A stretch of 61,833 nucleotides of DNA from the NCBI GenBank assembly GCA_946403625.1, contig CAMJAP010000005.1, forward strand, positions 1-61,833, read 5' to 3'. The notes under the pieces are model-generated. The model searched no databases. It had not been told where the DNA came from and was given only the letters and a program-made list of their open reading frames with translations. A program made the translations under genes and the position numbers. This stretch comes from an uncultured Lachnospiraceae bacterium (GTDB lineage Bacteria; Bacillota; Clostridia; Lachnospirales; Lachnospiraceae). Positions 1 to 61,833 of this stretch are shown here, in pieces (positions within the stretch are counted from its first letter, which is position 1; each line of letters opens with the position of its first letter).

Positions 1-12
1 TGTCAATCCCTG

Positions 13-1584
13 TTACCGAATCTCGACCAATTCCGAAAAAGAATAATTTACATTGTTATTCTCTCCGTCGATCTCCACGGTGTAGCTCCTGGTCTGATAG
101 CCGTCCCGCCGCAGCGTGATCGTATAAATCCCCTGTTTTTTGGCAAAACTGATGGGGGAAATACCGATATACGCCCCGTCCTTATACACCTCTACCCCTG
201 CAGGGGCATCCACATACACGCGAAAATCCGATGACACCACCTGGTTGGTCGAAACCGAATCCGGCTGCGCCACATTGGGATGCACGGTAGGTGTCGGCGT
301 CGGGGTTGCGGATGGCTGCCATTGCGGTGTGGGCACCGTAGGTACCGTCGGTTCGGTCGGAGCTGTTACGATCGGCGTCGGGGTCCCCGTCACGGCCTCC
401 GTCGGGAGCATATTCCCGCTGACCGTATAGGCGCCTTCCTCGTCCAACAGGGTCGGCACGATGACCGCCGGCTCCGTTGAGAGCACACCCTCCTGTGTCG
501 TATTGTCGGAAATACTGTCTTCCGAAACACCGTTTTCCGATGCCGAGCCCTTATATTCCAGGGTAATGTTCAGATTGGCCTTTTCCTCCGCCACGCGGAT
601 ATACCGGCTGATCGTCTCGTAACCTTCGGCCGCCGCCACCATCTGGTGAATGCCGTAGCTGAGTTCCAACGGCCGGGATGCATCGATCACATCCCCGTCG
701 ATATAGACCTTGGCAATGTCCGGCGATACGGTAAAGACCACCTTTCCGAACATCGGCTCGGTGATCCAGCCGGAGGCATCCAGACGGATCTCCTGATTGC
801 GGGCGATGGTCACCTTTTCGCTTCCGGTGGATCCCTTGTTGGATACCGTCACGGTGTAACTGCCTTCCGGCACCGCCAGCAGCATATCCTTTGTGATCTG
901 ATGCACATTCCGCTCACCGATCTGGATCCAGCCGCCTTCGAAATAAGAGGCATTTTCCAGCCGCAGATAGCCGTGTCCCTGTTCGATACGCACGCTGTAG
1001 ATCGTATGTCCCGTACCGGCAATGGTCAACGTATCCGCCGGATTGATGTCCGTCAGCTCCCCTCTGCCGTCCTGCGTAAAAACAACGGCTTCCGGTGCAA
1101 CGGTATAACTCTCGTTCTGCAGTTCCACATGCCGGCCCGCAGCATCCATCACCAGATTGGTCACCTGATTAAATGAAAACCCGTCCGGTGCGACCTGCAG
1201 GCTGTTCAGCCGCTTCTGCTCCCGCATAAAAGTCACATCCACCACGGACCCTTCCGTCACCTGCGCCAGCGAAAGCGCCTGGTCGTAGCGGTCCGCATAG
1301 GTCGTGGCACCGTCATAATTCAGCGTATAATACTTCCCCAGTTCCAGATTCAGAAAGGTCAGTTTGCCGTTTTCCGTATCTTTGGAAACCAAAACCGCCG
1401 TGTCGATGGAATCATAGTTCCCCGGAAGTGCCGGTACAAACCCGGTTTCCGGAGCCTGCGCCTGCTGTTTGGGCGGCTCGCACGAACTGAGCGCACAGCA
1501 CATGCACAAAAGGCAGGTGGCTGTCATAACCTTCCTGCCGGATCTTTTGCGTATGCTGTTGTCCCATCGTCTGTCTGCACGCAT
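13..1584 (-). CDS. PEGA-domain lipoprotein
   Basis: Predicted surface lipoprotein of 523 residues. The N-terminus has a very basic stretch (about residues 1-19), a short hydrophobic run and a lipobox ending ALSSC, so Cys35 is the likely lipidation site. Two PEGA-like beta domains are visible, at about 280-345 (VYIDGD, AAAEGYETISRYI) and 455-515 (VEVYKDGAYIGISP, LRRDGYQTRSYTV). A Pro/Thr-rich linker with TPTPTPT-like runs (about 385-440) separates them. PEGA domains are found in cell-surface proteins, often next to S-layer or wall-binding parts; no enzyme motif is seen. It lies 14 nt downstream of the CCA-transferase gene on the same strand. The ATG at 1584 has a poor SD, while Met20 (about 1527) has AGGAAGG close in front but would lose all the positive charge of the signal peptide, so I keep the long form. 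Confidence 0.75.
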   Translation of the reverse strand: MRADRRWDNSIRKRSGRKVMTATCLLCMCCALSSCEPPKQQAQAPETGFVPALPGNYDSIDTAVLVSKDTENGKLTFLNLELGKYYTLNYDGATTYADRYDQALSLAQVTEGSVVDVTFMREQKRLNSLQVAPDGFSFNQVTNLVMDAAGRHVELQNESYTVAPEAVVFTQDGRGELTDINPADTLTIAGTGHTIYSVRIEQGHGYLRLENASYFEGGWIQIGERNVHQITKDMLLAVPEGSYTVTVSNKGSTGSEKVTIARNQEIRLDASGWITEPMFGKVVFTVSPDIAKVYIDGDVIDASRPLELSYGIHQMVAAAEGYETISRYIRVAEEKANLNITLEYKGSASENGVSEDSISDNTTQEGVLSTEPAVIVPTLLDEEGAYTVSGNMLPTEAVTGTPTPIVTAPTEPTVPTVPTPQWQPSATPTPTPTVHPNVAQPDSVSTNQVVSSDFRVYVDAPAGVEVYKDGAYIGISPISFAKKQGIYTITLRRDGYQTRSYTVEIDGENNNVNYSFSELVEIR

Positions 1585-1598
1585 ATGGATCTGTCTTT

Positions 1599-3059
1599 TT
1601 AATCTGCCTTCGGATTCACATATCTCTCCATCAGATATTCCTTCGTATTGTGCTCCGGTTCTTCCAGCACATCGTCCAGCATCTGATGCAGCAGATCCCC
1701 GAGGGTCGGCCCCGGCTGCACACCGGCTTTGATCAGATCGGCCCCTTTGACCGCCAGATCTTTTAAGGAAACCGCCTCTTTCAACGCCAGGATCTCGGTA
1801 TAAAGTTCCCGCAGCTTTGCGATCCGCTCCAGTTTTTCCTCGCGCATAAAATCACTCTGCGCCAGTGTATCCGCCTCCTGCACATAGAAATACAGGGGGA
1901 ACTGCTCCTCTCCGTATCGATAGATGGCCCGTCGCAGCTGGCGTTTGTTCGCCTCAAAACGCCCCTCATGGTTACGCACCAGTCCGCTCACCATTCGTAC
2001 GGTATCGTTATCGTATTTGAGCCGCCGCAGGATCTCTTCCGTCATATCCGCACCCTTTTCCGGATGCCCGTGAAAATGGCAGATCCCGTCTTCGTCCATG
2101 GTCTTGGTCAGCGGCTTTGCAATATCGTGAAAGAGCATCGTCAGCCGCAGGATCCGGCGATTACGCTCGTATCCCCCGGGCAGCTCCTCCTGTTTCAGTC
2201 GCTCCAGATTGGTGGACTGCAGCGCATGCAAAATATGCTCCCCTACATTATAGCAGTGGTGCGGATTCTCCTGTGCGGTCGTCATGGTCGCATCCCACTC
2301 CGGCAGGAAATACGCCGTCAGTCCGCTTTCATAAAACAGGCGGAAACGATCGGGATGATCGCTGACCAGCAGCTTCTCCAGTTCCACACGGATCCGCTCC
2401 GCACTTACTTTTTCAATATTCGGTGCCAGCGCACGGATCGCTTCCCAAGTCTTAGGCTCGATCTGCGCATCCAGCTGCGCCGCAAAACGGATGGCGCGCA
2501 TCATTCGCAGCGCATCCTCCGTAAAGCGTTCCTTCGCTTCTCCGACACAGCGGATCACGCGGTTCTCCAGATCTTCTTTGCCCTGAAACAGATCCTGCAG
2601 ACCGGCTTCCGGGTGATATGCCATCGCATTGATGGTAAAATCCCGGCGTTTCAGATCCTCTGCCAGCTCCGCCGTAAAGGTCACTTCCTTCGGGTGTCTG
2701 GCATCCTCATACTCTCCGTCGATCCGGTAGGTCGTCACCTCATATCCGTTCACCTGCCCGTCCCGGCGCTGCAGTACCGTAACCGTGCCATGCTGCAGAC
2801 CCGTATCCACGGTATGCAAAAAGATCTCTTTGACCTGTTCCGGTCTGGCGGATGTGGTGATATCCCAGTCCGCCGGCTTTTTGCCCAACAGGCAGTCGCG
2901 CACGCAGCCACCCACGATAAACGCCTCATAGCCTGCTTCATTCAGTTTTTTTAATATATCGCAAACCTCCTCCGGCAACATCTCCGGAGTGATCTGTTGT
3001 AATGTATTATCGGTCAAATCTAACTTCCTCTGTACGATCGAATTATCCCCGGTATGCAT
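1599..3059 (-). CDS. cca: CCA tRNA nucleotidyltransferase with HD domain
   Basis: Adds or repairs the 3' CCA of tRNAs in the cytoplasm. The class II nucleotidyltransferase head shows GGCVRD at 50-55 and the metal-binding DWD at 64-66, then the RRDFTINAMA motif at 138-147 and the EDALRMMRAIRFAAQL helix from 181. A C-terminal HD phosphohydrolase-like domain has LFHDIAKPL near 309-317, so the HD pair is intact. The length of 486 fits HD-bearing CCA/poly(A) polymerases. Motifs alone do not exclude a poly(A) polymerase, but it is the only such gene here. The ATG at 3059 overlaps the upstream aminotransferase by 17 nt and has no SD; a TTG at 3017 sits 6 nt behind AGAGGAAG and may be the true start, removing only 14 residues. 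Confidence 0.88.
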   Translation of the reverse strand: MHTGDNSIVQRKLDLTDNTLQQITPEMLPEEVCDILKKLNEAGYEAFIVGGCVRDCLLGKKPADWDITTSARPEQVKEIFLHTVDTGLQHGTVTVLQRRDGQVNGYEVTTYRIDGEYEDARHPKEVTFTAELAEDLKRRDFTINAMAYHPEAGLQDLFQGKEDLENRVIRCVGEAKERFTEDALRMMRAIRFAAQLDAQIEPKTWEAIRALAPNIEKVSAERIRVELEKLLVSDHPDRFRLFYESGLTAYFLPEWDATMTTAQENPHHCYNVGEHILHALQSTNLERLKQEELPGGYERNRRILRLTMLFHDIAKPLTKTMDEDGICHFHGHPEKGADMTEEILRRLKYDNDTVRMVSGLVRNHEGRFEANKRQLRRAIYRYGEEQFPLYFYVQEADTLAQSDFMREEKLERIAKLRELYTEILALKEAVSLKDLAVKGADLIKAGVQPGPTLGDLLHQMLDDVLEEPEHNTKEYLMERYVNPKAD

Positions 3060-4143
3060 TTAATGCGGCGATCACCCGCTCCTGCTCCTCGCCTGTCATG
3101 CCGTTAAACATCGGAATGGAGAGCACCGTATCCGCATAATGCTCCGCGATGGGGAAGGCCCCCTTCGGGATCCCCAGATAGGCATATGCCTCGGACAGAT
3201 GCGGCGGGATCGGATAGTGAATGATGGTGTCAATGCCCCGTTCCTTCAAATATTCGATCAGATCGTCCCGCTTCTCACAGCGGATCACATACTGGTGATA
3301 CACATGCTCGGCGCCGTCCCGAATCTTCGGTGTTTCGATCAGGTCATTCTTGATGCCCGCATCATAAGCCGCTGCCAGCTGCTTGCGTTCTTCGATCAGC
3401 TCTGCCATATGGGGCAGTCGTACCGCAAGCAGGGCTGCCTGTATCTCATCCAGGCGGGAGTTGACTCCCACTTCCTTATTATGATAGCGCACACTGCTGC
3501 CGTAAAAACGCAGCTGCCGTATGCGATCGCGTAAACCTTCATCGTTTGTAACAATGGCGCCGCCGTCACCAAAGGCCCCCAGATTCTTGGACGGATAGAA
3601 GGAAAAACACCCGACATCCCCGAAAGTGCCGGTCATCTGTCCGTCCCAGTGGGATCCGTGGGACTGCGCGCAGTCTTCCACCAGCTTGAGCCCATGCTTT
3701 TTGCAGATGGCCTGCACCTCACGCATTCTGGCCGACTGGCCGTACAGATGCACCACCATCACCGCCTTGGTCTTTGGTGTGATCGCCGCCTCGATCCGGT
3801 CGGTATCGATCATATAATACTCATCCGGCTCTACAAATACCGGAGTTCCGCCGGCCATCGTAATACCCATGACCGATGCGATAAAGGTATTCGCCTGTAC
3901 GATCACCTCATCCCCTTCGCCGATCCCCAGCGCACGACACGCCAGGTAAAGGGCATCCAGGCCGTTGCCCAGACCCACGCAGTATTTCGCTCCGGTGTAG
4001 GCAGCATAGGCTTCTTCAAACGCCTCCAGCTCCTTCCCGAGGATATACCAGCCGGAACGCAGCACCCGCAGTGCCGCCGCCTCAAACTCTTCCTGATATT
4101 TATAAAAACCCCGGTCCAGCCGGTTCGTCATAATGCGTTCCAT
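3043..4143 (-). CDS. DegT/DnrJ/EryC1/StrS family aminotransferase
   Basis: PLP-dependent aminotransferase of the sugar-nucleotide type, which typically moves an amino group from glutamate to a keto-deoxysugar-nucleotide. The cofactor lysine is Lys186 in SFYPSKNLGAFGDGG, preceded by VEDCAQSHG at 155-163. The N-terminal GWYILGKELEAFE and GLGNGLDALYLA resemble TDP-3-keto-6-deoxyhexose aminotransferases of the FdtB/QdtB kind, so a 3-aminosugar product is my best guess. The 366-residue length is normal. The start at 4143 has AAAGG about 10 nt upstream. No glycosyltransferase or sugar-nucleotide gene lies nearby, so its glycan is unknown. It is followed by cca with overlap, suggesting a shared transcript. 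Confidence 0.85.
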   Translation of the reverse strand: MERIMTNRLDRGFYKYQEEFEAAALRVLRSGWYILGKELEAFEEAYAAYTGAKYCVGLGNGLDALYLACRALGIGEGDEVIVQANTFIASVMGITMAGGTPVFVEPDEYYMIDTDRIEAAITPKTKAVMVVHLYGQSARMREVQAICKKHGLKLVEDCAQSHGSHWDGQMTGTFGDVGCFSFYPSKNLGAFGDGGAIVTNDEGLRDRIRQLRFYGSSVRYHNKEVGVNSRLDEIQAALLAVRLPHMAELIEERKQLAAAYDAGIKNDLIETPKIRDGAEHVYHQYVIRCEKRDDLIEYLKERGIDTIIHYPIPPHLSEAYAYLGIPKGAFPIAEHYADTVLSIPMFNGMTGEEQERVIAALNAYRG

Positions 4144-4206
4144 AATGGTCTGCCTTTCTGCGCATAGTCATTTACATAACATCTAAAATATTACCATATC
4201 CTCTGA

Positions 4207-4240
4207 TAAAAGTAAAATCCCCTCAATTACTGAGGGGATT
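4207..4240 (-). terminator. Rho-independent terminator of acpP
   Basis: Arms AATCCCCTCA (4216-4225) and TGAGGGGATT (4231-4240) form a 10-bp stem with a 5-nt loop. On the minus strand the stem is followed by TTTTACTTTTAT, so it should stop transcripts coming from acpP. Confidence 0.8.
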
Positions 4241-4273
4241 GCAACATCACTTCATCTATTTGCGTTCGCGGGA

Positions 4274-4513
4274 TCAATCCAGGTCAATGCCCTTTTCCTT
4301 GATATAATCCAACACATCGCCTACGGTCTCAAACTTCTCCAGATCTTCATCCTCTACCTTGATACCGTATTCATCTTCCACTGCCATGATCAGTTCCATC
4401 AATTCGAAAGAATCCGCACGCAGATCCTCTTTAAAACTCGTCTCCTCGCTGATCACTGTGCCATCCGAAATATGCAACTGTGATCTGATCAATTCTGCTA
4501 CTTTCTCCAGCAT
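4274..4513 (-). CDS. acpP: Acyl carrier protein
   Basis: Small acidic four-helix carrier of 79 residues for fatty acid synthesis, or possibly a dedicated carrier. The phosphopantetheine site is Ser35 in RADSFELMELIM. The remainder (VEDEYGIKVEDEDLEKFETVGDVLDYI) is the standard helix III/IV region. The ATG at 4513 has AGGAGAAGGG in front. It is monocistronic: a consensus promoter upstream (4582-4610) and a hairpin terminator directly downstream. No fab genes are nearby. The motif is DSFEL rather than the DSLD of most housekeeping AcpP, so it may be a second, specialised ACP. Confidence 0.92.
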   Translation of the reverse strand: MLEKVAELIRSQLHISDGTVISEETSFKEDLRADSFELMELIMAVEDEYGIKVEDEDLEKFETVGDVLDYIKEKGIDLD

Positions 4514-4581
4514 AACCCTTCTCCTTTTGCCTGATGCGCCTACCCATCGTCAAGCGCCTGTATTGTGTTTTGTATGAAAAA

Positions 4582-4610
4582 AGTATATAAAGCACCCTTT
4601 CTTTTGTCAA
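4582..4610 (-). promoter_or_regulatory. Promoter of acpP
   Basis: Read on the minus strand: TTGACA (4605-4610), 17 nt, then TATACT (4582-4587). This is a near-perfect sigma-A promoter about 70 nt ahead of the acpP ATG. Confidence 0.8.
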
Positions 4611-4673
4611 CATAATTTTTCGTCTGTTGACGCCTGTCGACACCCCTGTTTTTGTCCCCCGAAAAAACCGTGA

Positions 4674-5516
4674 TCAGCCCTTATGCACCGCATCATACAC
4701 TTCCCGCTTGGGAATGCCGCGGTCCAATGCCACCTGCTTGAGTGCCGCCTTGTGATCCATGCCTTCTGCCTCGTACTGTGCCACATGCTCGGGAATGGAC
4801 AGCGCATCATACTGCTGCCGCTGCTCCTCTTCCAGCGCCTCCCGGTCCGCACCGGCCACCACCAGCACATACTCCCCGCGGGGATCTTCCGATTCATACA
4901 TCTTTAATGCATCCGCCAGGGTCGTGGGCAGGATGGTCTCAAAACGCTTGGTCAGCTCCCGACACAGCGTGATCTTGCGGTCCCCCAACGCTTCCTGCAG
5001 GTCCTTCAGCGTCTTCACCAGATGATGCGGCGCTTCATATAATAGGATCGTGCGCGTCTCCCGCTTCAGTTCGTCCAGGATCTGCCGCCGCTCCTTTTTA
5101 TCCGCCGGCAAGAATGCCTCAAAGCAAAACCGTCTGGTCGGCAGTCCCGATAAGGTCAGCGCCGTAATGCATGCCGCCGGCCCCGGCAGGGATGTCACGG
5201 GGATGTGTTCCTCCAGGCAGCGGCGCACCAGCACCTCCCCCGGATCCGAGATCCCGGGCGTACCCGCATCCGTAATCAGGGCAATATTCTGCCCATCCCG
5301 CAATTTATCGATCAGCGTCTCCGCCTTGTCATACTTATTATATTCGTGATAACTCGTCATCGGGGTACGGATCTCGAAATGATTCAGCAGATGCAGACTG
5401 TTGCGGGTATCCTCCGCAGCGATCAGATCCGCATCCCGCAGGGTATCCAGTACGCGCTGCGTGATATCCCCGAGATTCCCGATGGGGGTTGCACATAGAT
5501 ATAAGGTTCCTGTCAT
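4674..5516 (-). CDS. rsmI: 16S rRNA (cytidine1402-2'-O)-methyltransferase
   Basis: SAM-dependent methyltransferase of the tetrapyrrole-methylase fold that modifies C1402 of 16S rRNA in the decoding centre. It begins MTGTLYLCATPIGNLGDIT, has AAEDTRNSLHLLNHF around 33-47 and the glycine-rich SAM-site segment ITDAGTPGISDPG at 81-93. The LLYEAPHH and LCRELTK motifs of the family follow. I start it at the ATG at 5516 because AGGAGA lies 7 nt upstream; a longer frame runs back to 5558 without an SD. The length of about 280 is standard. In Bacillus rsmI lies downstream of the trmN6-like gene yabB, as here, but here a gene-free stretch separates them. Confidence 0.93.
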   Translation of the reverse strand: MTGTLYLCATPIGNLGDITQRVLDTLRDADLIAAEDTRNSLHLLNHFEIRTPMTSYHEYNKYDKAETLIDKLRDGQNIALITDAGTPGISDPGEVLVRRCLEEHIPVTSLPGPAACITALTLSGLPTRRFCFEAFLPADKKERRQILDELKRETRTILLYEAPHHLVKTLKDLQEALGDRKITLCRELTKRFETILPTTLADALKMYESEDPRGEYVLVVAGADREALEEEQRQQYDALSIPEHVAQYEAEGMDHKAALKQVALDRGIPKREVYDAVHKG

Positions 5517-6096
5517 AATATGTCTCCTGTGAATTGGAGGGTATCGATTCCACCTCATCCGTCAGCGCCGTAGCCAAGGAGCCGGATCAGATAAAGCAGT
5601 TTTCGAAGCATTGCCGCAGCAGTTTGCGAGACCAAGCATCCCCCACTCGCCCTTGCAAACTTTTTGCGGAGGCACAGCGAGAAAACTATCTTTACTGGAC
5701 GGCTCCCGGGAAACTCTGCGGAACTGCCGATGTGCAGGTCAGCCGTTACAGCTTCATAATCTTGCCGTGCGGAGCAGGTGTAGCATATGTTTTCGGGCAT
5801 ATACGGCGCGCTTTTAGCAGATGACGGTATCCACAGCCTACTGGCTCTTGGCAGTATGGGCAGGGTTGCGAGACAGACATGCTTTTCGTCTGGCTCGCAT
5901 GCCCTTACTGCATAGAGACAGTTGGCTGTTAGACCGGCAGATGCGTTGCGTCCGGCCCGAAAATATATGGCTACCCGTGCGCAGCTGCGTTCCTTTGAGA
6001 TGCTGTGACGGCTGACCGTGGCCCCTCATCCGGCCTGCGGCCACCTTCCCCCCGGAGAGGGGAAGGCAGGGTGCTGGACGGCTCCGTAGGATACGA
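5517..6096. other. 580-nt gene-free stretch, possible decayed repeat element
   Basis: No convincing gene lies between rsmI and the trmN6-like gene. Open frames of 60-96 codons exist on both strands but have no SD, no family resemblance and overlap each other. CCTCATCCG occurs near both ends (5552 and 6024), CTGGACGGCTCC occurs twice (near 5695 and 6072) and TTGCGAGAC twice (near 5627 and 5866). A palindromic REP-like unit closes the right side. The B. subtilis equivalent holds yazA here, but no GIY-YIG motif can be read in any frame. It probably includes the rsmI promoter. Confidence 0.5.
6024..6066. repeat. REP-like double-hairpin palindrome
   Basis: Two adjacent hairpins follow CCTCATCCG: GGCC-TGC-GGCC (6032-6042) and CCTTCCCC (6044-6051) pairing with GGGGAAGG (6059-6066) over a 7-nt loop. 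This layout, CCTCATCCG then a GC palindrome then CCTTC...GAAGG, resembles short interspersed palindromes that I associate with Firmicutes genomes. Whether it is repeated in this genome cannot be told from one copy. Confidence 0.5.
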
Positions 6097-6813
6097 TCAA
6101 AATCCGTAGTCACGGCGGATCTCTTCGCTGTATCGGCCCGGGGCGTCGTAGATGATGAGCGGCTTTTCTACGGTGATGCCGGGACGGCCGCCGCGGGCAG
6201 CTTCGATGAGCACCATGTTGGGGGCCTTGTCCGCGAAGGGATAGACGATGCGCAGACGCTTGGGTTCCAGGCCGCATTCGGTCAGCGTCACCAGCAGCTC
6301 TGATAAACGGTCCGGCCGGTGTACCAAAAACAGCTTGCCACCGTGATTCAACAGTTTGGCCGACTGTTCGCAAACATCCCGGAAGGTACACAGCACCTCA
6401 TGCCGCGCGATCGCTTTGGGTGCCTCGGGATTCTGTAGCCCCGCACCGCCGGCGATGTAGGGCGGATTGCAGGTAATTACCGAAAAAAAGGCAGCGCCAA
6501 ACAGCCGGTCTGCCTCTTTTACATCACCTGTTACGATATTGATGCGCTCCGATAGATGGTTGAGCTCCACGCTCCGTCGCGCCATATCCGCGCTCTCCGG
6601 CTGGATCTCCAATCCGGTGAGCTGTCCTGCTTTGGTTTTTGCACTGAGCAGCAACGGTAAGATCCCGGTTCCGGTGCACAGGTCCAGCACATTGGCACCG
6701 TCCGGTACCTGTACGAATCCCGAGAGCAGCACCGCGTCCATTCCGAAACAGAATCGTTCCGGGTCCTGCAGGATCTTTAAGCCGCTGAGTTGCAGATCAT
6801 CCAACCGTTCCAC
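6097..6813 (-). CDS. tRNA1(Val) (adenine(37)-N6)-methyltransferase-like (YabB/YfiC)
   Basis: SAM-dependent N6-adenine methyltransferase of 238 residues, in the family that modifies A37 of tRNA-Val in E. coli (TrmN6/YfiC) and includes B. subtilis YabB. Motif I is VLDLCTGTGILPLLL at 42-56, and the N6-adenine catalytic motif NPPY is at 116-119 (VITCNPPYIAGG). The N-terminal FCFGMDAVLLSGF is also typical. It starts with GTG at 6813, two nt after the ricT stop, with AAGGA inside the end of ricT, so translation is coupled. It belongs to the yaaR-holB-ricT-trmN6 cluster. The tRNA target is assumed from family membership. Confidence 0.85.
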   Translation of the reverse strand: MERLDDLQLSGLKILQDPERFCFGMDAVLLSGFVQVPDGANVLDLCTGTGILPLLLSAKTKAGQLTGLEIQPESADMARRSVELNHLSERINIVTGDVKEADRLFGAAFFSVITCNPPYIAGGAGLQNPEAPKAIARHEVLCTFRDVCEQSAKLLNHGGKLFLVHRPDRLSELLVTLTECGLEPKRLRIVYPFADKAPNMVLIEAARGGRPGITVEKPLIIYDAPGRYSEEIRRDYGF

Positions 6814-6815
6814 AC

Positions 6816-7763
6816 TCAGTTATCCTTCTTTTCCAGTTCCGCCAGCTCCCGCAACTCTTCCTTGCTGAGCTTCTCTTCATGATTGTTCCGATCGTTGCGG
6901 TCATTCCTGCGGTCGTTCTTGTCTTTCTTTCCGCCGTTGCCGCCGCCCTGACGCTTGGTAAATTTCAGCTCTTCCACGCCGTATTCTTCGATCTCTTTTT
7001 CGTCATTCATATCCACAATGACGCGAACTCGCTGGCGCAGCACATCCACGCTCTGTACCTTTGCGGTGGTTCCGTAAGGCGTGATCACCTCATCGTTGAT
7101 CCTGGGCAACTTGCGGTTCAGCCAGGAATAGGTGTCCGATTCGTACTGCAGACAGCACATCAGGCGCCCGCACATACCCGAGATCTTGCCCGGGTTTAAG
7201 GACAGATTCTGCTCTTTTGCCATCTTGATGGATACCGGTACAAAGTCCGCCATATAGGCGTGGCAGCACAGTTCGCGTCCGCAACTGCCCAGACCGCCCA
7301 GCATCTTGGTCGCATCGCGCACACCGATCTGGCGCAACTCAATGCGGGTATGGAATACGCCGGCCAGATCCTTTACCAGCTCGCGGAAATCCACACGGCC
7401 GTCCGCCGTAAAATAAAACACGATCTTGTTCCGGTCAAACGTATATTCCACATCGATCAGCTTCATATCCAGCTCGTGCTTGCGGATCTTTTCCTTGGCA
7501 ACGCTGATCGCGCTTTTTTCCTTTTCACGGTTCTGCGCATCCTGCTCATCATCCTTGGGGGTTGCCACACGCATGATCGGCTTGAGCGGCTGCTGGATCT
7601 TGCTGTCGTCCACCTCCCGGATATCACCGACCACGGTACCGTATTCGATACCGCGCACGGTTTCTACGATCACGTAGCTTCCGCGCTTCAGATCAAAATC
7701 GAGCGGATCAAAATAATATGGCTTCCCTCCGCTGCGGAAACGCACACTGACAATCTTCTTCAC
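6816..7763 (-). CDS. ricT: PSP1-domain protein RicT (YaaT)
   Basis: Homologue of B. subtilis RicT/YaaT, a subunit of the FeS-bearing RicAFT complex that promotes RNase Y-dependent mRNA processing and sporulation or biofilm phosphorelay output. The PSP1 core carries cysteines at 161, 166 and 167 (GSCGRELCCHAYM) and at 198, 203 and 204 (SGMCGRLMCCLQYE), which can ligate an iron-sulfur cluster. The last 50 residues are a very charged, Asn/Asp/Arg/Lys-rich tail (KKDKNDRRNDRNDRNN) that looks disordered and RNA-like in character. Start is GTG at 7763 with AGGAGAG upstream. The neighbours holB and trmN6 match the Bacillus order, but yabA is absent. RicA and RicF are not in this window. Confidence 0.9.
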   Translation of the reverse strand: MKKIVSVRFRSGGKPYYFDPLDFDLKRGSYVIVETVRGIEYGTVVGDIREVDDSKIQQPLKPIMRVATPKDDEQDAQNREKEKSAISVAKEKIRKHELDMKLIDVEYTFDRNKIVFYFTADGRVDFRELVKDLAGVFHTRIELRQIGVRDATKMLGGLGSCGRELCCHAYMADFVPVSIKMAKEQNLSLNPGKISGMCGRLMCCLQYESDTYSWLNRKLPRINDEVITPYGTTAKVQSVDVLRQRVRVIVDMNDEKEIEEYGVEELKFTKRQGGGNGGKKDKNDRRNDRNDRNNHEEKLSKEELRELAELEKKDN

Positions 7764-7778
7764 TTGCTTAAAACTCTC

Positions 7779-8771
7779 CTAATTCTCTTTTATCGTTAAC
7801 AGCAGCAGTTCCATGGTCAGCTCGTAGTTTACCTTGGAACGCAGACGGCTCTTGGCCACCTCCAGCGCACGGATCACTTCCTCGATCCCTTCATAATCGC
7901 TGTACTGCGCTACTTTCTGTATGCTCTGGATCTCATCGCGGAAGATCAGATGGTTCATATCGTGGGTTGCCTTAAACAGCAGGATATCCCGATACCATAC
8001 CGCCATAATGTCCAGATAATCGTTAATGTCAAAACCGTACTCACGGATGTTCTTGAGCGCTTCCATGATATCCGCCGTATCCATCTCGTGGATGTTCTTC
8101 AGAAGCGACAGCGCATTGGTACGGATCTTGTCAAAGTCTTCGCTGGAAGCCAGCGCCTTGGCACGACCGATATTACCGCGGGCAAAGGCGATGCAGATCT
8201 CCGCACGGCTCTCCGGCACATGCAGCTGCTCCATCAGATAATTGCGCATCTCATCGTCCCGTACCGGACGCATATTCAACAATACACAGCGGCTCAAGAT
8301 CGTCGGCAGCAGGGCTTCCGTAGAGCTGGTCAAAAGGATGAAGACCACATACGAAGGCGGCTCCTCGATGGTCTTGAGCAATACATTCTGCGCCTGCACG
8401 GTCAGTTTTTCGGCCTCTTCCACGATGTAGATCTTGTACGGGCCCTGATAGGGCTTGATCTGTACCGTCTCCACGATGCGGTCGCGGATCTCTTCCACAC
8501 CGATCGTACTCGGCACATAGATGATATCCGGATGATTGGCGCTCATAGCCTGCCGGCAGGAATGACATTCCCCACAGGGTTCGATCGTTCCGTCGCCTTT
8601 GGTCACCGGTTTTTCGCACAGAAGCGACTGCGCAAAAACCTTTGCCACAAACTCTTTTCCGGAACGCACTTCACCGTAAAGGATGTATGCATGGGATACA
8701 CGGCCGGTACTGATGGCCCCCTGCATCTGCTCTTTGATTGACTCCTGTCCTACAATATCCGAAAAATTCAT
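7779..8771 (-). CDS. holB: DNA polymerase III delta' subunit
   Basis: Clamp-loader subunit of the replicative polymerase. The N-terminal AAA+ module has a degenerate P-loop GEVRSGKE (about 33-40), as expected for the non-hydrolysing delta' subunit. A zinc-binding cluster follows with Cys52, 66, 69 and 72 (EPCGECHSC). VEEAEKLTVQAQNVLLKTIEEPP and the sensor-1 region follow, then an all-helical C-terminus. The start is placed at ATG 8771, where GGGGGTGAAGG precedes MNFSDIVGQE; an in-frame ATG at 8786 is possible. It sits between yaaR and ricT, exactly the Bacillus order. Confidence 0.92.
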   Translation of the reverse strand: MNFSDIVGQESIKEQMQGAISTGRVSHAYILYGEVRSGKEFVAKVFAQSLLCEKPVTKGDGTIEPCGECHSCRQAMSANHPDIIYVPSTIGVEEIRDRIVETVQIKPYQGPYKIYIVEEAEKLTVQAQNVLLKTIEEPPSYVVFILLTSSTEALLPTILSRCVLLNMRPVRDDEMRNYLMEQLHVPESRAEICIAFARGNIGRAKALASSEDFDKIRTNALSLLKNIHEMDTADIMEALKNIREYGFDINDYLDIMAVWYRDILLFKATHDMNHLIFRDEIQSIQKVAQYSDYEGIEEVIRALEVAKSRLRSKVNYELTMELLLLTIKEN

Positions 8772-8789
8772 GCCCTTCACCCCCATGTA

Positions 8790-9233
8790 TTATGTTAGGA
8801 TATCCAACAGCAAACCGCGGATCTCTCCGATCTTTGCCAGGATCTCCATATTGTCCTGCTCGTCCTTGACCAGTTCCTGCGCAAGGGCATCCAGATTTTC
8901 ATCCACCAGACGCACAATGCCGTATACTCTGTGGCGGCCGCGCTTGTCCAGAAAATTCTCGCGGGAGAATTCGTGGGAACGGTTCACCACTTCGTTCATA
9001 AACTCTTTGATCAGACTGCGATATTTTTTCATATCGCGGATGTCCTTTTTCTTGCCGATCCGCTCGCCCTGGGCCGTGATCTCACTCATCAGGCTGGTCA
9101 GCTTTTCCTGCAGCTCCGATTCCTGAATGTTGCTGGCCAGGATGAACTTAAAGCCCTGATCTGCTTCCTGGGCTTTGGCCACCGTCTCCGGCCGCATCGG
9201 TTGTAAGATCTGGTCGATCCTGATCTGGTCCAT
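8790..9233 (-). CDS. YaaR family protein (DUF327)
   Basis: Helical protein of about 147 residues matching the Firmicutes YaaR/DUF327 family, whose function is unknown. It is rich in Glu/Lys heptad-like helices ([25 protein letters not shown]) and contains [16 protein letters not shown]. It is encoded directly upstream of holB, a very stable neighbourhood in Firmicutes. The start chosen is the ATG at 9233, with GAGG 5 nt upstream; the longer GTG at 9239 lies inside the SD. No catalytic motif is apparent. Confidence 0.82.
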
Positions 9234-9272
9234 AAACACCTCATCCGCCCTTCGGTGCGGAAATTACGGAAA

Positions 9273-9866
9273 TCAAGTCTGCATCATTTCTTTTATCTTT
9301 GCCAGACAACACTCCAAATCCGTGTTGTCAAAGCGTTTGGTGATCCCGGCCGCTGCCAGTTTCTCTTCCGAAAAATCCTCGCAGTCCGCCAGAAACCGCC
9401 GGCACATCTCGCGGTATTTCGGCTCAGTCTGCTGCCGTTCTCTGGCCAGCGCCCGCTCCAGCCGCAGTCCGTCATCCACTTCGATATAGAGGGGTACGAC
9501 CAGTTCCGCCATGCCCTTCTTTGCAAAATACGCCTTGATCTGCGTATAGGCTTCCAGCGTTCCGATCATCAGGTAGTCCCCGGCAGTCGGATCCAGCTGC
9601 CCGTCATCCACGGTGAAATAATGCCAGTCGCCATGTACCGTATGATACACGCGGCTCTCGATCACTTTGCCCTGTGCCTTCAGATTCTCCAGCCCGTCGA
9701 TATCCGTAAAATGATATTCCCGGCCGTCCTGTTCCCCCTGCCGGATCGGGCGGGTGGTGTACGGCACCAGTTCCTTTAATCCCAGTGTCTGATCCGTCAG
9801 CAGTCGCCGGAACACGGTATCCTTCCCGCCGGCGCTCTTACCCATCAGACAGTACAATCTCCCCAT
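9273..9866 (-). CDS. Guanylate kinase-like protein
   Basis: A 197-residue P-loop protein. GKSAGGKD (9-16) is the nucleotide-binding loop, and YTTRPIRQGEQDGREYHF matches the GMP-binding region of guanylate kinases (TTR, GE.DG..Y.F). The middle is less canonical, for example SRVYHTVHGDWHYFTVDD. In Lachnospiraceae such genes often head the yaaR-holB cluster where Bacillus has tmk, so it may be a second Gmk-like nucleotide kinase rather than the housekeeping enzyme. The ATG at 9866 has GGTGA 4 nt upstream. Substrate is not certain. Confidence 0.75.
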   Translation of the reverse strand: MGRLYCLMGKSAGGKDTVFRRLLTDQTLGLKELVPYTTRPIRQGEQDGREYHFTDIDGLENLKAQGKVIESRVYHTVHGDWHYFTVDDGQLDPTAGDYLMIGTLEAYTQIKAYFAKKGMAELVVPLYIEVDDGLRLERALARERQQTEPKYREMCRRFLADCEDFSEEKLAAAGITKRFDNTDLECCLAKIKEMMQT

Positions 9867-10009
9867 GGTTTCACCTTCGCATAATTATTCTATCATAGTA
9901 TACCACAACATCCCTCAAATTGCAAAAAGGACCGACACTTCTGTCTTCAAATCTCACGAAAAATATGCTAGACTGAACCGGTAAAAAACTTGTGGGAGAA
10001 TACGCCGAC

Positions 10010-10651
10010 TTGATCCGAATGTACTCAGCAAAACAGATCCGAAAGACGATATCGCAATACACTCCATTTCTGGCAGAATTGGAGGAGCGCTATGCGATAC
10101 CCGTTCCCGTCATGCAGGCTCTGCTGCATCAGGAGATGGAGGGGATGGATCTGCTCGATCCGGTGGCCGATCTGGTGGTGCGTTGGAATCTGACGCATTC
10201 CGCAAAGAAACACCCGGGTGGTATGCTGCCCAATGGTTACGAAAAAGCCAGCCGCTATCACCTGTTTCGGAAAACGGACAGTTCCACCGGCTATGCACAG
10301 ATCTATGCTTTCGTTGCGATCAATGCCATCAACTTTGCCGTTGCCGAAGGGATCACGACCTATGAAAAACTGGGCATTCCCGCCGATCACACCCTGCACC
10401 CGCGCAATGTGAACGACCTGTGGCAGATCTGGCAGCGACTCAACCGGGAGCCGCAGTTTAATATTGAGATCGCGGCACTGAACCTGCTCTCCGCTGCCAA
10501 AGAAAAAACCGGCAGGCCGGACTTTGCCAGCTACACGCCGGATGAGATCAAACGCATCTATACCCGCTACAACGGAACTTCGTCTGCGATCACCGAATAC
10601 GGAGAACAAACCTACCGCTATTATCAGATGTATCGCGACAAAGCCCGGTAG
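10010..10651 (+). CDS. Lysozyme-like/lytic transglycosylase-fold protein, no export signal
   Basis: A 213-residue protein with the layout of a lysozyme-like all-helical domain: an acidic motif ALLHQEMEGMDLLDP near the start, DSSTGYAQIYAFVAINAINFA in the middle (compare the SxGxxQ motif of lytic transglycosylases), then FNIEIAALNLLSAA and the late YTRYNG. The candidate catalytic acid is a Glu in HQEMEG. No signal peptide or membrane segment is visible in any start variant. TTG at 10010 is chosen because GGGAG lies about 11 nt upstream; GTG 9992 and ATG 10019 are alternatives. It is isolated and convergent with the ATP-grasp gene. A cytoplasmic phage-derived or toxin-like role is possible. Confidence 0.55.
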   Translation: MIRMYSAKQIRKTISQYTPFLAELEERYAIPVPVMQALLHQEMEGMDLLDPVADLVVRWNLTHSAKKHPGGMLPNGYEKASRYHLFRKTDSSTGYAQIYAFVAINAINFAVAEGITTYEKLGIPADHTLHPRNVNDLWQIWQRLNREPQFNIEIAALNLLSAAKEKTGRPDFASYTPDEIKRIYTRYNGTSSAITEYGEQTYRYYQMYRDKAR

Positions 10652-10659
10652 ACTTTTTC

Positions 10660-11610
10660 TTATTTCGCCATTACCTTCTGGATATATTCCATGATGTCCT
10701 CAGCTGCATTCACGCCGGTACAATCATACAGATTCTTGAAATGCGCATTGGAATTGACTTCGCAAAGGATCGGCATATCGTTCGGTCCGAAGAGGATATC
10801 CACGCCGCCGAAGTCCAGTCCGAGAGCCCGGCATGCATCGATGGCCAGCTGTGCCTGCTGCATATTGACGGTGTAAGGCTGTGCCGTACCGCCGCTGGTG
10901 ATATTGGAACGATAGTCGGAAGGATTGGTGCGCAGCATCGCCGCGATCACTCTGCCGCCGACCACTTCCACACGCACATCCCGGCCCCGGGAAGTCTGAA
11001 TATACTGCTGGATCAGATACGGACGGTCCCCCAGATCCATAACAAATCGCTGCAGGGTGGTCATATCCTGCACATAATACACCTGCTCGCCAAAGGATCC
11101 GAAGCATTCCTTGATCACTAACGGAAATCCGAGATGACCGGCTGCGGTCTCCAGTGCCCTGCGGTCAAACAACCCGTCCGGATGAAATTTCTTCGGAGAA
11201 ATATAGGTATCCGGCTGCGGGATCCCTGCCGCACGCAGTTTCATATAGGTCTGGGCCTTGTCGTCACAATCCGCGATCGCCTGTGCTTTGTTGAACACAC
11301 GCATCCCCTGGCGTTCCAGTTCCTGTGCCAGGCGGATATCTTTATCCCAAAACAGAACAAAATCCGGAACATCCAGGCCGATGTCTTCCGCGGAGATCAC
11401 CATCTCCATTCCGTTCTTGCGGAACGGACAACCGACCGTAAAGAACTCCTGCAGGCGATAACCGCAGGAACCCAGCATCGTCCAGATCTCGGAATTGGAC
11501 TTTTGCGTCAGTTCAATCCCCAACCGGAGTGCTGCCTTGTAGAACATGGCAAACAGTTCCTTAAATTTGTCGCTTGTGATAAATTCGTTTGTGACCAGCC
11601 AACCCTTCAT
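10660..11610 (-). CDS. RimK-type ATP-grasp ligase
   Basis: ATP-grasp enzyme of about 316 residues that would ligate an amino acid or other amine to a carboxylate through an acyl-phosphate. Visible are KAQTYMKLRAAGIPQPDT, the nucleotide lysine segment GFPLVIKECFGSFGEQV, LIQQYIQTSRGRDVRVEVV, the RTNPSDYRSNITSGG loop, and the metal-binding LCEVNSNAHFKNL at the C-terminus. These are RimK/LysX/GshB-like. The start is moved to ATG 11610 with GAGGAAG upstream; a longer frame to 11691 runs into the DUF951 gene. It is last in a SIR2-DUF951-ATP-grasp operon. Substrate unknown. Confidence 0.8.
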   Translation of the reverse strand: MKGWLVTNEFITSDKFKELFAMFYKAALRLGIELTQKSNSEIWTMLGSCGYRLQEFFTVGCPFRKNGMEMVISAEDIGLDVPDFVLFWDKDIRLAQELERQGMRVFNKAQAIADCDDKAQTYMKLRAAGIPQPDTYISPKKFHPDGLFDRRALETAAGHLGFPLVIKECFGSFGEQVYYVQDMTTLQRFVMDLGDRPYLIQQYIQTSRGRDVRVEVVGGRVIAAMLRTNPSDYRSNITSGGTAQPYTVNMQQAQLAIDACRALGLDFGGVDILFGPNDMPILCEVNSNAHFKNLYDCTGVNAAEDIMEYIQKVMAK

Positions 11611-11611
11611 T

Positions 11612-11803
11612 TTACACTTCCTCGAGTTTTTTTGTAATTTTTCTGATATTCTTTTCGATCTGACGACGCGGTGCCATGACCAGATGCCCACAGCCGCAGC
11701 ACTTCATCTTCAGATCCTGCCCCACCCGCAGCAGTTCCCATTCATGGGCTCCGCAGGGGTGCGCTTTTTTCATATGTAAGATATCGCCGACTGCCAGTTC
11801 CAT
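11612..11803 (-). CDS. DUF951 family zinc-ribbon-like protein
   Basis: A 63-residue protein with the DUF951 pattern: VGDILHMKKAHPCGAHEWELLRVGQDLKMKCCGCGHLVMAPR. Cysteines in HPCG and in MKCCGCGH suggest a small metal-binding fold. A basic tail (RRQIEKNIRKITKKLEEV) follows. Family function is unknown; in other Firmicutes it is often beside ychF or parB-type genes. Its ATG at 11803 overlaps the sirtuin stop by one base (TGATG), indicating translational coupling, and the ATP-grasp start follows 2 nt downstream. Confidence 0.85.
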   Translation of the reverse strand: MELAVGDILHMKKAHPCGAHEWELLRVGQDLKMKCCGCGHLVMAPRRQIEKNIRKITKKLEEV

Positions 11804-12546
11804 CAGATCTTTAACTGAGAGAAGATCTCTCCGATGCTGCCGTGGATCGTATAATCCGCAACACCGTCTCTGGCCGTGGCATCCCGGTTGATAAGTACCA
11901 GTTTCTTTCCGCGGTAGTAATCGATCAGTCCTGCTGCCGGATACACCACCAGGGATGTCCCTCCGATGATCAGCATATCCGCCTCCCGGATCGCCTTGAC
12001 CGCCGCGCTCATCGTATCATTATCCAGCCCTTCCTCATAGAGCACCACATCCGGCTTTACATCGCCGCCGCAGTCGTCACAATAAGGAATGCCGTTCTGC
12101 TCATACATGTATTTTGCACTGAAGGATTTGCCGCATTTCTCACAGTAATTCCGCAGCACACTTCCGTGCAGTTCATAGACCGTCTTGCTCCCGGCGGCCT
12201 GATGCAAACCGTCAATGTTCTGGGTGATCACCGCCTTGAGCTTGCCCTTTTCCTCCAGTTTGGCCAGTGCGATATGCGCCGCATTGGGTTGTGCCGGATT
12301 GGGGCCGCAGGTACACTCCAGCAGCTTATCCTTGTAAAACTCATAAAACTCTTCTTTATGGGTAACATAGAAGGTGTGGGAAAGCATCGTCTCGGGCGGA
12401 TATTTAAATTTCATATGATACAACCCGTCCACGCTGCGAAAATCTTTGATGCCGCTTTCGGTAGATACCCCGGCACCGCCGAAGAATACAATGTTATCCG
12501 ATCCGTCGATCAGATCCTGCAATTCCGAAATGGTCATATCTGCCAT
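11803..12546 (-). CDS. NAD-dependent protein deacylase, sirtuin family
   Basis: Removes acyl groups from lysines using NAD, giving nicotinamide and O-acyl-ADP-ribose. The Rossmann motif GAGVSTESGIKDFR is at 24-37, QNIDGLH at 109-115 and the catalytic His127 in ELHGS. A zinc ribbon has Cys135, 138, 156 and 159, and GGTSLVVYPAAGL follows near 192. Length 247 is usual, and the class looks like bacterial class U. ATG 12546 is preceded by GGGGGGAAG. First gene of an operon with DUF951 and an ATP-grasp ligase; this arrangement may mean the ligase product or its acylation state is controlled together, but that is only inference. Confidence 0.92.
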   Translation of the reverse strand: MADMTISELQDLIDGSDNIVFFGGAGVSTESGIKDFRSVDGLYHMKFKYPPETMLSHTFYVTHKEEFYEFYKDKLLECTCGPNPAQPNAAHIALAKLEEKGKLKAVITQNIDGLHQAAGSKTVYELHGSVLRNYCEKCGKSFSAKYMYEQNGIPYCDDCGGDVKPDVVLYEEGLDNDTMSAAVKAIREADMLIIGGTSLVVYPAAGLIDYYRGKKLVLINRDATARDGVADYTIHGSIGEIFSQLKI

Positions 12547-12721
12547 ATCTTCCCCCCTTATCCTTATAGCATGTGATTTTTACCGCACCTTAGAGTCGCA
12601 AACGCAATTCCCTGACTTCTTACGGTTCAAACATTTCTGCGCTTGCCCGTGATGCGGTTCACCCATCGGCAACAATTTGCAATCGTGTATAGATTATAAC
12701 AAAATCACATAGGAAAATAAA
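12547..12721 (-). promoter_or_regulatory. Promoter and long structured leader of the SIR2 operon
   Basis: On the minus strand TATAAT (12693-12698) has a weak TTTATT 17 nt upstream (12716-12721). Transcription from here gives a leader of about 140 nt before the SIR2 ATG. It contains inverted repeats: TTGCC-GATG...CATC-acg-GGCAA (about 12670 down to 12641) and ACCGCA pairing with TGCGGT near 12585-12655. It does not match c-di-GMP, SAM, THF or ZTP riboswitch consensus as I know them. Structure and function are unproven. Confidence 0.45.
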
Positions 12722-12753
12722 GATGAAAATAGCGCCGAAAATAGACCGCAAAA

Positions 12754-12783
12754 ACGAAAAAACGCCGAATTCAGACCGGCGTT
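12754..12783 (-). terminator. Terminator overlapping the recU 3' end
   Basis: Arms AACGCCG (12761-12767) and CGGCGTT (12777-12783) form a 7-bp stem with a 9-nt loop. The minus-strand continuation is TTTTCGTTTTT. The recU stop codon (12771-12773) lies in the loop, so the last recU codons are part of the terminator. Confidence 0.75.
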
Positions 12784-13316
12784 TCCTCTCTGGTCTCCAG
12801 ATCCCGCAGAACCATGTCCAGATAGGGTACCATCAGGGACCGGTGCTTCGGCAGGATATAATCCGGATCCAGTTCTTCAAAGCGAAAACTCTTGCGTCCG
12901 CCCTTCTTTGCACGATCCCAAAACTTGAGCAGATCGCAAAAACGCAGATAATACAGCAGATCCTTGCCCGTATAGTAGATCAGCAGAAAGGCGATCCCCT
13001 GCTGCTTCTCAAAATCCCGCATAAACTCTACCTGATGCTCGTGGATGTTCTGCAGGGCAAAGGTTTCCGTTGCCGATTCCTTGGCATCAAAACAGACCGG
13101 ATATCCCTGTACGGCACCGATATAATCGACCGTACTTTTCTGCTCAAAATACGCCAGCGTGATCTGGGAAGTCTCTTTGTTGATGCGGATCGGCGTGATC
13201 GGTGTGGGGATCTTCTGCACCAGTGCCAGGTTTTTCTCGCGATATTTTTCATTGGTGCGGTTGATCATTTCCTCCAGCGTGGATCCCCGCAGACCGCGTG
13301 TTGTCCAGGTGCCCAA
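12771..13316 (-). CDS. recU: Holliday junction resolvase RecU
   Basis: Structure-specific endonuclease that resolves four-way junctions in Firmicutes recombination. The 181-residue product shows RGLRGSTLEEMINRTNEKY at the start, NLALVQKIPTPI at 29-40, catalytic VDYIG at 63-67 and FDAKES at 76-81, then HEHQVEFMRDFEKQQGIAFLL. These are the acidic and lysine residues of the nuclease site. Start is TTG at 13316 with GGAGA 6 nt upstream; no better ATG precedes the conserved region. Unlike B. subtilis it is not next to a penicillin-binding protein gene. Confidence 0.92.
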   Translation of the reverse strand: MGTWTTRGLRGSTLEEMINRTNEKYREKNLALVQKIPTPITPIRINKETSQITLAYFEQKSTVDYIGAVQGYPVCFDAKESATETFALQNIHEHQVEFMRDFEKQQGIAFLLIYYTGKDLLYYLRFCDLLKFWDRAKKGGRKSFRFEELDPDYILPKHRSLMVPYLDMVLRDLETREETPV

Positions 13317-13328
13317 TTACGATCTCCT

Positions 13329-13766
13329 TTAAGCTTTCGGCGTATCGATACGGATGATCACATCGTCCGCATGCTGGAACACGCTCATCTCCACCGCATC
13401 CATCAGCGCCTTCAAACCGTTCTTGTTAAAAATACGCAGCTCTCCGCGGAACTGGAAACGCAAAAGCACTCCTTCCTTTTCGGAAAGATCGTACCTGGTC
13501 TCGGCATTCGGTCGCAGGATAAATGCTTTGTGACCGGTGGTATAGTCCAGAAATGTCCAGACCTTTGCCGTCATCACATCGCTGCGTCCCACAAATACGA
13601 TATACTCATCGCCCGGATCGGACACTTCCATCAATTCCTTGGATTCCCAGTAATGCAGATATTTGATGTTTTCCCGGTTGCTCTCCGCATTCCATTGTGC
13701 CAGTTCGGCGTGGGTTACCGTGCGTCGTTCCAGCGGCACCCTGGTCAATAAACTTCTTTCTGCCAT
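13329..13766 (-). CDS. Conserved-looking hypothetical protein
   Basis: A 145-residue soluble protein I do not recognise. It is mixed alpha/beta in appearance, with basic N-terminal SLLTRVPLERRTVTH, then KYLHYWESKELMEV, YIVFVGRSDVMTAKVWTFLDY and HADDVIIRIDTP at the end. No signal peptide, cysteine cluster or catalytic motif. ATG 13766 has AGGAG about 10 nt upstream. It lies between an RluA-type synthase and recU on the same strand with short gaps (44 and 12 nt), so it is probably cotranscribed and may be a nucleic-acid-related accessory protein. Confidence 0.7.
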   Translation of the reverse strand: MAERSLLTRVPLERRTVTHAELAQWNAESNRENIKYLHYWESKELMEVSDPGDEYIVFVGRSDVMTAKVWTFLDYTTGHKAFILRPNAETRYDLSEKEGVLLRFQFRGELRIFNKNGLKALMDAVEMSVFQHADDVIIRIDTPKA

Positions 13767-13810
13767 AGTTCTCTGCTCCTGCTCCGGCGGATCTGCCGGT
13801 ATTTCCTAAT

Positions 13811-14518
13811 CTAAACTTTGTCTTCAAAAAGCGGTGCGATACGATACTCCATCCGCTTCTTTGTTACGGGATGCGTAAATTCCAGACGGGATGCGCACAG
13901 ACACAGGCTTCGTACCCCCTGTGCCATCGCATACTGCCCGGCCGCATCGTTCCCGTATTTGGTATCTCCCACGATCGGGCAACCCGCATGGGATAACTGC
14001 ACCCGGATCTGATGATGCCGTCCGGTGGTCAGGCGGATCCGCAGCGTCTGTGTCTGCTCTGTCTCCGCGATCACTTCATAATACAGATGCGCCTTTTTGC
14101 CGTTTTTGTCTTTCTCCGAAACCACGCGGGAGGTATTGCTTTTGGCATCCTTTGCCAGATGATCCGTAAGCTCTCCTGCAGCCTTTGGCATCTTTCCGCA
14201 GACAACGGCGGTGTATTCCTTGGTCATAAAGGCATCTTGCGTTTTTCCTGCAGATTTTGCACTGCCGTCCGCCTGTTTGGAAAGCGATGCTGCTGCCGCT
14301 TCCGTTTTGGCAAAGACCAGCAAACCTTCCACCGGTTGGTCCAGACGGTGTACCACGGCCAGATACGGATTCTTTTCCCCGCTCTGCATCCGGTATTTTT
14401 TCAATTCACTCACCATATCCGCCTGCCCCGGCGATGCTGTCTGCACAGCGATCCCCGGATATTTACGGCAGACGATCAGTGTCTCGTCCTCATAGACGAT
14501 CTCGATCCGCGCATCCAT
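13811..14518 (-). CDS. RluA family pseudouridine synthase
   Basis: Isomerises uridine to pseudouridine in rRNA or tRNA. The catalytic Asp60 lies in AVVHRLDQPVEGLLVFAKT, and RLTTGRHHQIRVQLSHAGCPIVGDTKYG is the typical late motif. At 235 residues it is the compact form without an N-terminal S4 domain, so specificity (RluA, RluC, TruC type) cannot be assigned. A Lys/Ala/Ser-rich insertion (KQADGSAKSAGKTQDAF) around 90-107 is unusual. First gene of a run with the hypothetical protein and recU. Confidence 0.88.
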   Translation of the reverse strand: MDARIEIVYEDETLIVCRKYPGIAVQTASPGQADMVSELKKYRMQSGEKNPYLAVVHRLDQPVEGLLVFAKTEAAAASLSKQADGSAKSAGKTQDAFMTKEYTAVVCGKMPKAAGELTDHLAKDAKSNTSRVVSEKDKNGKKAHLYYEVIAETEQTQTLRIRLTTGRHHQIRVQLSHAGCPIVGDTKYGNDAAGQYAMAQGVRSLCLCASRLEFTHPVTKKRMEYRIAPLFEDKV

Positions 14519-14534
14519 AAACTCTCATCGGTCC

Positions 14535-15236
14535 TTAATCTTCGTCAAACTGCGCGAAATAATATCCAACGCCCCAGTCCGTCTTTAAAATACGCGGCTG
14601 TGCCGGTTTTTCCTCAATGATATTACGGATCTTCTTAATATGCATAACCACCGTAGCCATACCGCCCACAGCTTCCTCATGCCATACTTCGCTGTACAGC
14701 TGCTCTTTGGTATATACTGTCTCCGGATGTGTCATCATAAAGTAAAGCAGGTCAAACTCCTTACGGGTAAAGCGCTTCTCTTTGCCGCGCACGCGTACCC
14801 GGCGACGAACCGGATCCATACGGATACCGCGCAGCTCCGGCAACGCATCCCTGCGGATCTCTTCGCTCTGCAGACGCTCCTGCATGCGGATCAGCGCCAG
14901 GATCTGCGCCGAAAGCATTCCGTTCGTAAACGGCTTGATCAGACAGAGGTCCGCACCAAACTCCAAAAATTTGATCGCTTCGGTCTCGCTGCTTCCGATC
15001 ATCAACACGGGAAGTTTCTTCAGTTCCCGCACATTCTCAACAAAACGCCCGGTATCGATCCCCGACTGCTCTCCGTCCAGAACCAATGCGGCGTATGCTA
15101 CATCTTCGCGTCCGAGTTCTGCCAACACCTTATCTGCCGATGTTTCGGCAACAACGGCCATCTGGTGCATCTCCATCGCAGAGATCACCTGTTCTTTCGT
15201 TTCTTTTCCTTTGCCCAAAAATAAAATCTGCGTCAT
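14535..15236 (-). CDS. OmpR-type response regulator with degenerate receiver
   Basis: DNA-binding regulator with an N-terminal receiver-like domain and a C-terminal winged helix. The phosphoacceptor-like Asp is kept in AALVLDGEQ and the conserved Lys in CLIKPF, but the Asp/Glu pair that binds Mg is replaced by LFLGKGKET at the end of strand 1, so phosphorylation is doubtful. The effector domain is clear: FTRKEFDLLYFMMTHPETVYTKEQLYSEVW and TVVMHIKKIRNIIEE. A run of four ATGs occurs at the start; I use 15236 because GGACAGGAG ends just before the run (15239 is equally likely). No histidine kinase is adjacent. It is divergent from a diguanylate cyclase gene. Confidence 0.82.
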   Translation of the reverse strand: MTQILFLGKGKETKEQVISAMEMHQMAVVAETSADKVLAELGREDVAYAALVLDGEQSGIDTGRFVENVRELKKLPVLMIGSSETEAIKFLEFGADLCLIKPFTNGMLSAQILALIRMQERLQSEEIRRDALPELRGIRMDPVRRRVRVRGKEKRFTRKEFDLLYFMMTHPETVYTKEQLYSEVWHEEAVGGMATVVMHIKKIRNIIEEKPAQPRILKTDWGVGYYFAQFDED

Positions 15237-15392
15237 CATCATCATCTCCTGTCCTTTAAGCCTGTTTGCAGACATAATAATGATATTGTAGCATAGCTTG
15301 TATCTTTTTTAAATAGTTAATAAACGAGAATCCTGTAATTTCCGTTTTCGTCCGAAATCGCATACCAAAAACAGCAAAAATTATATTCTATA

Positions 15393-15421
15393 TACACATT
15401 TCTCAAAAATTGTGATATGAT
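15393..15421 (+). promoter_or_regulatory. Extended -10 promoter of the diguanylate cyclase gene
   Basis: TGATATGAT (15413-15421) is an extended -10, with TACACA 17 nt upstream (15393-15398) as a partial -35. It lies in the AT-rich divergent region (15276-15456) shared with the degenerate response regulator. Confidence 0.5.
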
Positions 15422-15456
15422 AGTACTACATTCGGATGACAAAGGGGGTTAAGCAA

Positions 15457-16755
15457 ATGGCAGATTTCAGTTTTGATACCTTTTCTATGGAAGATGCAAC
15501 CGGCTTGATGCAGTCGGAGGTGGATGCCGTTCTGGTTATCGACAGAAAACAAAACCGTTTCCGTACACTCTCAAAAAAAGGCTTTTTCAAAGATTTCCTG
15601 CAGGACAGCTGGTCTTATACGGAGCTGATTGAAAAACTCTGGTATCACCTCAGCGACAGTAACGAACGAATTGCCGAAGATTATCAGGTCTTTCTGCCTA
15701 CCTCCGGTATCTTTACCGGCAAATACAGCCGTCGCATCAATCTGGATTTCGGCGATGTCGTCCACGTTGCACAGATGATGGTCTACCCGATTCAGGAGGA
15801 TTATTATCTCTTCCTGTTGGATGAACTTGACGTCAATCTGAACCGCGAAGAAGATCAGACCACCAAAAAGGTCAACACCATTCAGAAGATCTATCTGTTT
15901 TCCATGTATATCGATATCGTCAAGGACACGACGAGCAGTATCAGCGTGACCGAGATCTCGGACGAAGTGGTCAACCAGCAGCTGAAATATTCCGACTGGA
16001 GAATGATGATCATCAATATGATCTCTCCGGAATATCAGGCACAATTCCTGGAAGAGACCGATCCGGAAACCCTCAAGAAAAAATACGCTCCCGGCGCTAC
16101 CTTCTCCTTTGACTGTCTGATGATGAACCTGGAAGGCAAGTTTATCTGGGTCAAACTGATCTTCAGCCGCTCCGAGACCACCAACGACGATGACTACCGT
16201 TTCGTCTTTATGGTACAGAATATCCACGAAGACTCTCTGGAGATGCGCGAAACCCTGAAGAAATATGAACGGATGGCTTCCATGGATTCCCTGACTTCCG
16301 TCTGGAACCACGGCCGCATCGAGACCGAGTTGAACAACGCCGTCGTGGAACGAATCCGAAACAATACCATAGCATCCATTTTGATGTTCGACATCGATTA
16401 CTTCAAAAATGTCAACGATAAATACGGACATTCGGTCGGCGACACAACACTGAAGAGTTTCGCCCAATGCATCCGGGACGGTCTGGAAGGAAAGAACGCC
16501 ATACTGGGCCGCTGGGGCGGTGAAGAATTTGCCGTGGTGGTTTATGACACCGCAATGGAAGATGCCAAAGCACTGGCCGAATCCCTGCGCAAACGCGTAG
16601 AATCCGAAGCCTTCGAAAAAGTCGGCCACATCACCTGCAGTATCGGCGTCACCGAGATCCGTCCGGACGATGATTTCGACAGCGCCTTCAACCGTATGGA
16701 CCACGCCGTATACCAGGCAAAATCCGCCGGCCGAAACTGCGTGAGATTCGAATAA
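15457..16755 (+). CDS. PAS-like/GGDEF diguanylate cyclase
   Basis: Predicted cytosolic diguanylate cyclase of 432 residues, making cyclic di-GMP from two GTP. The C-terminal GGDEF domain begins near 275 (MASMDSLTSVWNHGRIETELN), with FDIDYFKNVNDKYGHSVGD as substrate-binding region and active-site GGEEF at about 354-358. The allosteric RxxD I-site is not conserved (GKNA there), so product inhibition may be missing. The N-terminal 270 residues look like two PAS-type sensory folds. No membrane segments. ATG 15457 is chosen because AAAGGGGG lies 7 nt upstream; ATG 15436 has none. Followed by a strong hairpin terminator. Confidence 0.9.
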   Translation: MADFSFDTFSMEDATGLMQSEVDAVLVIDRKQNRFRTLSKKGFFKDFLQDSWSYTELIEKLWYHLSDSNERIAEDYQVFLPTSGIFTGKYSRRINLDFGDVVHVAQMMVYPIQEDYYLFLLDELDVNLNREEDQTTKKVNTIQKIYLFSMYIDIVKDTTSSISVTEISDEVVNQQLKYSDWRMMIINMISPEYQAQFLEETDPETLKKKYAPGATFSFDCLMMNLEGKFIWVKLIFSRSETTNDDDYRFVFMVQNIHEDSLEMRETLKKYERMASMDSLTSVWNHGRIETELNNAVVERIRNNTIASILMFDIDYFKNVNDKYGHSVGDTTLKSFAQCIRDGLEGKNAILGRWGGEEFAVVVYDTAMEDAKALAESLRKRVESEAFEKVGHITCSIGVTEIRPDDDFDSAFNRMDHAVYQAKSAGRNCVRFE

Positions 16756-16775
16756 AACTTTTTACCATCGACATC

Positions 16776-16810
16776 AAAAAAGAGTACCTGTTTGACAGGT
16801 ACTCTTTTTC
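16776..16810. terminator. Bidirectional terminator between GGDEF and dehydrogenase genes
   Basis: AAAAAGAGTACCTG and CAGGTACTCTTTTT pair in a 14-bp stem with a 5-nt loop, A-tract on one side and T-tract on the other. It serves both convergent genes. Confidence 0.9.
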
Positions 16811-16814
16811 TTAT

Positions 16815-17771
16815 TCAGATGATACGGTTTCTTTTCTCACCCTTCCGAAAGGCTTCGATATTTTTGTACGCTTCCGTTACCACCCGTCCTCTCGCTTCCA
16901 CACTGGCCCACGCCATATGCGGTGTGATGATCAGCTTATCACTGTCTTTGATCTCCGATAACGGATTGTCCGTTGTGATCGGCTCCTGCTCCACCACATC
17001 GAGTCCGGCGGCTGCGATCTCGTTGTTCTTGAGCGCCTCCGCCAAAGCCGCATTATCCACCACTTTACCGCGCGCCACATTGATCAGGATCGCCGTGGGT
17101 TTCATGGCCTGCAATGCCTTCGCATCTATGAGATGCAGGGTCTTTTCATTTAACGGACAGTGCAGGGACAGATAATCGCTTTCCTTAAGCAGGGTTTCAA
17201 AATCCACCTGACGATATCCGTCGATCGTATGCGCACCGCTGGTGGAATACCAGATCACTTCGCAGCCGAAGGACTTTGCCACCTGTGCCACGCCCTGTCC
17301 GATATGTCCCATACCGACGATGCCCCAGGTCTTGCCTGCCAGTTCCGTAAACGGCACACCGAAATAGGTGAATCTGGATTGAGCCGCATAGGAGCCGTTC
17401 TTTACATAAGCATCGTAATGCGGCAGATGTTCCGACAGATACAGCGCCAGCGCAAAGGTATGCTGCACCACCGCCGGCGTACTGTAGTCGCTGACATTTG
17501 CCACACCGATCCCGCGGCTCTTGCAATACGCAATATCGATATTGTCATAGCCGGTCGCAAACTCTTCGATAAAGCGGACATTCGGTGCATCCTTCAGCGT
17601 TTTTTCATTTAACGGGCATTTGTTTGCCACAATGATCTCGGCATCCCTAACGCGCTCCGCCACCTGTTCCGGATCCGTATTGTCATAGATCACGGTTTCG
17701 CCCAGTTCGCCGATCACATTGACATCCACATCCGGTCCGATGGTTCCCCTCTCCAGTATAACGATTTTCAT
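16815..17771 (-). CDS. D-2-hydroxyacid dehydrogenase
   Basis: NAD(P)-dependent reductase of 2-keto acids, in the glycerate/phosphoglycerate/lactate dehydrogenase superfamily. The dinucleotide fold has GIVGMGHIGQGVAQVAKSFG, and the catalytic trio is visible: Arg in NVARGKVVDN, Glu in GLDVVEQEP and His in IITPHMAWAS. At 318 residues it is full length and lacks a C-terminal ACT domain, so it is not a classic SerA. Substrate could be hydroxypyruvate, glyoxylate or a branched 2-keto acid. Start ATG 17771. It lies 13 nt downstream of the beta-helix lipoprotein gene. Confidence 0.9.
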   Translation of the reverse strand: MKIVILERGTIGPDVDVNVIGELGETVIYDNTDPEQVAERVRDAEIIVANKCPLNEKTLKDAPNVRFIEEFATGYDNIDIAYCKSRGIGVANVSDYSTPAVVQHTFALALYLSEHLPHYDAYVKNGSYAAQSRFTYFGVPFTELAGKTWGIVGMGHIGQGVAQVAKSFGCEVIWYSTSGAHTIDGYRQVDFETLLKESDYLSLHCPLNEKTLHLIDAKALQAMKPTAILINVARGKVVDNAALAEALKNNEIAAAGLDVVEQEPITTDNPLSEIKDSDKLIITPHMAWASVEARGRVVTEAYKNIEAFRKGEKRNRII

Positions 17772-17784
17772 AACAGACTCCTTC

Positions 17785-19068
17785 TTAATAGAACCAGCTC
17801 TCTTTACCGTTCTGAACCAGTTTCAGATAACAGTCACTGCCATCACCCGCATACAAGTACAGTTCATACACATCACCGTTGTCCTCTACCGTCATCTTTA
17901 CTGCGCCGGCCGTATCCATCTCCCATGTGGTCAGATGGAAGGCATTTTCATCATCAAAATAGCCGGTACCGTTCTCATCAAAATACAGACTGGTCTCCTC
18001 TTCCGTTGTTGCTCCCGTTTTCTCATCCGTCACGGTAAAGCCATACCATGTGGTATTCGCAAGAAATTCTTCGTCAAAAGAACACTCGCTCATATCATCG
18101 GCATGAAATTCTTCCGGCAGTCCGTATTCCTTCATATCCCAGGGATCCGAATCCGGATAGTTATTGGGATCTCCCCAGACACAGTCCTGCGTTACGGTAT
18201 CGGAGCGGTACATGAAATTCTCGGTCTCGCGATCGCCGAATTCACAGCGGTTAAACTCCATCGTCAGATTCCGGCTTTCGTCGAAAAAGCCGCCGCCCTC
18301 CGAATCCACAAATCTGCAGTCATTAAAGGTCCATTTTCCGGCGCTGCCGCTGTTGTAAAGCGGTCCCATCGAGCATTCACGGATCGTCGTCTGCGCACAG
18401 TACAGATCACCGCAATCTTCCATATTCAAACCGATCACGCCGCAGCCGAACAGATCCATATTGCAGATCTTGGAATACCGGCAACTGAACAGATCGACTA
18501 CGCTGCCCCAGCATTCGCCGGTCTCGGTATGTCCCATGGTCATATTGGTGAGTGACAGATTGTCGCATCGGTCAAAGGTCAGCACCGCCGCATACCGCGG
18601 ATCTGCCAGCAGTACGGTATCTCCGAAATTGTCCGTACCGCCCCGGATCTGCAAACCGTCAACTCCGATGATCACCAGCTGCAATCCGTCATATACATCC
18701 TGGATCTCCGCAAAGGGATGATCCTCATTCCACTGCTCGCCTTCACTGGCCCATGCCGCATTCAGATAATCCGAAATGTTGTAGGTTCCCGGCTCCAGCT
18801 CGATCACCGCATTATTTTCGATCGCATTGATCAGATCTTCCACATTATCCACATGGACCGAGCGATCCTCCTGCAGCTCCGTCGGCTTATCCTCGTCCGG
18901 TGTCAGGATATCATTCGGTGTCTGCGCATCATCCGGTGCTGCTGCCTGCGTCGGTTCTTCGGTCGGGCGCTTCCCACGTTCACTCTCCGTCTCCTCCCCG
19001 CACGCGCACAACGCCACGGTACTGATCGTTGCCATAGCCATCAAGATACAAATTTTTCTGTTTTTCAT
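17785..19068 (-). CDS. Right-handed beta-helix lipoprotein
   Basis: Exported lipoprotein of 427 residues. MKNRKICILMAMATISTVALCAC gives a clear signal with lipidation at Cys23. An acidic Pro/Thr-rich spacer follows (about 30-70). From about 75 to 285 the sequence reads as short parallel beta-helix coils, e.g. VDNVEDLINAIENNAVIELEPGTYNI and LTFDRCDNLSLTNMTMGH. The C-terminal 100 residues form a separate beta domain with repeated W, Y and D (SLYFDENGTGYFDDENAFHLTTWEMD). Carbohydrate binding or a surface-structural role is likely; no catalytic residues are recognised. It is divergent from the CotH operon, sharing the region 19069-19150. Confidence 0.75.
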   Translation of the reverse strand: MKNRKICILMAMATISTVALCACGEETESERGKRPTEEPTQAAAPDDAQTPNDILTPDEDKPTELQEDRSVHVDNVEDLINAIENNAVIELEPGTYNISDYLNAAWASEGEQWNEDHPFAEIQDVYDGLQLVIIGVDGLQIRGGTDNFGDTVLLADPRYAAVLTFDRCDNLSLTNMTMGHTETGECWGSVVDLFSCRYSKICNMDLFGCGVIGLNMEDCGDLYCAQTTIRECSMGPLYNSGSAGKWTFNDCRFVDSEGGGFFDESRNLTMEFNRCEFGDRETENFMYRSDTVTQDCVWGDPNNYPDSDPWDMKEYGLPEEFHADDMSECSFDEEFLANTTWYGFTVTDEKTGATTEEETSLYFDENGTGYFDDENAFHLTTWEMDTAGAVKMTVEDNGDVYELYLYAGDGSDCYLKLVQNGKESWFY

Positions 19069-19110
19069 TTTCGTCTCTCCTTTGTTGTTTTACCCCGAAA
19101 TTCTATCATC

Positions 19111-19139
19111 TTGCCATAACCTTGGCAAGTGTGTATAAT
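19111..19139 (+). promoter_or_regulatory. Promoter of the surface operon with a built-in inverted repeat
   Basis: TTGCCA (19111-19116), 17 nt, TATAAT (19134-19139). The -35 is also the left arm of TTGCCA-taacct-TGGCAA (19111-19128), a 6-6-6 inverted repeat suited to a repressor. The expected transcription start lies only about 5 nt before the ATG at 19151, so the mRNA is almost leaderless. Confidence 0.7.
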
Positions 19140-19150
19140 AGCGGGGTGTT

Positions 19151-20251
19151 ATGAAGAGAATGTTACAAACAACCGGCTGGGTATTATTATTTCTGTTGGG
19201 CACGGTAGCGGTGCTCTTTCTTACTTTATACCTGTTGATGGGCAAATTCTGTAACGGCCCTTCTCCTTCCGCCCGCAAAACCTTTGTTGCGACTATGCTG
19301 GAAACCGGCGGAATGAAATTCGTCGTCTCCTGGTATCTGACGGAAGAAGAACGGGAACAATGCCTGCAGACCAGCCCGGGCACTGCGATCGTACCGGAAA
19401 ACACGGCGGCCGATGCGGATACGGATGTAACCCTGGTCTCTGTCACCACCGCCGAAACACCCCTTTCCGAAGACAACGCACTGATCTCTTTTGACGAAGA
19501 CGGGCTTGCTTTACTCACGATCAAAGGACGCACATTCGAAGGCGCCCTGCTGGCAATAAAAGACCCTTCCCGTATCGCACTTTCCACTTCTTATCCCTGG
19601 TCTTCCATGGAACAGGACAAAAACGGCCTGACGGTGGGCGACCACTGCAAAGCCAACAATGCCGTTGCCGGTGCCAACGCCGGTGAGTTTGTCAATTCCG
19701 GAAGCAACTGGGGCGGACGACCGGTGGGCGTGGTGGTCAAAGACGGCGAGATCCTCTTTAACGAACCTTCCCACGGCGATGTGATGGTGGGCTTTAATGC
19801 CAATCATATCCTGATGGTCACCGAAGTCGGCAATATGGGTGCCGCCGGCTTTTCTACCTATGTAAAAGAAAACAATATCGTGGATGCCGTTTCCTTCAAA
19901 GATCTGAACAGCAGCAACACCAACCTGTTCACGAAACTGATCATCAACGGCAATCCCGTCGACCTAAACGGCAAAGGCGTCGGTGCCAATCCCCGTACCT
20001 GCATCGGTCAATGCGCCGACGGTACGGTGCTGATCCTGGTGACGGACGGCCGCGGGGCTTCCGGACATCTGGGTGCCACGGGGCAGGATTTGATCGATGT
20101 GATGCTGCAATACGGTGCCGTAAACGCCGCAAATCTGGACGGCGGCTCCTCTTCTGCTCTGTATTATGACGGAGCCTATGCGCACACTTCCACTTACTTA
20201 ACTTATTCGGATTCGTCCAGACGACTGCCCACGGCATTTATCGTAAAATAA
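19151..20251 (+). CDS. Membrane-anchored phosphodiester glycosidase (NAGPA domain)
   Basis: A 366-residue protein with one N-terminal membrane segment (about 8-32) and an extracytoplasmic NAGPA-type domain. The human relative removes GlcNAc from phosphate on lysosomal mannose; bacterial members act on, or bind, phosphodiester-linked sugars. The signature is LVTDGRGASGHLGATGQDL followed by GAVNAANLDGGSSSALYYDG. The segment WGGRPVGVVVKDGEILFNEP is also typical. First gene of a four-gene operon; the second gene starts one nt after its stop. ATG 19151 is preceded by GCGGGGTG. Bacterial substrates are poorly defined. Confidence 0.85.
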   Translation: MKRMLQTTGWVLLFLLGTVAVLFLTLYLLMGKFCNGPSPSARKTFVATMLETGGMKFVVSWYLTEEEREQCLQTSPGTAIVPENTAADADTDVTLVSVTTAETPLSEDNALISFDEDGLALLTIKGRTFEGALLAIKDPSRIALSTSYPWSSMEQDKNGLTVGDHCKANNAVAGANAGEFVNSGSNWGGRPVGVVVKDGEILFNEPSHGDVMVGFNANHILMVTEVGNMGAAGFSTYVKENNIVDAVSFKDLNSSNTNLFTKLIINGNPVDLNGKGVGANPRTCIGQCADGTVLILVTDGRGASGHLGATGQDLIDVMLQYGAVNAANLDGGSSSALYYDGAYAHTSTYLTYSDSSRRLPTAFIVK

Positions 20252-20252
20252 A

Positions 20253-21461
20253 ATGACAACACAGACCAAAGAAAAAAAATCGCATATCGGGATCGTCTTT
20301 CTGATCTATATGGCCATACTGTTGATCGCTATGGTTCTCTTTTTGCGCCATGTGAACAGTGTCCTGGTCGTATACGAAGCCTCCCAGCCGGAGCATGCCA
20401 TCGCCGCCGTTGCGGACACGCTTGCCGCAGAGGGCATCGGAAGCAATGCGACCGTGCTGCTTTCCGATCTTTCCGGGGATGCCGAAAACGGCCGCCTGCC
20501 GTATACGATCGCGATCACCGATGCAACGGAGTATTCCGTCTATGATACCGCAGCGGATCATCTGGCGGAATTAAATGCCGAGATTGCCGCAAACGGTGTG
20601 CAGTACCTTCGCGAAATGGAAGACTTTACCACCGGTGCGATCCGCTACAGCTTATATTCCGGCGAGCACCGATTTGCCGAAACTTCCCTGCTGCCCGGCG
20701 AGAGCGAAACCCGCCTGAAACTGCTGACCATCACCCAGTGGGTGCCGCAGGAGATCCGCCTGTTACCGGAAGATCCGAAGTTTCGCATCACCGCCACGCT
20801 GCCGGAAGGCTATTCCTTACAGTTGAACGGCATCGCGGTGACCGACGACTGCCGCAGCGGCCAAAAGGAACTGTCCGGTCTGGACTATTGCAGAGCCTAT
20901 GTCGAGATCCCGGATCAGATCAATTACGAGATCAACGATCTGCATCGCTTACCGGAAGTATGCATTCTGGATCAAGATGCATCGGTGGTTGCCGAGTACT
21001 CTGCCGCAGATCCGACCGGTCATGACGGGATCTTTTCCCTCACCGGTTCCTGCTTAAACATCTCCCTGGCACCTTCGGAAAGCGAGATGCCGGAAGATCG
21101 CAAGGCGCTGGTTCTGGATGCCGTAAAAACCTATTCGCTCTTTTTCTCGAAAGACCTGCCGGGAGCGCAGGGCAGCATCAACCCGATCCGCCATCTCTTC
21201 CCGGCCGATTCCGAGTATTTAAGCCTTGCGGAAGAATATCGCCGCAACAGCATGGGATACTATGACTCGCACACCAAGACGCATTTCGTTACCGAAGAGG
21301 TCGATCACTACATCGAATACAGCGAAGACTGTTTCTGCTGCCATGTGTTTTTGGAAAAATCCATGACGATCTGGGGCAGCCGCGAAGTGATCGATACCAC
21401 CGACGGCATGTATTACTTTGTCAACATCGACGGAAACTGGGTAATCGCAGATATCAAATAA
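20253..21461 (+). CDS. Unknown membrane-anchored extracellular protein
   Basis: A 402-residue protein with a short basic N-terminus and one membrane helix (about 13-33, IGIVFLIYMAILLIAMVLFL), the rest outside. I do not recognise the family. The C-terminal 150 residues (RKALVLDAVKTYSLFFSKDL ... MYYFVNIDGNWVIADIK) end like an NTF2-like cone fold, where a final beta strand reads NG.W.I.D. A middle region (about 165-270) is beta-rich. It begins 1 nt after the NAGPA gene and ends 1 nt before cotH, so the three are made as a unit; it may be a scaffold or substrate of the CotH kinase. Confidence 0.75.
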   Translation: MTTQTKEKKSHIGIVFLIYMAILLIAMVLFLRHVNSVLVVYEASQPEHAIAAVADTLAAEGIGSNATVLLSDLSGDAENGRLPYTIAITDATEYSVYDTAADHLAELNAEIAANGVQYLREMEDFTTGAIRYSLYSGEHRFAETSLLPGESETRLKLLTITQWVPQEIRLLPEDPKFRITATLPEGYSLQLNGIAVTDDCRSGQKELSGLDYCRAYVEIPDQINYEINDLHRLPEVCILDQDASVVAEYSAADPTGHDGIFSLTGSCLNISLAPSESEMPEDRKALVLDAVKTYSLFFSKDLPGAQGSINPIRHLFPADSEYLSLAEEYRRNSMGYYDSHTKTHFVTEEVDHYIEYSEDCFCCHVFLEKSMTIWGSREVIDTTDGMYYFVNIDGNWVIADIK

Positions 21462-21462
21462 T

Positions 21463-23097
21463 ATGAACCACAACCATTCTTCTGACAAATACAAAAAGAA
21501 AAAAAAGCGCCGGATCAACAACACCGAACTGTTTATCGTGGTCGTTCTGGGCGTGATTGCGGCCTTTATGATCTTTGTGATGATCCGCCGCACGGATCTG
21601 TTTTCCAAAAAAACGGTTCCCGGATCGGAGACCGCCCTTACGGATCCGACGGCAACCGCAGCACCGACGGCCGCGCCCACCGAAGTGGTTTCCAAACCGC
21701 TGCCCGGCGTGGAGATTTATGACGGTATCGTAACGATGCAGCTGGGCGATCCCGCAGAAAATGTTGTTGCAGAGGGATCCGAGGACAGTGTTCCTACTCC
21801 GGATGTAGACCGGCAGTTCGAATCCAATCTCCCGGCACTCTATCTTTCCACGGACAACGGCAAAGCCGTGACCAGCCGCGATGTATACGCTCCGGGCAAG
21901 CTGATCCTGGACGGCAAAGAATACACTCTGGGCATCCGCGGACGCGGCAACACCACCTGGCGTTACTATCCGCAGAAAGGCTATATGCTCAAACTGGATG
22001 AGGCCGCATCCCTGCTCGGTATGGTCAATGCCAGAAAATATGTCCTGGTCTCCAGTTATGTGGACCGCACCTTTATCCGCAACTGCGTGGCTATGGACAT
22101 CGCCTCCTGCCTGGACGGTCTGGACTACACCCCCAAGCAGCAGCTGGTGGATGTATATCTGAACAACAAATACATCGGGGTTTATACCTTTTCCGAAAAG
22201 ATCGAACCGGGACAGGACAAAGTAGATCTGCTGGCCGATGAGGGATTCCCGCTGGCCGACGCAACCGTCGGGGACACCCCGTTTCTGTTAGAGACCGGCA
22301 TCGATCTCTTCAATTACAATGTACGCTACGGTCAGGATCATTTTGAAACGCCGCATTCCCCGCGCCTGCGTTTCATCTATCCGGAATTTGACAAGGCCAA
22401 TACCGACGAAGCCAAATTCATTATGGACTATATGGCACAGGTAGACACCGCCTTTGTGAACAAGGAAGGCTGGGAAGAACTCATCGATGTAGATTCCTGG
22501 GTAGACTGGTTCATCGTTATGGAATTGTGCGTCAACACGGACTCCGCTCTGTGGCGCAGCACCTTCCTGTATCGTCCGGAGAACGGGCGGTTGCACATCG
22601 GACCCATCTGGGATTTCGATATGGCGATGGGCAACTTTACCTACGACAACAAAACCTACCGCTACTGGAGCAGCGCCGAGCAGGTCTACGATCTGGCGCA
22701 GAACCACTATATGACCTATCTCTATCGCGACGACGATTTTATGCTGGCCGTCCGTGAGCGCTGGGACGAAAAGAAAGACGAGTTATTACAGGTTGCTTTC
22801 GATTCCATCGACCGGCACACGGAAGAAGCCTCGCCCTCCCGTCCGCAGAACGACGCAGTCTACGGACGCAGCAGCAAGGACTCCTCCGCCCTGCAGCTAA
22901 AGGATTTCCTGCAGAAGCGCTACGACTGGATCGACGAGAGCATCCACATGGACGACTTTAACCGTCACGCCGCAACCTACACCGTCGGCGCCCCGAAGCA
23001 GACCAACAACGCGGGCGATGTTCCGCCGGAACCGGCTCCCGAAGCCGTCCCCGCCCCGGAAATCGCTCCTGCTCCCGAAGCTGTACCGGTTGAGTAA
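21463..23097 (+). CDS. CotH family protein kinase, membrane-anchored
   Basis: A 544-residue protein with one N-terminal membrane helix (about 23-45), a Thr/Ala/Pro linker and an extracellular CotH kinase domain. CotH of Bacillus phosphorylates spore coat proteins; clostridial homologues occur on cellulosomes and surfaces. Family hallmarks: RGRGNTTWRYYPQKGYMLKLD, SSYVDRTFIRNCVAMDIA, the WVDWFIVMELCVNTD region and the metal-binding GPIWDFDMAMG. The C-terminus is a low-complexity Pro/Ala/Glu tail (PEPAPEAVPAPEIAPAPEAV). The active site looks intact, so a secreted ATP-dependent kinase is plausible although the ATP source outside the membrane is unclear. Confidence 0.9.
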   Translation: MNHNHSSDKYKKKKKRRINNTELFIVVVLGVIAAFMIFVMIRRTDLFSKKTVPGSETALTDPTATAAPTAAPTEVVSKPLPGVEIYDGIVTMQLGDPAENVVAEGSEDSVPTPDVDRQFESNLPALYLSTDNGKAVTSRDVYAPGKLILDGKEYTLGIRGRGNTTWRYYPQKGYMLKLDEAASLLGMVNARKYVLVSSYVDRTFIRNCVAMDIASCLDGLDYTPKQQLVDVYLNNKYIGVYTFSEKIEPGQDKVDLLADEGFPLADATVGDTPFLLETGIDLFNYNVRYGQDHFETPHSPRLRFIYPEFDKANTDEAKFIMDYMAQVDTAFVNKEGWEELIDVDSWVDWFIVMELCVNTDSALWRSTFLYRPENGRLHIGPIWDFDMAMGNFTYDNKTYRYWSSAEQVYDLAQNHYMTYLYRDDDFMLAVRERWDEKKDELLQVAFDSIDRHTEEASPSRPQNDAVYGRSSKDSSALQLKDFLQKRYDWIDESIHMDDFNRHAATYTVGAPKQTNNAGDVPPEPAPEAVPAPEIAPAPEAVPVE

Positions 23098-23134
23098 AAC
23101 ATCCCCGTGTCTGACTTTACGAAAGGAAACCATT

Positions 23135-24223
23135 ATGAAAGATCTCAATTGGAATAAAAAATACCTTGCTGCTGTATTGAGCGCGGCTCTGCTGTGCGGG
23201 TGCGGGGATACGAGTGTGAAGCCGGCAAATGCACTGGCGAATACGACACCGACCGCAGCGCAAACGGAAGGAAGTGCGGCAACGGCAGACGGCGGTACGG
23301 TTACGGTGGATCTGGGAACGACTGCGGATAGCGATGCGGTCTCCATCGCTGCTCCGGATGACTTAAGCTTCCTGACAGAATTCCCCTACGATACCGGCTC
23401 CAAAAAAGAATACAGCGTGACCGAAGAGATCACGGTGAAAGCTTCTTCCTTTGACCAGATGGAGGAGTTTGACGATGCGCAGGCGATCCTTCTGAACTTA
23501 AACAGCAACGGACTGGAGATCACCACCGGTGCGGATGTTTCCAACGAAGCAAAGGAAAACTACATTAACGATACCATCACCATCGACGGCAATAAGATCT
23601 GCATCACCAAAGGCGGCACCTACATCCTGCGCGGAACCCTGAGCGGCGGACAGATCTGCTTTCAGGGCGGCGCCGACGATAAAGTGCAGATCGTACTCGA
23701 CGGTGCCGATCTTTGCTGCACCACCGGCGCACCTCTGTATTTTGAGAGCGGTGACAAAGCTCTGATCACATTGGCACCGGAGAGCGAAAATCACATCTCC
23801 GACGGCATCGATTCCGAAGACAAAGGCTGTATCTACAGCAAGATCGATTTAAGCATCAACGGCAGCGGCAGCCTGTCCGTCACCGCCGCAAAGAATAACG
23901 GCATCAGCTGCAAGGATGACTTAAAGATCCTAAACGGCAACATCACCGTGCAGGCGGAAAACAACGCGCTTAAAGGCAATGACAGTGTCGTGATCCTCGG
24001 CGGAAACCTCACCTTATCCTGCAAGGGAGACGGCATCAAATCCGACAAAGAGGACAACTCCGAAAAGGGCTTTATCTATCTCGACGGAGGAACCGTCAGC
24101 ATCGCCGCAGACGACGACGGAATGCAGGCGATCACCGCGATCGTGATAAAGGAAAGCACCGACTTAAATGTCCGCTGCTACGACAGCAAATTCCACTGCG
24201 ACGGCTATGTGGAAACACCGTAA
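23135..24223 (+). CDS. Cthe_2159-like carbohydrate-binding lipoprotein
   Basis: Lipoprotein of 362 residues; signal MKDLNWNKKYLAAVLSAALL with lipobox LCGC gives Cys23. After a Thr/Ala-rich spacer, a parallel beta-helix of the Cthe_2159 (DUF4353) kind begins: ITIDGNKICITKGGTYILRG, DKVQIVLDGADLCC, ALITLAPESENHISDG, then NGISCKDDLKILNGNI. Cthe_2159 binds cellulose/acidic sugars and calcium. It ends shortly after ADDDGMQAITAIVIK, shorter than many relatives. ATG 23135 has GAAAGGAAA upstream; a longer frame into cotH is not real. Last gene of the operon, followed by a terminator. CotH and this family are commonly linked, probably as kinase and surface partner. Confidence 0.85.
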   Translation: MKDLNWNKKYLAAVLSAALLCGCGDTSVKPANALANTTPTAAQTEGSAATADGGTVTVDLGTTADSDAVSIAAPDDLSFLTEFPYDTGSKKEYSVTEEITVKASSFDQMEEFDDAQAILLNLNSNGLEITTGADVSNEAKENYINDTITIDGNKICITKGGTYILRGTLSGGQICFQGGADDKVQIVLDGADLCCTTGAPLYFESGDKALITLAPESENHISDGIDSEDKGCIYSKIDLSINGSGSLSVTAAKNNGISCKDDLKILNGNITVQAENNALKGNDSVVILGGNLTLSCKGDGIKSDKEDNSEKGFIYLDGGTVSIAADDDGMQAITAIVIKESTDLNVRCYDSKFHCDGYVETP

Positions 24224-24271
24224 CGCAGACACTTTTCGATACACGATCACAAAACACCCCGTAAATACTGC

Positions 24272-24303
24272 AACTGCCGACCATTCCCGCCGGCAGTTTT
24301 TTG
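24272..24303 (+). terminator. Terminator of the CotH surface operon
   Basis: AACTGCCG (24272-24279) pairs with CGGCAGTT (24291-24298), followed by a T-run to 24302. Strong rho-independent form. Confidence 0.9.
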
Positions 24304-24383
24304 TTGCAAAACCCTTTTCACCAAGACGCCCGCATACGGCAAAACCTTGATTTTTCCTATTTATTAGGTTATATTTGATTATT

Positions 24384-26795
24384 ATGAATGCAAAAGTATT
24401 ACACACCTTAGAATTTGATAAAATAACGGAGATCCTTTCTTCTTTTACGGGCAGCACACCGGCCAAGCGTATGTGCGAGACCCTGCGCCCGTCCCAGAAT
24501 GCAGACTGGATCGAAGATGCCCAGGACCAGACTGCTGCCGCTCTGACCAGAATGTTAAAGAGCGACCGCCTGTCCTTCGGGGCCAATTTTGATGTACGCC
24601 AGCTTTTGAAGGATGCCGGCATCGGGCGCGCCCTTTCCATGGGCGAACTGCTCTCCATTGCCCGGCTGCTTCTTTGCGTGGGCGCATGCGCGGAATACGG
24701 AACCGAGACCGGTGCCCCTGTGGAAGAGCCGCAGGATTGCCTGGCCGATCTGTTCCTCCGTCTGGATCCGCTGACACAGCTGTCCAACGAGATCAGCCGC
24801 TGCATCCTCTCCGAAGAAGAGATGGCAGATAACGCATCCAAAGATCTGGCCGAGATCCGCCGGTCCTTCAATGTGATCACCGGTCGCATCCACAGCCAGC
24901 TCAATCATATGGTCAATCAGTCCCTGCGCAGTTATTTGCAGGACGCCGTCATCACCATGCGTGGCGACCGCTATTGTATCCCGGTCAAATCGGAATACAA
25001 ATCGCAGGTGCCGGGCATTGTGCACGACCAGTCTTCCACCGGTTCTACTTTCTTTATCGAACCGGCGGCCATCGTGGAACTGAACAACCAGCTCAATCAG
25101 TTAAAGCAAAAAGAGCAGGACGAGATCCGTCGCATCTTAGTCGCACTCTCCGCCCATGTGGCGCAGTACGGCGACATCATTGCCGAGGATCAAAAGACCC
25201 TGACACTTTTGGACTTTATCTTTGCCAAGGCAAAATACGCATTAAAACTCAATGCGACCCGGCCGTTATACAACACGGAACACCGCATCCATCTGCGCAA
25301 GGCAAGACATCCGCTCCTGGATCCGGCCAAAGCCGTTCCCATCGATGTTTCCCTGGGAAAAGACTACGATCTGCTGGTCATCACCGGTCCCAACACCGGC
25401 GGCAAGACGGTATCGTTAAAGACGGTTGGTCTGCTTACCTTAATGGGCCAGGCGGGATTGCACATCCCGGCACTGGATCGTTCGGAACTGTCCCTGTTCT
25501 CCGAAGTCTTTGCGGACATCGGTGACGAACAGAGCATTGAACAGAGCCTGTCCACCTTCTCTTCGCATATGACCTCGATCGTGCAGATCCTGAAAAAGGC
25601 GGATGCGGACAGTCTGTGTCTGTTTGACGAACTCGGCGCCGGCACCGATCCTACCGAAGGTGCGGCACTGGCGACCGCGATCTTAAACCACCTGCACACG
25701 CAGGGCATTCGCACCATGGCGACCACGCACTACAGCGAGCTCAAGATCTACGCCCTCTCTACGGAAGGGGTAGAAAACGCCAGCTGCGAATTTGATGTGG
25801 AAACTTTGAGTCCGACCTATCGTCTGCTCACCGGTATTCCGGGTAAGAGTAACGCGTTCGCCATTTCCAAGAAACTGGGGCTGTCCGATGACATCATCGA
25901 ATCCGCCGGCCAATACGTAAGCAGCGAATCGGAAAGTTTTGAAAACGTCATTGCCGATCTGGAACACAAACGCATCCAGCTGGAAAAAGAACGGGATGCC
26001 TTTGATGAACAGAAAAAAGATCTGGAAGCGCGCCTGAAAAATGTGGAAGAGCGCGAAGATAAACTGCAGAACCAGCGCGAGCAGATCCTAAAAGACGCGC
26101 GCGAGGAAGCCAAGGATATCCTGCAGGATGCCAAGGATGTGGCCGACGAGACCATCCGTGTATTCAACCAGCAGGGCAGTCAGATGAAGATCCAGACCAT
26201 GGAAAAGAAGCGCCAGAATGTGCGTGAATGGCTGTCCAAACAGGATGAGGCGATCTACCGCGAGGCAATGCAGAGCAGCAAGAAAAAGAAGCCGGAAGAA
26301 ACCGCCGGTCCCAAGATCCTGACGGCCAAAGAAGCGGTTCCCGGGACTCCGGTTCACATCATCTCCATGCAGGTAGACGGTGTGGTTCTGACGGCTCCGG
26401 ATAAGCATGGCAATGTACAGGTACAGTGCGGCATCATGCGATCCAAGGTACGCCTCGGCGATCTGACCCGTGCGCAGGCCCAGCCGGAAAGCACGGCCAA
26501 GAAGGCTGCCGCTACCAGAAAGGGCACTTTGGACATCAGCAAGGCATCCCATGTTTCCGCCGAGATCAATGTGATCGGCTCTACCGTGGATGATGCCATC
26601 GCCCGTATTGACAAATATCTCGACGATGCCTATATGACACATATGGAAAAAGTCCGTATCGTTCACGGCAAAGGCACCGGCGCCCTGCGAAAAGGCATTC
26701 ACGATTACCTGCGCAGCAATCCGGTAGTCAAAGGTTTTGCACTGGCCGCCCATGGGGAAGGCGATGCCGGCGTGACCGTAGTAGAATTTCGATAA
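24384..26795 (+). CDS. mutS2: MutS2 ATPase/endonuclease with Smr domain
   Basis: Homologue of MutS2, which limits recombination and, in Bacillus, rescues collided ribosomes. The ATPase has Walker A GPNTGGKTVSLKTVG near 335, DIGDEQSIEQSLSTFSSHM and Walker B-like LCLFDELGAGTDPTEGAAL. A long Glu/Lys/Arg coiled coil (about 520-630) follows, then a C-terminal Smr domain with VRIVHGKGTGALRKGIHDYL. The LDLRG motif at the Smr start reads INVIG here, so the Asp and Arg linked to nuclease activity are absent. ATG 24384 is used; a TTG 9 nt earlier is in frame. The length of 803 fits the family. Confidence 0.95.
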   Translation: MNAKVLHTLEFDKITEILSSFTGSTPAKRMCETLRPSQNADWIEDAQDQTAAALTRMLKSDRLSFGANFDVRQLLKDAGIGRALSMGELLSIARLLLCVGACAEYGTETGAPVEEPQDCLADLFLRLDPLTQLSNEISRCILSEEEMADNASKDLAEIRRSFNVITGRIHSQLNHMVNQSLRSYLQDAVITMRGDRYCIPVKSEYKSQVPGIVHDQSSTGSTFFIEPAAIVELNNQLNQLKQKEQDEIRRILVALSAHVAQYGDIIAEDQKTLTLLDFIFAKAKYALKLNATRPLYNTEHRIHLRKARHPLLDPAKAVPIDVSLGKDYDLLVITGPNTGGKTVSLKTVGLLTLMGQAGLHIPALDRSELSLFSEVFADIGDEQSIEQSLSTFSSHMTSIVQILKKADADSLCLFDELGAGTDPTEGAALATAILNHLHTQGIRTMATTHYSELKIYALSTEGVENASCEFDVETLSPTYRLLTGIPGKSNAFAISKKLGLSDDIIESAGQYVSSESESFENVIADLEHKRIQLEKERDAFDEQKKDLEARLKNVEEREDKLQNQREQILKDAREEAKDILQDAKDVADETIRVFNQQGSQMKIQTMEKKRQNVREWLSKQDEAIYREAMQSSKKKKPEETAGPKILTAKEAVPGTPVHIISMQVDGVVLTAPDKHGNVQVQCGIMRSKVRLGDLTRAQAQPESTAKKAAATRKGTLDISKASHVSAEINVIGSTVDDAIARIDKYLDDAYMTHMEKVRIVHGKGTGALRKGIHDYLRSNPVVKGFALAAHGEGDAGVTVVEFR

Positions 26796-26842
26796 TTAAG
26801 TTTCGTTAATACACAAAAACATTTCAGAAAGAAGGTATCTTC

Positions 26843-27547
26843 ATGGCAGAAAAACAACGCATTCTGATCGTAGACGATGACGAAAACATTGCAGAGCTGA
26901 TCAGCCTCTATCTGATCAAGGAATGTTTTGAGACCCGGATTGTCGGCGACGGCGAATCTGCTCTGATCGCAGTCAAAGAATTCAACCCGAATCTGATCCT
27001 GCTGGATCTGATGCTGCCGGGGATCGACGGCTATCAGGTCTGCCGTGAAGTCCGCAAGGAAGAGCTGCAGGTACCGATCATCATGCTCTCTGCCAAAGGC
27101 GAAGTCTTTGACAAAGTGCTGGGTCTGGAACTGGGTGCCGACGATTACATGGAAAAACCCTTCGACTCCAAGGAGCTGGTGGCCCGTGTCAAAGCCGTTC
27201 TGCGCCGCTACAAACCGGTGGTTGCCGAAGCACCGCAGCCGGAGCCGGAAAACGAAGTGCGCCTGACGGACCTTGTCATCAACCGTTCCAACTACAGCGT
27301 TACTTACCGCGGACACCGCGTGGAGATGCCGCCGAAGGAGCTGGAACTGTTGTATTTCCTGGCATCCCAGCCCAACCATGTGTATTCCCGCGAGCAGCTG
27401 TTAGACCAGATCTGGGGCTACGAATATGTGGGGGATACCCGTACCGTGGATGTACATATCAAACGTATCCGCGAAAAGATCGGCGATCACGAGCGTTGGA
27501 AGATCACCACGATCTGGGGCGTGGGCTACAAATTTGAATTGATGTAA
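26843..27547 (+). CDS. OmpR/PhoP-family response regulator
   Basis: A 234-residue two-component regulator with complete receiver: acidic trio DDD at 11-13, phosphoacceptor Asp55 (LILLDLMLPGIDGYQ) and Lys105 (DYMEKPFD). The winged-helix output has PPKELELLYFLASQPNHVYSRE and TRTVDVHIKRIREKIGDHER, close to ResD/WalR-type regulators. ATG 26843 has AGAAGG 8 nt upstream. It is cotranscribed with the histidine kinase 18 nt downstream. Targets unknown; mutS2 upstream is only 47 nt away and may share transcription. Confidence 0.93.
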   Translation: MAEKQRILIVDDDENIAELISLYLIKECFETRIVGDGESALIAVKEFNPNLILLDLMLPGIDGYQVCREVRKEELQVPIIMLSAKGEVFDKVLGLELGADDYMEKPFDSKELVARVKAVLRRYKPVVAEAPQPEPENEVRLTDLVINRSNYSVTYRGHRVEMPPKELELLYFLASQPNHVYSREQLLDQIWGYEYVGDTRTVDVHIKRIREKIGDHERWKITTIWGVGYKFELM

Positions 27548-27565
27548 CAGGGTCTGATCGGATCT

Positions 27566-29005
27566 ATGAAACGGACACTTTATATCAAACTTTTAATTGC
27601 ATATCTGATCTTTGCGATCTTCGGCTTTATCATCGTGGCTACCTTTATGCAACAGATGACCTTAAACCAGCTGCGAAAAAACAAAGCCGAAGAACTCTAT
27701 CGTACGGCATCGTGGCTGTCGGAAAACGATGCCCTGATGCTGTACAAAAATGAAATCTCCCTGAACAGTATGAAGATTCTTCTGGACGATAGTTCTGCCA
27801 TGCAGCAGGCGCGCATCCAGATCCTCAACCCTTCCGGTCTGGTCGTGGTCGACTCGGATATGCCGGTCGACGTGGACAATCCGGTGACGATCGAAGGCTT
27901 CGATATCACCGCGTTATCCGGTTCCTTTTACAGTGTGAGCACCTTTTATCATCAGTTCGAAACGGAACATCTTTCCGTTGCCGCGCCGATCACACTGGGA
28001 TATGCCGTTCGCGGTTATGTGGTCATGCACTACGATATGACCCATCTGCAGGATGCCGCCGATCATCTGCTTGATATCGACTACATCATGCTGATCATCC
28101 TGTTTTTGCTGTCCCTGATCATTCTGATCTTTTTTACGGAGCTGGTCTATATCCCGCTGCGTCGTATCATCGATGCGACCGAGCAGTATGCGGCCGGCAA
28201 CCTGCATTACGAGATCAACGTGGAAAGTGATGACGAGATCGGTTATCTGGCTGCTTCCCTGGCGTACATGGCACAGGAACTGGCCCGCGGCGAAGACAAC
28301 CAGAAACACATCGTGGCCAATGTCTCCCACGACTTCCGCTCTCCGCTGACCTCCATCAACGGCTTCCTAAAAGCGATGCAGGACGGCACCATCCCGCCCG
28401 AAATGTATCCGAAATACATCGACATCGTTTTGAATGAGACGGATCGTCTGATCAAACTGACCAACAATCTGCTCACCTTAAACAACCTAAACACCCAGGG
28501 TATGCTGCTGGAGAAAACGGACTTTGACATCAATATGGTCATCCGTCATACCGCGGCAACCTTTGAAGGCAGTTGCCGCGAGAAAAAGATCGCTATCGAG
28601 CTTTCCCTCACCGGCGATACCCTTCCGGTGACCGCGGATCTGACCCGTATCCAGCAGGTGCTCTACAACCTGATCGATAACGCGGTCAAGTTCAGTCACA
28701 AAAACTCCGTGGTCAAAGTCGAAACCACGGAGAAACACAACAAGGTATTTGTCTCCGTCAAAGACAGTGGTATCGGCATTCCCAAGGACAGCGTTCCTTA
28801 TGTCTTTGACCGTTTTTACAAATCCGATCTCTCCCGCGGTAAGGACAAAAAAGGAACAGGCCTCGGCCTGTCCATTACCCGTGAGATCATCCGCGCCCAC
28901 GGTGAAAACATCAATGTCATTTCCACCGAAGGCGTCGGAACGGAATTCATCTTTTCTCTTCCGCTCTGTGAAACCGAACCGGATGAGCCGGAAGATCTGG
29001 ATTAA
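27566..29005 (+). CDS. Membrane sensor histidine kinase
   Basis: A 479-residue sensor kinase: membrane helix at about 8-28, extracytoplasmic sensor about 30-170, second helix about 173-195, HAMP-type linker, then HisKA with His255 in HIVANVSHDFRSPLTSINGF. The ATPase lobe has an N box (QVLYNLIDNAVKFS), G1 DSGIGIPKDSVPYVFDRFYK and G2 GTGLGLSITREIIRAHG. The extracellular domain has a dCache/PhoR-like size. It is paired with the upstream regulator and ends 3 nt before the convergent GLUG protein gene. Signal unknown. Confidence 0.93.
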   Translation: MKRTLYIKLLIAYLIFAIFGFIIVATFMQQMTLNQLRKNKAEELYRTASWLSENDALMLYKNEISLNSMKILLDDSSAMQQARIQILNPSGLVVVDSDMPVDVDNPVTIEGFDITALSGSFYSVSTFYHQFETEHLSVAAPITLGYAVRGYVVMHYDMTHLQDAADHLLDIDYIMLIILFLLSLIILIFFTELVYIPLRRIIDATEQYAAGNLHYEINVESDDEIGYLAASLAYMAQELARGEDNQKHIVANVSHDFRSPLTSINGFLKAMQDGTIPPEMYPKYIDIVLNETDRLIKLTNNLLTLNNLNTQGMLLEKTDFDINMVIRHTAATFEGSCREKKIAIELSLTGDTLPVTADLTRIQQVLYNLIDNAVKFSHKNSVVKVETTEKHNKVFVSVKDSGIGIPKDSVPYVFDRFYKSDLSRGKDKKGTGLGLSITREIIRAHGENINVISTEGVGTEFIFSLPLCETEPDEPEDLD

Positions 29006-29008
29006 TTC

Positions 29009-32000
29009 CTATTTCTTTTTCTTCCTGTTCTTTTTGCGGCCTCCCAGAAGGATCGCCAGTATACCTGCTACGATCACACCGCCGACGGCCCCCAGGATCG
29101 TCAGCATGTGATCTTCATGCACGGAGATACAATAGATGCCTTCCAATCCCTGCATCTGTACCTGCACGTAGGAGCCGCGTTCCAGATACTCTGTCTCGAT
29201 CCAGTCCGTCCCATTGTATTGCCATACGCAGATCTTTTGCTTCCCGTACGGATTGTACAGACGCAGATCAAAACTCTCACCGGCATCCTTCCCGCTGTTT
29301 TCCACACAAACCCCGTAATACACCGTATCCGTATAACCGCTTTTTGCAAAGACCGGCAGATCCGCCGTCTGCACCACCAGCCGTGCCTCGTTATTAAAGT
29401 CATTGTCGATCATCGCCAGCTGTTTTCCGCTGACCGCATCCGTCTCCGCACTTTCGATCACGCGTACGCTGTCGGTATAGGTCGCCTTGATCACCATATT
29501 TCCCATGATCTCGCCGTCACCGATCTCCGGCCACACACCGTAGCATCCTTCTTTATTCGGGATCTCCGGATATTTGATCGAGGAGTAGGAATCCCCGTAA
29601 TTCACCCGCTGGGTTCCCAAAAACTGATCGTCCACACGGAAGGTCACCGTCAGGTAACGGAATGCGATGGGTGTTCCCGGCGTTGCCAGCAGATCCGCAT
29701 ACGCCATGGGTTCCGCCGCATCCTGATAGCTGATGCAGTCGATACCATAGAGCACTTCACTGACATAATGGTTGTTCGAAAGCTGATCCAGGCGGAGCAA
29801 CTGCGTATCCTCATCGATGGCGATCTGTCCGGCGATCGCACCGTTCCTTCCGGTACATCCGGTAATGGTCGGCATAGCATAACAACCGGTGATCGTGCTT
29901 CCGCTGCCGGCCACACCGCCCACATTATCGGCACCGGACAACGCACACAGCACATAACTGTCACGGATGATCGCCAGAGACTGTCCGGCGATCCCTCCGA
30001 CATAACTGCCTTCGGTACTCTCCACCGTTCCGTAGGTGTAACTGCCGCTGACCACACCGTTTCTCATAAAGCCCACGATGCCGCCCGCACCGTCATTCTT
30101 GGAGATAACATAGCCGCGGTTCGTACATCCCAGAATGATATTCCGCGAAGTATATCTGCCGCCGATGGAGATCTGCACACTGCCTGCGGCATTGCCTTCC
30201 GGATCTTCCTCATCAATCGCCATCGAACCGGTGATACCGCCAACATTCACATCACCGCGCACCGTTCCGTAATTGTAACTGCCGGCCGCTTTTCCGAGGG
30301 TTGCGTGTTCCAGATCCGCATCGGAAATATCCGCGTAGATGTAGTCGTAATTGTCTTCCTTGATCCCGTCGATCCGCTCGTTGACTTTGTTATAAATATC
30401 GTTGTAGATCAGATTGATCTGGTCATTGATCGTACGGATCTGCGCATTCACATCCTCGCTGTAATCCTGTGCGTGATCCCCCAGTCGCTGCATCGCCGCA
30501 GACATATTGTCCATCTGCTCCTGAATGTTATCCACATTCTTGTCCCAGTCTTCACGGACTTTGATCATCTGCAGATCATCCTGCGCATTCAGATAGGATA
30601 CGATGTCGCTCATCGAAGCCTGCGCCTTGTCCAGCGATTCCATCGAATCCTCCACTTCCGTCAGGGCATTCTCTACATCCTTGTGCACATCGGCAGATGC
30701 ATTCTCCAGGATCTGCGTGTACTCTTTGTACAGACCGCTCATCGCGTTGCGGGCCTGTGCAGCATCCTGCTCGGTTTCCGCCGCAGCTTCCGCCAGTTCC
30801 GAGGTGTCCGGATCCGGTCTCAGATCCGTGATCCGATCATGCAGTTGCGACAGATCGTCCTTTCCGTCTTCCAACAACTGTTCCGGATCAGTCTCCTGCG
30901 GATCCGGCAGTTCGATATGCAGGTCCTCCGGGTTCGGCAGCTCTGTATCGATCGCATTCGGATCCGGCAGTTCCACATCTACCCCGTTCGGATCCGGCAG
31001 ATTCTCTTCGATCTTTTGCGCTTCCCCTTCCATCATTTCATAAATACGGTCCGCATCGTTTTTCATATCCCGGGAGCTGTTTTCGAGGGTGTCGGTATAG
31101 CCGTCCAGTCTCTGTTTCTGCTCTTCCGAAATATTCCCGCTCAAAAACAGATGCTCGTTGAGTTTTTTCATATCCGCTGCCAGCGCATCGGCATGGTCTC
31201 CGGCCGCAGTCACATTATCCGTGACTCCCGGCATCATTCCCAGCACATGCGAAGCTCTCTGTCCGGCAGCATTCACCACATCGGTATTGTCATTCACATA
31301 CGCCGATGCCTGATCCGCCATCGTACCGCCGGTGCTGACGGCATTATCCGCATAACCCCGCAGCGCTTCCAGATCTGCCTTGACCTGCGCATTATCGCTA
31401 TCCATCATATAGGTCAGCTGGTTGACCATACTGTGCAGATCGTTCACATCGTTATGGATCGAATCTTCCTCATTCAGTTCCAGATACGGCTCCATCTGAC
31501 CGACGATACCGCCGATATCTTTACGGCCCAGCACGATCCCCCGGTTGGAACAGTTGCTCACCAGACCGGTCTGTCTGCCGATGATCCCGCCGATGTTATA
31601 GCCGGCATGCTCGTAACCGATGGTGCCGTCGTTTACACAACCGATCACGGCCCCTCTGGAATACCCCGCGATCCCGCCGGTATCTACACCGCTCTGCCGC
31701 CGGATCTGGGTGAGATCCGATTCGTCATCCGTCAGGTTCTCCAAAAGATCCGTATTCATTTTATCTTCTTCGGTGATCCACTCCACGCTGTCGTTTAAGT
31801 TTCCGGCATTGCTGCAGCCGTAGATCATACCGTAATTCTTTCCGCAGATCCCGCCGGTAAAATAATAGCCGGACAGCGTACCGGTATTCTCGCTGTTTAA
31901 GATCTCACCTTCCGCAGTGTTCACACCCGCAACACCGCCGGTTTCCGACTTGCCGTAGATCCTTCCGTCAAAACTGCAGCCGCTGATCCTGCCGGAATTG

Positions 32001-32482
32001 ATACCGCACAGACCGCCCGTTACCTGCTGTTTCCCCTGCGCATGGATCGTTCCGTTCAGGTGCAGATTCTGGACCGTCGCACCTTCTCCGATGTAGCGGA
32101 AAAAGCCCGTGACATATCCGTCACCGCCATAGTTGTATCCCGAGATCGTATAGCCGTTGCCTTCAAAATGTCCGCAAAAGATCGGGATCGTAGTAAAATC
32201 GGTGTTGTTCAGACGGATATCCGCCATCAGTACCACATCCTTGTTTCTGGAAAAACTGTCGGTATGGCACTGCTCCGCAAAGGCGATCAGATCTTCCGCC
32301 GTACTGATCTCGATCCGCTCGCGTTCGTTTTCCGTACCGGCAGATTCGCCCTCCGGCACATCCTCTCCGGGTTCATAGCAGACGAGCCCGTTCGTATATC
32401 CCGCCGTTACGTCTGCTGCATTTCCAAACAGCATCCCACCGGCAACCATCACAGAAAGCATTCGATAAAATTGATTACGCAT
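29009..32482 (-). CDS. Giant GLUG-repeat/coiled-coil membrane-anchored surface protein
   Basis: An exported protein of about 1157 residues. Signal peptide MRNQFYRMLSVMVAGGMLFG; then GLUG-type beta-helix repeats (GGICGKNYGMIYGCSNAGN, GGIAGYSRGAVIGCVNDG) to about 330. A long helical part follows, about 340-750, with heptad-like coils and a tandem repeat of LPDPN units. More GLUG repeats come after it (GGITGSMAIDEE, VGGIAGQSLAIIRDSYVL), then an InlB-like beta repeat (VTFRVDDQFLGTQRVNYGDSY). It ends in one membrane helix and a basic tail (RKKNRKKKK), so the bulk is outside. ATG 32482 overlaps the mmpL stop by 8 nt. I infer it works with that exporter as an extracellular shaft or adhesin; no enzyme motif is seen. 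Confidence 0.8.
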   Translation of the reverse strand: MRNQFYRMLSVMVAGGMLFGNAADVTAGYTNGLVCYEPGEDVPEGESAGTENERERIEISTAEDLIAFAEQCHTDSFSRNKDVVLMADIRLNNTDFTTIPIFCGHFEGNGYTISGYNYGGDGYVTGFFRYIGEGATVQNLHLNGTIHAQGKQQVTGGLCGINSGRISGCSFDGRIYGKSETGGVAGVNTAEGEILNSENTGTLSGYYFTGGICGKNYGMIYGCSNAGNLNDSVEWITEEDKMNTDLLENLTDDESDLTQIRRQSGVDTGGIAGYSRGAVIGCVNDGTIGYEHAGYNIGGIIGRQTGLVSNCSNRGIVLGRKDIGGIVGQMEPYLELNEEDSIHNDVNDLHSMVNQLTYMMDSDNAQVKADLEALRGYADNAVSTGGTMADQASAYVNDNTDVVNAAGQRASHVLGMMPGVTDNVTAAGDHADALAADMKKLNEHLFLSGNISEEQKQRLDGYTDTLENSSRDMKNDADRIYEMMEGEAQKIEENLPDPNGVDVELPDPNAIDTELPNPEDLHIELPDPQETDPEQLLEDGKDDLSQLHDRITDLRPDPDTSELAEAAAETEQDAAQARNAMSGLYKEYTQILENASADVHKDVENALTEVEDSMESLDKAQASMSDIVSYLNAQDDLQMIKVREDWDKNVDNIQEQMDNMSAAMQRLGDHAQDYSEDVNAQIRTINDQINLIYNDIYNKVNERIDGIKEDNYDYIYADISDADLEHATLGKAAGSYNYGTVRGDVNVGGITGSMAIDEEDPEGNAAGSVQISIGGRYTSRNIILGCTNRGYVISKNDGAGGIVGFMRNGVVSGSYTYGTVESTEGSYVGGIAGQSLAIIRDSYVLCALSGADNVGGVAGSGSTITGCYAMPTITGCTGRNGAIAGQIAIDEDTQLLRLDQLSNNHYVSEVLYGIDCISYQDAAEPMAYADLLATPGTPIAFRYLTVTFRVDDQFLGTQRVNYGDSYSSIKYPEIPNKEGCYGVWPEIGDGEIMGNMVIKATYTDSVRVIESAETDAVSGKQLAMIDNDFNNEARLVVQTADLPVFAKSGYTDTVYYGVCVENSGKDAGESFDLRLYNPYGKQKICVWQYNGTDWIETEYLERGSYVQVQMQGLEGIYCISVHEDHMLTILGAVGGVIVAGILAILLGGRKKNRKKKK
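30881..31000 (-). repeat. Four 30-nt in-frame repeats encoding LPDPN units
   Basis: GATCCGGCAG or a one- to two-base variant recurs exactly every 30 nt at 30901, 30931, 30961 and 30991. It encodes four decapeptides: LPDPNGVDVE, LPDPNAIDTE, LPNPEDLHIE, LPDPQETDPE. This is a coding repeat in the middle of the helical region, giving an acidic, Pro-rich hinge. Confidence 0.9.
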
Positions 32483-35042
32483 TGTCCTCGCCTCCTTTCC
32501 CGGTATCTGCTGCCGCATCGCCGCCGGATCCTCCCGACATCTCCAGAGCCAGTGCCGGATCGAAACTGCTCTCGTCCGCTTCCTCCAGGCTGCCCATTCG
32601 CACGATCGCCGCCACATCACCGCGGACAAAGGCGTGCATCTCGCCGACCACCAGACCGTTGACCTGCCCACGGACATAACCGTCCACGCGCAGCACTCCG
32701 GTACCGCGATCCAGCTTGATCGGAACGGATACCTTGAAACTGGTCTTGTCGATGATCGTGGCTCCGATGATCAGGATCTGCGGCAAAACAAACATGACCA
32801 GAAAGATGGAGATCAGCGTACCGCGGCACAGGCACTGTCCGATACCGCAGATCGCGCCATCCGAAGAAAGCTGCCCGATGGAAAATCCCGCCAGCACCAT
32901 CATGGAACCGGAGGTAATGATCGTCGGGAATGCAAAGTTCAATGTTTCAATGATCGCCTGCTTTTTGGGCATCTCTTCCTTCAGCTCCATAAAGCGGCTG
33001 GAAATAACGATCGCATAGTCGATATTGGCACCCATCTGGATGGACGACACGATCAGCTGGCTCATAAAGAAGATGTTCACATGCTGCAGGCTGGGGAAGG
33101 CAAAGTTGGTCCAGATCGCACCCTGGATCACGGCGATCAGCAGCACCGGCATGCCGGCCGACATAAAGGTAAACAACAATACCACCAATACCGCCAGGAT
33201 GGAAACCACGGTAACCACCTTGTTATCGGTCTGGAAAGTCTTTTGCAGATCCATCTGGGAAGTGGATTCGCCGACCACCAGCACATCGTCGCCATAATAC
33301 TTTCCGGCGATCGTATGCATCTCCTGCAGGAAAGCAAAGGTTTCTTCTCCGCCTTCCGGCAGTGTCAGATACACCAGCATACGGCTGTAGTTCTCGCCCT
33401 GCAGCTGATCCAGCGCCATCTGCATCTGATCGTGCGCATCCACCAGTTCCTGATACACATCGTCTTCCAGGGTCACATAGCCTTCTTCTACTTCATCGTA
33501 CAAAAACATAATGATGTCGATGAGCGGGATCGAATAGGAGGAAAGCCCGTTCACCAGCTTTGCGTAATTCTCATCGTCCACGGCATAGGCCATATACAAA
33601 AGCTGTGCCATTTCATAGTCCACATCCATCAGTTCCGCAAACTCTCTGGCTGTGATCTTGTCCGTCAGCATATAGCCGTCCATGGCTTCGGTATTGGCCA
33701 GGCCCTGGCTGTGATCCACTTCCTGCCGGCGGTCCAGCTCGGTCAGCATCTTCTTTTCCTTCTCATAATCTCCACCCGGTACGATCAGCGCCACCAGATT
33801 GGAGTCACCGAAACTCTCCGAGATCCGCTCCTCCGCGATCTGCTGGTCATTTTGTACCGGCGTAGTCAGTTCGGAATAGCCGTACACATACGGACACTGG
33901 TTGGAAAAGTGGATGGCGATCACAACCACAACAACGAACACGATCGGAATGATGTGTCTGGTCGCGTAGTCGATCTTTCCGACAAAATCGATCTTCGGAA
34001 TGAAGCTGCGGTGCTTTGTCTTGTCCATCAGTTTACCGAAGAGCATGATCAGTCCCGGCATAAACAGGAATACGGACAGGAGGCTGAAGAAGATCGCCTT
34101 GATCAGACAGATGGCCATATCCTTACCGATGCCGTACTGCATAAACATCATGGCCAGCAGACCGCCGACAGTGGTCAGCGAACTGGAGCTGATCTCCGGA
34201 ATGGCCTTGGAAAGCGCCACAATATCTGCCTCACGGATATCCAGCGTCTGATGCTCTTCCTTATAACGGTTACAGAAGATGATGGCATAGTCCACGGACA
34301 GCGCCAGCTGCAATACGATGGTCACGGAATCGGATACAAACGAGATCGTTCCCATCAGGAAATTGGTACCGGATGCCAGGATCGCGCCCAGTCCGAAGGT
34401 CAGGATCAGCACCGGCACCTCCGCCCATGTCTGGGAGGTTAAGAGCAGCACCGTCAATACGATGACGGCCACGATCACGCTGATGACATTCATTTCCGCC
34501 GCCAGCTGCTCGGCCGCCGCATCGCCCATTGAGGTGGAAACGCACAGATCGTAGCCTGCCAGTTTCGTCTTCACATCTTCCAATGCTTCCAATGCTCTGG
34601 GATCCTTCTCCGGATAGGCAAAGATGATATCGTACAGTGCGGAAAAATTGTTGAAATGGGTTGTACTGTTATCAAAACTCACCATATACACATCGTCACG
34701 GTTTTTCAGTTCCGTGGCGATCCGGTTCGCATCGTCATAGGTAATGTTCATCACCATCACTTTGGCACTGCCGTAGGTAATGAACTCATCTTCCATCCGG
34801 TGCAGACCGATGGTAGTCTCCGCCGATTCCGGCAGATATGCCGCCAGTGAGTTTTCCACCGACACCCATTTGGATGCGATCAGGGAAAAGATGGTTGCGA
34901 TCCCCAGCAATAAAAAGAAGAGGTTTCGACGGTCCACGATAAAGGTCGCTACCCTGATCATGAACGGCTGCTTCTCTTCCCCCTTTTCATTGAAGTTTAC
35001 GCCGGTGATATCTTTGTGGTTCGGTTCTGTCTTTGCACTCAT
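32475..35042 (-). CDS. MMPL/RND-family exporter
   Basis: An 855-residue transporter with the two-fold RND layout: one membrane helix, a large outer domain, five helices, repeated. The second-half signature GANIDYAIVISSRFMELKEEM and the first-half SVDYAIIFCNRYKEEH carry the membrane Asp residues of the proton relay. Extracellular loops are Asp/Glu-rich. MMPL proteins export lipids or peptides using the proton gradient. After the last helix there is a short turn-repeat tail (VDGYVRGQVNGLVVGEMHAF) resembling a bactofilin-type beta-helix, then an acidic Gly-rich end. ATG 35042 has GGAAGTG upstream. Coupled to the GLUG surface protein; controlled probably by the adjacent TetR. Confidence 0.9.
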   Translation of the reverse strand: MSAKTEPNHKDITGVNFNEKGEEKQPFMIRVATFIVDRRNLFFLLLGIATIFSLIASKWVSVENSLAAYLPESAETTIGLHRMEDEFITYGSAKVMVMNITYDDANRIATELKNRDDVYMVSFDNSTTHFNNFSALYDIIFAYPEKDPRALEALEDVKTKLAGYDLCVSTSMGDAAAEQLAAEMNVISVIVAVIVLTVLLLTSQTWAEVPVLILTFGLGAILASGTNFLMGTISFVSDSVTIVLQLALSVDYAIIFCNRYKEEHQTLDIREADIVALSKAIPEISSSSLTTVGGLLAMMFMQYGIGKDMAICLIKAIFFSLLSVFLFMPGLIMLFGKLMDKTKHRSFIPKIDFVGKIDYATRHIIPIVFVVVVVIAIHFSNQCPYVYGYSELTTPVQNDQQIAEERISESFGDSNLVALIVPGGDYEKEKKMLTELDRRQEVDHSQGLANTEAMDGYMLTDKITAREFAELMDVDYEMAQLLYMAYAVDDENYAKLVNGLSSYSIPLIDIIMFLYDEVEEGYVTLEDDVYQELVDAHDQMQMALDQLQGENYSRMLVYLTLPEGGEETFAFLQEMHTIAGKYYGDDVLVVGESTSQMDLQKTFQTDNKVVTVVSILAVLVVLLFTFMSAGMPVLLIAVIQGAIWTNFAFPSLQHVNIFFMSQLIVSSIQMGANIDYAIVISSRFMELKEEMPKKQAIIETLNFAFPTIITSGSMMVLAGFSIGQLSSDGAICGIGQCLCRGTLISIFLVMFVLPQILIIGATIIDKTSFKVSVPIKLDRGTGVLRVDGYVRGQVNGLVVGEMHAFVRGDVAAIVRMGSLEEADESSFDPALALEMSGGSGGDAAADTGKGGEDNA

Positions 35043-35109
35043 GTTGTCACTTCCTTGTCTTGTCGTCTTTTCAATATGAATACTGTGCCCTGTTTTTGAA
35101 CAATACCTG

Positions 35110-35700
35110 TTATGTATGATCTAATTTTTTCAAGATATTATCGAAGATCTCGATGCAGATATCCGCCATATAGCTTTCCTCCTCCTGCATCCCGTCACGA
35201 AACCAGGTGATGAGGATCTGGTAAAAAGCCGCTTCTGCTGCCAGCTTAAGATATTTATCCTCCGTATCCTTGGCCGGATATAAGGTCTCTACGATCGATC
35301 TGCCGGAGAAAAGATATTCCTGCTGTATCCCTGCTTTATCTAACAGGGTCAGGACATCTTTGTTTTCCCGCATCAGCCGGAACACATTTTCAAACCAGTT
35401 TCGGGAGTCTTCAAACAGTTCCGGTTTGTCCGTCAGTTCGGAGATCATCTCAATCAGCTTGCCACCCATCTCATGCAGGATGTCTTCTTTATCGGTATAG
35501 TTTCGGTAAAACGCGGTTCGGGAAACCCCGGCCCGTCGCACGATCTCACTGACGGTGATCTTCTCATAAGGCTGCTCCGCCATCAGATGGATCAATGCCA
35601 GCTGCAGGCACTCCCGGGTCAGCTGGTTGGATTCCTTATTGTTCATCCGCAGGATTTCTTTTTTCTGCAATTCCGTTAAGGATTCCTTTTTCTCGCTCAC
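35110..35700 (-). CDS. TetR/AcrR family regulator
   Basis: A 196-residue repressor. The N-terminal helix-turn-helix reads LIHLMAEQPYEKITVSEIVRRAGVSRTAFYRNY, about residues 35-70, and the C-terminal two-thirds is helical ligand-binding. GTG 35700 is chosen because GGGAGG lies 8 nt upstream; the GTG at 35709 is too close to that SD. It lies directly upstream of mmpL, so it is likely autoregulated and controls the MMPL-GLUG operon, and possibly the divergent membrane gene at 35861, through the half-sites in between. Confidence 0.9.
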   Translation of the reverse strand: MSEKKESLTELQKKEILRMNNKESNQLTRECLQLALIHLMAEQPYEKITVSEIVRRAGVSRTAFYRNYTDKEDILHEMGGKLIEMISELTDKPELFEDSRNWFENVFRLMRENKDVLTLLDKAGIQQEYLFSGRSIVETLYPAKDTEDKYLKLAAEAAFYQILITWFRDGMQEEESYMADICIEIFDNILKKLDHT

Positions 35701-35789
35701 AAACTTCACCTCCCTGTTGCAAAAAAGCCGATTCTGTTACATCTTTTCAATTTTGCCGATCTTGTCCACTCCGAGACCGTCCATATTGA

Positions 35790-35831
35790 TTGACACTTGT
35801 CTATGTGTTACACTTGTAAACACAGAACAAG
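35790..35831. promoter_or_regulatory. Divergent control region with repeated ACTTGT half-sites
   Basis: TTGACA (35790-35795) is a -35 for the plus-strand gene. ACTTGT occurs at 35795-35800 and 35812-35817, and its inverse ACAAGT at 35826-35831; the second and third form an inverted pair 8 nt apart. The palindrome GTGTTACAC (35805-35813) lies between them. This clustering fits an operator of the adjacent TetR protein. Confidence 0.55.
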
Positions 35832-35860
35832 TATATCACCGGAAAGGAGGTATTGCAAGT

Positions 35861-36463
35861 ATGAAATACGGAATCTTTGAACTGATGCTCGCCGCAGTGG
35901 TGATCTCCTTCGTCGGATTTGCGATCGAAAATACCTGGCTCCTCCTGACGAAAGGTTACATGGACAACCGTAATATGACGCTCCCCTTTCTTTTGGGATA
36001 CGGCGTCCTCATGGTCGATTTTTATCTGATGTTCGGAACGCCTTCGGATGTACATGTTCCTATTGTGAGCGACCGGTTTACGGACAGCGAGATCTACTTT
36101 ATACTGGCCTTTTTCACCGTCAGTATCGGAGAGATCCTGCTCGGTACCGCCACGGAAAAGGCCACCGGCGTCATCTATTGGAATTACAGCTGGATCCCGC
36201 TGCATCTGACCAAATACACCTCCGTGCCTACCAGCCTCGGCTTTGCGTACATCATTGAAAATTTCATGGGCTACTGTTTTCCGGCGATCATGGGCGTGAT
36301 CACCCAACTGCCGGTCGAGATCATCCCCCCCGCTGCAATTATCCTGTTTACCGCACTCTCCGTCGACACCGCGCACGGCTTTTGGAAGATGTACTCCGAT
36401 CACAGTCTGTATTGTCTGTGGAAAATAGAACGCCCGAAACTGGATCTGCGGGCGTTAATCTGA
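35861..36463 (+). CDS. Putative ABC-transporter type IV-like membrane protein (DUF1113)
   Basis: A 200-residue integral membrane protein with about five helices (MLAAVVISFVGFAIENTWLL; LLGYGVLMVDFYLMFG; IYFILAFFTVSIGEILLG; a C-terminal pair). The phrase VIYWNYSWIPLHLTKYTSVP is the conserved YW.YS..PL.L core of the PF06541 'putative ABC-transporter type IV' family, whose function is not known. ATG 35861 has a strong AAAGGAGG. Divergent from tetR, so it may share regulation with the exporter. No ATPase partner is nearby. Confidence 0.7.
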   Translation: MKYGIFELMLAAVVISFVGFAIENTWLLLTKGYMDNRNMTLPFLLGYGVLMVDFYLMFGTPSDVHVPIVSDRFTDSEIYFILAFFTVSIGEILLGTATEKATGVIYWNYSWIPLHLTKYTSVPTSLGFAYIIENFMGYCFPAIMGVITQLPVEIIPPAAIILFTALSVDTAHGFWKMYSDHSLYCLWKIERPKLDLRALI

Positions 36464-36601
36464 ACGGGCTATCTGCAGCGAAAGCGTTGACATGCGATAA
36501 ACCGTGCTTTAGCATGAGTACCGAGGCAGATCAGCTGTTTGCCGGGTTTAAAGAAACGATCTAACCCCTGAATGTATTAAGACTCAGCAAAACCAAGTTG
36601 A

Positions 36602-36637
36602 AATAAGCATCCCATGGCGGTGGGATGCTTATTTTGT
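36602..36637. terminator. Strong hairpin between convergent membrane-protein genes
   Basis: AATAAGCATCCCA (36602-36614) pairs with TGGGATGCTTATT (36621-36633) in a perfect 13-bp stem, loop of six, followed on the plus strand by TTGTATT. It stops 35861-36463 transcripts and probably also the minus-strand operon ending at 36640. The 138 nt before it hold a short open frame with no SD that I do not call. Confidence 0.85.
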
Positions 36638-36639
36638 AT

Positions 36640-37299
36640 TCAGGTATCACTTTGTATTTTTTTAATCTTTAAATTTACCAATCTTGCGTAATACAGATAT
36701 GCCCGGTCAAAGATCACCCAGAAGATGTCTGCCACCGCCAGCAGTATCAGTAGTTTCACCACATCCGGCAGATCGTGAAGGAATCCCAGAAACTTTGCCG
36801 GTGCGTCAAATACATAGGTGATGCAGCTCAGCGGATCCGGCCCAAACAGGCCGCCGTTGTCATCCAGGCCGGTCAGCAGTTGAAAGAAAAGGATCGCCAG
36901 GATTCCGCCCACAAAGGCCAGCGCATGCCAGACCGCTGCCTTGACCGACCATTCCTTTGCCGCCGGTATGGGTGTACCCTTTGTTCTTTGCTTGCAGATC
37001 GTTTCAAAGACCAGCACATAGACCGATAGCAGCAGATAAATAAAGACATAGGTTTTCTTCGGGAGCAATAAAAAAGACAGGATCGCCGTTGCCGTCATCC
37101 CCGCCGCCGCATGCGGTACGGTCGTCAGGTAACACAGCGTTCCCGTCAGATAGGCTGCCAGAGCCAGTAAAAAGATCGTATTCCACTGTAAAAGTACGGT
37201 CAGATAGAGCAGAACGATCGTCAGAGCCGTAACCATGCCTGCAACAGCAATATTCCTTACATTCCTTCCCGGGTCGTTATGCTTTTTTGCCTCTGACAA
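36640..37299 (-). CDS. Unknown polytopic membrane protein
   Basis: A 219-residue protein with five or six membrane helices, e.g. NIAVAGMVTALTIVLLYL, TIFLLALAAYLTGTLCYL, TYVFIYLLLSVYVLVFE and VVKLLILLAVADIFWVIF. N-terminal tail is basic and hydrophilic, the end is also basic (LKIKKIQSD). I do not recognise the family. Start is TTG 37299 with AGGAAA upstream. It is the last gene of a SulP-DUF5685-J-domain-membrane protein run with gaps under 40 nt, so it probably works with the J-domain protein. Confidence 0.7.
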   Translation of the reverse strand: MSEAKKHNDPGRNVRNIAVAGMVTALTIVLLYLTVLLQWNTIFLLALAAYLTGTLCYLTTVPHAAAGMTATAILSFLLLPKKTYVFIYLLLSVYVLVFETICKQRTKGTPIPAAKEWSVKAAVWHALAFVGGILAILFFQLLTGLDDNGGLFGPDPLSCITYVFDAPAKFLGFLHDLPDVVKLLILLAVADIFWVIFDRAYLYYARLVNLKIKKIQSDT

Positions 37300-37338
37300 A
37301 TCCGTTTCCTCTACATTCCGTTTTTCTTAAAATCCGTT

Positions 37339-37848
37339 TTATAAACATCCGCAGATATCGCCGCCCATGCATTCGCACAGCGTGTCTGCGCACCACAGGT
37401 CACAGCATAGATTGCCGGTACCGCAGCCGTCGCCGCCGTTATATCGCGCCGGACGCCCGTAATAGTTACCGTAGTTCTGATAATTCTGCTGGTAGGGCTG
37501 CTGGTTCTGATTTCCGTAGGGATTACCGCCGTATCCGCCCTGTCCGCCTTGTCCGTACGGATTGCCGTTGTAGCTGCCCTGATTGGGATTATTGTACGAA
37601 CCGTTTCGCTGCCCTCTGGCACCGCCGGTATAATCGCCCAAAGATCTGCGTTCCATGATCTCGTTGTAGGCGCCCTGCACGTCCGTAAACTTCTCATTCG
37701 CCAGTTCCACCAGTGTCTGATCCGCACCGACATAATTGTCCGGGTGATACTTACGGATCAGCTCCCGGTATCTCGATTTGATCTCGTCGTCACTGGCGGT
37801 CGGAGCCAGTCCCAAAGTTTCGTATGGATCTTTATTATACATACTCAT
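37339..37848 (-). CDS. J-domain protein with Cys-rich tail
   Basis: A 169-residue protein. The N-terminal J domain includes DPYETLGLAPTASDDEIKSRYREL and the HPD triad at 35-37, so it should stimulate a DnaK-type ATPase. There is no zinc-finger or client domain of DnaJ. Instead come a Gly/Asn/Gln/Tyr-rich low-complexity middle (YGNQNQQPYQQNYQNYGNYY) and a C-terminal cluster of eight cysteines within 30 residues (GNLCCDLWCADTLCECMGG). The cluster may bind metal. ATG 37848 with AAGGA upstream. It is adjacent to the DUF5685 gene, itself Cys-bearing; the two probably act together. Confidence 0.85.
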   Translation of the reverse strand: MSMYNKDPYETLGLAPTASDDEIKSRYRELIRKYHPDNYVGADQTLVELANEKFTDVQGAYNEIMERRSLGDYTGGARGQRNGSYNNPNQGSYNGNPYGQGGQGGYGGNPYGNQNQQPYQQNYQNYGNYYGRPARYNGGDGCGTGNLCCDLWCADTLCECMGGDICGCL

Positions 37849-37884
37849 TCCGTCCTTATATCTTCGCTGTCTTTTCGGCAGTCT

Positions 37885-38733
37885 CTATACCTGCTCTTTC
37901 TTACACTCTGCCTGCTTTTTGTCAAACTTGTTCCAGATCCCCGCATATAAGATGTTCCGCAGGATATCCCGGTACTGCAGACAGGGCAGCATTTCAAAGT
38001 ACGCCGCTGCCTTTGCCGCACTGTCGTACAGCAGGCTCTCGACTTTTTTATCATCGTACAAATCATGATTATACAATGATTTCAAAGGATTGTAACGCTT
38101 TTTTTCGATATCCTCCGCCAGATCGTCCCAGGCATCCATCAGATAAATATAGCGTCCCAGATGAAATGCCAGTCCCTTCAGCGCATGCAGCATCGGATCT
38201 TTCTCATCATAGGCAAACAAAGCAGCCATCAGTCGGCCGAAGGAATCGCAGGCCGCATTCAGATCTTCTTCCGATCCGTTGTCCCGCAGCTCGATCGCTC
38301 GCAACGTCTTTAACGAGTGCACGATCCGTTTGCACTGCAGCGGATAGCGGTCTTTGATCTTTGCATACGCACTGCGGTATAAAGCGATCCCGCCGTTTGC
38401 CCGTATGCTGTTCTCGTCCTGCTTGTCATCCACAAAATGAAAGTAGGTCAGCAGCACATTCATATCCGCACCGTAGGCGGTCAGATCCGTTGTGCGTTCC
38501 GTATGCGCTTTGGCCGGATGCACGATGCAGCGCCGCTTCTCCGTCGTTACTTCCGATTCATAATAAGAAGAGAGCAGCATCACCAGAAAAGTCATATCAT
38601 AGGTCAGTGTGACCTGTCCGCGGATGCCGAAACGCTCATATAAAATATGACACAGACCACAGTAGAAACTGTGATATGTGTCATAATCTTTGATCTTCAG
38701 CTCCGGTTTTCGTATCTGTACATAACCGAACAA
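37885..38733 (-). CDS. DUF5685 family protein
   Basis: A 282-residue, mostly helical cytoplasmic protein matching DUF5685: it begins MFGYVQIRKPELKIKDYDTY, has FYCGLCHILYERFG with two cysteines (about 24-27) and RRCIVHP, and carries YLMDAWDDLAEDIEKKRYNPL late in the chain. The Asp-rich helix resembles, but does not prove, an isoprenoid-synthase-like fold. Function unknown. Start is TTG 38733; its SD GAGGAA is made of the last sulP codons, so it is coupled to sulP translation. Neighbour of the J-domain gene. Confidence 0.8.
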   Translation of the reverse strand: MFGYVQIRKPELKIKDYDTYHSFYCGLCHILYERFGIRGQVTLTYDMTFLVMLLSSYYESEVTTEKRRCIVHPAKAHTERTTDLTAYGADMNVLLTYFHFVDDKQDENSIRANGGIALYRSAYAKIKDRYPLQCKRIVHSLKTLRAIELRDNGSEEDLNAACDSFGRLMAALFAYDEKDPMLHALKGLAFHLGRYIYLMDAWDDLAEDIEKKRYNPLKSLYNHDLYDDKKVESLLYDSAAKAAAYFEMLPCLQYRDILRNILYAGIWNKFDKKQAECKKEQV

Positions 38734-38737
38734 ATTT

Positions 38738-40405
38738 TTATTCCTCGCTTGTCTTGCGCTCCGCTACCTTTCCGGCCCAGGCGATCGCGTCATCGATGTG
38801 CGGACGGAAATGTTCCTTACCGACCTTTTCGATAAAGCCGTCCTTTTCCATCGTACGCATCGGCTGCTCGTTTACGTGAGAGAAGATCAGCTCGATGCCC
38901 TGTTCCTTGCACTTGTCGTGGAACTGGTTCAGGGAATGCATCGCGGTCGCATCCAATGCCGGCACACCACGCATACGCAGGATGATCGCCTTGGTGGTCT
39001 CCTTGTAACTGATGGCTGCGATACGGTCCGCATCGCCAAAGAACATCGGTCCGGAGATCTCGTATACACGCACATTTGCCGGGATCGGCTTCAGTGTGGT
39101 TCCGTCCGGGTCATCTTCCATATCGTAACGCTTCCAGCCGGTGATCTGGCTTTCTTCGCTCATACGCTTCATAAAGAGCAGTACCGCCATCAGCATACCG
39201 ATCTCGATCGCGATAACCAGGTCGAAGACTACGGTCAGAGCAAATGTCACTACCAGTACTATAATATCACTTTTCGGTGCTGTTTTGCAAAGGTGTACAA
39301 AAGTACGCCACTGGCACATATTGTATGCAACCATAAAGAGGATTGCTGCGATGGTCGGCATCGGGATCAGTGCTGCATACGGCATCAATACCACCAGCAC
39401 CAGGATCAGTACCAGCGCGTGTACGATACCGGCGATCGGAGTACGACCACCATTCTTGATATTTGCCGCAGTACGTGCGATCGCACCGGTTGCCGGGATA
39501 CCGCCAAACAGAGCGGATCCGATATTACCGCAGCCCTGTGCGATCAGCTCCATATTGGAACGGTGATGGGAGTTGATCATACTGTCTGCTACCACACAGG
39601 AGAGCAGGGATTCGATTGCTGCCAGGATGGCGATGGTAAAACCGTCCGAGAATACTTCCCGGATCGCCTCAAACGAGAATACCGGCATATGGAAAGTCGG
39701 CAGGCCACTGTGGATCGTATAGAGGTCACCGATCGTATTCACCGGCAGGTCCAAAAACTTCACCATCAGGATACCGACGATCACGGCGATCAGGGATCCG
39801 GGGATCTTTTCGCTGATCTTCGGCCATACGATCAGGATCGCCAGACAAATCACACCTACCAGCAATGCATACCAGTTTACCGTGCCGATATTGAATACGA
39901 TCGCTTTCACTTTTTCGATAGTCTCGATCGTCTTTGTGCCCTGCGGATAAGTCAGTCCCAGGAAATCCTTAATCTGCCCGATCAGGATCGTTACTGCGAT
40001 ACCGGAAGTAAAACCGGTTGTTATGGTATAAGGAATGAATCGGATCAAACCGCCCAGTCGGCACACACCCATCAGAATGAGCAATACACCGGCTACGATG
40101 GTCGCCAGCATCAGACCTTCCATTCCGTTCTTTGCCACGATACCGGCTACGATCGTTGCAAATGCTGCCGTCGGTCCGGCGATCTGTACACGGCTGCCGC
40201 CGAGGAACGAAATGATAAATCCGGCTACGATCGCGGTATAGATACCTTCTTCCGGTCCCACACCGCTGGCCAGTGCCAGTGCGATGGAAAGCGGCAGCGC
40301 AATGATCGCCACGATCAGACCGCTGATCAGATCCGTTACAAACTGCTTGCCGTTGTAACTCTTCATAGTACTAAAGAGCATCGGTTTTAATTTGTCCTTG
40401 TGCAT
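38738..40405 (-). CDS. SulP-family anion transporter with STAS domain
   Basis: A 555-residue SLC26/SulP transporter for sulfate, bicarbonate or dicarboxylates. The membrane part shows DLISGLIVAIIALPLSIALALASGVGPEEG, GSRVQIAGPTAAFATIVAGI and TTGFTSGIAVTILIGQIKDF. A C-terminal STAS domain starts near 430 (ISGPMFFGDADRIAAIS; GVPALDATAMHSLNQ). ATG 40405 is chosen for GGGAGG just upstream; a longer frame to 40459 has no SD. First gene of a four-gene run with DUF5685, the J-domain gene and a membrane protein. Substrate cannot be read from sequence. Confidence 0.93.
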   Translation of the reverse strand: MHKDKLKPMLFSTMKSYNGKQFVTDLISGLIVAIIALPLSIALALASGVGPEEGIYTAIVAGFIISFLGGSRVQIAGPTAAFATIVAGIVAKNGMEGLMLATIVAGVLLILMGVCRLGGLIRFIPYTITTGFTSGIAVTILIGQIKDFLGLTYPQGTKTIETIEKVKAIVFNIGTVNWYALLVGVICLAILIVWPKISEKIPGSLIAVIVGILMVKFLDLPVNTIGDLYTIHSGLPTFHMPVFSFEAIREVFSDGFTIAILAAIESLLSCVVADSMINSHHRSNMELIAQGCGNIGSALFGGIPATGAIARTAANIKNGGRTPIAGIVHALVLILVLVVLMPYAALIPMPTIAAILFMVAYNMCQWRTFVHLCKTAPKSDIIVLVVTFALTVVFDLVIAIEIGMLMAVLLFMKRMSEESQITGWKRYDMEDDPDGTTLKPIPANVRVYEISGPMFFGDADRIAAISYKETTKAIILRMRGVPALDATAMHSLNQFHDKCKEQGIELIFSHVNEQPMRTMEKDGFIEKVGKEHFRPHIDDAIAWAGKVAERKTSEE

Positions 40406-40459
40406 AATGTCCTCCCTAAAAAACGCAAGTTTTTCGCAAACCGTTCCAAATGGTATCAC

Positions 40460-40486
40460 AAAAGCGGTGGCTAATCAAGCCACCGC
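40460..40486 (-). terminator. Terminator of the GH32-ptsI-DHH operon
   Basis: GCGGTGGCT (40464-40472) pairs with AGCCACCGC (40478-40486), loop of 5, minus-strand tail TTTTGTGA. It separates the DHH gene from sulP. Confidence 0.8.
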
Positions 40487-40517
40487 CCCAAAAATTTTTT
40501 CTTATTATAATGTGTTA

Positions 40518-42023
40518 TCAGCTTAACCGATACGTTCTCTCAAACACACTCTTTGCTATAATGTAGATATCCGTCAGGTCATCGGCGCGTACCGCCAGAT
40601 AATCCCCTTCCACACCGAGATAGTATTTATCGGGATCCCAGGTGGTAAAGACCTTGACCCTGTGATCCAGCGGTCTTGCATAGATCCCGCTGCCGCCGAT
40701 TGCGATGCAGCTCTTGGCATAAGGAAGCACCGGAATGCGTTCCCCACCGACCGTATCCACTACCACCGGCGGATACTCGCCCGGAAATACATACGGCTCG
40801 TCGCTTAAGCGGTAACTGGATTCAAATTTCTTCTGCCGGCAGGGATAGATCTCACCATCCACACCCAGAATGATGTACAGATCCTCTTCCACCTGCACAT
40901 CCACATCCCCTTCCAGAGTACGGATCATCACGGTACTGCCGGCTTTTGCCAGATCCGCCACCTTTACATATCCGACGGATACTTCTGTCTTGGTATAATG
41001 CTGATAGAGGGAAATATCTTCTTCCTTCTGTCCCGCATACACGATCTCGCTTTCCTTATGATACTGATGCAGTCGGTTGTTCAGCATCTCGCTGACTTTG
41101 TCGGCCGTAAACGGGATCCCCTTCTTTTCGATCAGATCCTTCTTAATAAATCCGCCGGCCTTGGTCAGGTGACCGCCGCCGCCGCCCATATCGTCGGCCA
41201 TGTATTTTGCCAGTTCACTGGCCTTGGTATCCTTGGTCGCACTGCGCACGGAAAACTTTACGCCGTTTTCCAAGCGGTCATAGACCACGCAGGTATCCAC
41301 GCCGTCCACTTCCAGCAGCATATCGCTGAGCAGACCGAGGATATTGGGATCGCAGGGCTCCGCTTCAATGATGCCGTAACGGTATTCGTCATTAAAAACC
41401 GCATTCTGCATTGCCTTTCCGGCGATCGCCAGCTCTTCCTTGGACATATTGGCACTGCGGAAACCGTCAATATCCATCGGATCAAATTTTGCCATATCAT
41501 GCAGGTCACGATCCGCCGGATGAAAGATGGAGGAAAAATTGTCCGTGTCCGTCATCAGGCCGTAATACAGCGCCGTTGCCAGCCGCTGGTTCTCGTTGAT
41601 GTCCAGGCCCTCTGCCGTGAGCAGTTCATACAGCACGGTAGAACAGGAACCGTAGTTGCTGCGCACATCCGACGGATCCGGCAGTTCACCGCTCACACGA
41701 TGATGGTCGATCACGATAACATTCTCGGCGTCAAATTTTGTCACATTGCTCTCGCCGTACTGACAGTCCACCGTGACCAGCAGTTCCGGTTCCGGCAATT
41801 CCGTGATATGCTCTACCGTGATCTGCAGATCATCGATCATCTTCAACAGATTGGATTTTTTCACCGCATCCTTGCCGCCGTAGACAAAACGCGCATCAAT
41901 ATCCTGTTTCTTCAGATACCATACCAGAGCAAAGCCGCTGGCCAGGGCATCCGCGTCGGGATTGTCATGACATTGCACCACGATATCACGATAGTTAATC
42001 AGGTCTTTCAGATGAAATTTCAT
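40518..42023 (-). CDS. DHH/DHHA1 phosphoesterase with extra C-terminal domain
   Basis: A 501-residue DHH-family hydrolase of oligoribonucleotide or phosphoester substrates. Metal-binding motifs: HDNPDADA at 19-26, VDCQYGES near 86-92, DHH at 106-108, and TDTDNF near 158-163. A DHHA1 domain with GGGGGHLTKAGGF follows near 290. NrnA-type enzymes end at about 320-340; here a further 160 residues of beta-rich sequence (YVKVADLAKAGSTVMIRTLEGDVDVQVEED) form an unassigned domain. Possible roles are nanoRNA or pAp degradation or cyclic-dinucleotide hydrolysis. ATG 42023 has AGGAGGG. Last gene after ptsI (9-nt gap). Confidence 0.85.
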   Translation of the reverse strand: MKFHLKDLINYRDIVVQCHDNPDADALASGFALVWYLKKQDIDARFVYGGKDAVKKSNLLKMIDDLQITVEHITELPEPELLVTVDCQYGESNVTKFDAENVIVIDHHRVSGELPDPSDVRSNYGSCSTVLYELLTAEGLDINENQRLATALYYGLMTDTDNFSSIFHPADRDLHDMAKFDPMDIDGFRSANMSKEELAIAGKAMQNAVFNDEYRYGIIEAEPCDPNILGLLSDMLLEVDGVDTCVVYDRLENGVKFSVRSATKDTKASELAKYMADDMGGGGGHLTKAGGFIKKDLIEKKGIPFTADKVSEMLNNRLHQYHKESEIVYAGQKEEDISLYQHYTKTEVSVGYVKVADLAKAGSTVMIRTLEGDVDVQVEEDLYIILGVDGEIYPCRQKKFESSYRLSDEPYVFPGEYPPVVVDTVGGERIPVLPYAKSCIAIGGSGIYARPLDHRVKVFTTWDPDKYYLGVEGDYLAVRADDLTDIYIIAKSVFERTYRLS

Positions 42024-42032
42024 AGTCCCTCC

Positions 42033-43658
42033 TTAGGACGCCGTATGCATGACTGCATCTTTTACTGCCAATATAAACGGCGCGGATACCGACAATGCAT
42101 CCACACCATAATCCAAAAAGGTCTGCGTGAAGGTCGTATCGGCCGCCAGCTCGCCGCAGATCTCCACACGGATACCTGCCTTATGCCCGTTTGCAACCGT
42201 CCGCCGGATCAGTTCCTGTACCGCCGGATGTCGCATATCCGTCTGCGATTCCATCCTTGCATTCTGCCGGTCGATCGCCAGCGTATACTGCGCCAGGTCA
42301 TTCGTTCCGATACTGAAAAAATCCACTTCCTTCGCCAGCACCTCGCTGATGAGCGCTGCTGCCGGTGTTTCGATCATTACACCGATCTGCACATCCTCTT
42401 TATAAGGAATGCCCGCTTCCTTCAGTTCCGCCTTCACTTTTGCAATGTATTCCTTGCAAAGACGGACTTCTTCCAAAGAAATGATCATCGGAAAGAGGAT
42501 CGCCAGATTTCCGTATACGGAAGCACGGTAAATGGCCCGCAGCTGTGTCCGAAAGATCTCCGGCCGGTCCAGACAGATCCGGATCGCCCGGTATCCCATC
42601 GCGGGATTTTCCTCATGTCCCAGATCCAGATAATCCGCCTGCTTGTCCGCTCCCAGATCCAGCGTACGGATCACCACGATCCTGCCGTCCATCGCCTGCG
42701 CCACCGCTTTGTATGCCGCAAACTGTTTTTCCTCCGACGGAAAATCTTTTCCTTCCAGATACAGAAACTCGCTGCGGAACAAGCCGATGCCCTCTGCATC
42801 ATTTTCGATCGCACCGCGCGCTTCTTCCACGCTGCCGATATTTGCATAAACCGCGATCTGTCTGCCGTCTTTGGTGATCGCAGGTTTCCCCTTTAATCGC
42901 TGCAGCCGTTCCGATTCGGCAGCTTCCTGCTGCTGTTTTTTCCTGCTTTCTTCGATCAGTGCCGCATCCGGATTCAGCAGGATCTGTCCGCTCTCACCGT
43001 CGACGATCGCGATCTTTCCGTTCCAGGAAGGATCCACCGCAACACCGCAGACCGCCGGCAGGGACATCTGTCTGGCCAGGATCGCCGTATGGCTGTTTGC
43101 GGATCCCAGGTGTGTGACAAAACCGAGGATCAGCGATTTGTCCATCTGTATCGTCTCGGACGGTGTCAGATCTTCCGCCACGATAATGGACGGTTCCGTC
43201 AGTTCCTGCGCGTCTTCCACCCCGTTTAAAATACGGATCAGGCGCCAGATCACATCCTGCAGATCCGCATTTCTGGCCTGCAGGAATTCATCCTCCAATC
43301 CGGACAACAGTTCCGAAAAATGCTCCCCTGCCACGAATACCGCATATTCGGCAGAGACCTTTGCGTTCCGGATGATGTCTTTGACAAAGGTGTTCAGCTC
43401 ATCATCCAAAAGCATCATGCGGTGCGCTTCAAAGATCGCGGCATTTTCCGCACCGGCCGCCCGTTCGACTTTCTCCTGCAGTTTCAACAGCTGCGTCTGT
43501 GCCTTTTCCTTAGCGTCTTCAAAGCGTTTCCACTCGGCATCGCTGTCTTCCCGATAGGTGCGGGAGACCTGCCGTCCGACCTTTTTATAAAAGAGAATAC
43601 GGCCGACAGCAATGCCCCGGCCGATACCCTTTCCCTGTATCTTCTGCATATCACTCAT
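42033..43658 (-). CDS. ptsI: PTS enzyme I (phosphoenolpyruvate-protein phosphotransferase)
   Basis: Transfers phosphate from PEP to HPr. The phosphohistidine is His192 (TTG-frame numbering) in LGSANSHTAILARQMSLPAV. The PEP-binding barrel has GIGLFRSEFLYL, RTLDLGADKQADYLDL, MIETPAAALISEVLA, DFFSIGTNDLAQYTLA and the C-terminal GIRVEICGELAAD, where the proton-donor Cys is present. About 541 residues, slightly under the usual 570. Start ATG 43658 overlaps the GH32 stop (ATGAGTGA), so the two genes are translationally coupled. No HPr or EII gene is in the window. Confidence 0.93.
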   Translation of the reverse strand: MSDMQKIQGKGIGRGIAVGRILFYKKVGRQVSRTYREDSDAEWKRFEDAKEKAQTQLLKLQEKVERAAGAENAAIFEAHRMMLLDDELNTFVKDIIRNAKVSAEYAVFVAGEHFSELLSGLEDEFLQARNADLQDVIWRLIRILNGVEDAQELTEPSIIVAEDLTPSETIQMDKSLILGFVTHLGSANSHTAILARQMSLPAVCGVAVDPSWNGKIAIVDGESGQILLNPDAALIEESRKKQQQEAAESERLQRLKGKPAITKDGRQIAVYANIGSVEEARGAIENDAEGIGLFRSEFLYLEGKDFPSEEKQFAAYKAVAQAMDGRIVVIRTLDLGADKQADYLDLGHEENPAMGYRAIRICLDRPEIFRTQLRAIYRASVYGNLAILFPMIISLEEVRLCKEYIAKVKAELKEAGIPYKEDVQIGVMIETPAAALISEVLAKEVDFFSIGTNDLAQYTLAIDRQNARMESQTDMRHPAVQELIRRTVANGHKAGIRVEICGELAADTTFTQTFLDYGVDALSVSAPFILAVKDAVMHTAS

Positions 43659-45354
43659 AAGCAACCTGCATTTTCTTCAGATCCCAAATACGGGCTCCCG
43701 GAGGCCCCACCTGCAGACGAAAACTGTTTCTTGCCACTTCCTCGTCCGCATAGAACCGTGTCGTCAACACCTGCTCACCGTCATTCACATAGATCTCCGC
43801 AAGCGATGTATCCAGCAGCATACGCAGATTACGGAAATCCTTCAGCCGCACCTTGCGCTCTTTTCGACCGCGCCCGGCCTGCTCCTCTACCACCAGATGC
43901 AAAACAAACGTATCGGGCATTCCGTCCACCGTCTCTAACGATACTTCAAACAGCGTCCATGATGCTACCCACAGTCGCAGCAACATTACGAACTCATGCA
44001 GTTTGCCGTCCTCGCCCATCTCTACGCCCAGAACATCCAGTTCTCTGGCTTTCTCAAAAAAGACCTTTCCGGAATACGCCTCTCCCGGCGCTTTTTCCAA
44101 GATCACATCCGCTTTTCTCGTGGCCAGTTCCACCATCTTGTTAAAGCGTTCCGTGATGCGCAGTCCAAGCCGCAGCTTCTCGATCTCCTCCACCGGCCAC
44201 TGACGGATGCCGCCCTCATACGCCGTAAGCACGCGGGGTACGCTCAATGCATGCTGCCATCCCCGCTCCGTGGTATGCAGGTTATCATAATCCGCATCAA
44301 ACATACCGACCCAGCCGATCAGGATCCGGCGGCCTTTGCTGTCCGTAAAGGTCTGCGGTGCATAAAAATCAAATCCGTAATCCCACTCCAGAAACGACTC
44401 TTCCGGATCTTCCAGCAAACGATAGATCCCCGCGCCTTCCGCATCCCGAACCGCATTGTCAAAGCAGAATTTGCCCTGCGCGGGATCCGTGATCTCAAAA
44501 TCCTCCGGCAGCATAAAATAGCCGGATTCATAAACGTTCTGCCATTTATATTCCTGTGCCGCAAGTCCCTGCGGACAGCAGCTCAAAAACTTCTTTCCGT
44601 CCAGTTCAAAATAATCCGGACATTCCCACATATAACCGAAGGGTTCCGCCGTGGTGATATTGCACAGAACCTTCCAGTTCAGCGCATCGGTGCTCTCAAA
44701 GACGATCACGGCACCCTGATCCAACAGGGTTCCGTTACCGGCAAGTATCTCGTTACTGAGCGCATCGCTGTTGTTTGATACGCTTCCCGCCATTTCTTTA
44801 TTCAGACGGCGCAGTTCCAGGCGTCTGCCGTCCAGCCGTCCGCCCTGTACCATATAGTATTTCCCGTTCTGCTTCCATACTTTGGGATCGCGAATATGGC
44901 AGGTATACTCCTCCGGGAAATCCGCATTTCCCAGCACTGTCTGTTTGTCCGAAAACTGCATACCGTCCCGGCTGCGCACCAGGATCGTATTGGATTGCCG
45001 TCCGGCATAGGTATAGTCATATTCTCCCGGCAATTCCACATTACCGGTATAATACAAAAGCATCTCCCCGTCATCGATCAGAGCCGAACCGGAAAAAGCG
45101 CCGTTTGCATCCGCGTCGCAATCCGGCGAAAGAGCGCATCCGGCAAATCGAAAATGCAACAGGTCATTACTGATGTAATGGCCCCATGATTTCGATCCGC
45201 CCTGTTCATCATCCGGTGTATATTGAAAAAAGATGTGGTAATTGCCTTCGAATTCGCACAGACCATTGGGATCGTTCATCCAGCCGGTCGGCGGCATCAG
45301 GTGGAACCCCAGCCGATACGGGTCATCTTTGACCTTTTGCGTGATCCTTATCAT
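43651..45354 (-). CDS. GH32 beta-fructosidase (sucrose/sucrose-6-phosphate hydrolase)
   Basis: A 567-residue glycoside hydrolase cutting terminal fructose from sucrose, sucrose-6-phosphate or short fructans. The five-blade propeller shows the nucleophile motif GWMNDPNG (Asp28), transition-state RDP at 155-157, and acid/base ECPD at 244-247. A C-terminal beta-sandwich (about 410-567) follows. No signal peptide, so it acts inside the cell on imported sugar. ATG 45354 with GGAGA upstream. Coupled to ptsI, and divergent from a ROK fructokinase-like gene, together making a sucrose/fructan catabolic unit. Confidence 0.93.
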   Translation of the reverse strand: MIRITQKVKDDPYRLGFHLMPPTGWMNDPNGLCEFEGNYHIFFQYTPDDEQGGSKSWGHYISNDLLHFRFAGCALSPDCDADANGAFSGSALIDDGEMLLYYTGNVELPGEYDYTYAGRQSNTILVRSRDGMQFSDKQTVLGNADFPEEYTCHIRDPKVWKQNGKYYMVQGGRLDGRRLELRRLNKEMAGSVSNNSDALSNEILAGNGTLLDQGAVIVFESTDALNWKVLCNITTAEPFGYMWECPDYFELDGKKFLSCCPQGLAAQEYKWQNVYESGYFMLPEDFEITDPAQGKFCFDNAVRDAEGAGIYRLLEDPEESFLEWDYGFDFYAPQTFTDSKGRRILIGWVGMFDADYDNLHTTERGWQHALSVPRVLTAYEGGIRQWPVEEIEKLRLGLRITERFNKMVELATRKADVILEKAPGEAYSGKVFFEKARELDVLGVEMGEDGKLHEFVMLLRLWVASWTLFEVSLETVDGMPDTFVLHLVVEEQAGRGRKERKVRLKDFRNLRMLLDTSLAEIYVNDGEQVLTTRFYADEEVARNSFRLQVGPPGARIWDLKKMQVAYE

Positions 45355-45455
45355 ATCTCTCCCCCATCTTCCCCAATTTGCCCCTTTTCAGAAGCACTGA
45401 CAGTTGGTATCATTATATAGTAGCGTGCTATGTTTGTCAAAAAAGGAGACTTCTT

Positions 45456-46322
45456 ATGATCTATGGCGCATTGGAAGCCGGCGGCACCAAAATGGTCTGC
45501 GCGATCGGCGACAAAAACGGACAGATTACCGAACAGATTTCCATTCCGACCAACCATCCGGACGAAACCGTTCCGGAGATGATCGCATATTTTAAAGAAA
45601 AGAATATCGCAGCGCTCGGCATCGCCTGCTTCGGACCTCTGGACTTAAATCCCAGATCGTCCACTTACGGTTACATTACCACCACCCCCAAACCGGGCTG
45701 GGCCAATTATGATATCGTCGGCGCTTTCCGCAAGGCACTGCAGATCCCCATCGGCTTTGATACCGATGTGAACGGTTCCCTGCTGGGCGAAGTCACCTAC
45801 GGATCCTCCAAAGGTCTGGAAAATGTAGTCTATATCACCATCGGCACCGGCATCGGCGGCGGCGTGATGACCAATGGCAAACTGTTACACGGCATGCTGC
45901 ATCCGGAACTGGGGCATATGCTGATGCGTCCGCATTTTTCCGATCCCTATCCCGGAAAATGCCCCTTCCACAAAAACTGTCTGGAGGGACTGGCTGCCGG
46001 TCCGGCACTCGAAGCCCGATGGGGCGCCAAAGGAAAAGACCTGGCAGATAATGAAAAAGTCTGGGAACTCGAAGCCTACTATATCGGTCAGGCCATCGTC
46101 AATCTGATCCTGACCCTCTCCCCCGAACGCATCATCCTGGGGGGCGGTGTGATGCACCAGACACAGCTTTTTGATCTGATCCGTCAGGAAGTAAAAAAGC
46201 AACTGAATGATTATGTCATCACTCCGTTGCTGCAAAATATGGATCACTATATCGTCCCGGCCAGTCTGCACGACGACCAGGGTATTATGGGCTGCATCAA
46301 ACTGGCGATCGATGCAACCTAA
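45456..46322 (+). CDS. ROK-family sugar kinase, probable fructokinase
   Basis: A 288-residue kinase that should phosphorylate fructose to fructose-6-phosphate. It starts MIYGALEAGGTKMVCAIGD (phosphate-1 motif), with the ROK region GLENVVYITIGTGIGGGVM and the zinc site HPELGHMLMRPH ... CPFHKNCLEGLAAGPA. This Zn-containing set is typical of Firmicutes fructokinases of the ScrK/YdhR kind. ATG 45456 has AAAAGGAG upstream; a longer frame back to 45378 is not needed. Divergent from the GH32 gene, which would supply the fructose. Its stop overlaps the convergent metallophosphatase gene by 4 nt. Confidence 0.88.
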   Translation: MIYGALEAGGTKMVCAIGDKNGQITEQISIPTNHPDETVPEMIAYFKEKNIAALGIACFGPLDLNPRSSTYGYITTTPKPGWANYDIVGAFRKALQIPIGFDTDVNGSLLGEVTYGSSKGLENVVYITIGTGIGGGVMTNGKLLHGMLHPELGHMLMRPHFSDPYPGKCPFHKNCLEGLAAGPALEARWGAKGKDLADNEKVWELEAYYIGQAIVNLILTLSPERIILGGGVMHQTQLFDLIRQEVKKQLNDYVITPLLQNMDHYIVPASLHDDQGIMGCIKLAIDAT

Positions 46323-47032
46323 TTGGTTGACGAATAAAATTCCTCTCCGGTTTCCAGGCAGATCACTGCGATCCGTCCGCCTTTGAAACACGAACCGCAA
46401 TCAATGGCAATGTGATTGTTGGCCCGATAGATATACCCCGGCTTCGGATTGTTCTCGATCAGCTGTGTCGGGGTATGGCCGGAGATCACATAGACATCGT
46501 CAAAATACTTCTCGTCAAAATTCGCCCGTTCCCATACCAGTTCTTCAAACGAATAATCATCCAGATCCCTGTCCGGCGAAAAATTACCGAGTCCCGCATG
46601 CACCAGCAGATAATCTTTTCCGTTCACGGTAAGCTCTTCGTAAAGCAGGAATTCGCCCAGATAATCCACTACCGCCTGCCGACCCTCTCGATCCAGCTGA
46701 TAAAACTCATACAAGGTGGTCTCGTTTCCGTTCTGCTGCCATGTGATGAAACTATCCATCGTTTCTTCGTCCAGCGCCATGATCGCTTCTTCCGTGATCT
46801 CCTGCATCAGAAACTTCAGGCTGCACAGTGCCATCAGTTCATGATTGCCCAGGATCGGCACGGCATTGGGCATCTCCATCAATTTCTGCAATACCTTGAT
46901 CGGATTTGGGCCGCGATCGATCACATCCCCGATGAGATACAGGGTGTCCGAATCCTTAAAATCAATGATATCCAGCAATTCCATGAACTTGTCATATTCT
47001 CCATGGATATCGCCCATTACATATGTTGCCAT
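46319..47032 (-). CDS. PPP-type metallophosphoesterase
   Basis: A 237-residue phosphatase of the bacterial PrpA/PrpE/ApaH-like superfamily. Metal ligands are clear: GDIHGEYDKF at 7-16, LIGDVIDRGPNP near 33-44, GNHELMAL near 60-67, LLVHAGLG near 150 and VISGHTPTQL near 185. It may dephosphorylate Ser/Thr/Tyr-phosphoproteins or split dinucleoside tetraphosphates. ATG 47032. Single gene with its own promoter overlapping, back to back, that of mnmA. Confidence 0.88.
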   Translation of the reverse strand: MATYVMGDIHGEYDKFMELLDIIDFKDSDTLYLIGDVIDRGPNPIKVLQKLMEMPNAVPILGNHELMALCSLKFLMQEITEEAIMALDEETMDSFITWQQNGNETTLYEFYQLDREGRQAVVDYLGEFLLYEELTVNGKDYLLVHAGLGNFSPDRDLDDYSFEELVWERANFDEKYFDDVYVISGHTPTQLIENNPKPGYIYRANNHIAIDCGSCFKGGRIAVICLETGEEFYSSTN

Positions 47033-47064
47033 ACATCTTACCTGCCCGAAGCTTACTTTCCTTT

Positions 47065-47094
47065 ATTATAGCATATGTGATATAATTCATTCAA
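47065..47094. promoter_or_regulatory. Overlapping divergent promoters, metallophosphatase and mnmA
   Basis: Plus strand: extended -10 TGATATAAT (47078-47086) for mnmA. Minus strand: TTGAAT (47089-47094), 18 nt, TATAAT (47065-47070) for the metallophosphatase. The two share the same 30 nt, so polymerase binding should be mutually exclusive. Confidence 0.7.
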
Positions 47095-47117
47095 TAAATT
47101 AAGCTTAGGAGATCGTC

Positions 47118-48179
47118 ATGGCAAAAGTGATCGTAGGCATGTCCGGAGGCGTGGACAGTGCCGTATGTGCATATTTATTAAAGGCAGCAGGATATGATGT
47201 GATCGGGGTGACCTTAAAAACCTGGGTGGCCGCGGACGGAAAAGAAAGCCGCTGCTGCGAGATCGATGATGCAAGACTGACCGCAGATCAGATCGGGATC
47301 CCTTATTATGCCGTCAACTGTATCACCGAGTTCCACAATTGTGTGATCCGGCCGTTTATTGATGCTTATATTCAAGGGCTTACGCCCAATCCGTGCATCG
47401 GCTGCAACCGGGATATCAAATGGGCCCGGATGCTGGATTTTGCCAAGTCCATGCAAGCCGACTATATCGCTACCGGCCATTATGCTTCCGTGATCCGCCT
47501 GGACAACGGCAGATACACGGTAAAAAAAGCCGACCACGCCGCAAAAGACCAGACCTATATGCTCTATAAATTAACACAGGAACAGCTGGCTGCCACCTTA
47601 ATGCCCCTCGGAAAACTTTCCAAAGATCAGGTACGGGCGATCGCCGAACAGGCCGGCATCTCCGTTGCTCAGAAACCGGATTCTCAGGAGATCTGTTTTG
47701 TACCGGAAGGAGACTATGCCGACTATATCGAAGAAAATGCAGAATGTGCCCTGCCGCCGGAAGGAAACTTTGTCGATGAAGACGGAAAAATCCTCGGGCA
47801 GCACAAAGGCATCATCCACTATACCGTAGGTCAGAGAAAAGGGTTGGGGATTGCCTTCGGTGAGCCGATCTACGTAAAGGAGATCCGCAAAGATACCAAC
47901 GAAGTGGTTCTGGCATCGGACAGTTCCCTTTTCAGCAATACCGTAACCTCTACGGATGTAAACTTCCAGAGCATCCCGACACCGCCTGCGGATACCAAAA
48001 TCCGCTGCCGTGCAAAGATCCGTTACCACCATAACCCGCAGGATGCCGAACTGACCATGCTTTCCGACGGCCGCGTGCAGATCCTCTTTGACGAGCCGGT
48101 ACGCGCCATCACCCCCGGACAGTCCGCAGTCTTTTATGACGAAAACGATTGCGTCATCGGCGGCGGAGTGATCTGTTAA
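47118..48179 (+). CDS. mnmA: tRNA-specific 2-thiouridylase MnmA
   Basis: Thiolates U34 of tRNA-Lys, -Glu and -Gln. The PP-loop is SGGVDS at 9-14 (MAKVIVGMSGGVDSAV). Catalytic cysteines are Cys93 (NPCIGCNRDIKW) and Cys193 (SQEICFVPEGDY). The GQRKGLGIAFGEPIYV motif of the central domain is present near 243-258, and the C-terminal beta-barrel ends RAITPGQSAVFYDENDCVIGGG. Full length at 353. ATG 47118 has TTAGGAGAT upstream. The sulfur donor (cysteine desulfurase) is not in the window. Confidence 0.96.
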   Translation: MAKVIVGMSGGVDSAVCAYLLKAAGYDVIGVTLKTWVAADGKESRCCEIDDARLTADQIGIPYYAVNCITEFHNCVIRPFIDAYIQGLTPNPCIGCNRDIKWARMLDFAKSMQADYIATGHYASVIRLDNGRYTVKKADHAAKDQTYMLYKLTQEQLAATLMPLGKLSKDQVRAIAEQAGISVAQKPDSQEICFVPEGDYADYIEENAECALPPEGNFVDEDGKILGQHKGIIHYTVGQRKGLGIAFGEPIYVKEIRKDTNEVVLASDSSLFSNTVTSTDVNFQSIPTPPADTKIRCRAKIRYHHNPQDAELTMLSDGRVQILFDEPVRAITPGQSAVFYDENDCVIGGGVIC

Positions 48180-48243
48180 TAAAAACAGATTCGCCACCGG
48201 AAACGGCAGAACAATAATACATTACATCACAGAAGGTCACTTT

Positions 48244-49299
48244 ATGATTTCATCAAGAAATAATTCCGTTGATATCGCTCGCGGCATTGCCATGATTGCT
48301 ATTATATTAGGCCATTTGGGCATATCAGCGATTGATCGCATAGTTTATACTTTTCATATTCCGATCTTTTTTTTAATCACCGGATACTATATGAACACCT
48401 CTCAATCTTTGGCCTGCATTGCGAAAAAGCGTTTTCGTACCGTGATCATCCCATATTTTCTCGCATGTGTCGGGGTGATTGTCGGCGCATGCGTCTTTAA
48501 CAATGTCGGAAAAGATATCCTGATTAATACCCTATCTACAAAAGATGTCCTTCTGCAATGGGGCTATGCTTCTCTCTATGCTTCTGGAGAAACCTACCAG
48601 GAGCCTTTTCTTATCATAGGTATTGGCGCAATCTGGTTTTTATGGGCCACCTTTTGGGGAATTATCTTTTTATGTATGATCAAAAAAATCAGTTCTCCCT
48701 ATCGCATCTTGGCAGTCCTTGGCTTATTTGCTCTAGGATACTACACGAAGTCCGTATGCTGGCTTCCGCTCAGTATACAAGCCGGATGCTGCGCAACCTT
48801 TTTCATGTATGTCGGAAACCTTGCCAAAGAGCTCCAACCGGCCTATGAACATACTTCCCCGGAAGTTAAAGTCTCCTTATTTGCAATATCTTTATGTGTG
48901 TGGATTAATTTTATATTGCAGTTCCAATCCTTTGCATTGGTTGGTTGTGATATCGGAAGAGGCGCCCTCGACGTTATTGGCAGCTTGTGTGCAAGTTATG
49001 TTATAATCATACTTTGCAAAACTCTTGGAAAAGCCCCCTTATTTATCTGCAAGGTATTGGCCTTCTTAGGCCAATACAGTTTGTTTATGCTTGTAGCACA
49101 CATAATAGAATTAAATACTTTTCCGTGGTTTATGGTTTCATATAAATTGGCAATGCTTGGATATGGTCTGGTCGCTCAATATATTGTATTAATTGTCTGC
49201 AAATTCGTATGGATTATCGGAATAACCCTTATATGTGCAAAAATGAATCCTATACGCAGATTATTCGGAATGAAACCTTTGATCAAGAATCAGACCTGA
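48244..49299 (+). CDS. Membrane acyltransferase family 3
   Basis: A 351-residue protein with about ten membrane helices, typical of O-acetyltransferases (OatA, WecH, NodX relatives) that acylate surface sugars. The start NNSVDIARGIAMIAIILGHLG contains the conserved His, and FHIPIFFLITGYYM is the second signature. The sequence is clearly richer in A+T than the genes on both sides, with runs such as TTATTTGC and codons (ATA, TTT, TTA) little used nearby, which suggests recent acquisition. ATG 48244 has AAGGTC upstream. Terminates at the hairpin at 49335. No glycan cluster accompanies it. Confidence 0.85.
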   Translation: MISSRNNSVDIARGIAMIAIILGHLGISAIDRIVYTFHIPIFFLITGYYMNTSQSLACIAKKRFRTVIIPYFLACVGVIVGACVFNNVGKDILINTLSTKDVLLQWGYASLYASGETYQEPFLIIGIGAIWFLWATFWGIIFLCMIKKISSPYRILAVLGLFALGYYTKSVCWLPLSIQAGCCATFFMYVGNLAKELQPAYEHTSPEVKVSLFAISLCVWINFILQFQSFALVGCDIGRGALDVIGSLCASYVIIILCKTLGKAPLFICKVLAFLGQYSLFMLVAHIIELNTFPWFMVSYKLAMLGYGLVAQYIVLIVCKFVWIIGITLICAKMNPIRRLFGMKPLIKNQT

Positions 49300-49334
49300 C
49301 CGTATACAGATCAAAATCTGTTTTGGATCAACAT

Positions 49335-49370
49335 CAAAAAACGACATCCTGCACAAGGATGTCGTTTTTA
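49335..49370. terminator. Bidirectional terminator, acyltransferase and metY
   Basis: AAAAAACGACATCCT (49336-49350) pairs with AGGATGTCGTTTTT (49356-49369) around a 5-nt loop, with an A-tract and T-tract on opposite sides. It serves both convergent genes. Confidence 0.9.
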
Positions 49371-49391
49371 TCATTCGTCAACTTAAGTTAC

Positions 49392-50678
49392 TTATTTCAG
49401 TACTTCCAGAGCCTGCGCCAGATCGGCGATCAGGTCTTCCTTATCTTCCAGACCGCAGGACAGACGGATCAGACCTGCCGGGATACCTGCTGCTGCCAGC
49501 TGCTCATCGGTCATCTGACGGTGTGTGGAAGTTGCCGGATTCAGGCAGCATGTACGTGCATCCGCTACGTGGGTCTCGATCGCTGCCAGTTTCAGAGCCT
49601 TCATAAACTTGCCGGCTGCTTCTCTTCCGCCCTTGAGCTCGAAGGAAACCACACCGCAGCCGCCGTTCGGCAGATACTTCTGTGCGATCGTATAGTACTT
49701 ATCGCTCTTTAAGCCGGAATAATTTACCTTTTCTACCATCGGGTGCTGCTCCAGAAATTCTGCAACTGCCTGTCCGTTCTCTACATGCTTCGGCATACGT
49801 ACATGCAGGGATTCCAGACCGAGGTTTAAGATGAAAGCATTCTGCGGGGACTGGATGCATCCGAAGTCACGCATCAACTGCGCGGTACACTTGGTAATGA
49901 ATGCGCCTTCCTTACCGAACTTCTCTGCATAGGTGATGCCGTGATAAGAATCGTCCGGAGTGGTCAGGCCCGGGAATTTATCTGCGTGTGCCATCCAGTC
50001 AAACTTACCGGAATCTACGATGCATCCGCCGACAGCTGCTCCATGACCGTCCAGATATTTTGTCGTGGAATGTGTTACGATATCAGCGCCCCACTCGATC
50101 GGACGGCAGTTCACCGGCGTCGGGAATGTGTTGTCGATCACCAAGGGTACACCGTGTCTGTGTGCTGCAGCTGCAAAACGCTCGATATCCAGTACCGTCA
50201 GAGCCGGGTTTGCAATGGTCTCACCGAACACCGCACGGGTATTGTCCCTGAAGGCTGCGTCCAGTTCCTCATCGGTGCTGTCCGGAGACACAAAGGTCAC
50301 TTCAATGCCCATCTTTGCCATGGTTACGCTGATCAGGTTGAAGGTACCGCCGTAGATGGAAGAGGAAGCCACGATATGACTGCCGCATTCACAGATATTA
50401 AACAAAGCAAAGAAGTTTGCTGCCTGACCGGAAGAAGTCAGCATTGCTGCGGTACCGCCTTCCAGAGCTGCGATCTTTGCTGCCACATAATCGTTGGTCG
50501 GGTTCTGCAGACGGGTGTAGAAATAGCCGCTTGCTTCCAGATCAAAGAGTTTACCCATATCTTCGCTGGTATCATATTTGAAGGTGGTGGACTGAATGAT
50601 GGGGATCTGTCTCGGTTCCCCGTTCTTCGGTGTATAGCCGGCCTGTACACACTTTGTTCCGATCTTTTGTTCGCTCAT
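49392..50678 (-). CDS. metY: O-acetylhomoserine sulfhydrylase
   Basis: PLP enzyme of 428 residues that makes homocysteine from O-acetylhomoserine and sulfide (or methionine from methanethiol). The cofactor lysine is Lys207 in VTHSTTKYLDGHGAAVGG. Also visible: GYFYTRLQNPTNDYVAAKIAALEGG, SSGQAANF, FGETIANPAL and ADARTCCLNPATSTHRQM near the end. The long insert (about 225-260) separates MetY from cystathionine gamma-synthase. ATG 50678 has GAGGAGG. It has its own promoter and no SAM riboswitch (leader only about 30 nt). Confidence 0.94.
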   Translation of the reverse strand: MSEQKIGTKCVQAGYTPKNGEPRQIPIIQSTTFKYDTSEDMGKLFDLEASGYFYTRLQNPTNDYVAAKIAALEGGTAAMLTSSGQAANFFALFNICECGSHIVASSSIYGGTFNLISVTMAKMGIEVTFVSPDSTDEELDAAFRDNTRAVFGETIANPALTVLDIERFAAAAHRHGVPLVIDNTFPTPVNCRPIEWGADIVTHSTTKYLDGHGAAVGGCIVDSGKFDWMAHADKFPGLTTPDDSYHGITYAEKFGKEGAFITKCTAQLMRDFGCIQSPQNAFILNLGLESLHVRMPKHVENGQAVAEFLEQHPMVEKVNYSGLKSDKYYTIAQKYLPNGGCGVVSFELKGGREAAGKFMKALKLAAIETHVADARTCCLNPATSTHRQMTDEQLAAAGIPAGLIRLSCGLEDKEDLIADLAQALEVLK

Positions 50679-50715
50679 AGTAGTTCCTCCTCAAAAACAT
50701 ACAATAATAGTATAC

Positions 50716-50744
50716 ATTTTAAGACTTTTATACGAAAATGGCAA
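50716..50744 (-). promoter_or_regulatory. Promoter of metY
   Basis: On the minus strand TTGCCA (50739-50744), 17 nt, TAAAAT (50716-50721). The transcription start falls about 30 nt ahead of the ATG. Confidence 0.7.
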
Positions 50745-50774
50745 GAGAATGCACTTCAAATTAACAGAATTAGC

Positions 50775-50807
50775 AGAAACCCGCTGTACACCGAATGTGA
50801 CAGCGGG
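50775..50807 (-). terminator. Terminator of the kdgK-eda operon
   Basis: CCCGCTGT (50780-50787) pairs with ACAGCGGG (50800-50807), loop of 12, minus-strand tail TTTCTGCTAATT. U-tract is imperfect, so efficiency is uncertain. Confidence 0.6.
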
Positions 50808-50851
50808 CCTCTATGGGGGAAGTTGCATTAACAACGATAACGGCTAATTCA

Positions 50852-51502
50852 TTATTTGCGGTTTGCCTTTACGATCTCGGCTGCTTCCGCAACCTTCTTC
50901 TCGATCTCATCGAACTGGCCGGCTTTGATCATATCGCCTTTTACCATCCAGGAACCGCCGCAGCAGAAGATCTTGTCATTCTTCAGATACTCTACTACAT
51001 TTGTCGCATTGATACCGCCGGTCGGCATAAAGCGCAGTGCGGTAAGAGCTGCACCGATCGCCTTGATCATTGCCAGACCACCGGCGTTCTCTGCCGGGAA
51101 GAATTTCACATGGGTCAGACCCAGCTTGATGGCCTTCATCATCTCACTTGCGGTCTGGGTACCCGGGCATACCGGAATATCCTTCTCCAGACAATATTTC
51201 ACGATCTCTTCATCCAGTCCCGGAGCAACGATGAACTTTGCACCTGCTGCCACCGCACGGTCTACCTGATCGATGGTCAGAACGGTACCTGCACCTACCA
51301 GCATATCCGGGAATTTCTCTGCCATAATACGGATGGACTCTTCCGCTGCTGCCGTACGGAAAGTTACTTCCGCTGCCGGCAGACCGCCCTTCATCAGGGC
51401 ATTGCCCAGAGGCTCCGCATCCTTTGCATCATTCAAAACAACAACGGGAATGATCCCTACTTCTTCAAACTTCTGAAAAACAGCATCTGTCTTTGCGCTC
51501 AT
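50852..51502 (-). CDS. eda: 2-keto-3-deoxy-6-phosphogluconate aldolase
   Basis: Splits KDPG into pyruvate and glyceraldehyde-3-phosphate, class I Schiff-base aldolase. Lysine 133 lies in HVKFFPAENAGG, catalytic Glu45 in AAEVTFRTAAAEES, and the phosphate/substrate loop in VGAGTVLT and MPTGGINATNVVEYL. 216 residues, full length. ATG 51502 has AGGAGA. Last gene after kdgK; together they complete KDG to pyruvate and triose phosphate, the shared end of hexuronate (pectin, glucuronoxylan) breakdown. Confidence 0.94.
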   Translation of the reverse strand: MSAKTDAVFQKFEEVGIIPVVVLNDAKDAEPLGNALMKGGLPAAEVTFRTAAAEESIRIMAEKFPDMLVGAGTVLTIDQVDRAVAAGAKFIVAPGLDEEIVKYCLEKDIPVCPGTQTASEMMKAIKLGLTHVKFFPAENAGGLAMIKAIGAALTALRFMPTGGINATNVVEYLKNDKIFCCGGSWMVKGDMIKAGQFDEIEKKVAEAAEIVKANRK

Positions 51503-51592
51503 ATTTTTTCTCCTGTGTAATTTATCGCTTTCCCTACAACCTGACGTTGCTAAATTCGAGTTTCGCTTCGCTCACACTCAATACGTGTTCAC

Positions 51593-52690
51593 TTATCTCT
51601 TAACTCTTGCGCCTGCGCCGCCCATGATCGCTTCTACTTCTTCCTTGCTTGCCATAGAAGTATCGCCCGGGGTGGTCATTGCCAGTGCACCGTGTGCTGC
51701 ACCGTAGTTTACGGCCTTCTCTGCATCGCCGGTAGTCATCAGTCCGTATACCAGACCGGATGCGAAGGAATCGCCGCCGCCGACACGATCCATGATCTCC
51801 AGACCGTTGTATTCCTTGCTCATATAGATCTCGCCGTCTGCCCAGCAGATTGCCTTCCAGTCATTGACGGTTGCGGTACGAACGGTACGCAGTGTGGTTG
51901 CTACTGCCTTGAAGTTCGGGTAAGTCTTAGCCGCTTCACCGATCATCTTCTTGTAACCGTCCAGATTCAGTTCCTTCAGGTTTGCGTCATTACCTTCGAT
52001 CTGAAAACCGAGGCAAGCCGTAAAGTCTTCCTCGTTACCGATCATTACATCCACATATTTTGCTACTTCTTTGTTTACTTCCTGTGCCTTTGCCTGACCG
52101 CCGATCGCACTCCACATGGAAGGACGATAGTTTAAGTCATAGCTGATCACCGTACCGTATTTCTTTGCGGTCTTGCAAGCCTCGATAACGGTTTCGCAAG
52201 CCTGCTCGGAAAGAGCTGCATAGATACCGCCGGTGTGCAGCCAGCGAACGCCCAGCTCACCGAAGATATAATCAAAGTCAAAATCCTTTGCCGTAGCCTG
52301 GCTGATCGCGGTGTTTGCACGGTCAGAGCATCCTACCGCGCCGCGGATACCGAAACCTCTTTCGGTAAAGTTCAGACCGTTACGGCAGATACGGCCGATA
52401 CCATCGGTCTTTTTCCAATAGATCAGGGAAGTGTCCACGCCACCCTGCTCGATCAGATCTTTCATCAGTTTGCCTACTTCATTATCTGCAAATGCCGTGA
52501 TCACTGCAGTGTTGAGTCCGAAGCACTTGTGCAGACCGCGAACAACATTGTACTCGCCGCCGCCTTCCCAAGCGGTAAAGGAACGCGCGGTACGAATGCG
52601 GCCCTCACCCGGATCCAGGCGCAGCATGATCTCGCCCAGAGATACAGCATCAAATTTACAGTCTTCTTTTTTTCTCAGATTCAGATCCAT
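51593..52690 (-). CDS. kdgK: 2-dehydro-3-deoxygluconokinase (PfkB family)
   Basis: Phosphorylates KDG to KDPG. PfkB-fold kinase of 365 residues with AVSLGEIMLRLDP at the start, FTAWEGGGEYNVVRGLHKCFG (substrate gate), and the C-terminal catalytic motif DRVGGGDSFASGLVYGLM. It is longer than most KdgK (about 310), with an extended middle (about 215-260). ATG 52690 has AAAGGGGAAG upstream; the longer frame from 52786 would run through the promoter and operator and is rejected. Followed 90 nt downstream by eda. Confidence 0.9.
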   Translation of the reverse strand: MDLNLRKKEDCKFDAVSLGEIMLRLDPGEGRIRTARSFTAWEGGGEYNVVRGLHKCFGLNTAVITAFADNEVGKLMKDLIEQGGVDTSLIYWKKTDGIGRICRNGLNFTERGFGIRGAVGCSDRANTAISQATAKDFDFDYIFGELGVRWLHTGGIYAALSEQACETVIEACKTAKKYGTVISYDLNYRPSMWSAIGGQAKAQEVNKEVAKYVDVMIGNEEDFTACLGFQIEGNDANLKELNLDGYKKMIGEAAKTYPNFKAVATTLRTVRTATVNDWKAICWADGEIYMSKEYNGLEIMDRVGGGDSFASGLVYGLMTTGDAEKAVNYGAAHGALAMTTPGDTSMASKEEVEAIMGGAGARVKR

Positions 52691-52740
52691 CTTAACTTCC
52701 CCTTTCGTGTTGAAAAACACATCCGTGCGCCTGCTTTGTT

Positions 52741-52754
52741 TGTAAGCGCTTACA
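52741..52754. promoter_or_regulatory. Palindromic LacI/CcpA-type operator
   Basis: TGTAAGCGCTTACA is a perfect 14-bp palindrome with the central CG characteristic of LacI-family sites and a good fit to CcpA cre boxes. It lies just downstream of the predicted kdgK transcription start, a position suited to repression by a uronate-specific LacI regulator or by CcpA. Confidence 0.8.
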
Positions 52755-52766
52755 TAGTCTATGTTT

Positions 52767-52794
52767 ATTATAGACGAGTTTTGCACTTTGTCAA
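52767..52794 (-). promoter_or_regulatory. Consensus promoter of kdgK-eda
   Basis: On the minus strand TTGACA (52789-52794), 16 nt, TATAAT (52767-52772). Both hexamers are perfect. Such a strong promoter next to an operator implies control mainly by repression. Confidence 0.85.
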
Positions 52795-52802
52795 GGGGAA
52801 AA

Positions 52803-52836
52803 TAAAAAACTCTCCTGCCGGCATTTCGCAGGAGAG
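52803..52836 (-). terminator. Terminator of nadE
   Basis: CTCTCCTG (52810-52817) pairs with CAGGAGAG (52829-52836); minus-strand tail TTTTTTATT. Classic rho-independent form. Confidence 0.9.
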
Positions 52837-52857
52837 CATTCTTCTTAAGTATCGGGA

Positions 52858-53598
52858 TCAGCCTAATGGATCCAAAACAGGCGGACGCATCCGCTTGTGC
52901 ATATTGGCCGCTTCTTTGCGACGGATCTTTTCGTCAACATCCGCATCCCCGCAGGTTCCGAAACGGATGTACTTATGGATATTCGCATATTTGATGCCCA
53001 GCTTTTCTTCGTCGCTCTTGCCCGACAGACCGTCATTCGGCGTCTTTTCCACCAGTTTCTTCGGCAGCTCCGGCATGGTCTTGCCGACTTCCACCACTTC
53101 CACGCTGGTCAGTGCCCCCAGCGGGTTGAAGTCACAGCTGGTATCGCCGTCCTTGGTGCAATAGCCCACGGTAGCTTCCGACAGATTGCCGGTGCCGCAC
53201 AGTCTGGCTCCCAGGGCCTGTGCCACATAACGCAGGGTGGTCATCCGCAGACGGGGCGCCACGTTGACATTGCTCTCCTGCGAAAACGGGATCTCCTCTG
53301 CTGCCTTCAGCAAGGCCGTATGGATCTCTCCGATATTGATCGTATAGTTCGGGATTCCCAGGCTTTCGCATACCCTGATCGAATCGGCAATATCCGCCTG
53401 CTTCTGATCCGGCAGCATCACACCGGTCACATTTTCTTTTCCCAGGGCTCTGGCGCACAATGCGGCCGCCACCGTGGAATCTTTTCCGCCGGAAATGCCC
53501 AGCACCACTTTGTCAAAGCCGTACTGCTGCGCATGCTCTTTGATCATCGCGACCAGCCGGTCTCTCACCGCCTCTGCATCAAACTTGTATTCTGCCAT
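52858..53598 (-). CDS. nadE: Ammonia-dependent NAD synthetase
   Basis: Converts deamido-NAD to NAD with ATP and ammonia. The PP-loop SGGKDS is at 36-41 (VVLGISGGKDSTVAAAL), followed by LPDQKQADIADSIRVCESLG, GTGNLSEATVGYCTKDGD and KTPNDGLSGKSDEEKLGI. 246 residues without an N-terminal nitrilase, so it uses free ammonia. ATG 53598 with GGGAGG upstream. Single gene with its own consensus promoter and terminator. Confidence 0.93.
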   Translation of the reverse strand: MAEYKFDAEAVRDRLVAMIKEHAQQYGFDKVVLGISGGKDSTVAAALCARALGKENVTGVMLPDQKQADIADSIRVCESLGIPNYTINIGEIHTALLKAAEEIPFSQESNVNVAPRLRMTTLRYVAQALGARLCGTGNLSEATVGYCTKDGDTSCDFNPLGALTSVEVVEVGKTMPELPKKLVEKTPNDGLSGKSDEEKLGIKYANIHKYIRFGTCGDADVDEKIRRKEAANMHKRMRPPVLDPLG

Positions 53599-53643
53599 AG
53601 TTTTACCTCCCTTTGTATGCGTTGTTCTGTTATTATCATTTGT

Positions 53644-53672
53644 ATTATATCAGTCAAAACCGATTCTGTCAA
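53644..53672 (-). promoter_or_regulatory. Promoter of nadE
   Basis: On the minus strand TTGACA (53667-53672), 17 nt, TATAAT (53644-53649): a perfect consensus promoter. No recognisable regulator site next to it. Confidence 0.85.
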
Positions 53673-53682
53673 TCACCGAAGA

Positions 53683-53712
53683 TTGACGCACCGCCATTAC
53701 AGAGTATATAAT
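53683..53712 (+). promoter_or_regulatory. Promoter of the small membrane protein gene
   Basis: TTGACG (53683-53688), 18 nt, TATAAT (53707-53712). The ATG is at 53722, so the expected start site lies about 3 nt ahead of it, giving a nearly leaderless mRNA. Confidence 0.6.
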
Positions 53713-53721
53713 GGGGAAGTT

Positions 53722-54288
53722 ATGAAAAAACTTGAAAAAATGGAGGAAGTCAAAAAACCGGCTTCCGCACAAACCGACTCCAAAAATCAAAAACAACCGA
53801 AACTGTCCACCCCGCTGTTTTTGCTGCTCTGCCATCTGATCTGCATCGTATTGTTTATCCTGTGCTATCTGGCAGACTGGGCGCTGGGGGATACGGAATC
53901 GCAAAACATCACCTCGGTGGCGGTATTTTTCCTGCCGGTCCTGGTGGCCGCGGCGATCATCTTATGGGACCTCAAACTGCCGGACAACGCCCGTTTAAGC
54001 AGCCCCGCCTTTATGGTAGCCTGCTTTTTTACGATCGGTGTTGTCTGGATCCTCATTTATCTTCGGATCTTTGACGTGTTCCATCCGGTCGCTTCCGATG
54101 CCGCATCCGCAACGATGCCGAGCAGTTATTCCAACGATATGGCACTGAGCATTTTCGTCTTCGGGATCATATACACGCTTACGGATACCGTTCTGATGAC
54201 GATCTACTTTATCTTCCGATGGATCCTGTCCATGATCCGGGAAAACAAACCGGCAAAGGAGTCTCCGAAACAGAAAAAAAAGAAATAA
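53722..54288 (+). CDS. Unknown four-helix membrane protein
   Basis: A 188-residue protein: charged N-terminal tail rich in Lys/Glu/Gln (about 1-32), four membrane helices (LFLLLCHLICIVLFILCYLA; VAVFFLPVLVAAAIILWDL; FMVACFFTIGVVWILIYL; IFVFGIIYTLTDTVLMTIYF) and a basic C-terminal tail ending KKKK. I do not recognise the family. ATG 53722 has GGGGAAG in front. A longer frame in the same phase extends through nadE antisense and is not real. Single gene between nadE and the convergent GGDEF/EAL gene. Confidence 0.7.
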   Translation: MKKLEKMEEVKKPASAQTDSKNQKQPKLSTPLFLLLCHLICIVLFILCYLADWALGDTESQNITSVAVFFLPVLVAAAIILWDLKLPDNARLSSPAFMVACFFTIGVVWILIYLRIFDVFHPVASDAASATMPSSYSNDMALSIFVFGIIYTLTDTVLMTIYFIFRWILSMIRENKPAKESPKQKKKK

Positions 54289-54289
54289 G

Positions 54290-54321
54290 AAAACCGCAGT
54301 TCGTCACAGAGCTGCGGTTTT
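54290..54321. terminator. Bidirectional terminator
   Basis: AAAACCGCAG (54290-54299) pairs with CTGCGGTTTT (54312-54321), loop of 12, T-rich tails on both strands. Serves the membrane protein and the convergent GGDEF/EAL gene. Confidence 0.85.
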
Positions 54322-54323
54322 GT

Positions 54324-55979
54324 TTATTTATACTGTTTGTTCTTGAGTCGTTTCTCAAAATCATCCCGTTGCAGTGGTTTATCGTAATAATATCCCTGGA
54401 TCACATAGCAGCCCACGCTGTTGACAAAGAAGAGCTGGTCATCACGCTCCACACCTTCCGTCAGGGTTTCGATCCCCAGTTCTGCTGCCATATGAATGAT
54501 ATCCCGCAGGATGATCTCGTCCTTCCAGGAGAAATCGTTGCTGTTCACAAAGGAACGGTCGATCTTTAAGGTATGCACACGGAATTCCCGCAAGGTGGAC
54601 AGCGAAGAATAGCCCGATCCGAAATCATCAATCGCCGTCATGATCCCGTAATGATACAGCTTGTCAATGAACGCCGCCAACTCTCCGTGCTCTGCCGAGT
54701 CCACGGTCTCCGTCACTTCCACTTCGATCAGATTCTTGTCAATGCCGGATTCCTCAATGATCGCATTGATATTTTCCGCCAGATGCTTGTCCGCCAGGTC
54801 CTTTCTGGAAAAGTTCACCGAAACCGGAACCGGCTCATACCCTTCCCCGATCCATTTCTTCAGATCCGCACAGGTACGGCGCAGCACATAATAATCCAGT
54901 GTCACGATCAGTCCGTTCTCTTCCAGCGGCGGAAGAAACGCGCCCGGTGAGATCATCTTTCCGTCCCGGAACCACCGCACCAGACTTTCCGCACCCACCA
55001 GCTGCTTCGTGCGGGAATCCACCTTAGGCTGATAAAATACCTGAAACTCTTCCTGATCCAATGCCGCCTGGTAATGTACCAGCACGCCTTTGCGCTCCGA
55101 TACCATATCCAGCATCCGCTCGGTCGCATAGGCAACCGGCTTGTGCAGCACATTTTTGGCCTGATTGAGCGCCACCACCGGACGATTGATCACATCCGCC
55201 GGATCGATCTTGTCTTCCACGATCTCCCAGATCCCCGCCCGGCTGGCCAGATGCACTTCCTCATCCATCTTCGGTAATACCACGGGTACATCGGCAATAT
55301 AGCGGATAAAATCGTCCTTGCGGCTCTTGCGCAGCAGCACGGCAAAATTGTCTCCGCCCATATGCGCCGCGATCTCATCCTCTTCCAAAAAGGCTTTGAT
55401 GATCTCGGCGTACTTGCGGATCAGTTCATCCCCTTTCTGGTGTCCCAGTCGTTTATTGATGTTTCCGAAACTCTCGATATTGATATAGAAGGCATCGTAG
55501 AAAGAAAGCGGCACGCTCTCATCCATCAGCCAGATGACCTTTTTGATATATCCGCTGTAATTGAGCAGCCCCGTCAGATGATGTGTGGTACTGCTGTCCT
55601 GGAATGCCCGCACGGCCTGCAGGCTCAACAGATAATAATAGATATCCATCGCATACAGTTCCAGGATCTCTTTTTCATCCTCCGTAAACCGGTTTGCGAT
55701 CGGATAAAAATTCAACTTTACTTCGTAAATACTGTTATACTGATAATTCAGCACATAGGGATCCGAGCCCCCACGCTTGATCGTGCGGTCTTCAAACAAC
55801 GAAAACTTCTTTCGGTTTTTAATGATCGCTGTATCTCCCTGCTGTTTCGCTTCGATCTTCCAGATATGGTAACGGTTCCCCATTTCCGAAAGTGCTTCCC
55901 TCACCGTTTCCAGTTTGGCGGGGAGCTGCGTCAGATTGCGCAGGAATTTTTGATGCAGACGACGATCCGTTTCCTTCAT
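54324..55979 (-). CDS. GGDEF-EAL protein, probable c-di-GMP phosphodiesterase
   Basis: About 551 residues, no membrane helix. The N-terminal 130 residues are an unassigned sensory region. The GGDEF domain (about 150-300) has MGGDNF in place of GGDEF, so cyclase activity is unlikely. The EAL domain (about 310-545) reads AESLVRW where EAL usually stands, keeping the metal-binding Glu; VSVNFSRKDL, IEVEVTETVDS, AIDDFGSGYSSL and IKTL-like LKIDRSFV follow, so hydrolysis of c-di-GMP is plausible. Start at ATG 55979 (GTG 55988 also possible). It is alone in the transcript, ending at the 54290 hairpin. Confidence 0.9.
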   Translation of the reverse strand: MKETDRRLHQKFLRNLTQLPAKLETVREALSEMGNRYHIWKIEAKQQGDTAIIKNRKKFSLFEDRTIKRGGSDPYVLNYQYNSIYEVKLNFYPIANRFTEDEKEILELYAMDIYYYLLSLQAVRAFQDSSTTHHLTGLLNYSGYIKKVIWLMDESVPLSFYDAFYINIESFGNINKRLGHQKGDELIRKYAEIIKAFLEEDEIAAHMGGDNFAVLLRKSRKDDFIRYIADVPVVLPKMDEEVHLASRAGIWEIVEDKIDPADVINRPVVALNQAKNVLHKPVAYATERMLDMVSERKGVLVHYQAALDQEEFQVFYQPKVDSRTKQLVGAESLVRWFRDGKMISPGAFLPPLEENGLIVTLDYYVLRRTCADLKKWIGEGYEPVPVSVNFSRKDLADKHLAENINAIIEESGIDKNLIEVEVTETVDSAEHGELAAFIDKLYHYGIMTAIDDFGSGYSSLSTLREFRVHTLKIDRSFVNSNDFSWKDEIILRDIIHMAAELGIETLTEGVERDDQLFFVNSVGCYVIQGYYYDKPLQRDDFEKRLKNKQYK

Positions 55980-56062
55980 CGTGATCACAACCTTTGCTGT
56001 TTGTATCGCCTAATCTTATTTTAACAAATAAAAGATGTTTGTGAAAGTGCTTTCAGAAAAAT

Positions 56063-57034
56063 TTATAATATCTCGTGTACGCCCGCCAGGTATTCCGCCG
56101 TATTTTTGGACTTTCGGATCTTTTTGAGCGACTTTTCCTGCTCCGCAAACATCGAACCCATCGCCCCCCACAGCTCCTTCATATGGAACAATAACGGCAT
56201 CTCTCCGTCAAAGATCTCCTGATAGCTGTAGAAGATGCGGTCGTGAAAAGCCCGCAGCTCTTCCTTCGTCGCTTCGCCGCTCTCCTGCGGATCGTCGGCA
56301 TGACAGAGCATTCTGGCCAGCGCCGGATTTTTCAATATGCCGCGTCCCAGCATCACTGCCTTCACCGGTTTATCGGTGCTGCTGCCGATCTGCGCCATCT
56401 TCTCTTGGTAGTCCGTCACCCGGAAAATATCCCCGTTGTAGACCACCGGCATCTTACACTTTTCCAGTGCACGGCAAAAGTACTCCATCCGCACGCTGCC
56501 CCTATACTGGTCGGCCTGCACGCGCGGGTGGATGATCAGTTCCGTCATCGGATATTGGTTGTAGATCTCCAGAATGCGTTCAAACTCCGCCGGGTCATAC
56601 ATGCCCAGCCTTGTCTTGACTGAGACCTTGCACCGGCATTTTTCAAACACTTCGTTCAAAAACCGGTCCAGCGCTTCGGTATCCTTTAAGATCCCCGAGC
56701 CCTTTCCGTGACCGACCACCGTTTTGGACGGACAGCCGGCGTTTAGGTTGATCTCGTTATAGCCGTACTGCTCGCAGATCTCGTGGGAGAGTTCCGCAAA
56801 ATCCGCGGCCTTGTTGGTCAGAAGCTGCGGGATCAGCGGGATGCCGACGTTGTTCTCCGGCAGCAGCCCGCGCCGCTCTTTGCTCTGCATTCCCTTTTTC
56901 GGCCGTGGCGCAATGAACGGAGTAAAGTATCGCACGATCCCTTCCCCGAAAAATTCATGCACCGCGTTCCGATAGATAAATCCCGTGATCCCCTCCATCG
57001 GGGCCAGGTAAAACTGCTTATTGTTCTGTGTCAT
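56063..57034 (-). CDS. dus: tRNA-dihydrouridine synthase
   Basis: FMN enzyme reducing uridines of tRNA. 323 residues: YLAPMEGITGFIYRNAV at the start (FMN site), INLNAGCPSKTVVGHGKGSGIL with Cys101 in the GCP motif, VSVKTRLGM, LIIHPRVQADQYRG and VVYNGDIFRV. It resembles the DusC-like branch common in Firmicutes with MEGIT rather than AGVTD. ATG 57034 follows the GH120 stop with no gap (TAAATG), so it is probably translated from the same mRNA. Confidence 0.9.
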   Translation of the reverse strand: MTQNNKQFYLAPMEGITGFIYRNAVHEFFGEGIVRYFTPFIAPRPKKGMQSKERRGLLPENNVGIPLIPQLLTNKAADFAELSHEICEQYGYNEINLNAGCPSKTVVGHGKGSGILKDTEALDRFLNEVFEKCRCKVSVKTRLGMYDPAEFERILEIYNQYPMTELIIHPRVQADQYRGSVRMEYFCRALEKCKMPVVYNGDIFRVTDYQEKMAQIGSSTDKPVKAVMLGRGILKNPALARMLCHADDPQESGEATKEELRAFHDRIFYSYQEIFDGEMPLLFHMKELWGAMGSMFAEQEKSLKKIRKSKNTAEYLAGVHEIL

Positions 57035-59032
57035 TTATAAAGCCTGCCGTCCCGGGGCAACTGCAAACGGTCCCGGCATTGCCGATACCCCTCTGTGGTT
57101 GCCGAAATAATCGATGTCAAAGGTGATGGCACTGCCGTCCGGGCTTTCAAAACGCTGCTCCGGCTCGAAGGCGCATCCCAGGGTATCACTGGTAATGATA
57201 CCGTTCGTAAAATCTTTCAAGTATTTGTACAGATCGGTCTTGAGCGTATACTTGCCGTTTTTCTCCACCAGCTCTACGCTCACCGTATCCTTCTTGTTGA
57301 CCAGTTTCTTCTTTTCATGCTTGCAGACATTTGCACCGTTGAAGTAGGCATTGCCTTCCACCCATACCGGCAGATGTCCGAAATGCGCCGTTGCCAGGCC
57401 GCCCATATCCGGCAGCTCGCCTTCGTCAAAGGGCTTTCTCCATTCCTCGTAGGTCGGGAAGATATCAAACGCCTTGGTACCGACTTCCATATAGTCCGCA
57501 TCCTTCGGCGTTTTCTTCTTGTCTTCCACTTCGTATTTCTGTACGAAGATATTGTTGTAGATGCGATCGTCTCCGTGCAGGATGGTCATAAAGCCTGCCA
57601 CCTCGGTACGATGACGGATGTGGTACGGTGTGTATCTCGGCTCTCTCTGTCCGTTGATGATGCTGTCCACACCGGAATTGATCAGGGAGAATCCGCCCAG
57701 GATCAGGTTGTTCACCACGGCGATGCCCTCACTCGGGATCGTGATCGCCACCTTGGAAAGCAGGATGTTGTTGTCGATCAGGGTCGGTCCGTGTCCTACT
57801 TCCACAAATACGTCCGTGTTGAACATACTGCCGTTGCCGCCGAGCACACCCTTCGGACGATGATTGTCGTGCATCAGGTTCTGCGATACCCGCGCGCCCT
57901 GTGCTTCCCAATCCAGCCATACACCCATGATGCAGTTGTGGATATGGTTGCGACGAATGGTCACATCGATGGCCGCATGCAGTTTGATGCCGGCGGTCTC
58001 GGCTCCGCCCAGCTGGGAAGAGTTGCAGATGTGATGGATGTGGCAGTCCTCGATCGTGGAGAACACACCGCCCATACGGCCTACGATACCGGTCTGCTCG
58101 CAATGATGCACATGGCAGCGGCGGATGATGTGGCTGCCGATGCGTTCTTTGGTCCAGCCGTGATACTGTCCGCGGCAAACCGCATCGCGCTCCATCTGGG
58201 TCGGACTCTTCACTCGCTTTTCGGTGAAGTACATATCATTTTCGGGATCCATATATTTGCCCAGGGAAATACCGCAGCAGCGGCTGCCGTAGATCTCGCA
58301 GTCCTCGATGATCCAGCCTTTTGCCCAGTGCGGTCCGATCATACCGTCCTGATAAGCGGCCGGCGGTGCCCATGTCGTTGCCGCCTTGCAGATGGTAAAT
58401 CCGCTCACGGTGATATAATCGACAAAGTTTTTCTCCGGCATAAAGCAGTTGCGACGCACGCTGATCTCGACATTTTCCTTGTTCGGATCCAGCCCGCGGA
58501 AATTGGCATAGAGCACCGTCTCGTTGGTTTCCGCATCCTGCTCCGTATACCATTTGTATTTTGACGCATCCGCATCCCAGGCATGTTCGTCCGCCGGCGC
58601 CTTCATACATTCTTCCAGCGTCGCCGTCTCATACATCGCGTTATCGTTCAAAAAGACGCAGCCGGTATGGCGTACCTTCGGTGCAAAATACCAGTCGCCG
58701 TAAACATAGGTGGTATAGGGATGGTAGGAGCCGAATACGGAATTGTCCACACGCACCGTCCAGACATTTCCCTTATATTTCTTCCAGCCCTTCATCTCCT
58801 CGGCACCCGTGATCACCGCACCCAGGGGCACTTCCGAACGATAACGGATCGGCGCCTCCTTCGTTCCGGCATTCTTCGGGCAGACATACTCGCGGTAGAT
58901 GCCCGGAGCCACAACGATCTCATCGCCGGCAGCAGCGATCTTTGCCGCTTCGTTGATGCGCTTGAACGGACTTTCCTTGCTTCCGTTTCCGTCATGGTCT
59001 GCGTTTGCGTTAACATAATAGATCTTTGACAT
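57035..59032 (-). CDS. GH120-like beta-xylosidase
   Basis: A 665-residue right-handed beta-helix enzyme. It resembles GH120 xylosidases such as that of Thermoanaerobacterium in DPNKENVEISVRRNCF, WIIEDCEIYGSRCCGISLGK and GVWLDWEAQG ... DVFVEVGHGPTLIDNNIL. From that family, the nucleophile corresponds to Asp373 (LDWEAQG) and the acid/base to Glu411 (VFVEVGHGP). Between them is an insert (HRPKGVLGGNGSMFN) that I do not recall in the type enzyme. No signal peptide, so it should act on imported xylo-oligosaccharides. ATG 59032 with AGGGGG. Its promoter overlaps the clpP-like terminator, and dus follows without gap. Confidence 0.82.
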   Translation of the reverse strand: MSKIYYVNANADHDGNGSKESPFKRINEAAKIAAAGDEIVVAPGIYREYVCPKNAGTKEAPIRYRSEVPLGAVITGAEEMKGWKKYKGNVWTVRVDNSVFGSYHPYTTYVYGDWYFAPKVRHTGCVFLNDNAMYETATLEECMKAPADEHAWDADASKYKWYTEQDAETNETVLYANFRGLDPNKENVEISVRRNCFMPEKNFVDYITVSGFTICKAATTWAPPAAYQDGMIGPHWAKGWIIEDCEIYGSRCCGISLGKYMDPENDMYFTEKRVKSPTQMERDAVCRGQYHGWTKERIGSHIIRRCHVHHCEQTGIVGRMGGVFSTIEDCHIHHICNSSQLGGAETAGIKLHAAIDVTIRRNHIHNCIMGVWLDWEAQGARVSQNLMHDNHRPKGVLGGNGSMFNTDVFVEVGHGPTLIDNNILLSKVAITIPSEGIAVVNNLILGGFSLINSGVDSIINGQREPRYTPYHIRHRTEVAGFMTILHGDDRIYNNIFVQKYEVEDKKKTPKDADYMEVGTKAFDIFPTYEEWRKPFDEGELPDMGGLATAHFGHLPVWVEGNAYFNGANVCKHEKKKLVNKKDTVSVELVEKNGKYTLKTDLYKYLKDFTNGIITSDTLGCAFEPEQRFESPDGSAITFDIDYFGNHRGVSAMPGPFAVAPGRQAL

Positions 59033-59063
59033 AAATGGATCCCCCTTATCGATACATTTTTAC

Positions 59064-59102
59064 AAAACCCTTCTGATCATAAATTTTACTAGATCAGAAG
59101 GG
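59064..59102 (-). terminator. Terminator of the VirD4-ClpP pair
   Basis: CCCTTCTGATC (59068-59078) pairs with GATCAGAAGGG (59092-59102), 11-bp stem, loop of 13, minus-strand tail TTTTGTAAAAA. It also contains the -10 region of the GH120 promoter in its loop. Confidence 0.85.
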
Positions 59103-59111
59103 CTTTGACAA
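59083..59111 (-). promoter_or_regulatory. Promoter of the GH120 gene inside a terminator
   Basis: On the minus strand TTGTCA (59106-59111), 17 nt, TAAAAT (59083-59088). The -10 sits in the terminator loop and the spacer covers one stem arm, so read-through and initiation are physically linked. Confidence 0.6.
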
Positions 59112-59135
59112 TCTATCTTTTGGACGATGCTATGA

Positions 59136-59714
59136 TCAGATTTTGTCGATGATCGCCGTCGCGATACCAAAATCCAATGCTTCCTGCGCTGTCAGGAAGG
59201 TATCTTCTTTGGTCTTTTCATAGACCTCTTCGATGCTGCGACCGCTGCGTTCCGCAATGATGCTGCCGGTCACTTCACGTGTCTCCAGCAATCGCGCAGC
59301 TTCCTTTTCCAGTTCCAGTGCCTTGCGGCTGCCGGAAAGGCCCGCGATCAGCGGATCGTGGATCATGATCTTGGTGTGGGGCAGCATCTCGCGCTTGTCC
59401 CCGGCCAGGAACAGGATGGATCCCATACTGGCAGCCGTGCCGATGCAGACGGTGCGGATCGGGCATTTCATCAGACGCAGCGTGTCATATGCCGCCAGAC
59501 CGCTCGCCACTTCCCCGCCCGGGGTGTTGATATAGAGTGTGATCTCGGCGTCCGGATCTTCCGACTCCAGGCACAGAAGATACTGGATCAGTGCGTTGCA
59601 GCTCTCGGAATTCACCTCTTCGGTAAAGAAGAGCTTGCGCTCCTTTAAGAGCAGACTCTCTGCGGTGATGCTGTCGATACCTCTGGATGTTTCTTTCAAA
59701 AAGTAAGCGTTCAT
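59136..59714 (-). CDS. ClpP-family serine protease (paralogue)
   Basis: A 192-residue ClpP-like peptidase. The catalytic triad is complete: Ser96 (GTAASMGS), His119 (IMIHDP) and Asp171 (KTKEDTFLTAQEAL). YINTPGGEVASGLAAYDTL is the substrate-groove strand. It is shorter than housekeeping ClpP at the N-terminus but keeps the TSRGIDSITAESLLLKERKLFF axial region. It has no ClpX or ClpC next door; instead the upstream gene, 23 nt away, is a VirD4/TraG-like ATPase. ATG 59714 with GGAGA upstream. Function is unknown; it may degrade substrates delivered by that ATPase. Confidence 0.9.
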   Translation of the reverse strand: MNAYFLKETSRGIDSITAESLLLKERKLFFTEEVNSESCNALIQYLLCLESEDPDAEITLYINTPGGEVASGLAAYDTLRLMKCPIRTVCIGTAASMGSILFLAGDKREMLPHTKIMIHDPLIAGLSGSRKALELEKEAARLLETREVTGSIIAERSGRSIEEVYEKTKEDTFLTAQEALDFGIATAIIDKI

Positions 59715-59737
59715 ATCTTCGTTCTCCTTTCTTTCTC

Positions 59738-61144
59738 TTAAGATGCCTGCGCCTGTACCGGTTCCTCTTCCAGGTACTCCGGCGCGTATGGCTCCACCTT
59801 TTCCACTTGTTTGGGCCGGCTGCCGCGTTCAAAGAACCAGGCCGAATCCAAGGGCAGTTCCAGGATCGACTCCGGCAGTTTTCCGGACTTGGTCGCGAAG
59901 TAGTGCGCCGTCTCCACATCCACGCCGCCCAGATAGAGCATATGGTCACAGTTGTTGATGATGGTCTGCGCCTGCCCTTCCTTGTACATCCCGTTCAACT
60001 GCGAGATGCTCTGCAGGATCACCGTCGCGTAGATCTCGCGGGAGCGGATGTTTGAGATGATCTTGTCAAAATCCGGAATGCAGACGTTTGACGCAAAATC
60101 ATCCAGGATGATGCGCACCGGCACCGCCAGTCGGCCGTCTTCCCTGTCATCTGCTTCCTTACACAGACTCTTAAACATCTGCGTGTAGAAGAGATTGACC
60201 AGCGGATCCATCGAGCGGTCAGTGTCGCTGATGTTGACAAAGAGTACGGTCTTCTGTCGTCCCAGTTCCGGGAAGAACAACGTGCTCCTGCGGTTGAACA
60301 GATTGGCATTGGCACTGTATTCAAAGGGTGCCAGCGCATTTGCCACAAACTGCGTGATCGAAGACCAGCACTTCTCTGCCTTGAAATTGCAGCTGTACTT
60401 GTGGTACATGCGCACGGCAAAACTGTCGGGATTTTCCGCTTCCAGCTCGGTGAAGAAGCTCACCCCCGGCCAGCCGCGTTCCTGGCCGTTTCGGGATGCC
60501 TGATCCGCCAGTTCGTCATAGAGGCGGCAGACCGAACCCATATGCTGCTCCGATTCCGGCAGCATCTCCAGGCAGTATGCCATCAGGCTGACCAGCACAG
60601 TGCGGGCGGAGTCTCCCCAGAAGGAGCTGTCTTTGTCCACGTTGTCCGGGACCAGGATCTTGCAGATGCTCATCAGATCCTCTTCGCGATAATGAAATTT
60701 CTTTTCCACGTTCTCTCCGAAGAACGTATCGCACGTCACCTCTTCCCAGCTGCGCTCCACATAATCCATCGGATTATAGGAAGCGGACTGTTCCGGGCGG
60801 ACAAAGTTGATGTTTTCCACGCGGAAACCCATCCTGCGAAGGCGCGCCGCATGCACCTTAAAGAGCTGGCTCTTGGCATCGACCACCACCAGGCTGTGGC
60901 GCAGGTCCCTCAGATTCGGAACCACGTATCCGCCGGTCTTTCCGGATCCTGCGGAACCGACCAGCAGGTCATTGTTGTTGAGCCTGGTCGCACGGGCATT
61001 GTTGGAAACCGTAACCCCCTTTGCAAAGATGCGGCTGCCCAGATCCTCGTGCTTTACTGCCGTGACTGCGTTACTCTTACGATTGTTCATGGCGGTCATC
61101 TCCTTTCTGCCATCTGCTGCGTTTGTCAGGTTTTTTCTCTTCAT
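59738..61144 (-). CDS. Soluble VirD4/TraG-like ATPase
   Basis: A 468-residue ATPase of the type IV coupling-protein superfamily, which pumps DNA or protein. Walker A is GSAGSGKT at 63-70 (NNNDLLVGSAGSGKTGGYVVPNL), Walker B ILDDFAS near 346-352, with TVILQSISQLNGMY and HYFATKSGKLPESILEL as later family motifs. It lacks the two N-terminal membrane helices of true coupling proteins, so it should be cytosolic. ATG 61144 has GGAGGAGG; Met19 also has GGAGA upstream. No relaxase, mating-pore or integrase genes are in the window, and the next gene is clpP-like, so a conjugation role looks doubtful. Confidence 0.85.
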   Translation of the reverse strand: MKRKNLTNAADGRKEMTAMNNRKSNAVTAVKHEDLGSRIFAKGVTVSNNARATRLNNNDLLVGSAGSGKTGGYVVPNLRDLRHSLVVVDAKSQLFKVHAARLRRMGFRVENINFVRPEQSASYNPMDYVERSWEEVTCDTFFGENVEKKFHYREEDLMSICKILVPDNVDKDSSFWGDSARTVLVSLMAYCLEMLPESEQHMGSVCRLYDELADQASRNGQERGWPGVSFFTELEAENPDSFAVRMYHKYSCNFKAEKCWSSITQFVANALAPFEYSANANLFNRRSTLFFPELGRQKTVLFVNISDTDRSMDPLVNLFYTQMFKSLCKEADDREDGRLAVPVRIILDDFASNVCIPDFDKIISNIRSREIYATVILQSISQLNGMYKEGQAQTIINNCDHMLYLGGVDVETAHYFATKSGKLPESILELPLDSAWFFERGSRPKQVEKVEPYAPEYLEEEPVQAQAS

Positions 61145-61369
61145 AACTTTTGTCCTCCTCCTTCTATGCTGCTATCTTAACACTGCCTTTTTTGTATCCG
61201 TAGAAACTACGGAACTGCCTTATGCAAAAGGCGACAATACCCTCTGCAAAGGACTGCATTCTTCGTACCCTTTGCATGCAACTTCGGATCCGCTATGTGA
61301 CTGATATTGGATTTTCTTCTAAGAAATACCGGCGACCGTTCCTGCGATACCGGCGGAAACGGTGACAAC
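61145..61369. other. Upstream region of the VirD4-ClpP operon
   Basis: Gene-free. It holds the 6-bp inverted repeat CCGTAG-aaa-CTACGG (61198-61212) about 55 nt ahead of the VirD4-like ATG, and the related words ATGCAAAAGG, CTGCAAAGG and CCTTTGCATGC between 61220 and 61280. A clear -35/-10 pair is not obvious. The inverted repeat is a candidate operator. Confidence 0.4.
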
Positions 61370-61439
61370 AAAAAACATCCCGAACGATTCACCGTCATTT
61401 GCCTGTTGGAAATGATTATAGCGAACCCCTTCGGGATGT
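61370..61439 (-). terminator. Terminator with a structured 45-nt loop
   Basis: ACATCCCGAA (61375-61384) pairs with TTCGGGATGT (61430-61439), a perfect 10-bp stem, and the minus strand continues TTTTTTGTTG. Inside the loop TCATTT pairs with AAATGA. It terminates the EamA gene ending at 61490. Confidence 0.7.
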
Positions 61440-61489
61440 GCATTCAACTAATGGTATAAGATTTTTGAAAAAGTTTTGCTTGACTTATT

Positions 61490-61833
61490 TCAGTCTTTCC
61501 TGCGCATCGTGTACTGCCATCTGGCAACTGCCGTACCGATGATGATGACATAGCCGACGATGCTGAGCGGTACCGGGATCTCATCCAGAAAGACCATTCC
61601 CAGGATCGCCGCAAAGATCACCTGCGTGTAATCAAAGACCGAGATCTCTTTCGCCGGCGCAAACTTGTATGCCGTGGTGATACCGAACTGTCCGAGGGTT
61701 GCCGCCACTCCGGCCATGATCAGACACAGCCATTGCCGCCCCGTCATCGGATGAAAGTCAAAGATCAGGAACGGCGCTGTCACCATACAGGAAAACAGGG
61801 AAAAGCACAATACAATGATCGGCGTCCTCTCTC
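61490..61833 (-). CDS. EamA/DMT-family transporter, C-terminal part
   Basis: The frame is open to the window edge, so only the last 114 residues are seen. They contain four hydrophobic helices: LCFSLFSCMVTAPFLIF, WLCLIMAGVAATLGQFGI, EISVFDYTQVIFAAILGMVF and VPLSIVGYVIIIGTAVARW. The LGQ.....AYK.A.A...S...Y...IFA...G phrase is typical of the second EamA repeat. It is a drug/metabolite exporter or permease of unknown substrate, and ends with a basic MRRKD. Confidence 0.85.
   Translation of the reverse strand, partial: ERTPIIVLCFSLFSCMVTAPFLIFDFHPMTGRQWLCLIMAGVAATLGQFGITTAYKFAPAKEISVFDYTQVIFAAILGMVFLDEIPVPLSIVGYVIIIGTAVARWQYTMRRKD

Follow-up and report, generated by a model that had tools for sequence, protein, structure and literature searches.

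Coupling proteins of the VirD4/TraG/TrwB type assemble into hexamers which, in conjugation, pass protein-DNA substrates to a membrane channel. To our knowledge, every ATPase described so far as a partner of ClpP, HslV or the 20S proteasome is an AAA+ protein. In the defence complex DUF4297-HerA, layers of nuclease are stacked on a hexamer of HerA. For ClpP itself it has been reported that the exchange R192K in the E. coli protein abolished the binding of ClpX (PMC7112951), and that a QXT motif, together with a pair of oligomerisation-sensor residues, stabilises the contact between the two heptamers (PMC9035409). No description of an adjacent VirD4-like ATPase and ClpP was found in the open-access literature.

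Such a pair is encoded in the DNA analysed here, hereafter the window, which comprises 61,833 bases and represents an entire contig (C5) of a 3.5 Mb assembly (195 contigs, 99% complete). The initial annotation had described two closely spaced genes, each preceded by a Shine-Dalgarno (SD) sequence and both served by one terminator; the two minus-strand open reading frames, the SD-like sequences AAGGAGGAGG and AAGGAGA, and a strong hairpin 3' of the clpP gene are all in place (Table 1). The hairpin was equalled by none of 200 shuffled sequences; it was not listed by a pattern-based terminator scan, which covers loops of 3-8 only and which found 2 sites against 3.3 expected. Because codon 19 of the ATPase is an in-frame ATG with its own SD-like AAGGAG, the real protein may be of about 450 aa. 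As the window is the whole contig, an EamA gene cut by the contig end is all that shows upstream of the ATPase. On the other side, a gene for a GH120-like beta-helix glycosidase (57035-59032) separates the pair from a Dus gene, which is the immediate neighbour of the pair in the sister locus L049. The nearest ATPase record comes from a Lachnospiraceae MAG of sheep rumen (80% identity). A second, divergent pair occurs in the same genome (L042 2755-12900, contig G000:C58; ATPase 33%, ClpP 41% identity); a gene of glycosyl hydrolase family 26 separates its two members, and genes for an SH3-domain protein, DnaK (Hsp70), GrpE and a protein kinase come before it.

Table 1. Positions of the ATPase and ClpP genes and of their associated signals in the window
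Feature	Position	Strand	Description and basis
Soluble VirD4/TrwB-like RecA-type ATPase	59738..61144	-	468 aa (or about 450 aa from the codon-19 ATG); ORF, Pfam, NCBIfam, AlphaFold2 fold
ClpP-family serine protease	59136..59714	-	192 aa; triad Ser96/His119/Asp171; ORF, Pfam CLP_protease
SD-like AAGGAGGAGG before the ATPase ATG	61154..61163	-	sequence
SD-like AAGGAGA before the ClpP ATG	59723..59729	-	sequence
23-nt gap from ATPase gene to ClpP gene	59715..59737	-	ORF coordinates
Terminator-like hairpin 3' of ClpP, common to both genes	59063..59107	-	fold -26 kcal/mol, z -6.7

The ATPase and the coupling proteins

Against Pfam the ATPase matches T4SS-DNA_transf (E 2.1e-41), and against NCBIfam it matches conju_CD1115 (NF045973), the CD1115 branch of VirD4, with 271.9 bits and thus above the cut-off of 250. 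The AlphaFold2 model (pLDDT 91.8) combines a RecA core with an all-alpha domain, as in the coupling proteins of type IV secretion systems (T4SS); its closest folds are Cagbeta and TrwB-deltaN70, and the alignment to TrwB begins at the equivalent of residue 105. It had been proposed that the enzyme keeps its Walker motifs and has lost its membrane anchor. Both statements hold: the residues of Walker A (K69/T70) and of Walker B (D348/D349) are in place, and a simple hydropathy scan of the window ATPase gave no membrane segment, the top 19-residue mean being 1.24. Among the relatives, a 19-residue mean of at least 1.6 was reached by 3 of 60 short ATPases over their whole length, as opposed to 24 of 29 conjugation-type VirD4s within the first 150 starts, with the proteins taken as called.

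The two groups differ in the second acid of Walker B, which is Asp in all 95 short ATPases and Glu in all 29 conjugation-type VirD4s. In the tree, from which the L079 row (in-frame stop) was dropped, these 95 sequences, including 4 from loci without ClpP, are split from the 29 by one branch (SH-aLRT 98). As two members of the conjugation-type set were called at only 470 and 498 aa (L084 and L047), the groups are told apart by Walker B and not by length alone. The conserved Asp-Asp form may tune ATP hydrolysis, and an Asp replacing the catalytic Glu could make for a slow or switch-like ATPase instead of a processive unfoldase. In comparison with the VirD4/TraG/TrwB coupling proteins, the short ATPases thus share the fold, but they carry no anchor, have DD instead of DE in Walker B, form a clade of their own, adjoin ClpP, and have no relaxase (PF03432, PF03389) or VirB4 (NF045971) near them.

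Catalytic, docking and ring-ring residues of the paired ClpP

The protease belongs to CLP_protease (PF00574, E 9.4e-52) and stays under the cut-off in all 13 NCBIfam families matched (159 versus 308.6 for TIGR00493). Its complete Ser96/His119/Asp171 triad, recognised early on, is invariant across 31 aligned ClpPs. A tree was calculated from 87 paired and 26 lone ClpPs, the rows of L099, L055 and L056 having been removed beforehand; as judged by match positions, none of the lone ones lies less than 21 kb from an ATPase match of the survey of 60 relatives. All paired ClpPs fall on one side of a branch (SH-aLRT 99). With E. coli numbering fixed via the catalytic triad, S97 and H122 are found in 87 of 87 paired ClpPs and D171 in 86.

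The picture is different at the position at which ClpX binding can be abolished. R192 occurs in 1 of 87 paired versus 19 of 26 lone ClpPs; since this count leans on ragged, loosely aligned C-termini, any Arg in the C-terminal tail was counted as well, which gave 21/87 and 21/26, respectively. The window protein has Ile at 192. Position 82, at which an aromatic residue (Phe or Tyr) is found in 1/87 paired and 24/26 lone ClpPs, as well as Tyr62 and Leu114, are taken by us to line, in addition to residue 192, the docking site for the IGF loop; the latter two are partly kept in the paired group (54/87 and 74/87). As for the contact between the rings, with residue numbers transferred from the Neisseria numbering given in PMC9035409, the Gln of the QXT motif (Q131) is present in none of the 87 paired and all 26 lone ClpPs, Asp or Glu at sensor position 169 in 4/87 and 26/26, and sensor R170 in 2/87 and 26/26. 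Furthermore, residue 123, which follows the catalytic His, is Asp or Glu in 87/87 paired and Gln in 26/26 lone ClpPs. According to these counts, the surfaces of ClpP that face the AAA+ motor and the twin ring have both changed, and the active site has not. The paired ClpP accordingly shares with the ClpP of ClpXP, ClpAP and ClpCP the domain family and the full Ser-His-Asp triad; it mostly lacks Arg192, the aromatic residue 82, the QXT Gln and sensor Arg170, bears an acid instead of Gln after His, and is encoded beside a motor of VirD4/TrwB fold, not of the AAA+ type. Divergence alone does not explain these changes, as a lone ClpP of the same genome (L044 250-816, contig G000:C112), with an identity of 34%, keeps Q123, Q131 and R170. 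The paired ClpPs may form single rings or require a partner.

The two proteins appear to have evolved jointly. Tree distances of ATPase and ClpP correlate with a Mantel r of 0.83 (top of 2000 permutations 0.23), and the trees have 35 splits in common out of 84 and 83 (shuffled mean 0.18), an agreement that is inflated by shared host history. In one relative (G017; L227 3514-4300), the last 27 codons of ClpP abut the DNA of the EamA side, with the ATPase and the rest of ClpP missing; in comparison with the sister locus L049, this locus lacks about 2.5 kb that comprise the ATPase and most of ClpP, which is consistent with a single deletion. The loss of most of the pair in this relative marks the unit as accessory.

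Distribution of the pair and the small proteins A and B

The initial annotation had named as a possible refutation that the two genes might be neighbours in this genome only, and this has been dispelled. Surveys of 60 relatives and of 397 genomes of the family gave 58 loci with matches for comparison. ClpP stands beside the ATPase in 27 of these, and all 27 ATPases are short, their open frames not exceeding 519 codons. In the same two surveys, five short ATPases have no ClpP in view: those at L022 and L023 lie at contig ends, that at L034 has one stop, that at L036 is in pieces, and the fifth is at L033. L067, from the genus of the window, also has a short ATPase, with ClpP absent from 9.0 kb on one side and from the 3.7 kb that reach the contig end on the other. 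Within the genus, the pair is present, in one or several copies, in at least 11 of 35 genomes.

A scan of the GTDB collection of 84,980 species with an alignment of 18 short ATPases yielded 445 confirmed relatives, and the best 80 were kept; one of the scan patterns includes the motif DDFA, so that the scan favours the Asp-Asp form. All 80 loci carry titles that place them in Clostridia or that say no more than uncultured Firmicutes or bacteria. Genomes are shared by some of the loci (L099/L100, L116/L118 and L174/L177), several loci belong to genomes that also bear a G number, and the neighbourhood counts rest on a simple ORF caller. Among these best 80 of 445, ClpP adjoins the ATPase on the same strand in 75; the remaining five are L122, L145, L150, L156 and L169, the last one cut by the contig end. 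The proposal that the motor gene lies upstream of the protease gene is correct for the window and fails as a rule, as ClpP comes first in 74 of the 75 paired loci and second in one (L098, the sister of the window). The ATPase-first order is seen in the window, L098, L059, L062, L079 and L096, with the genes still adjacent. In 12 loci the simple ORF caller has the two genes overlap by 4 nt. As an additional check, 391 genomes from the class and 398 from the phylum were searched with a profile built on 60 ATPases, and 56 loci were fetched. ClpP was present at 10 of them, which are exactly the 10 short Asp-Asp ATPases, and absent from the other 46, which have VirD4s of the conjugation type and where the motif is Asp-Glu in 42 and was not found in 4. 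Seven of the 10 pair loci (from 6 genomes) had not knowingly been used before, and 3 of these 7 belong to a different class of the phylum. Among gut and rumen Clostridia the pair is common, and in many of them it is conserved.

Two further families, A (about 100-135 aa) and B (about 100-175 aa), or an A-B fusion, were found near the pair by sequence search in at least 34 of the best 80 of 445 loci; profile comparison adds L117 (probability 91) and L121 (71), giving about 36. In profile comparisons A matches the fusion over its N-terminal half (probability 93.5), B over its C-terminal half (96.9). The genes mostly lie upstream of ClpP, in L127 and L143 between ClpP and the ATPase. The members tried matched no Pfam, NCBIfam or PHROG family. 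One A-B fusion was modelled as all-helical (pLDDT 88.4), and the model had no match in the PDB. No A or B is recognisable at the window locus. The term two-gene module fits the window, and elsewhere small proteins often join the unit. At L156 (7211-9200), an A-B fusion directly precedes the ATPase, and no ClpP was detected in the locus.

A putative motor-protease machine, its alternatives and its surroundings

With moderate confidence, the two proteins can be regarded as parts of one ATP-driven machine, in which a motor of the FtsK-HerA superfamily would feed a dedicated ClpP ring protease. This assignment draws on the linkage of the genes, the congruent clades, one joint deletion, the changed Walker B, the changed ClpP residues and the intact residues of catalysis, all of which are observed; on the other side of the ledger, 5 ATPases of the best 80 (of 445) show no ClpP in view. 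The motor would derive from a Firmicutes coupling protein of the VirD4 type minus its membrane anchor and, like its relatives, is presumably hexameric. Given that the anchor is gone and that a ClpP ring is encoded next to the motor, it is simplest to suppose that this ring took the place of the membrane channel. The motor would then unfold proteins or draw them, perhaps from DNA, into the chamber of the protease, and the small, fast-evolving, helical proteins A and B would act as adaptors or sensors that select the substrate. What we infer is a physical complex, the direction in which the substrate moves, a cargo of protein and not of DNA, the adaptor role, and a probable function in defence or stress. 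A fuller version, offered tentatively and with slightly less than an even chance, envisages a compartmental protease with a non-AAA+ unfoldase, namely a coupling-protein motor that has been released from the membrane and sits on a rewired ClpP ring, together with two new families of adaptors; the whole would be an accessory system, widespread among Clostridia, by which proteins on invading DNA may be stripped off or destroyed. As far as the initial interpretation is concerned, a conserved, anchorless and non-conjugative pair has stood up; the ATPase-upstream order and the restriction to two genes have not, as general rules.

An anti-phage complex of the HerA type is a less probable yet serious alternative: the motor would track or sense foreign DNA, with DNA and not protein as its cargo, and the ClpP ring would be an effector triggered by assembly, leading to abortive infection. 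By fold and linkage, a motor of the FtsK-HerA superfamily is indeed encoded together with a putative effector; compared with HerA-SIR2 and DUF4297-HerA, the effector of the clostridial pair would be a protease, the motor is of the VirD4 branch, and A and B are often added. PADLOC returned only a weak match for the ATPase (mad8, 4e-6) and none for ClpP, so that, mad8 apart, the pair matches no catalogued defence protein. Of 588 neighbours, 139 were scanned, with one taken per cluster and the nearest given priority. The Pfam families shown (25 of 124) are mostly metabolic or general, with one protein each, and the surroundings are hence not clear defence islands. This explanation and the motor-protease machine overlap. 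Among the functions put forward initially, namely an unfoldase-protease, defence or DNA processing, the changes at the docking and ring-ring positions of ClpP favour the first, alone or combined with the second. Two separate enzymes that are merely co-regulated and form no complex are improbable. Contact between the proteins is so far deduced, which leaves some room for this; the pairing is nevertheless preserved through inversions of gene order, both proteins have dedicated clades, and it is the known motor-docking and ring-ring positions of ClpP that have changed.

A left-over or domesticated conjugation gene, with the coupling protein still serving resident integrative elements in trans and ClpP trimming relaxase or mating proteins, appears quite improbable. 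The ATPase does pass the curated conju_CD1115 cut-off, and most of the best plasmid matches listed for it bear the CD1115 VirD4 name. However, it has no anchor and shows the fixed Walker B difference (95/95 Asp versus 29/29 Glu), and no ClpP lies within the fetched flanks (about 1.5 kb) of any conjugation-type VirD4 locus. Relaxases were searched for with PF03432 and PF03389 (Rep-type left out) and VirB4 with NF045971 in 25 pair-bearing genomes; 18 have no PF03432, 15 have neither relaxase family, and 13 have none of the three. The window contig has no match to any of these models, in line with the first impression that nothing conjugative surrounds the pair, and on the contigs of the pairs in the 25 genomes, many of which are short and thereby limit the distance covered, the only match is one relaxase 93 kb away (G034). 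Confinement to conjugative elements, which had been put forward as grounds for rejecting the proposal, is thus contradicted by the 15 genomes devoid of both relaxase families. A degenerate prophage with a head-maturation protease beside a packaging ATPase is hardly credible. ClpP does score with the head-maturation families of PHROGs (4e-44), but the general ClpP domain scores better; the ATPase has one weak PHROG match (0.0043) and the VirD4/TrwB fold, the best-ranked phage record among the matches listed (15 of 30 rows, most without annotation) has 32% identity, and no capsid or portal family is among the 25 of 124 neighbour Pfam families shown.

Judged by these comparisons, the ATPase fails as a coupling protein on account of anchor, Walker B and company, and the ClpP fails as a canonical Clp subunit on account of its docking and ring-ring residues. 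This suggests that some proteins automatically annotated as 'VirD4-like conjugal transfer protein' or 'ClpP' are neither conjugative nor housekeeping, and the pair is possibly an undescribed kind of ATP-driven protein-destroying machine. If so, ClpP rings would be driven by motors of a second superfamily, a new solution for regulated protein destruction; it would also illustrate how coupling proteins, whose cargo includes proteins besides DNA, can be put to new use, and a protease would join the effectors run by HerA-type motors.

The rest of the neighbour genes differ between loci. A helicase cluster occurs in 12 of 91 loci, and one tested member scores with the DpdF and PsyrT models; with no control set of neighbours, these helicase and defence matches cannot be called enriched. 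Clusters of the kind known from the VMAP and MoxR-vWA conflict systems (PMC7159879) are found at few pair loci. At L055 (2413-19185) and L054, two pairs occur in one locus, near a weakly MoxR-like AAA gene (c12), an unknown gene (c20) and a DUF2201 metallopeptidase/vWA gene (c19); the cluster continues with c5 and then with unknown genes, c34/c35 or c40/c41, and resembles conflict-system modules. The weakly MoxR-like AAA and DUF2201 vWA genes are what is shared with PMC7159879, and a term search of its main text turned up neither ClpP, Clp protease nor VirD4. Recurrent unannotated proteins adjoin the ATPase at L101, L102, L114, L119, L108, L110, L145, L150, L122 and L126; the clusters are c3 (367-454 aa) and c16/c19/c44/c91 (370-575 aa), and the c3 and c16 examples tried matched no Pfam or NCBIfam family. 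Finally, c81 lies beside the pair at L061 (10417-12804) and L136 (1336-3183), and its L061 member has Clp/Hsp100-like AAA domains.
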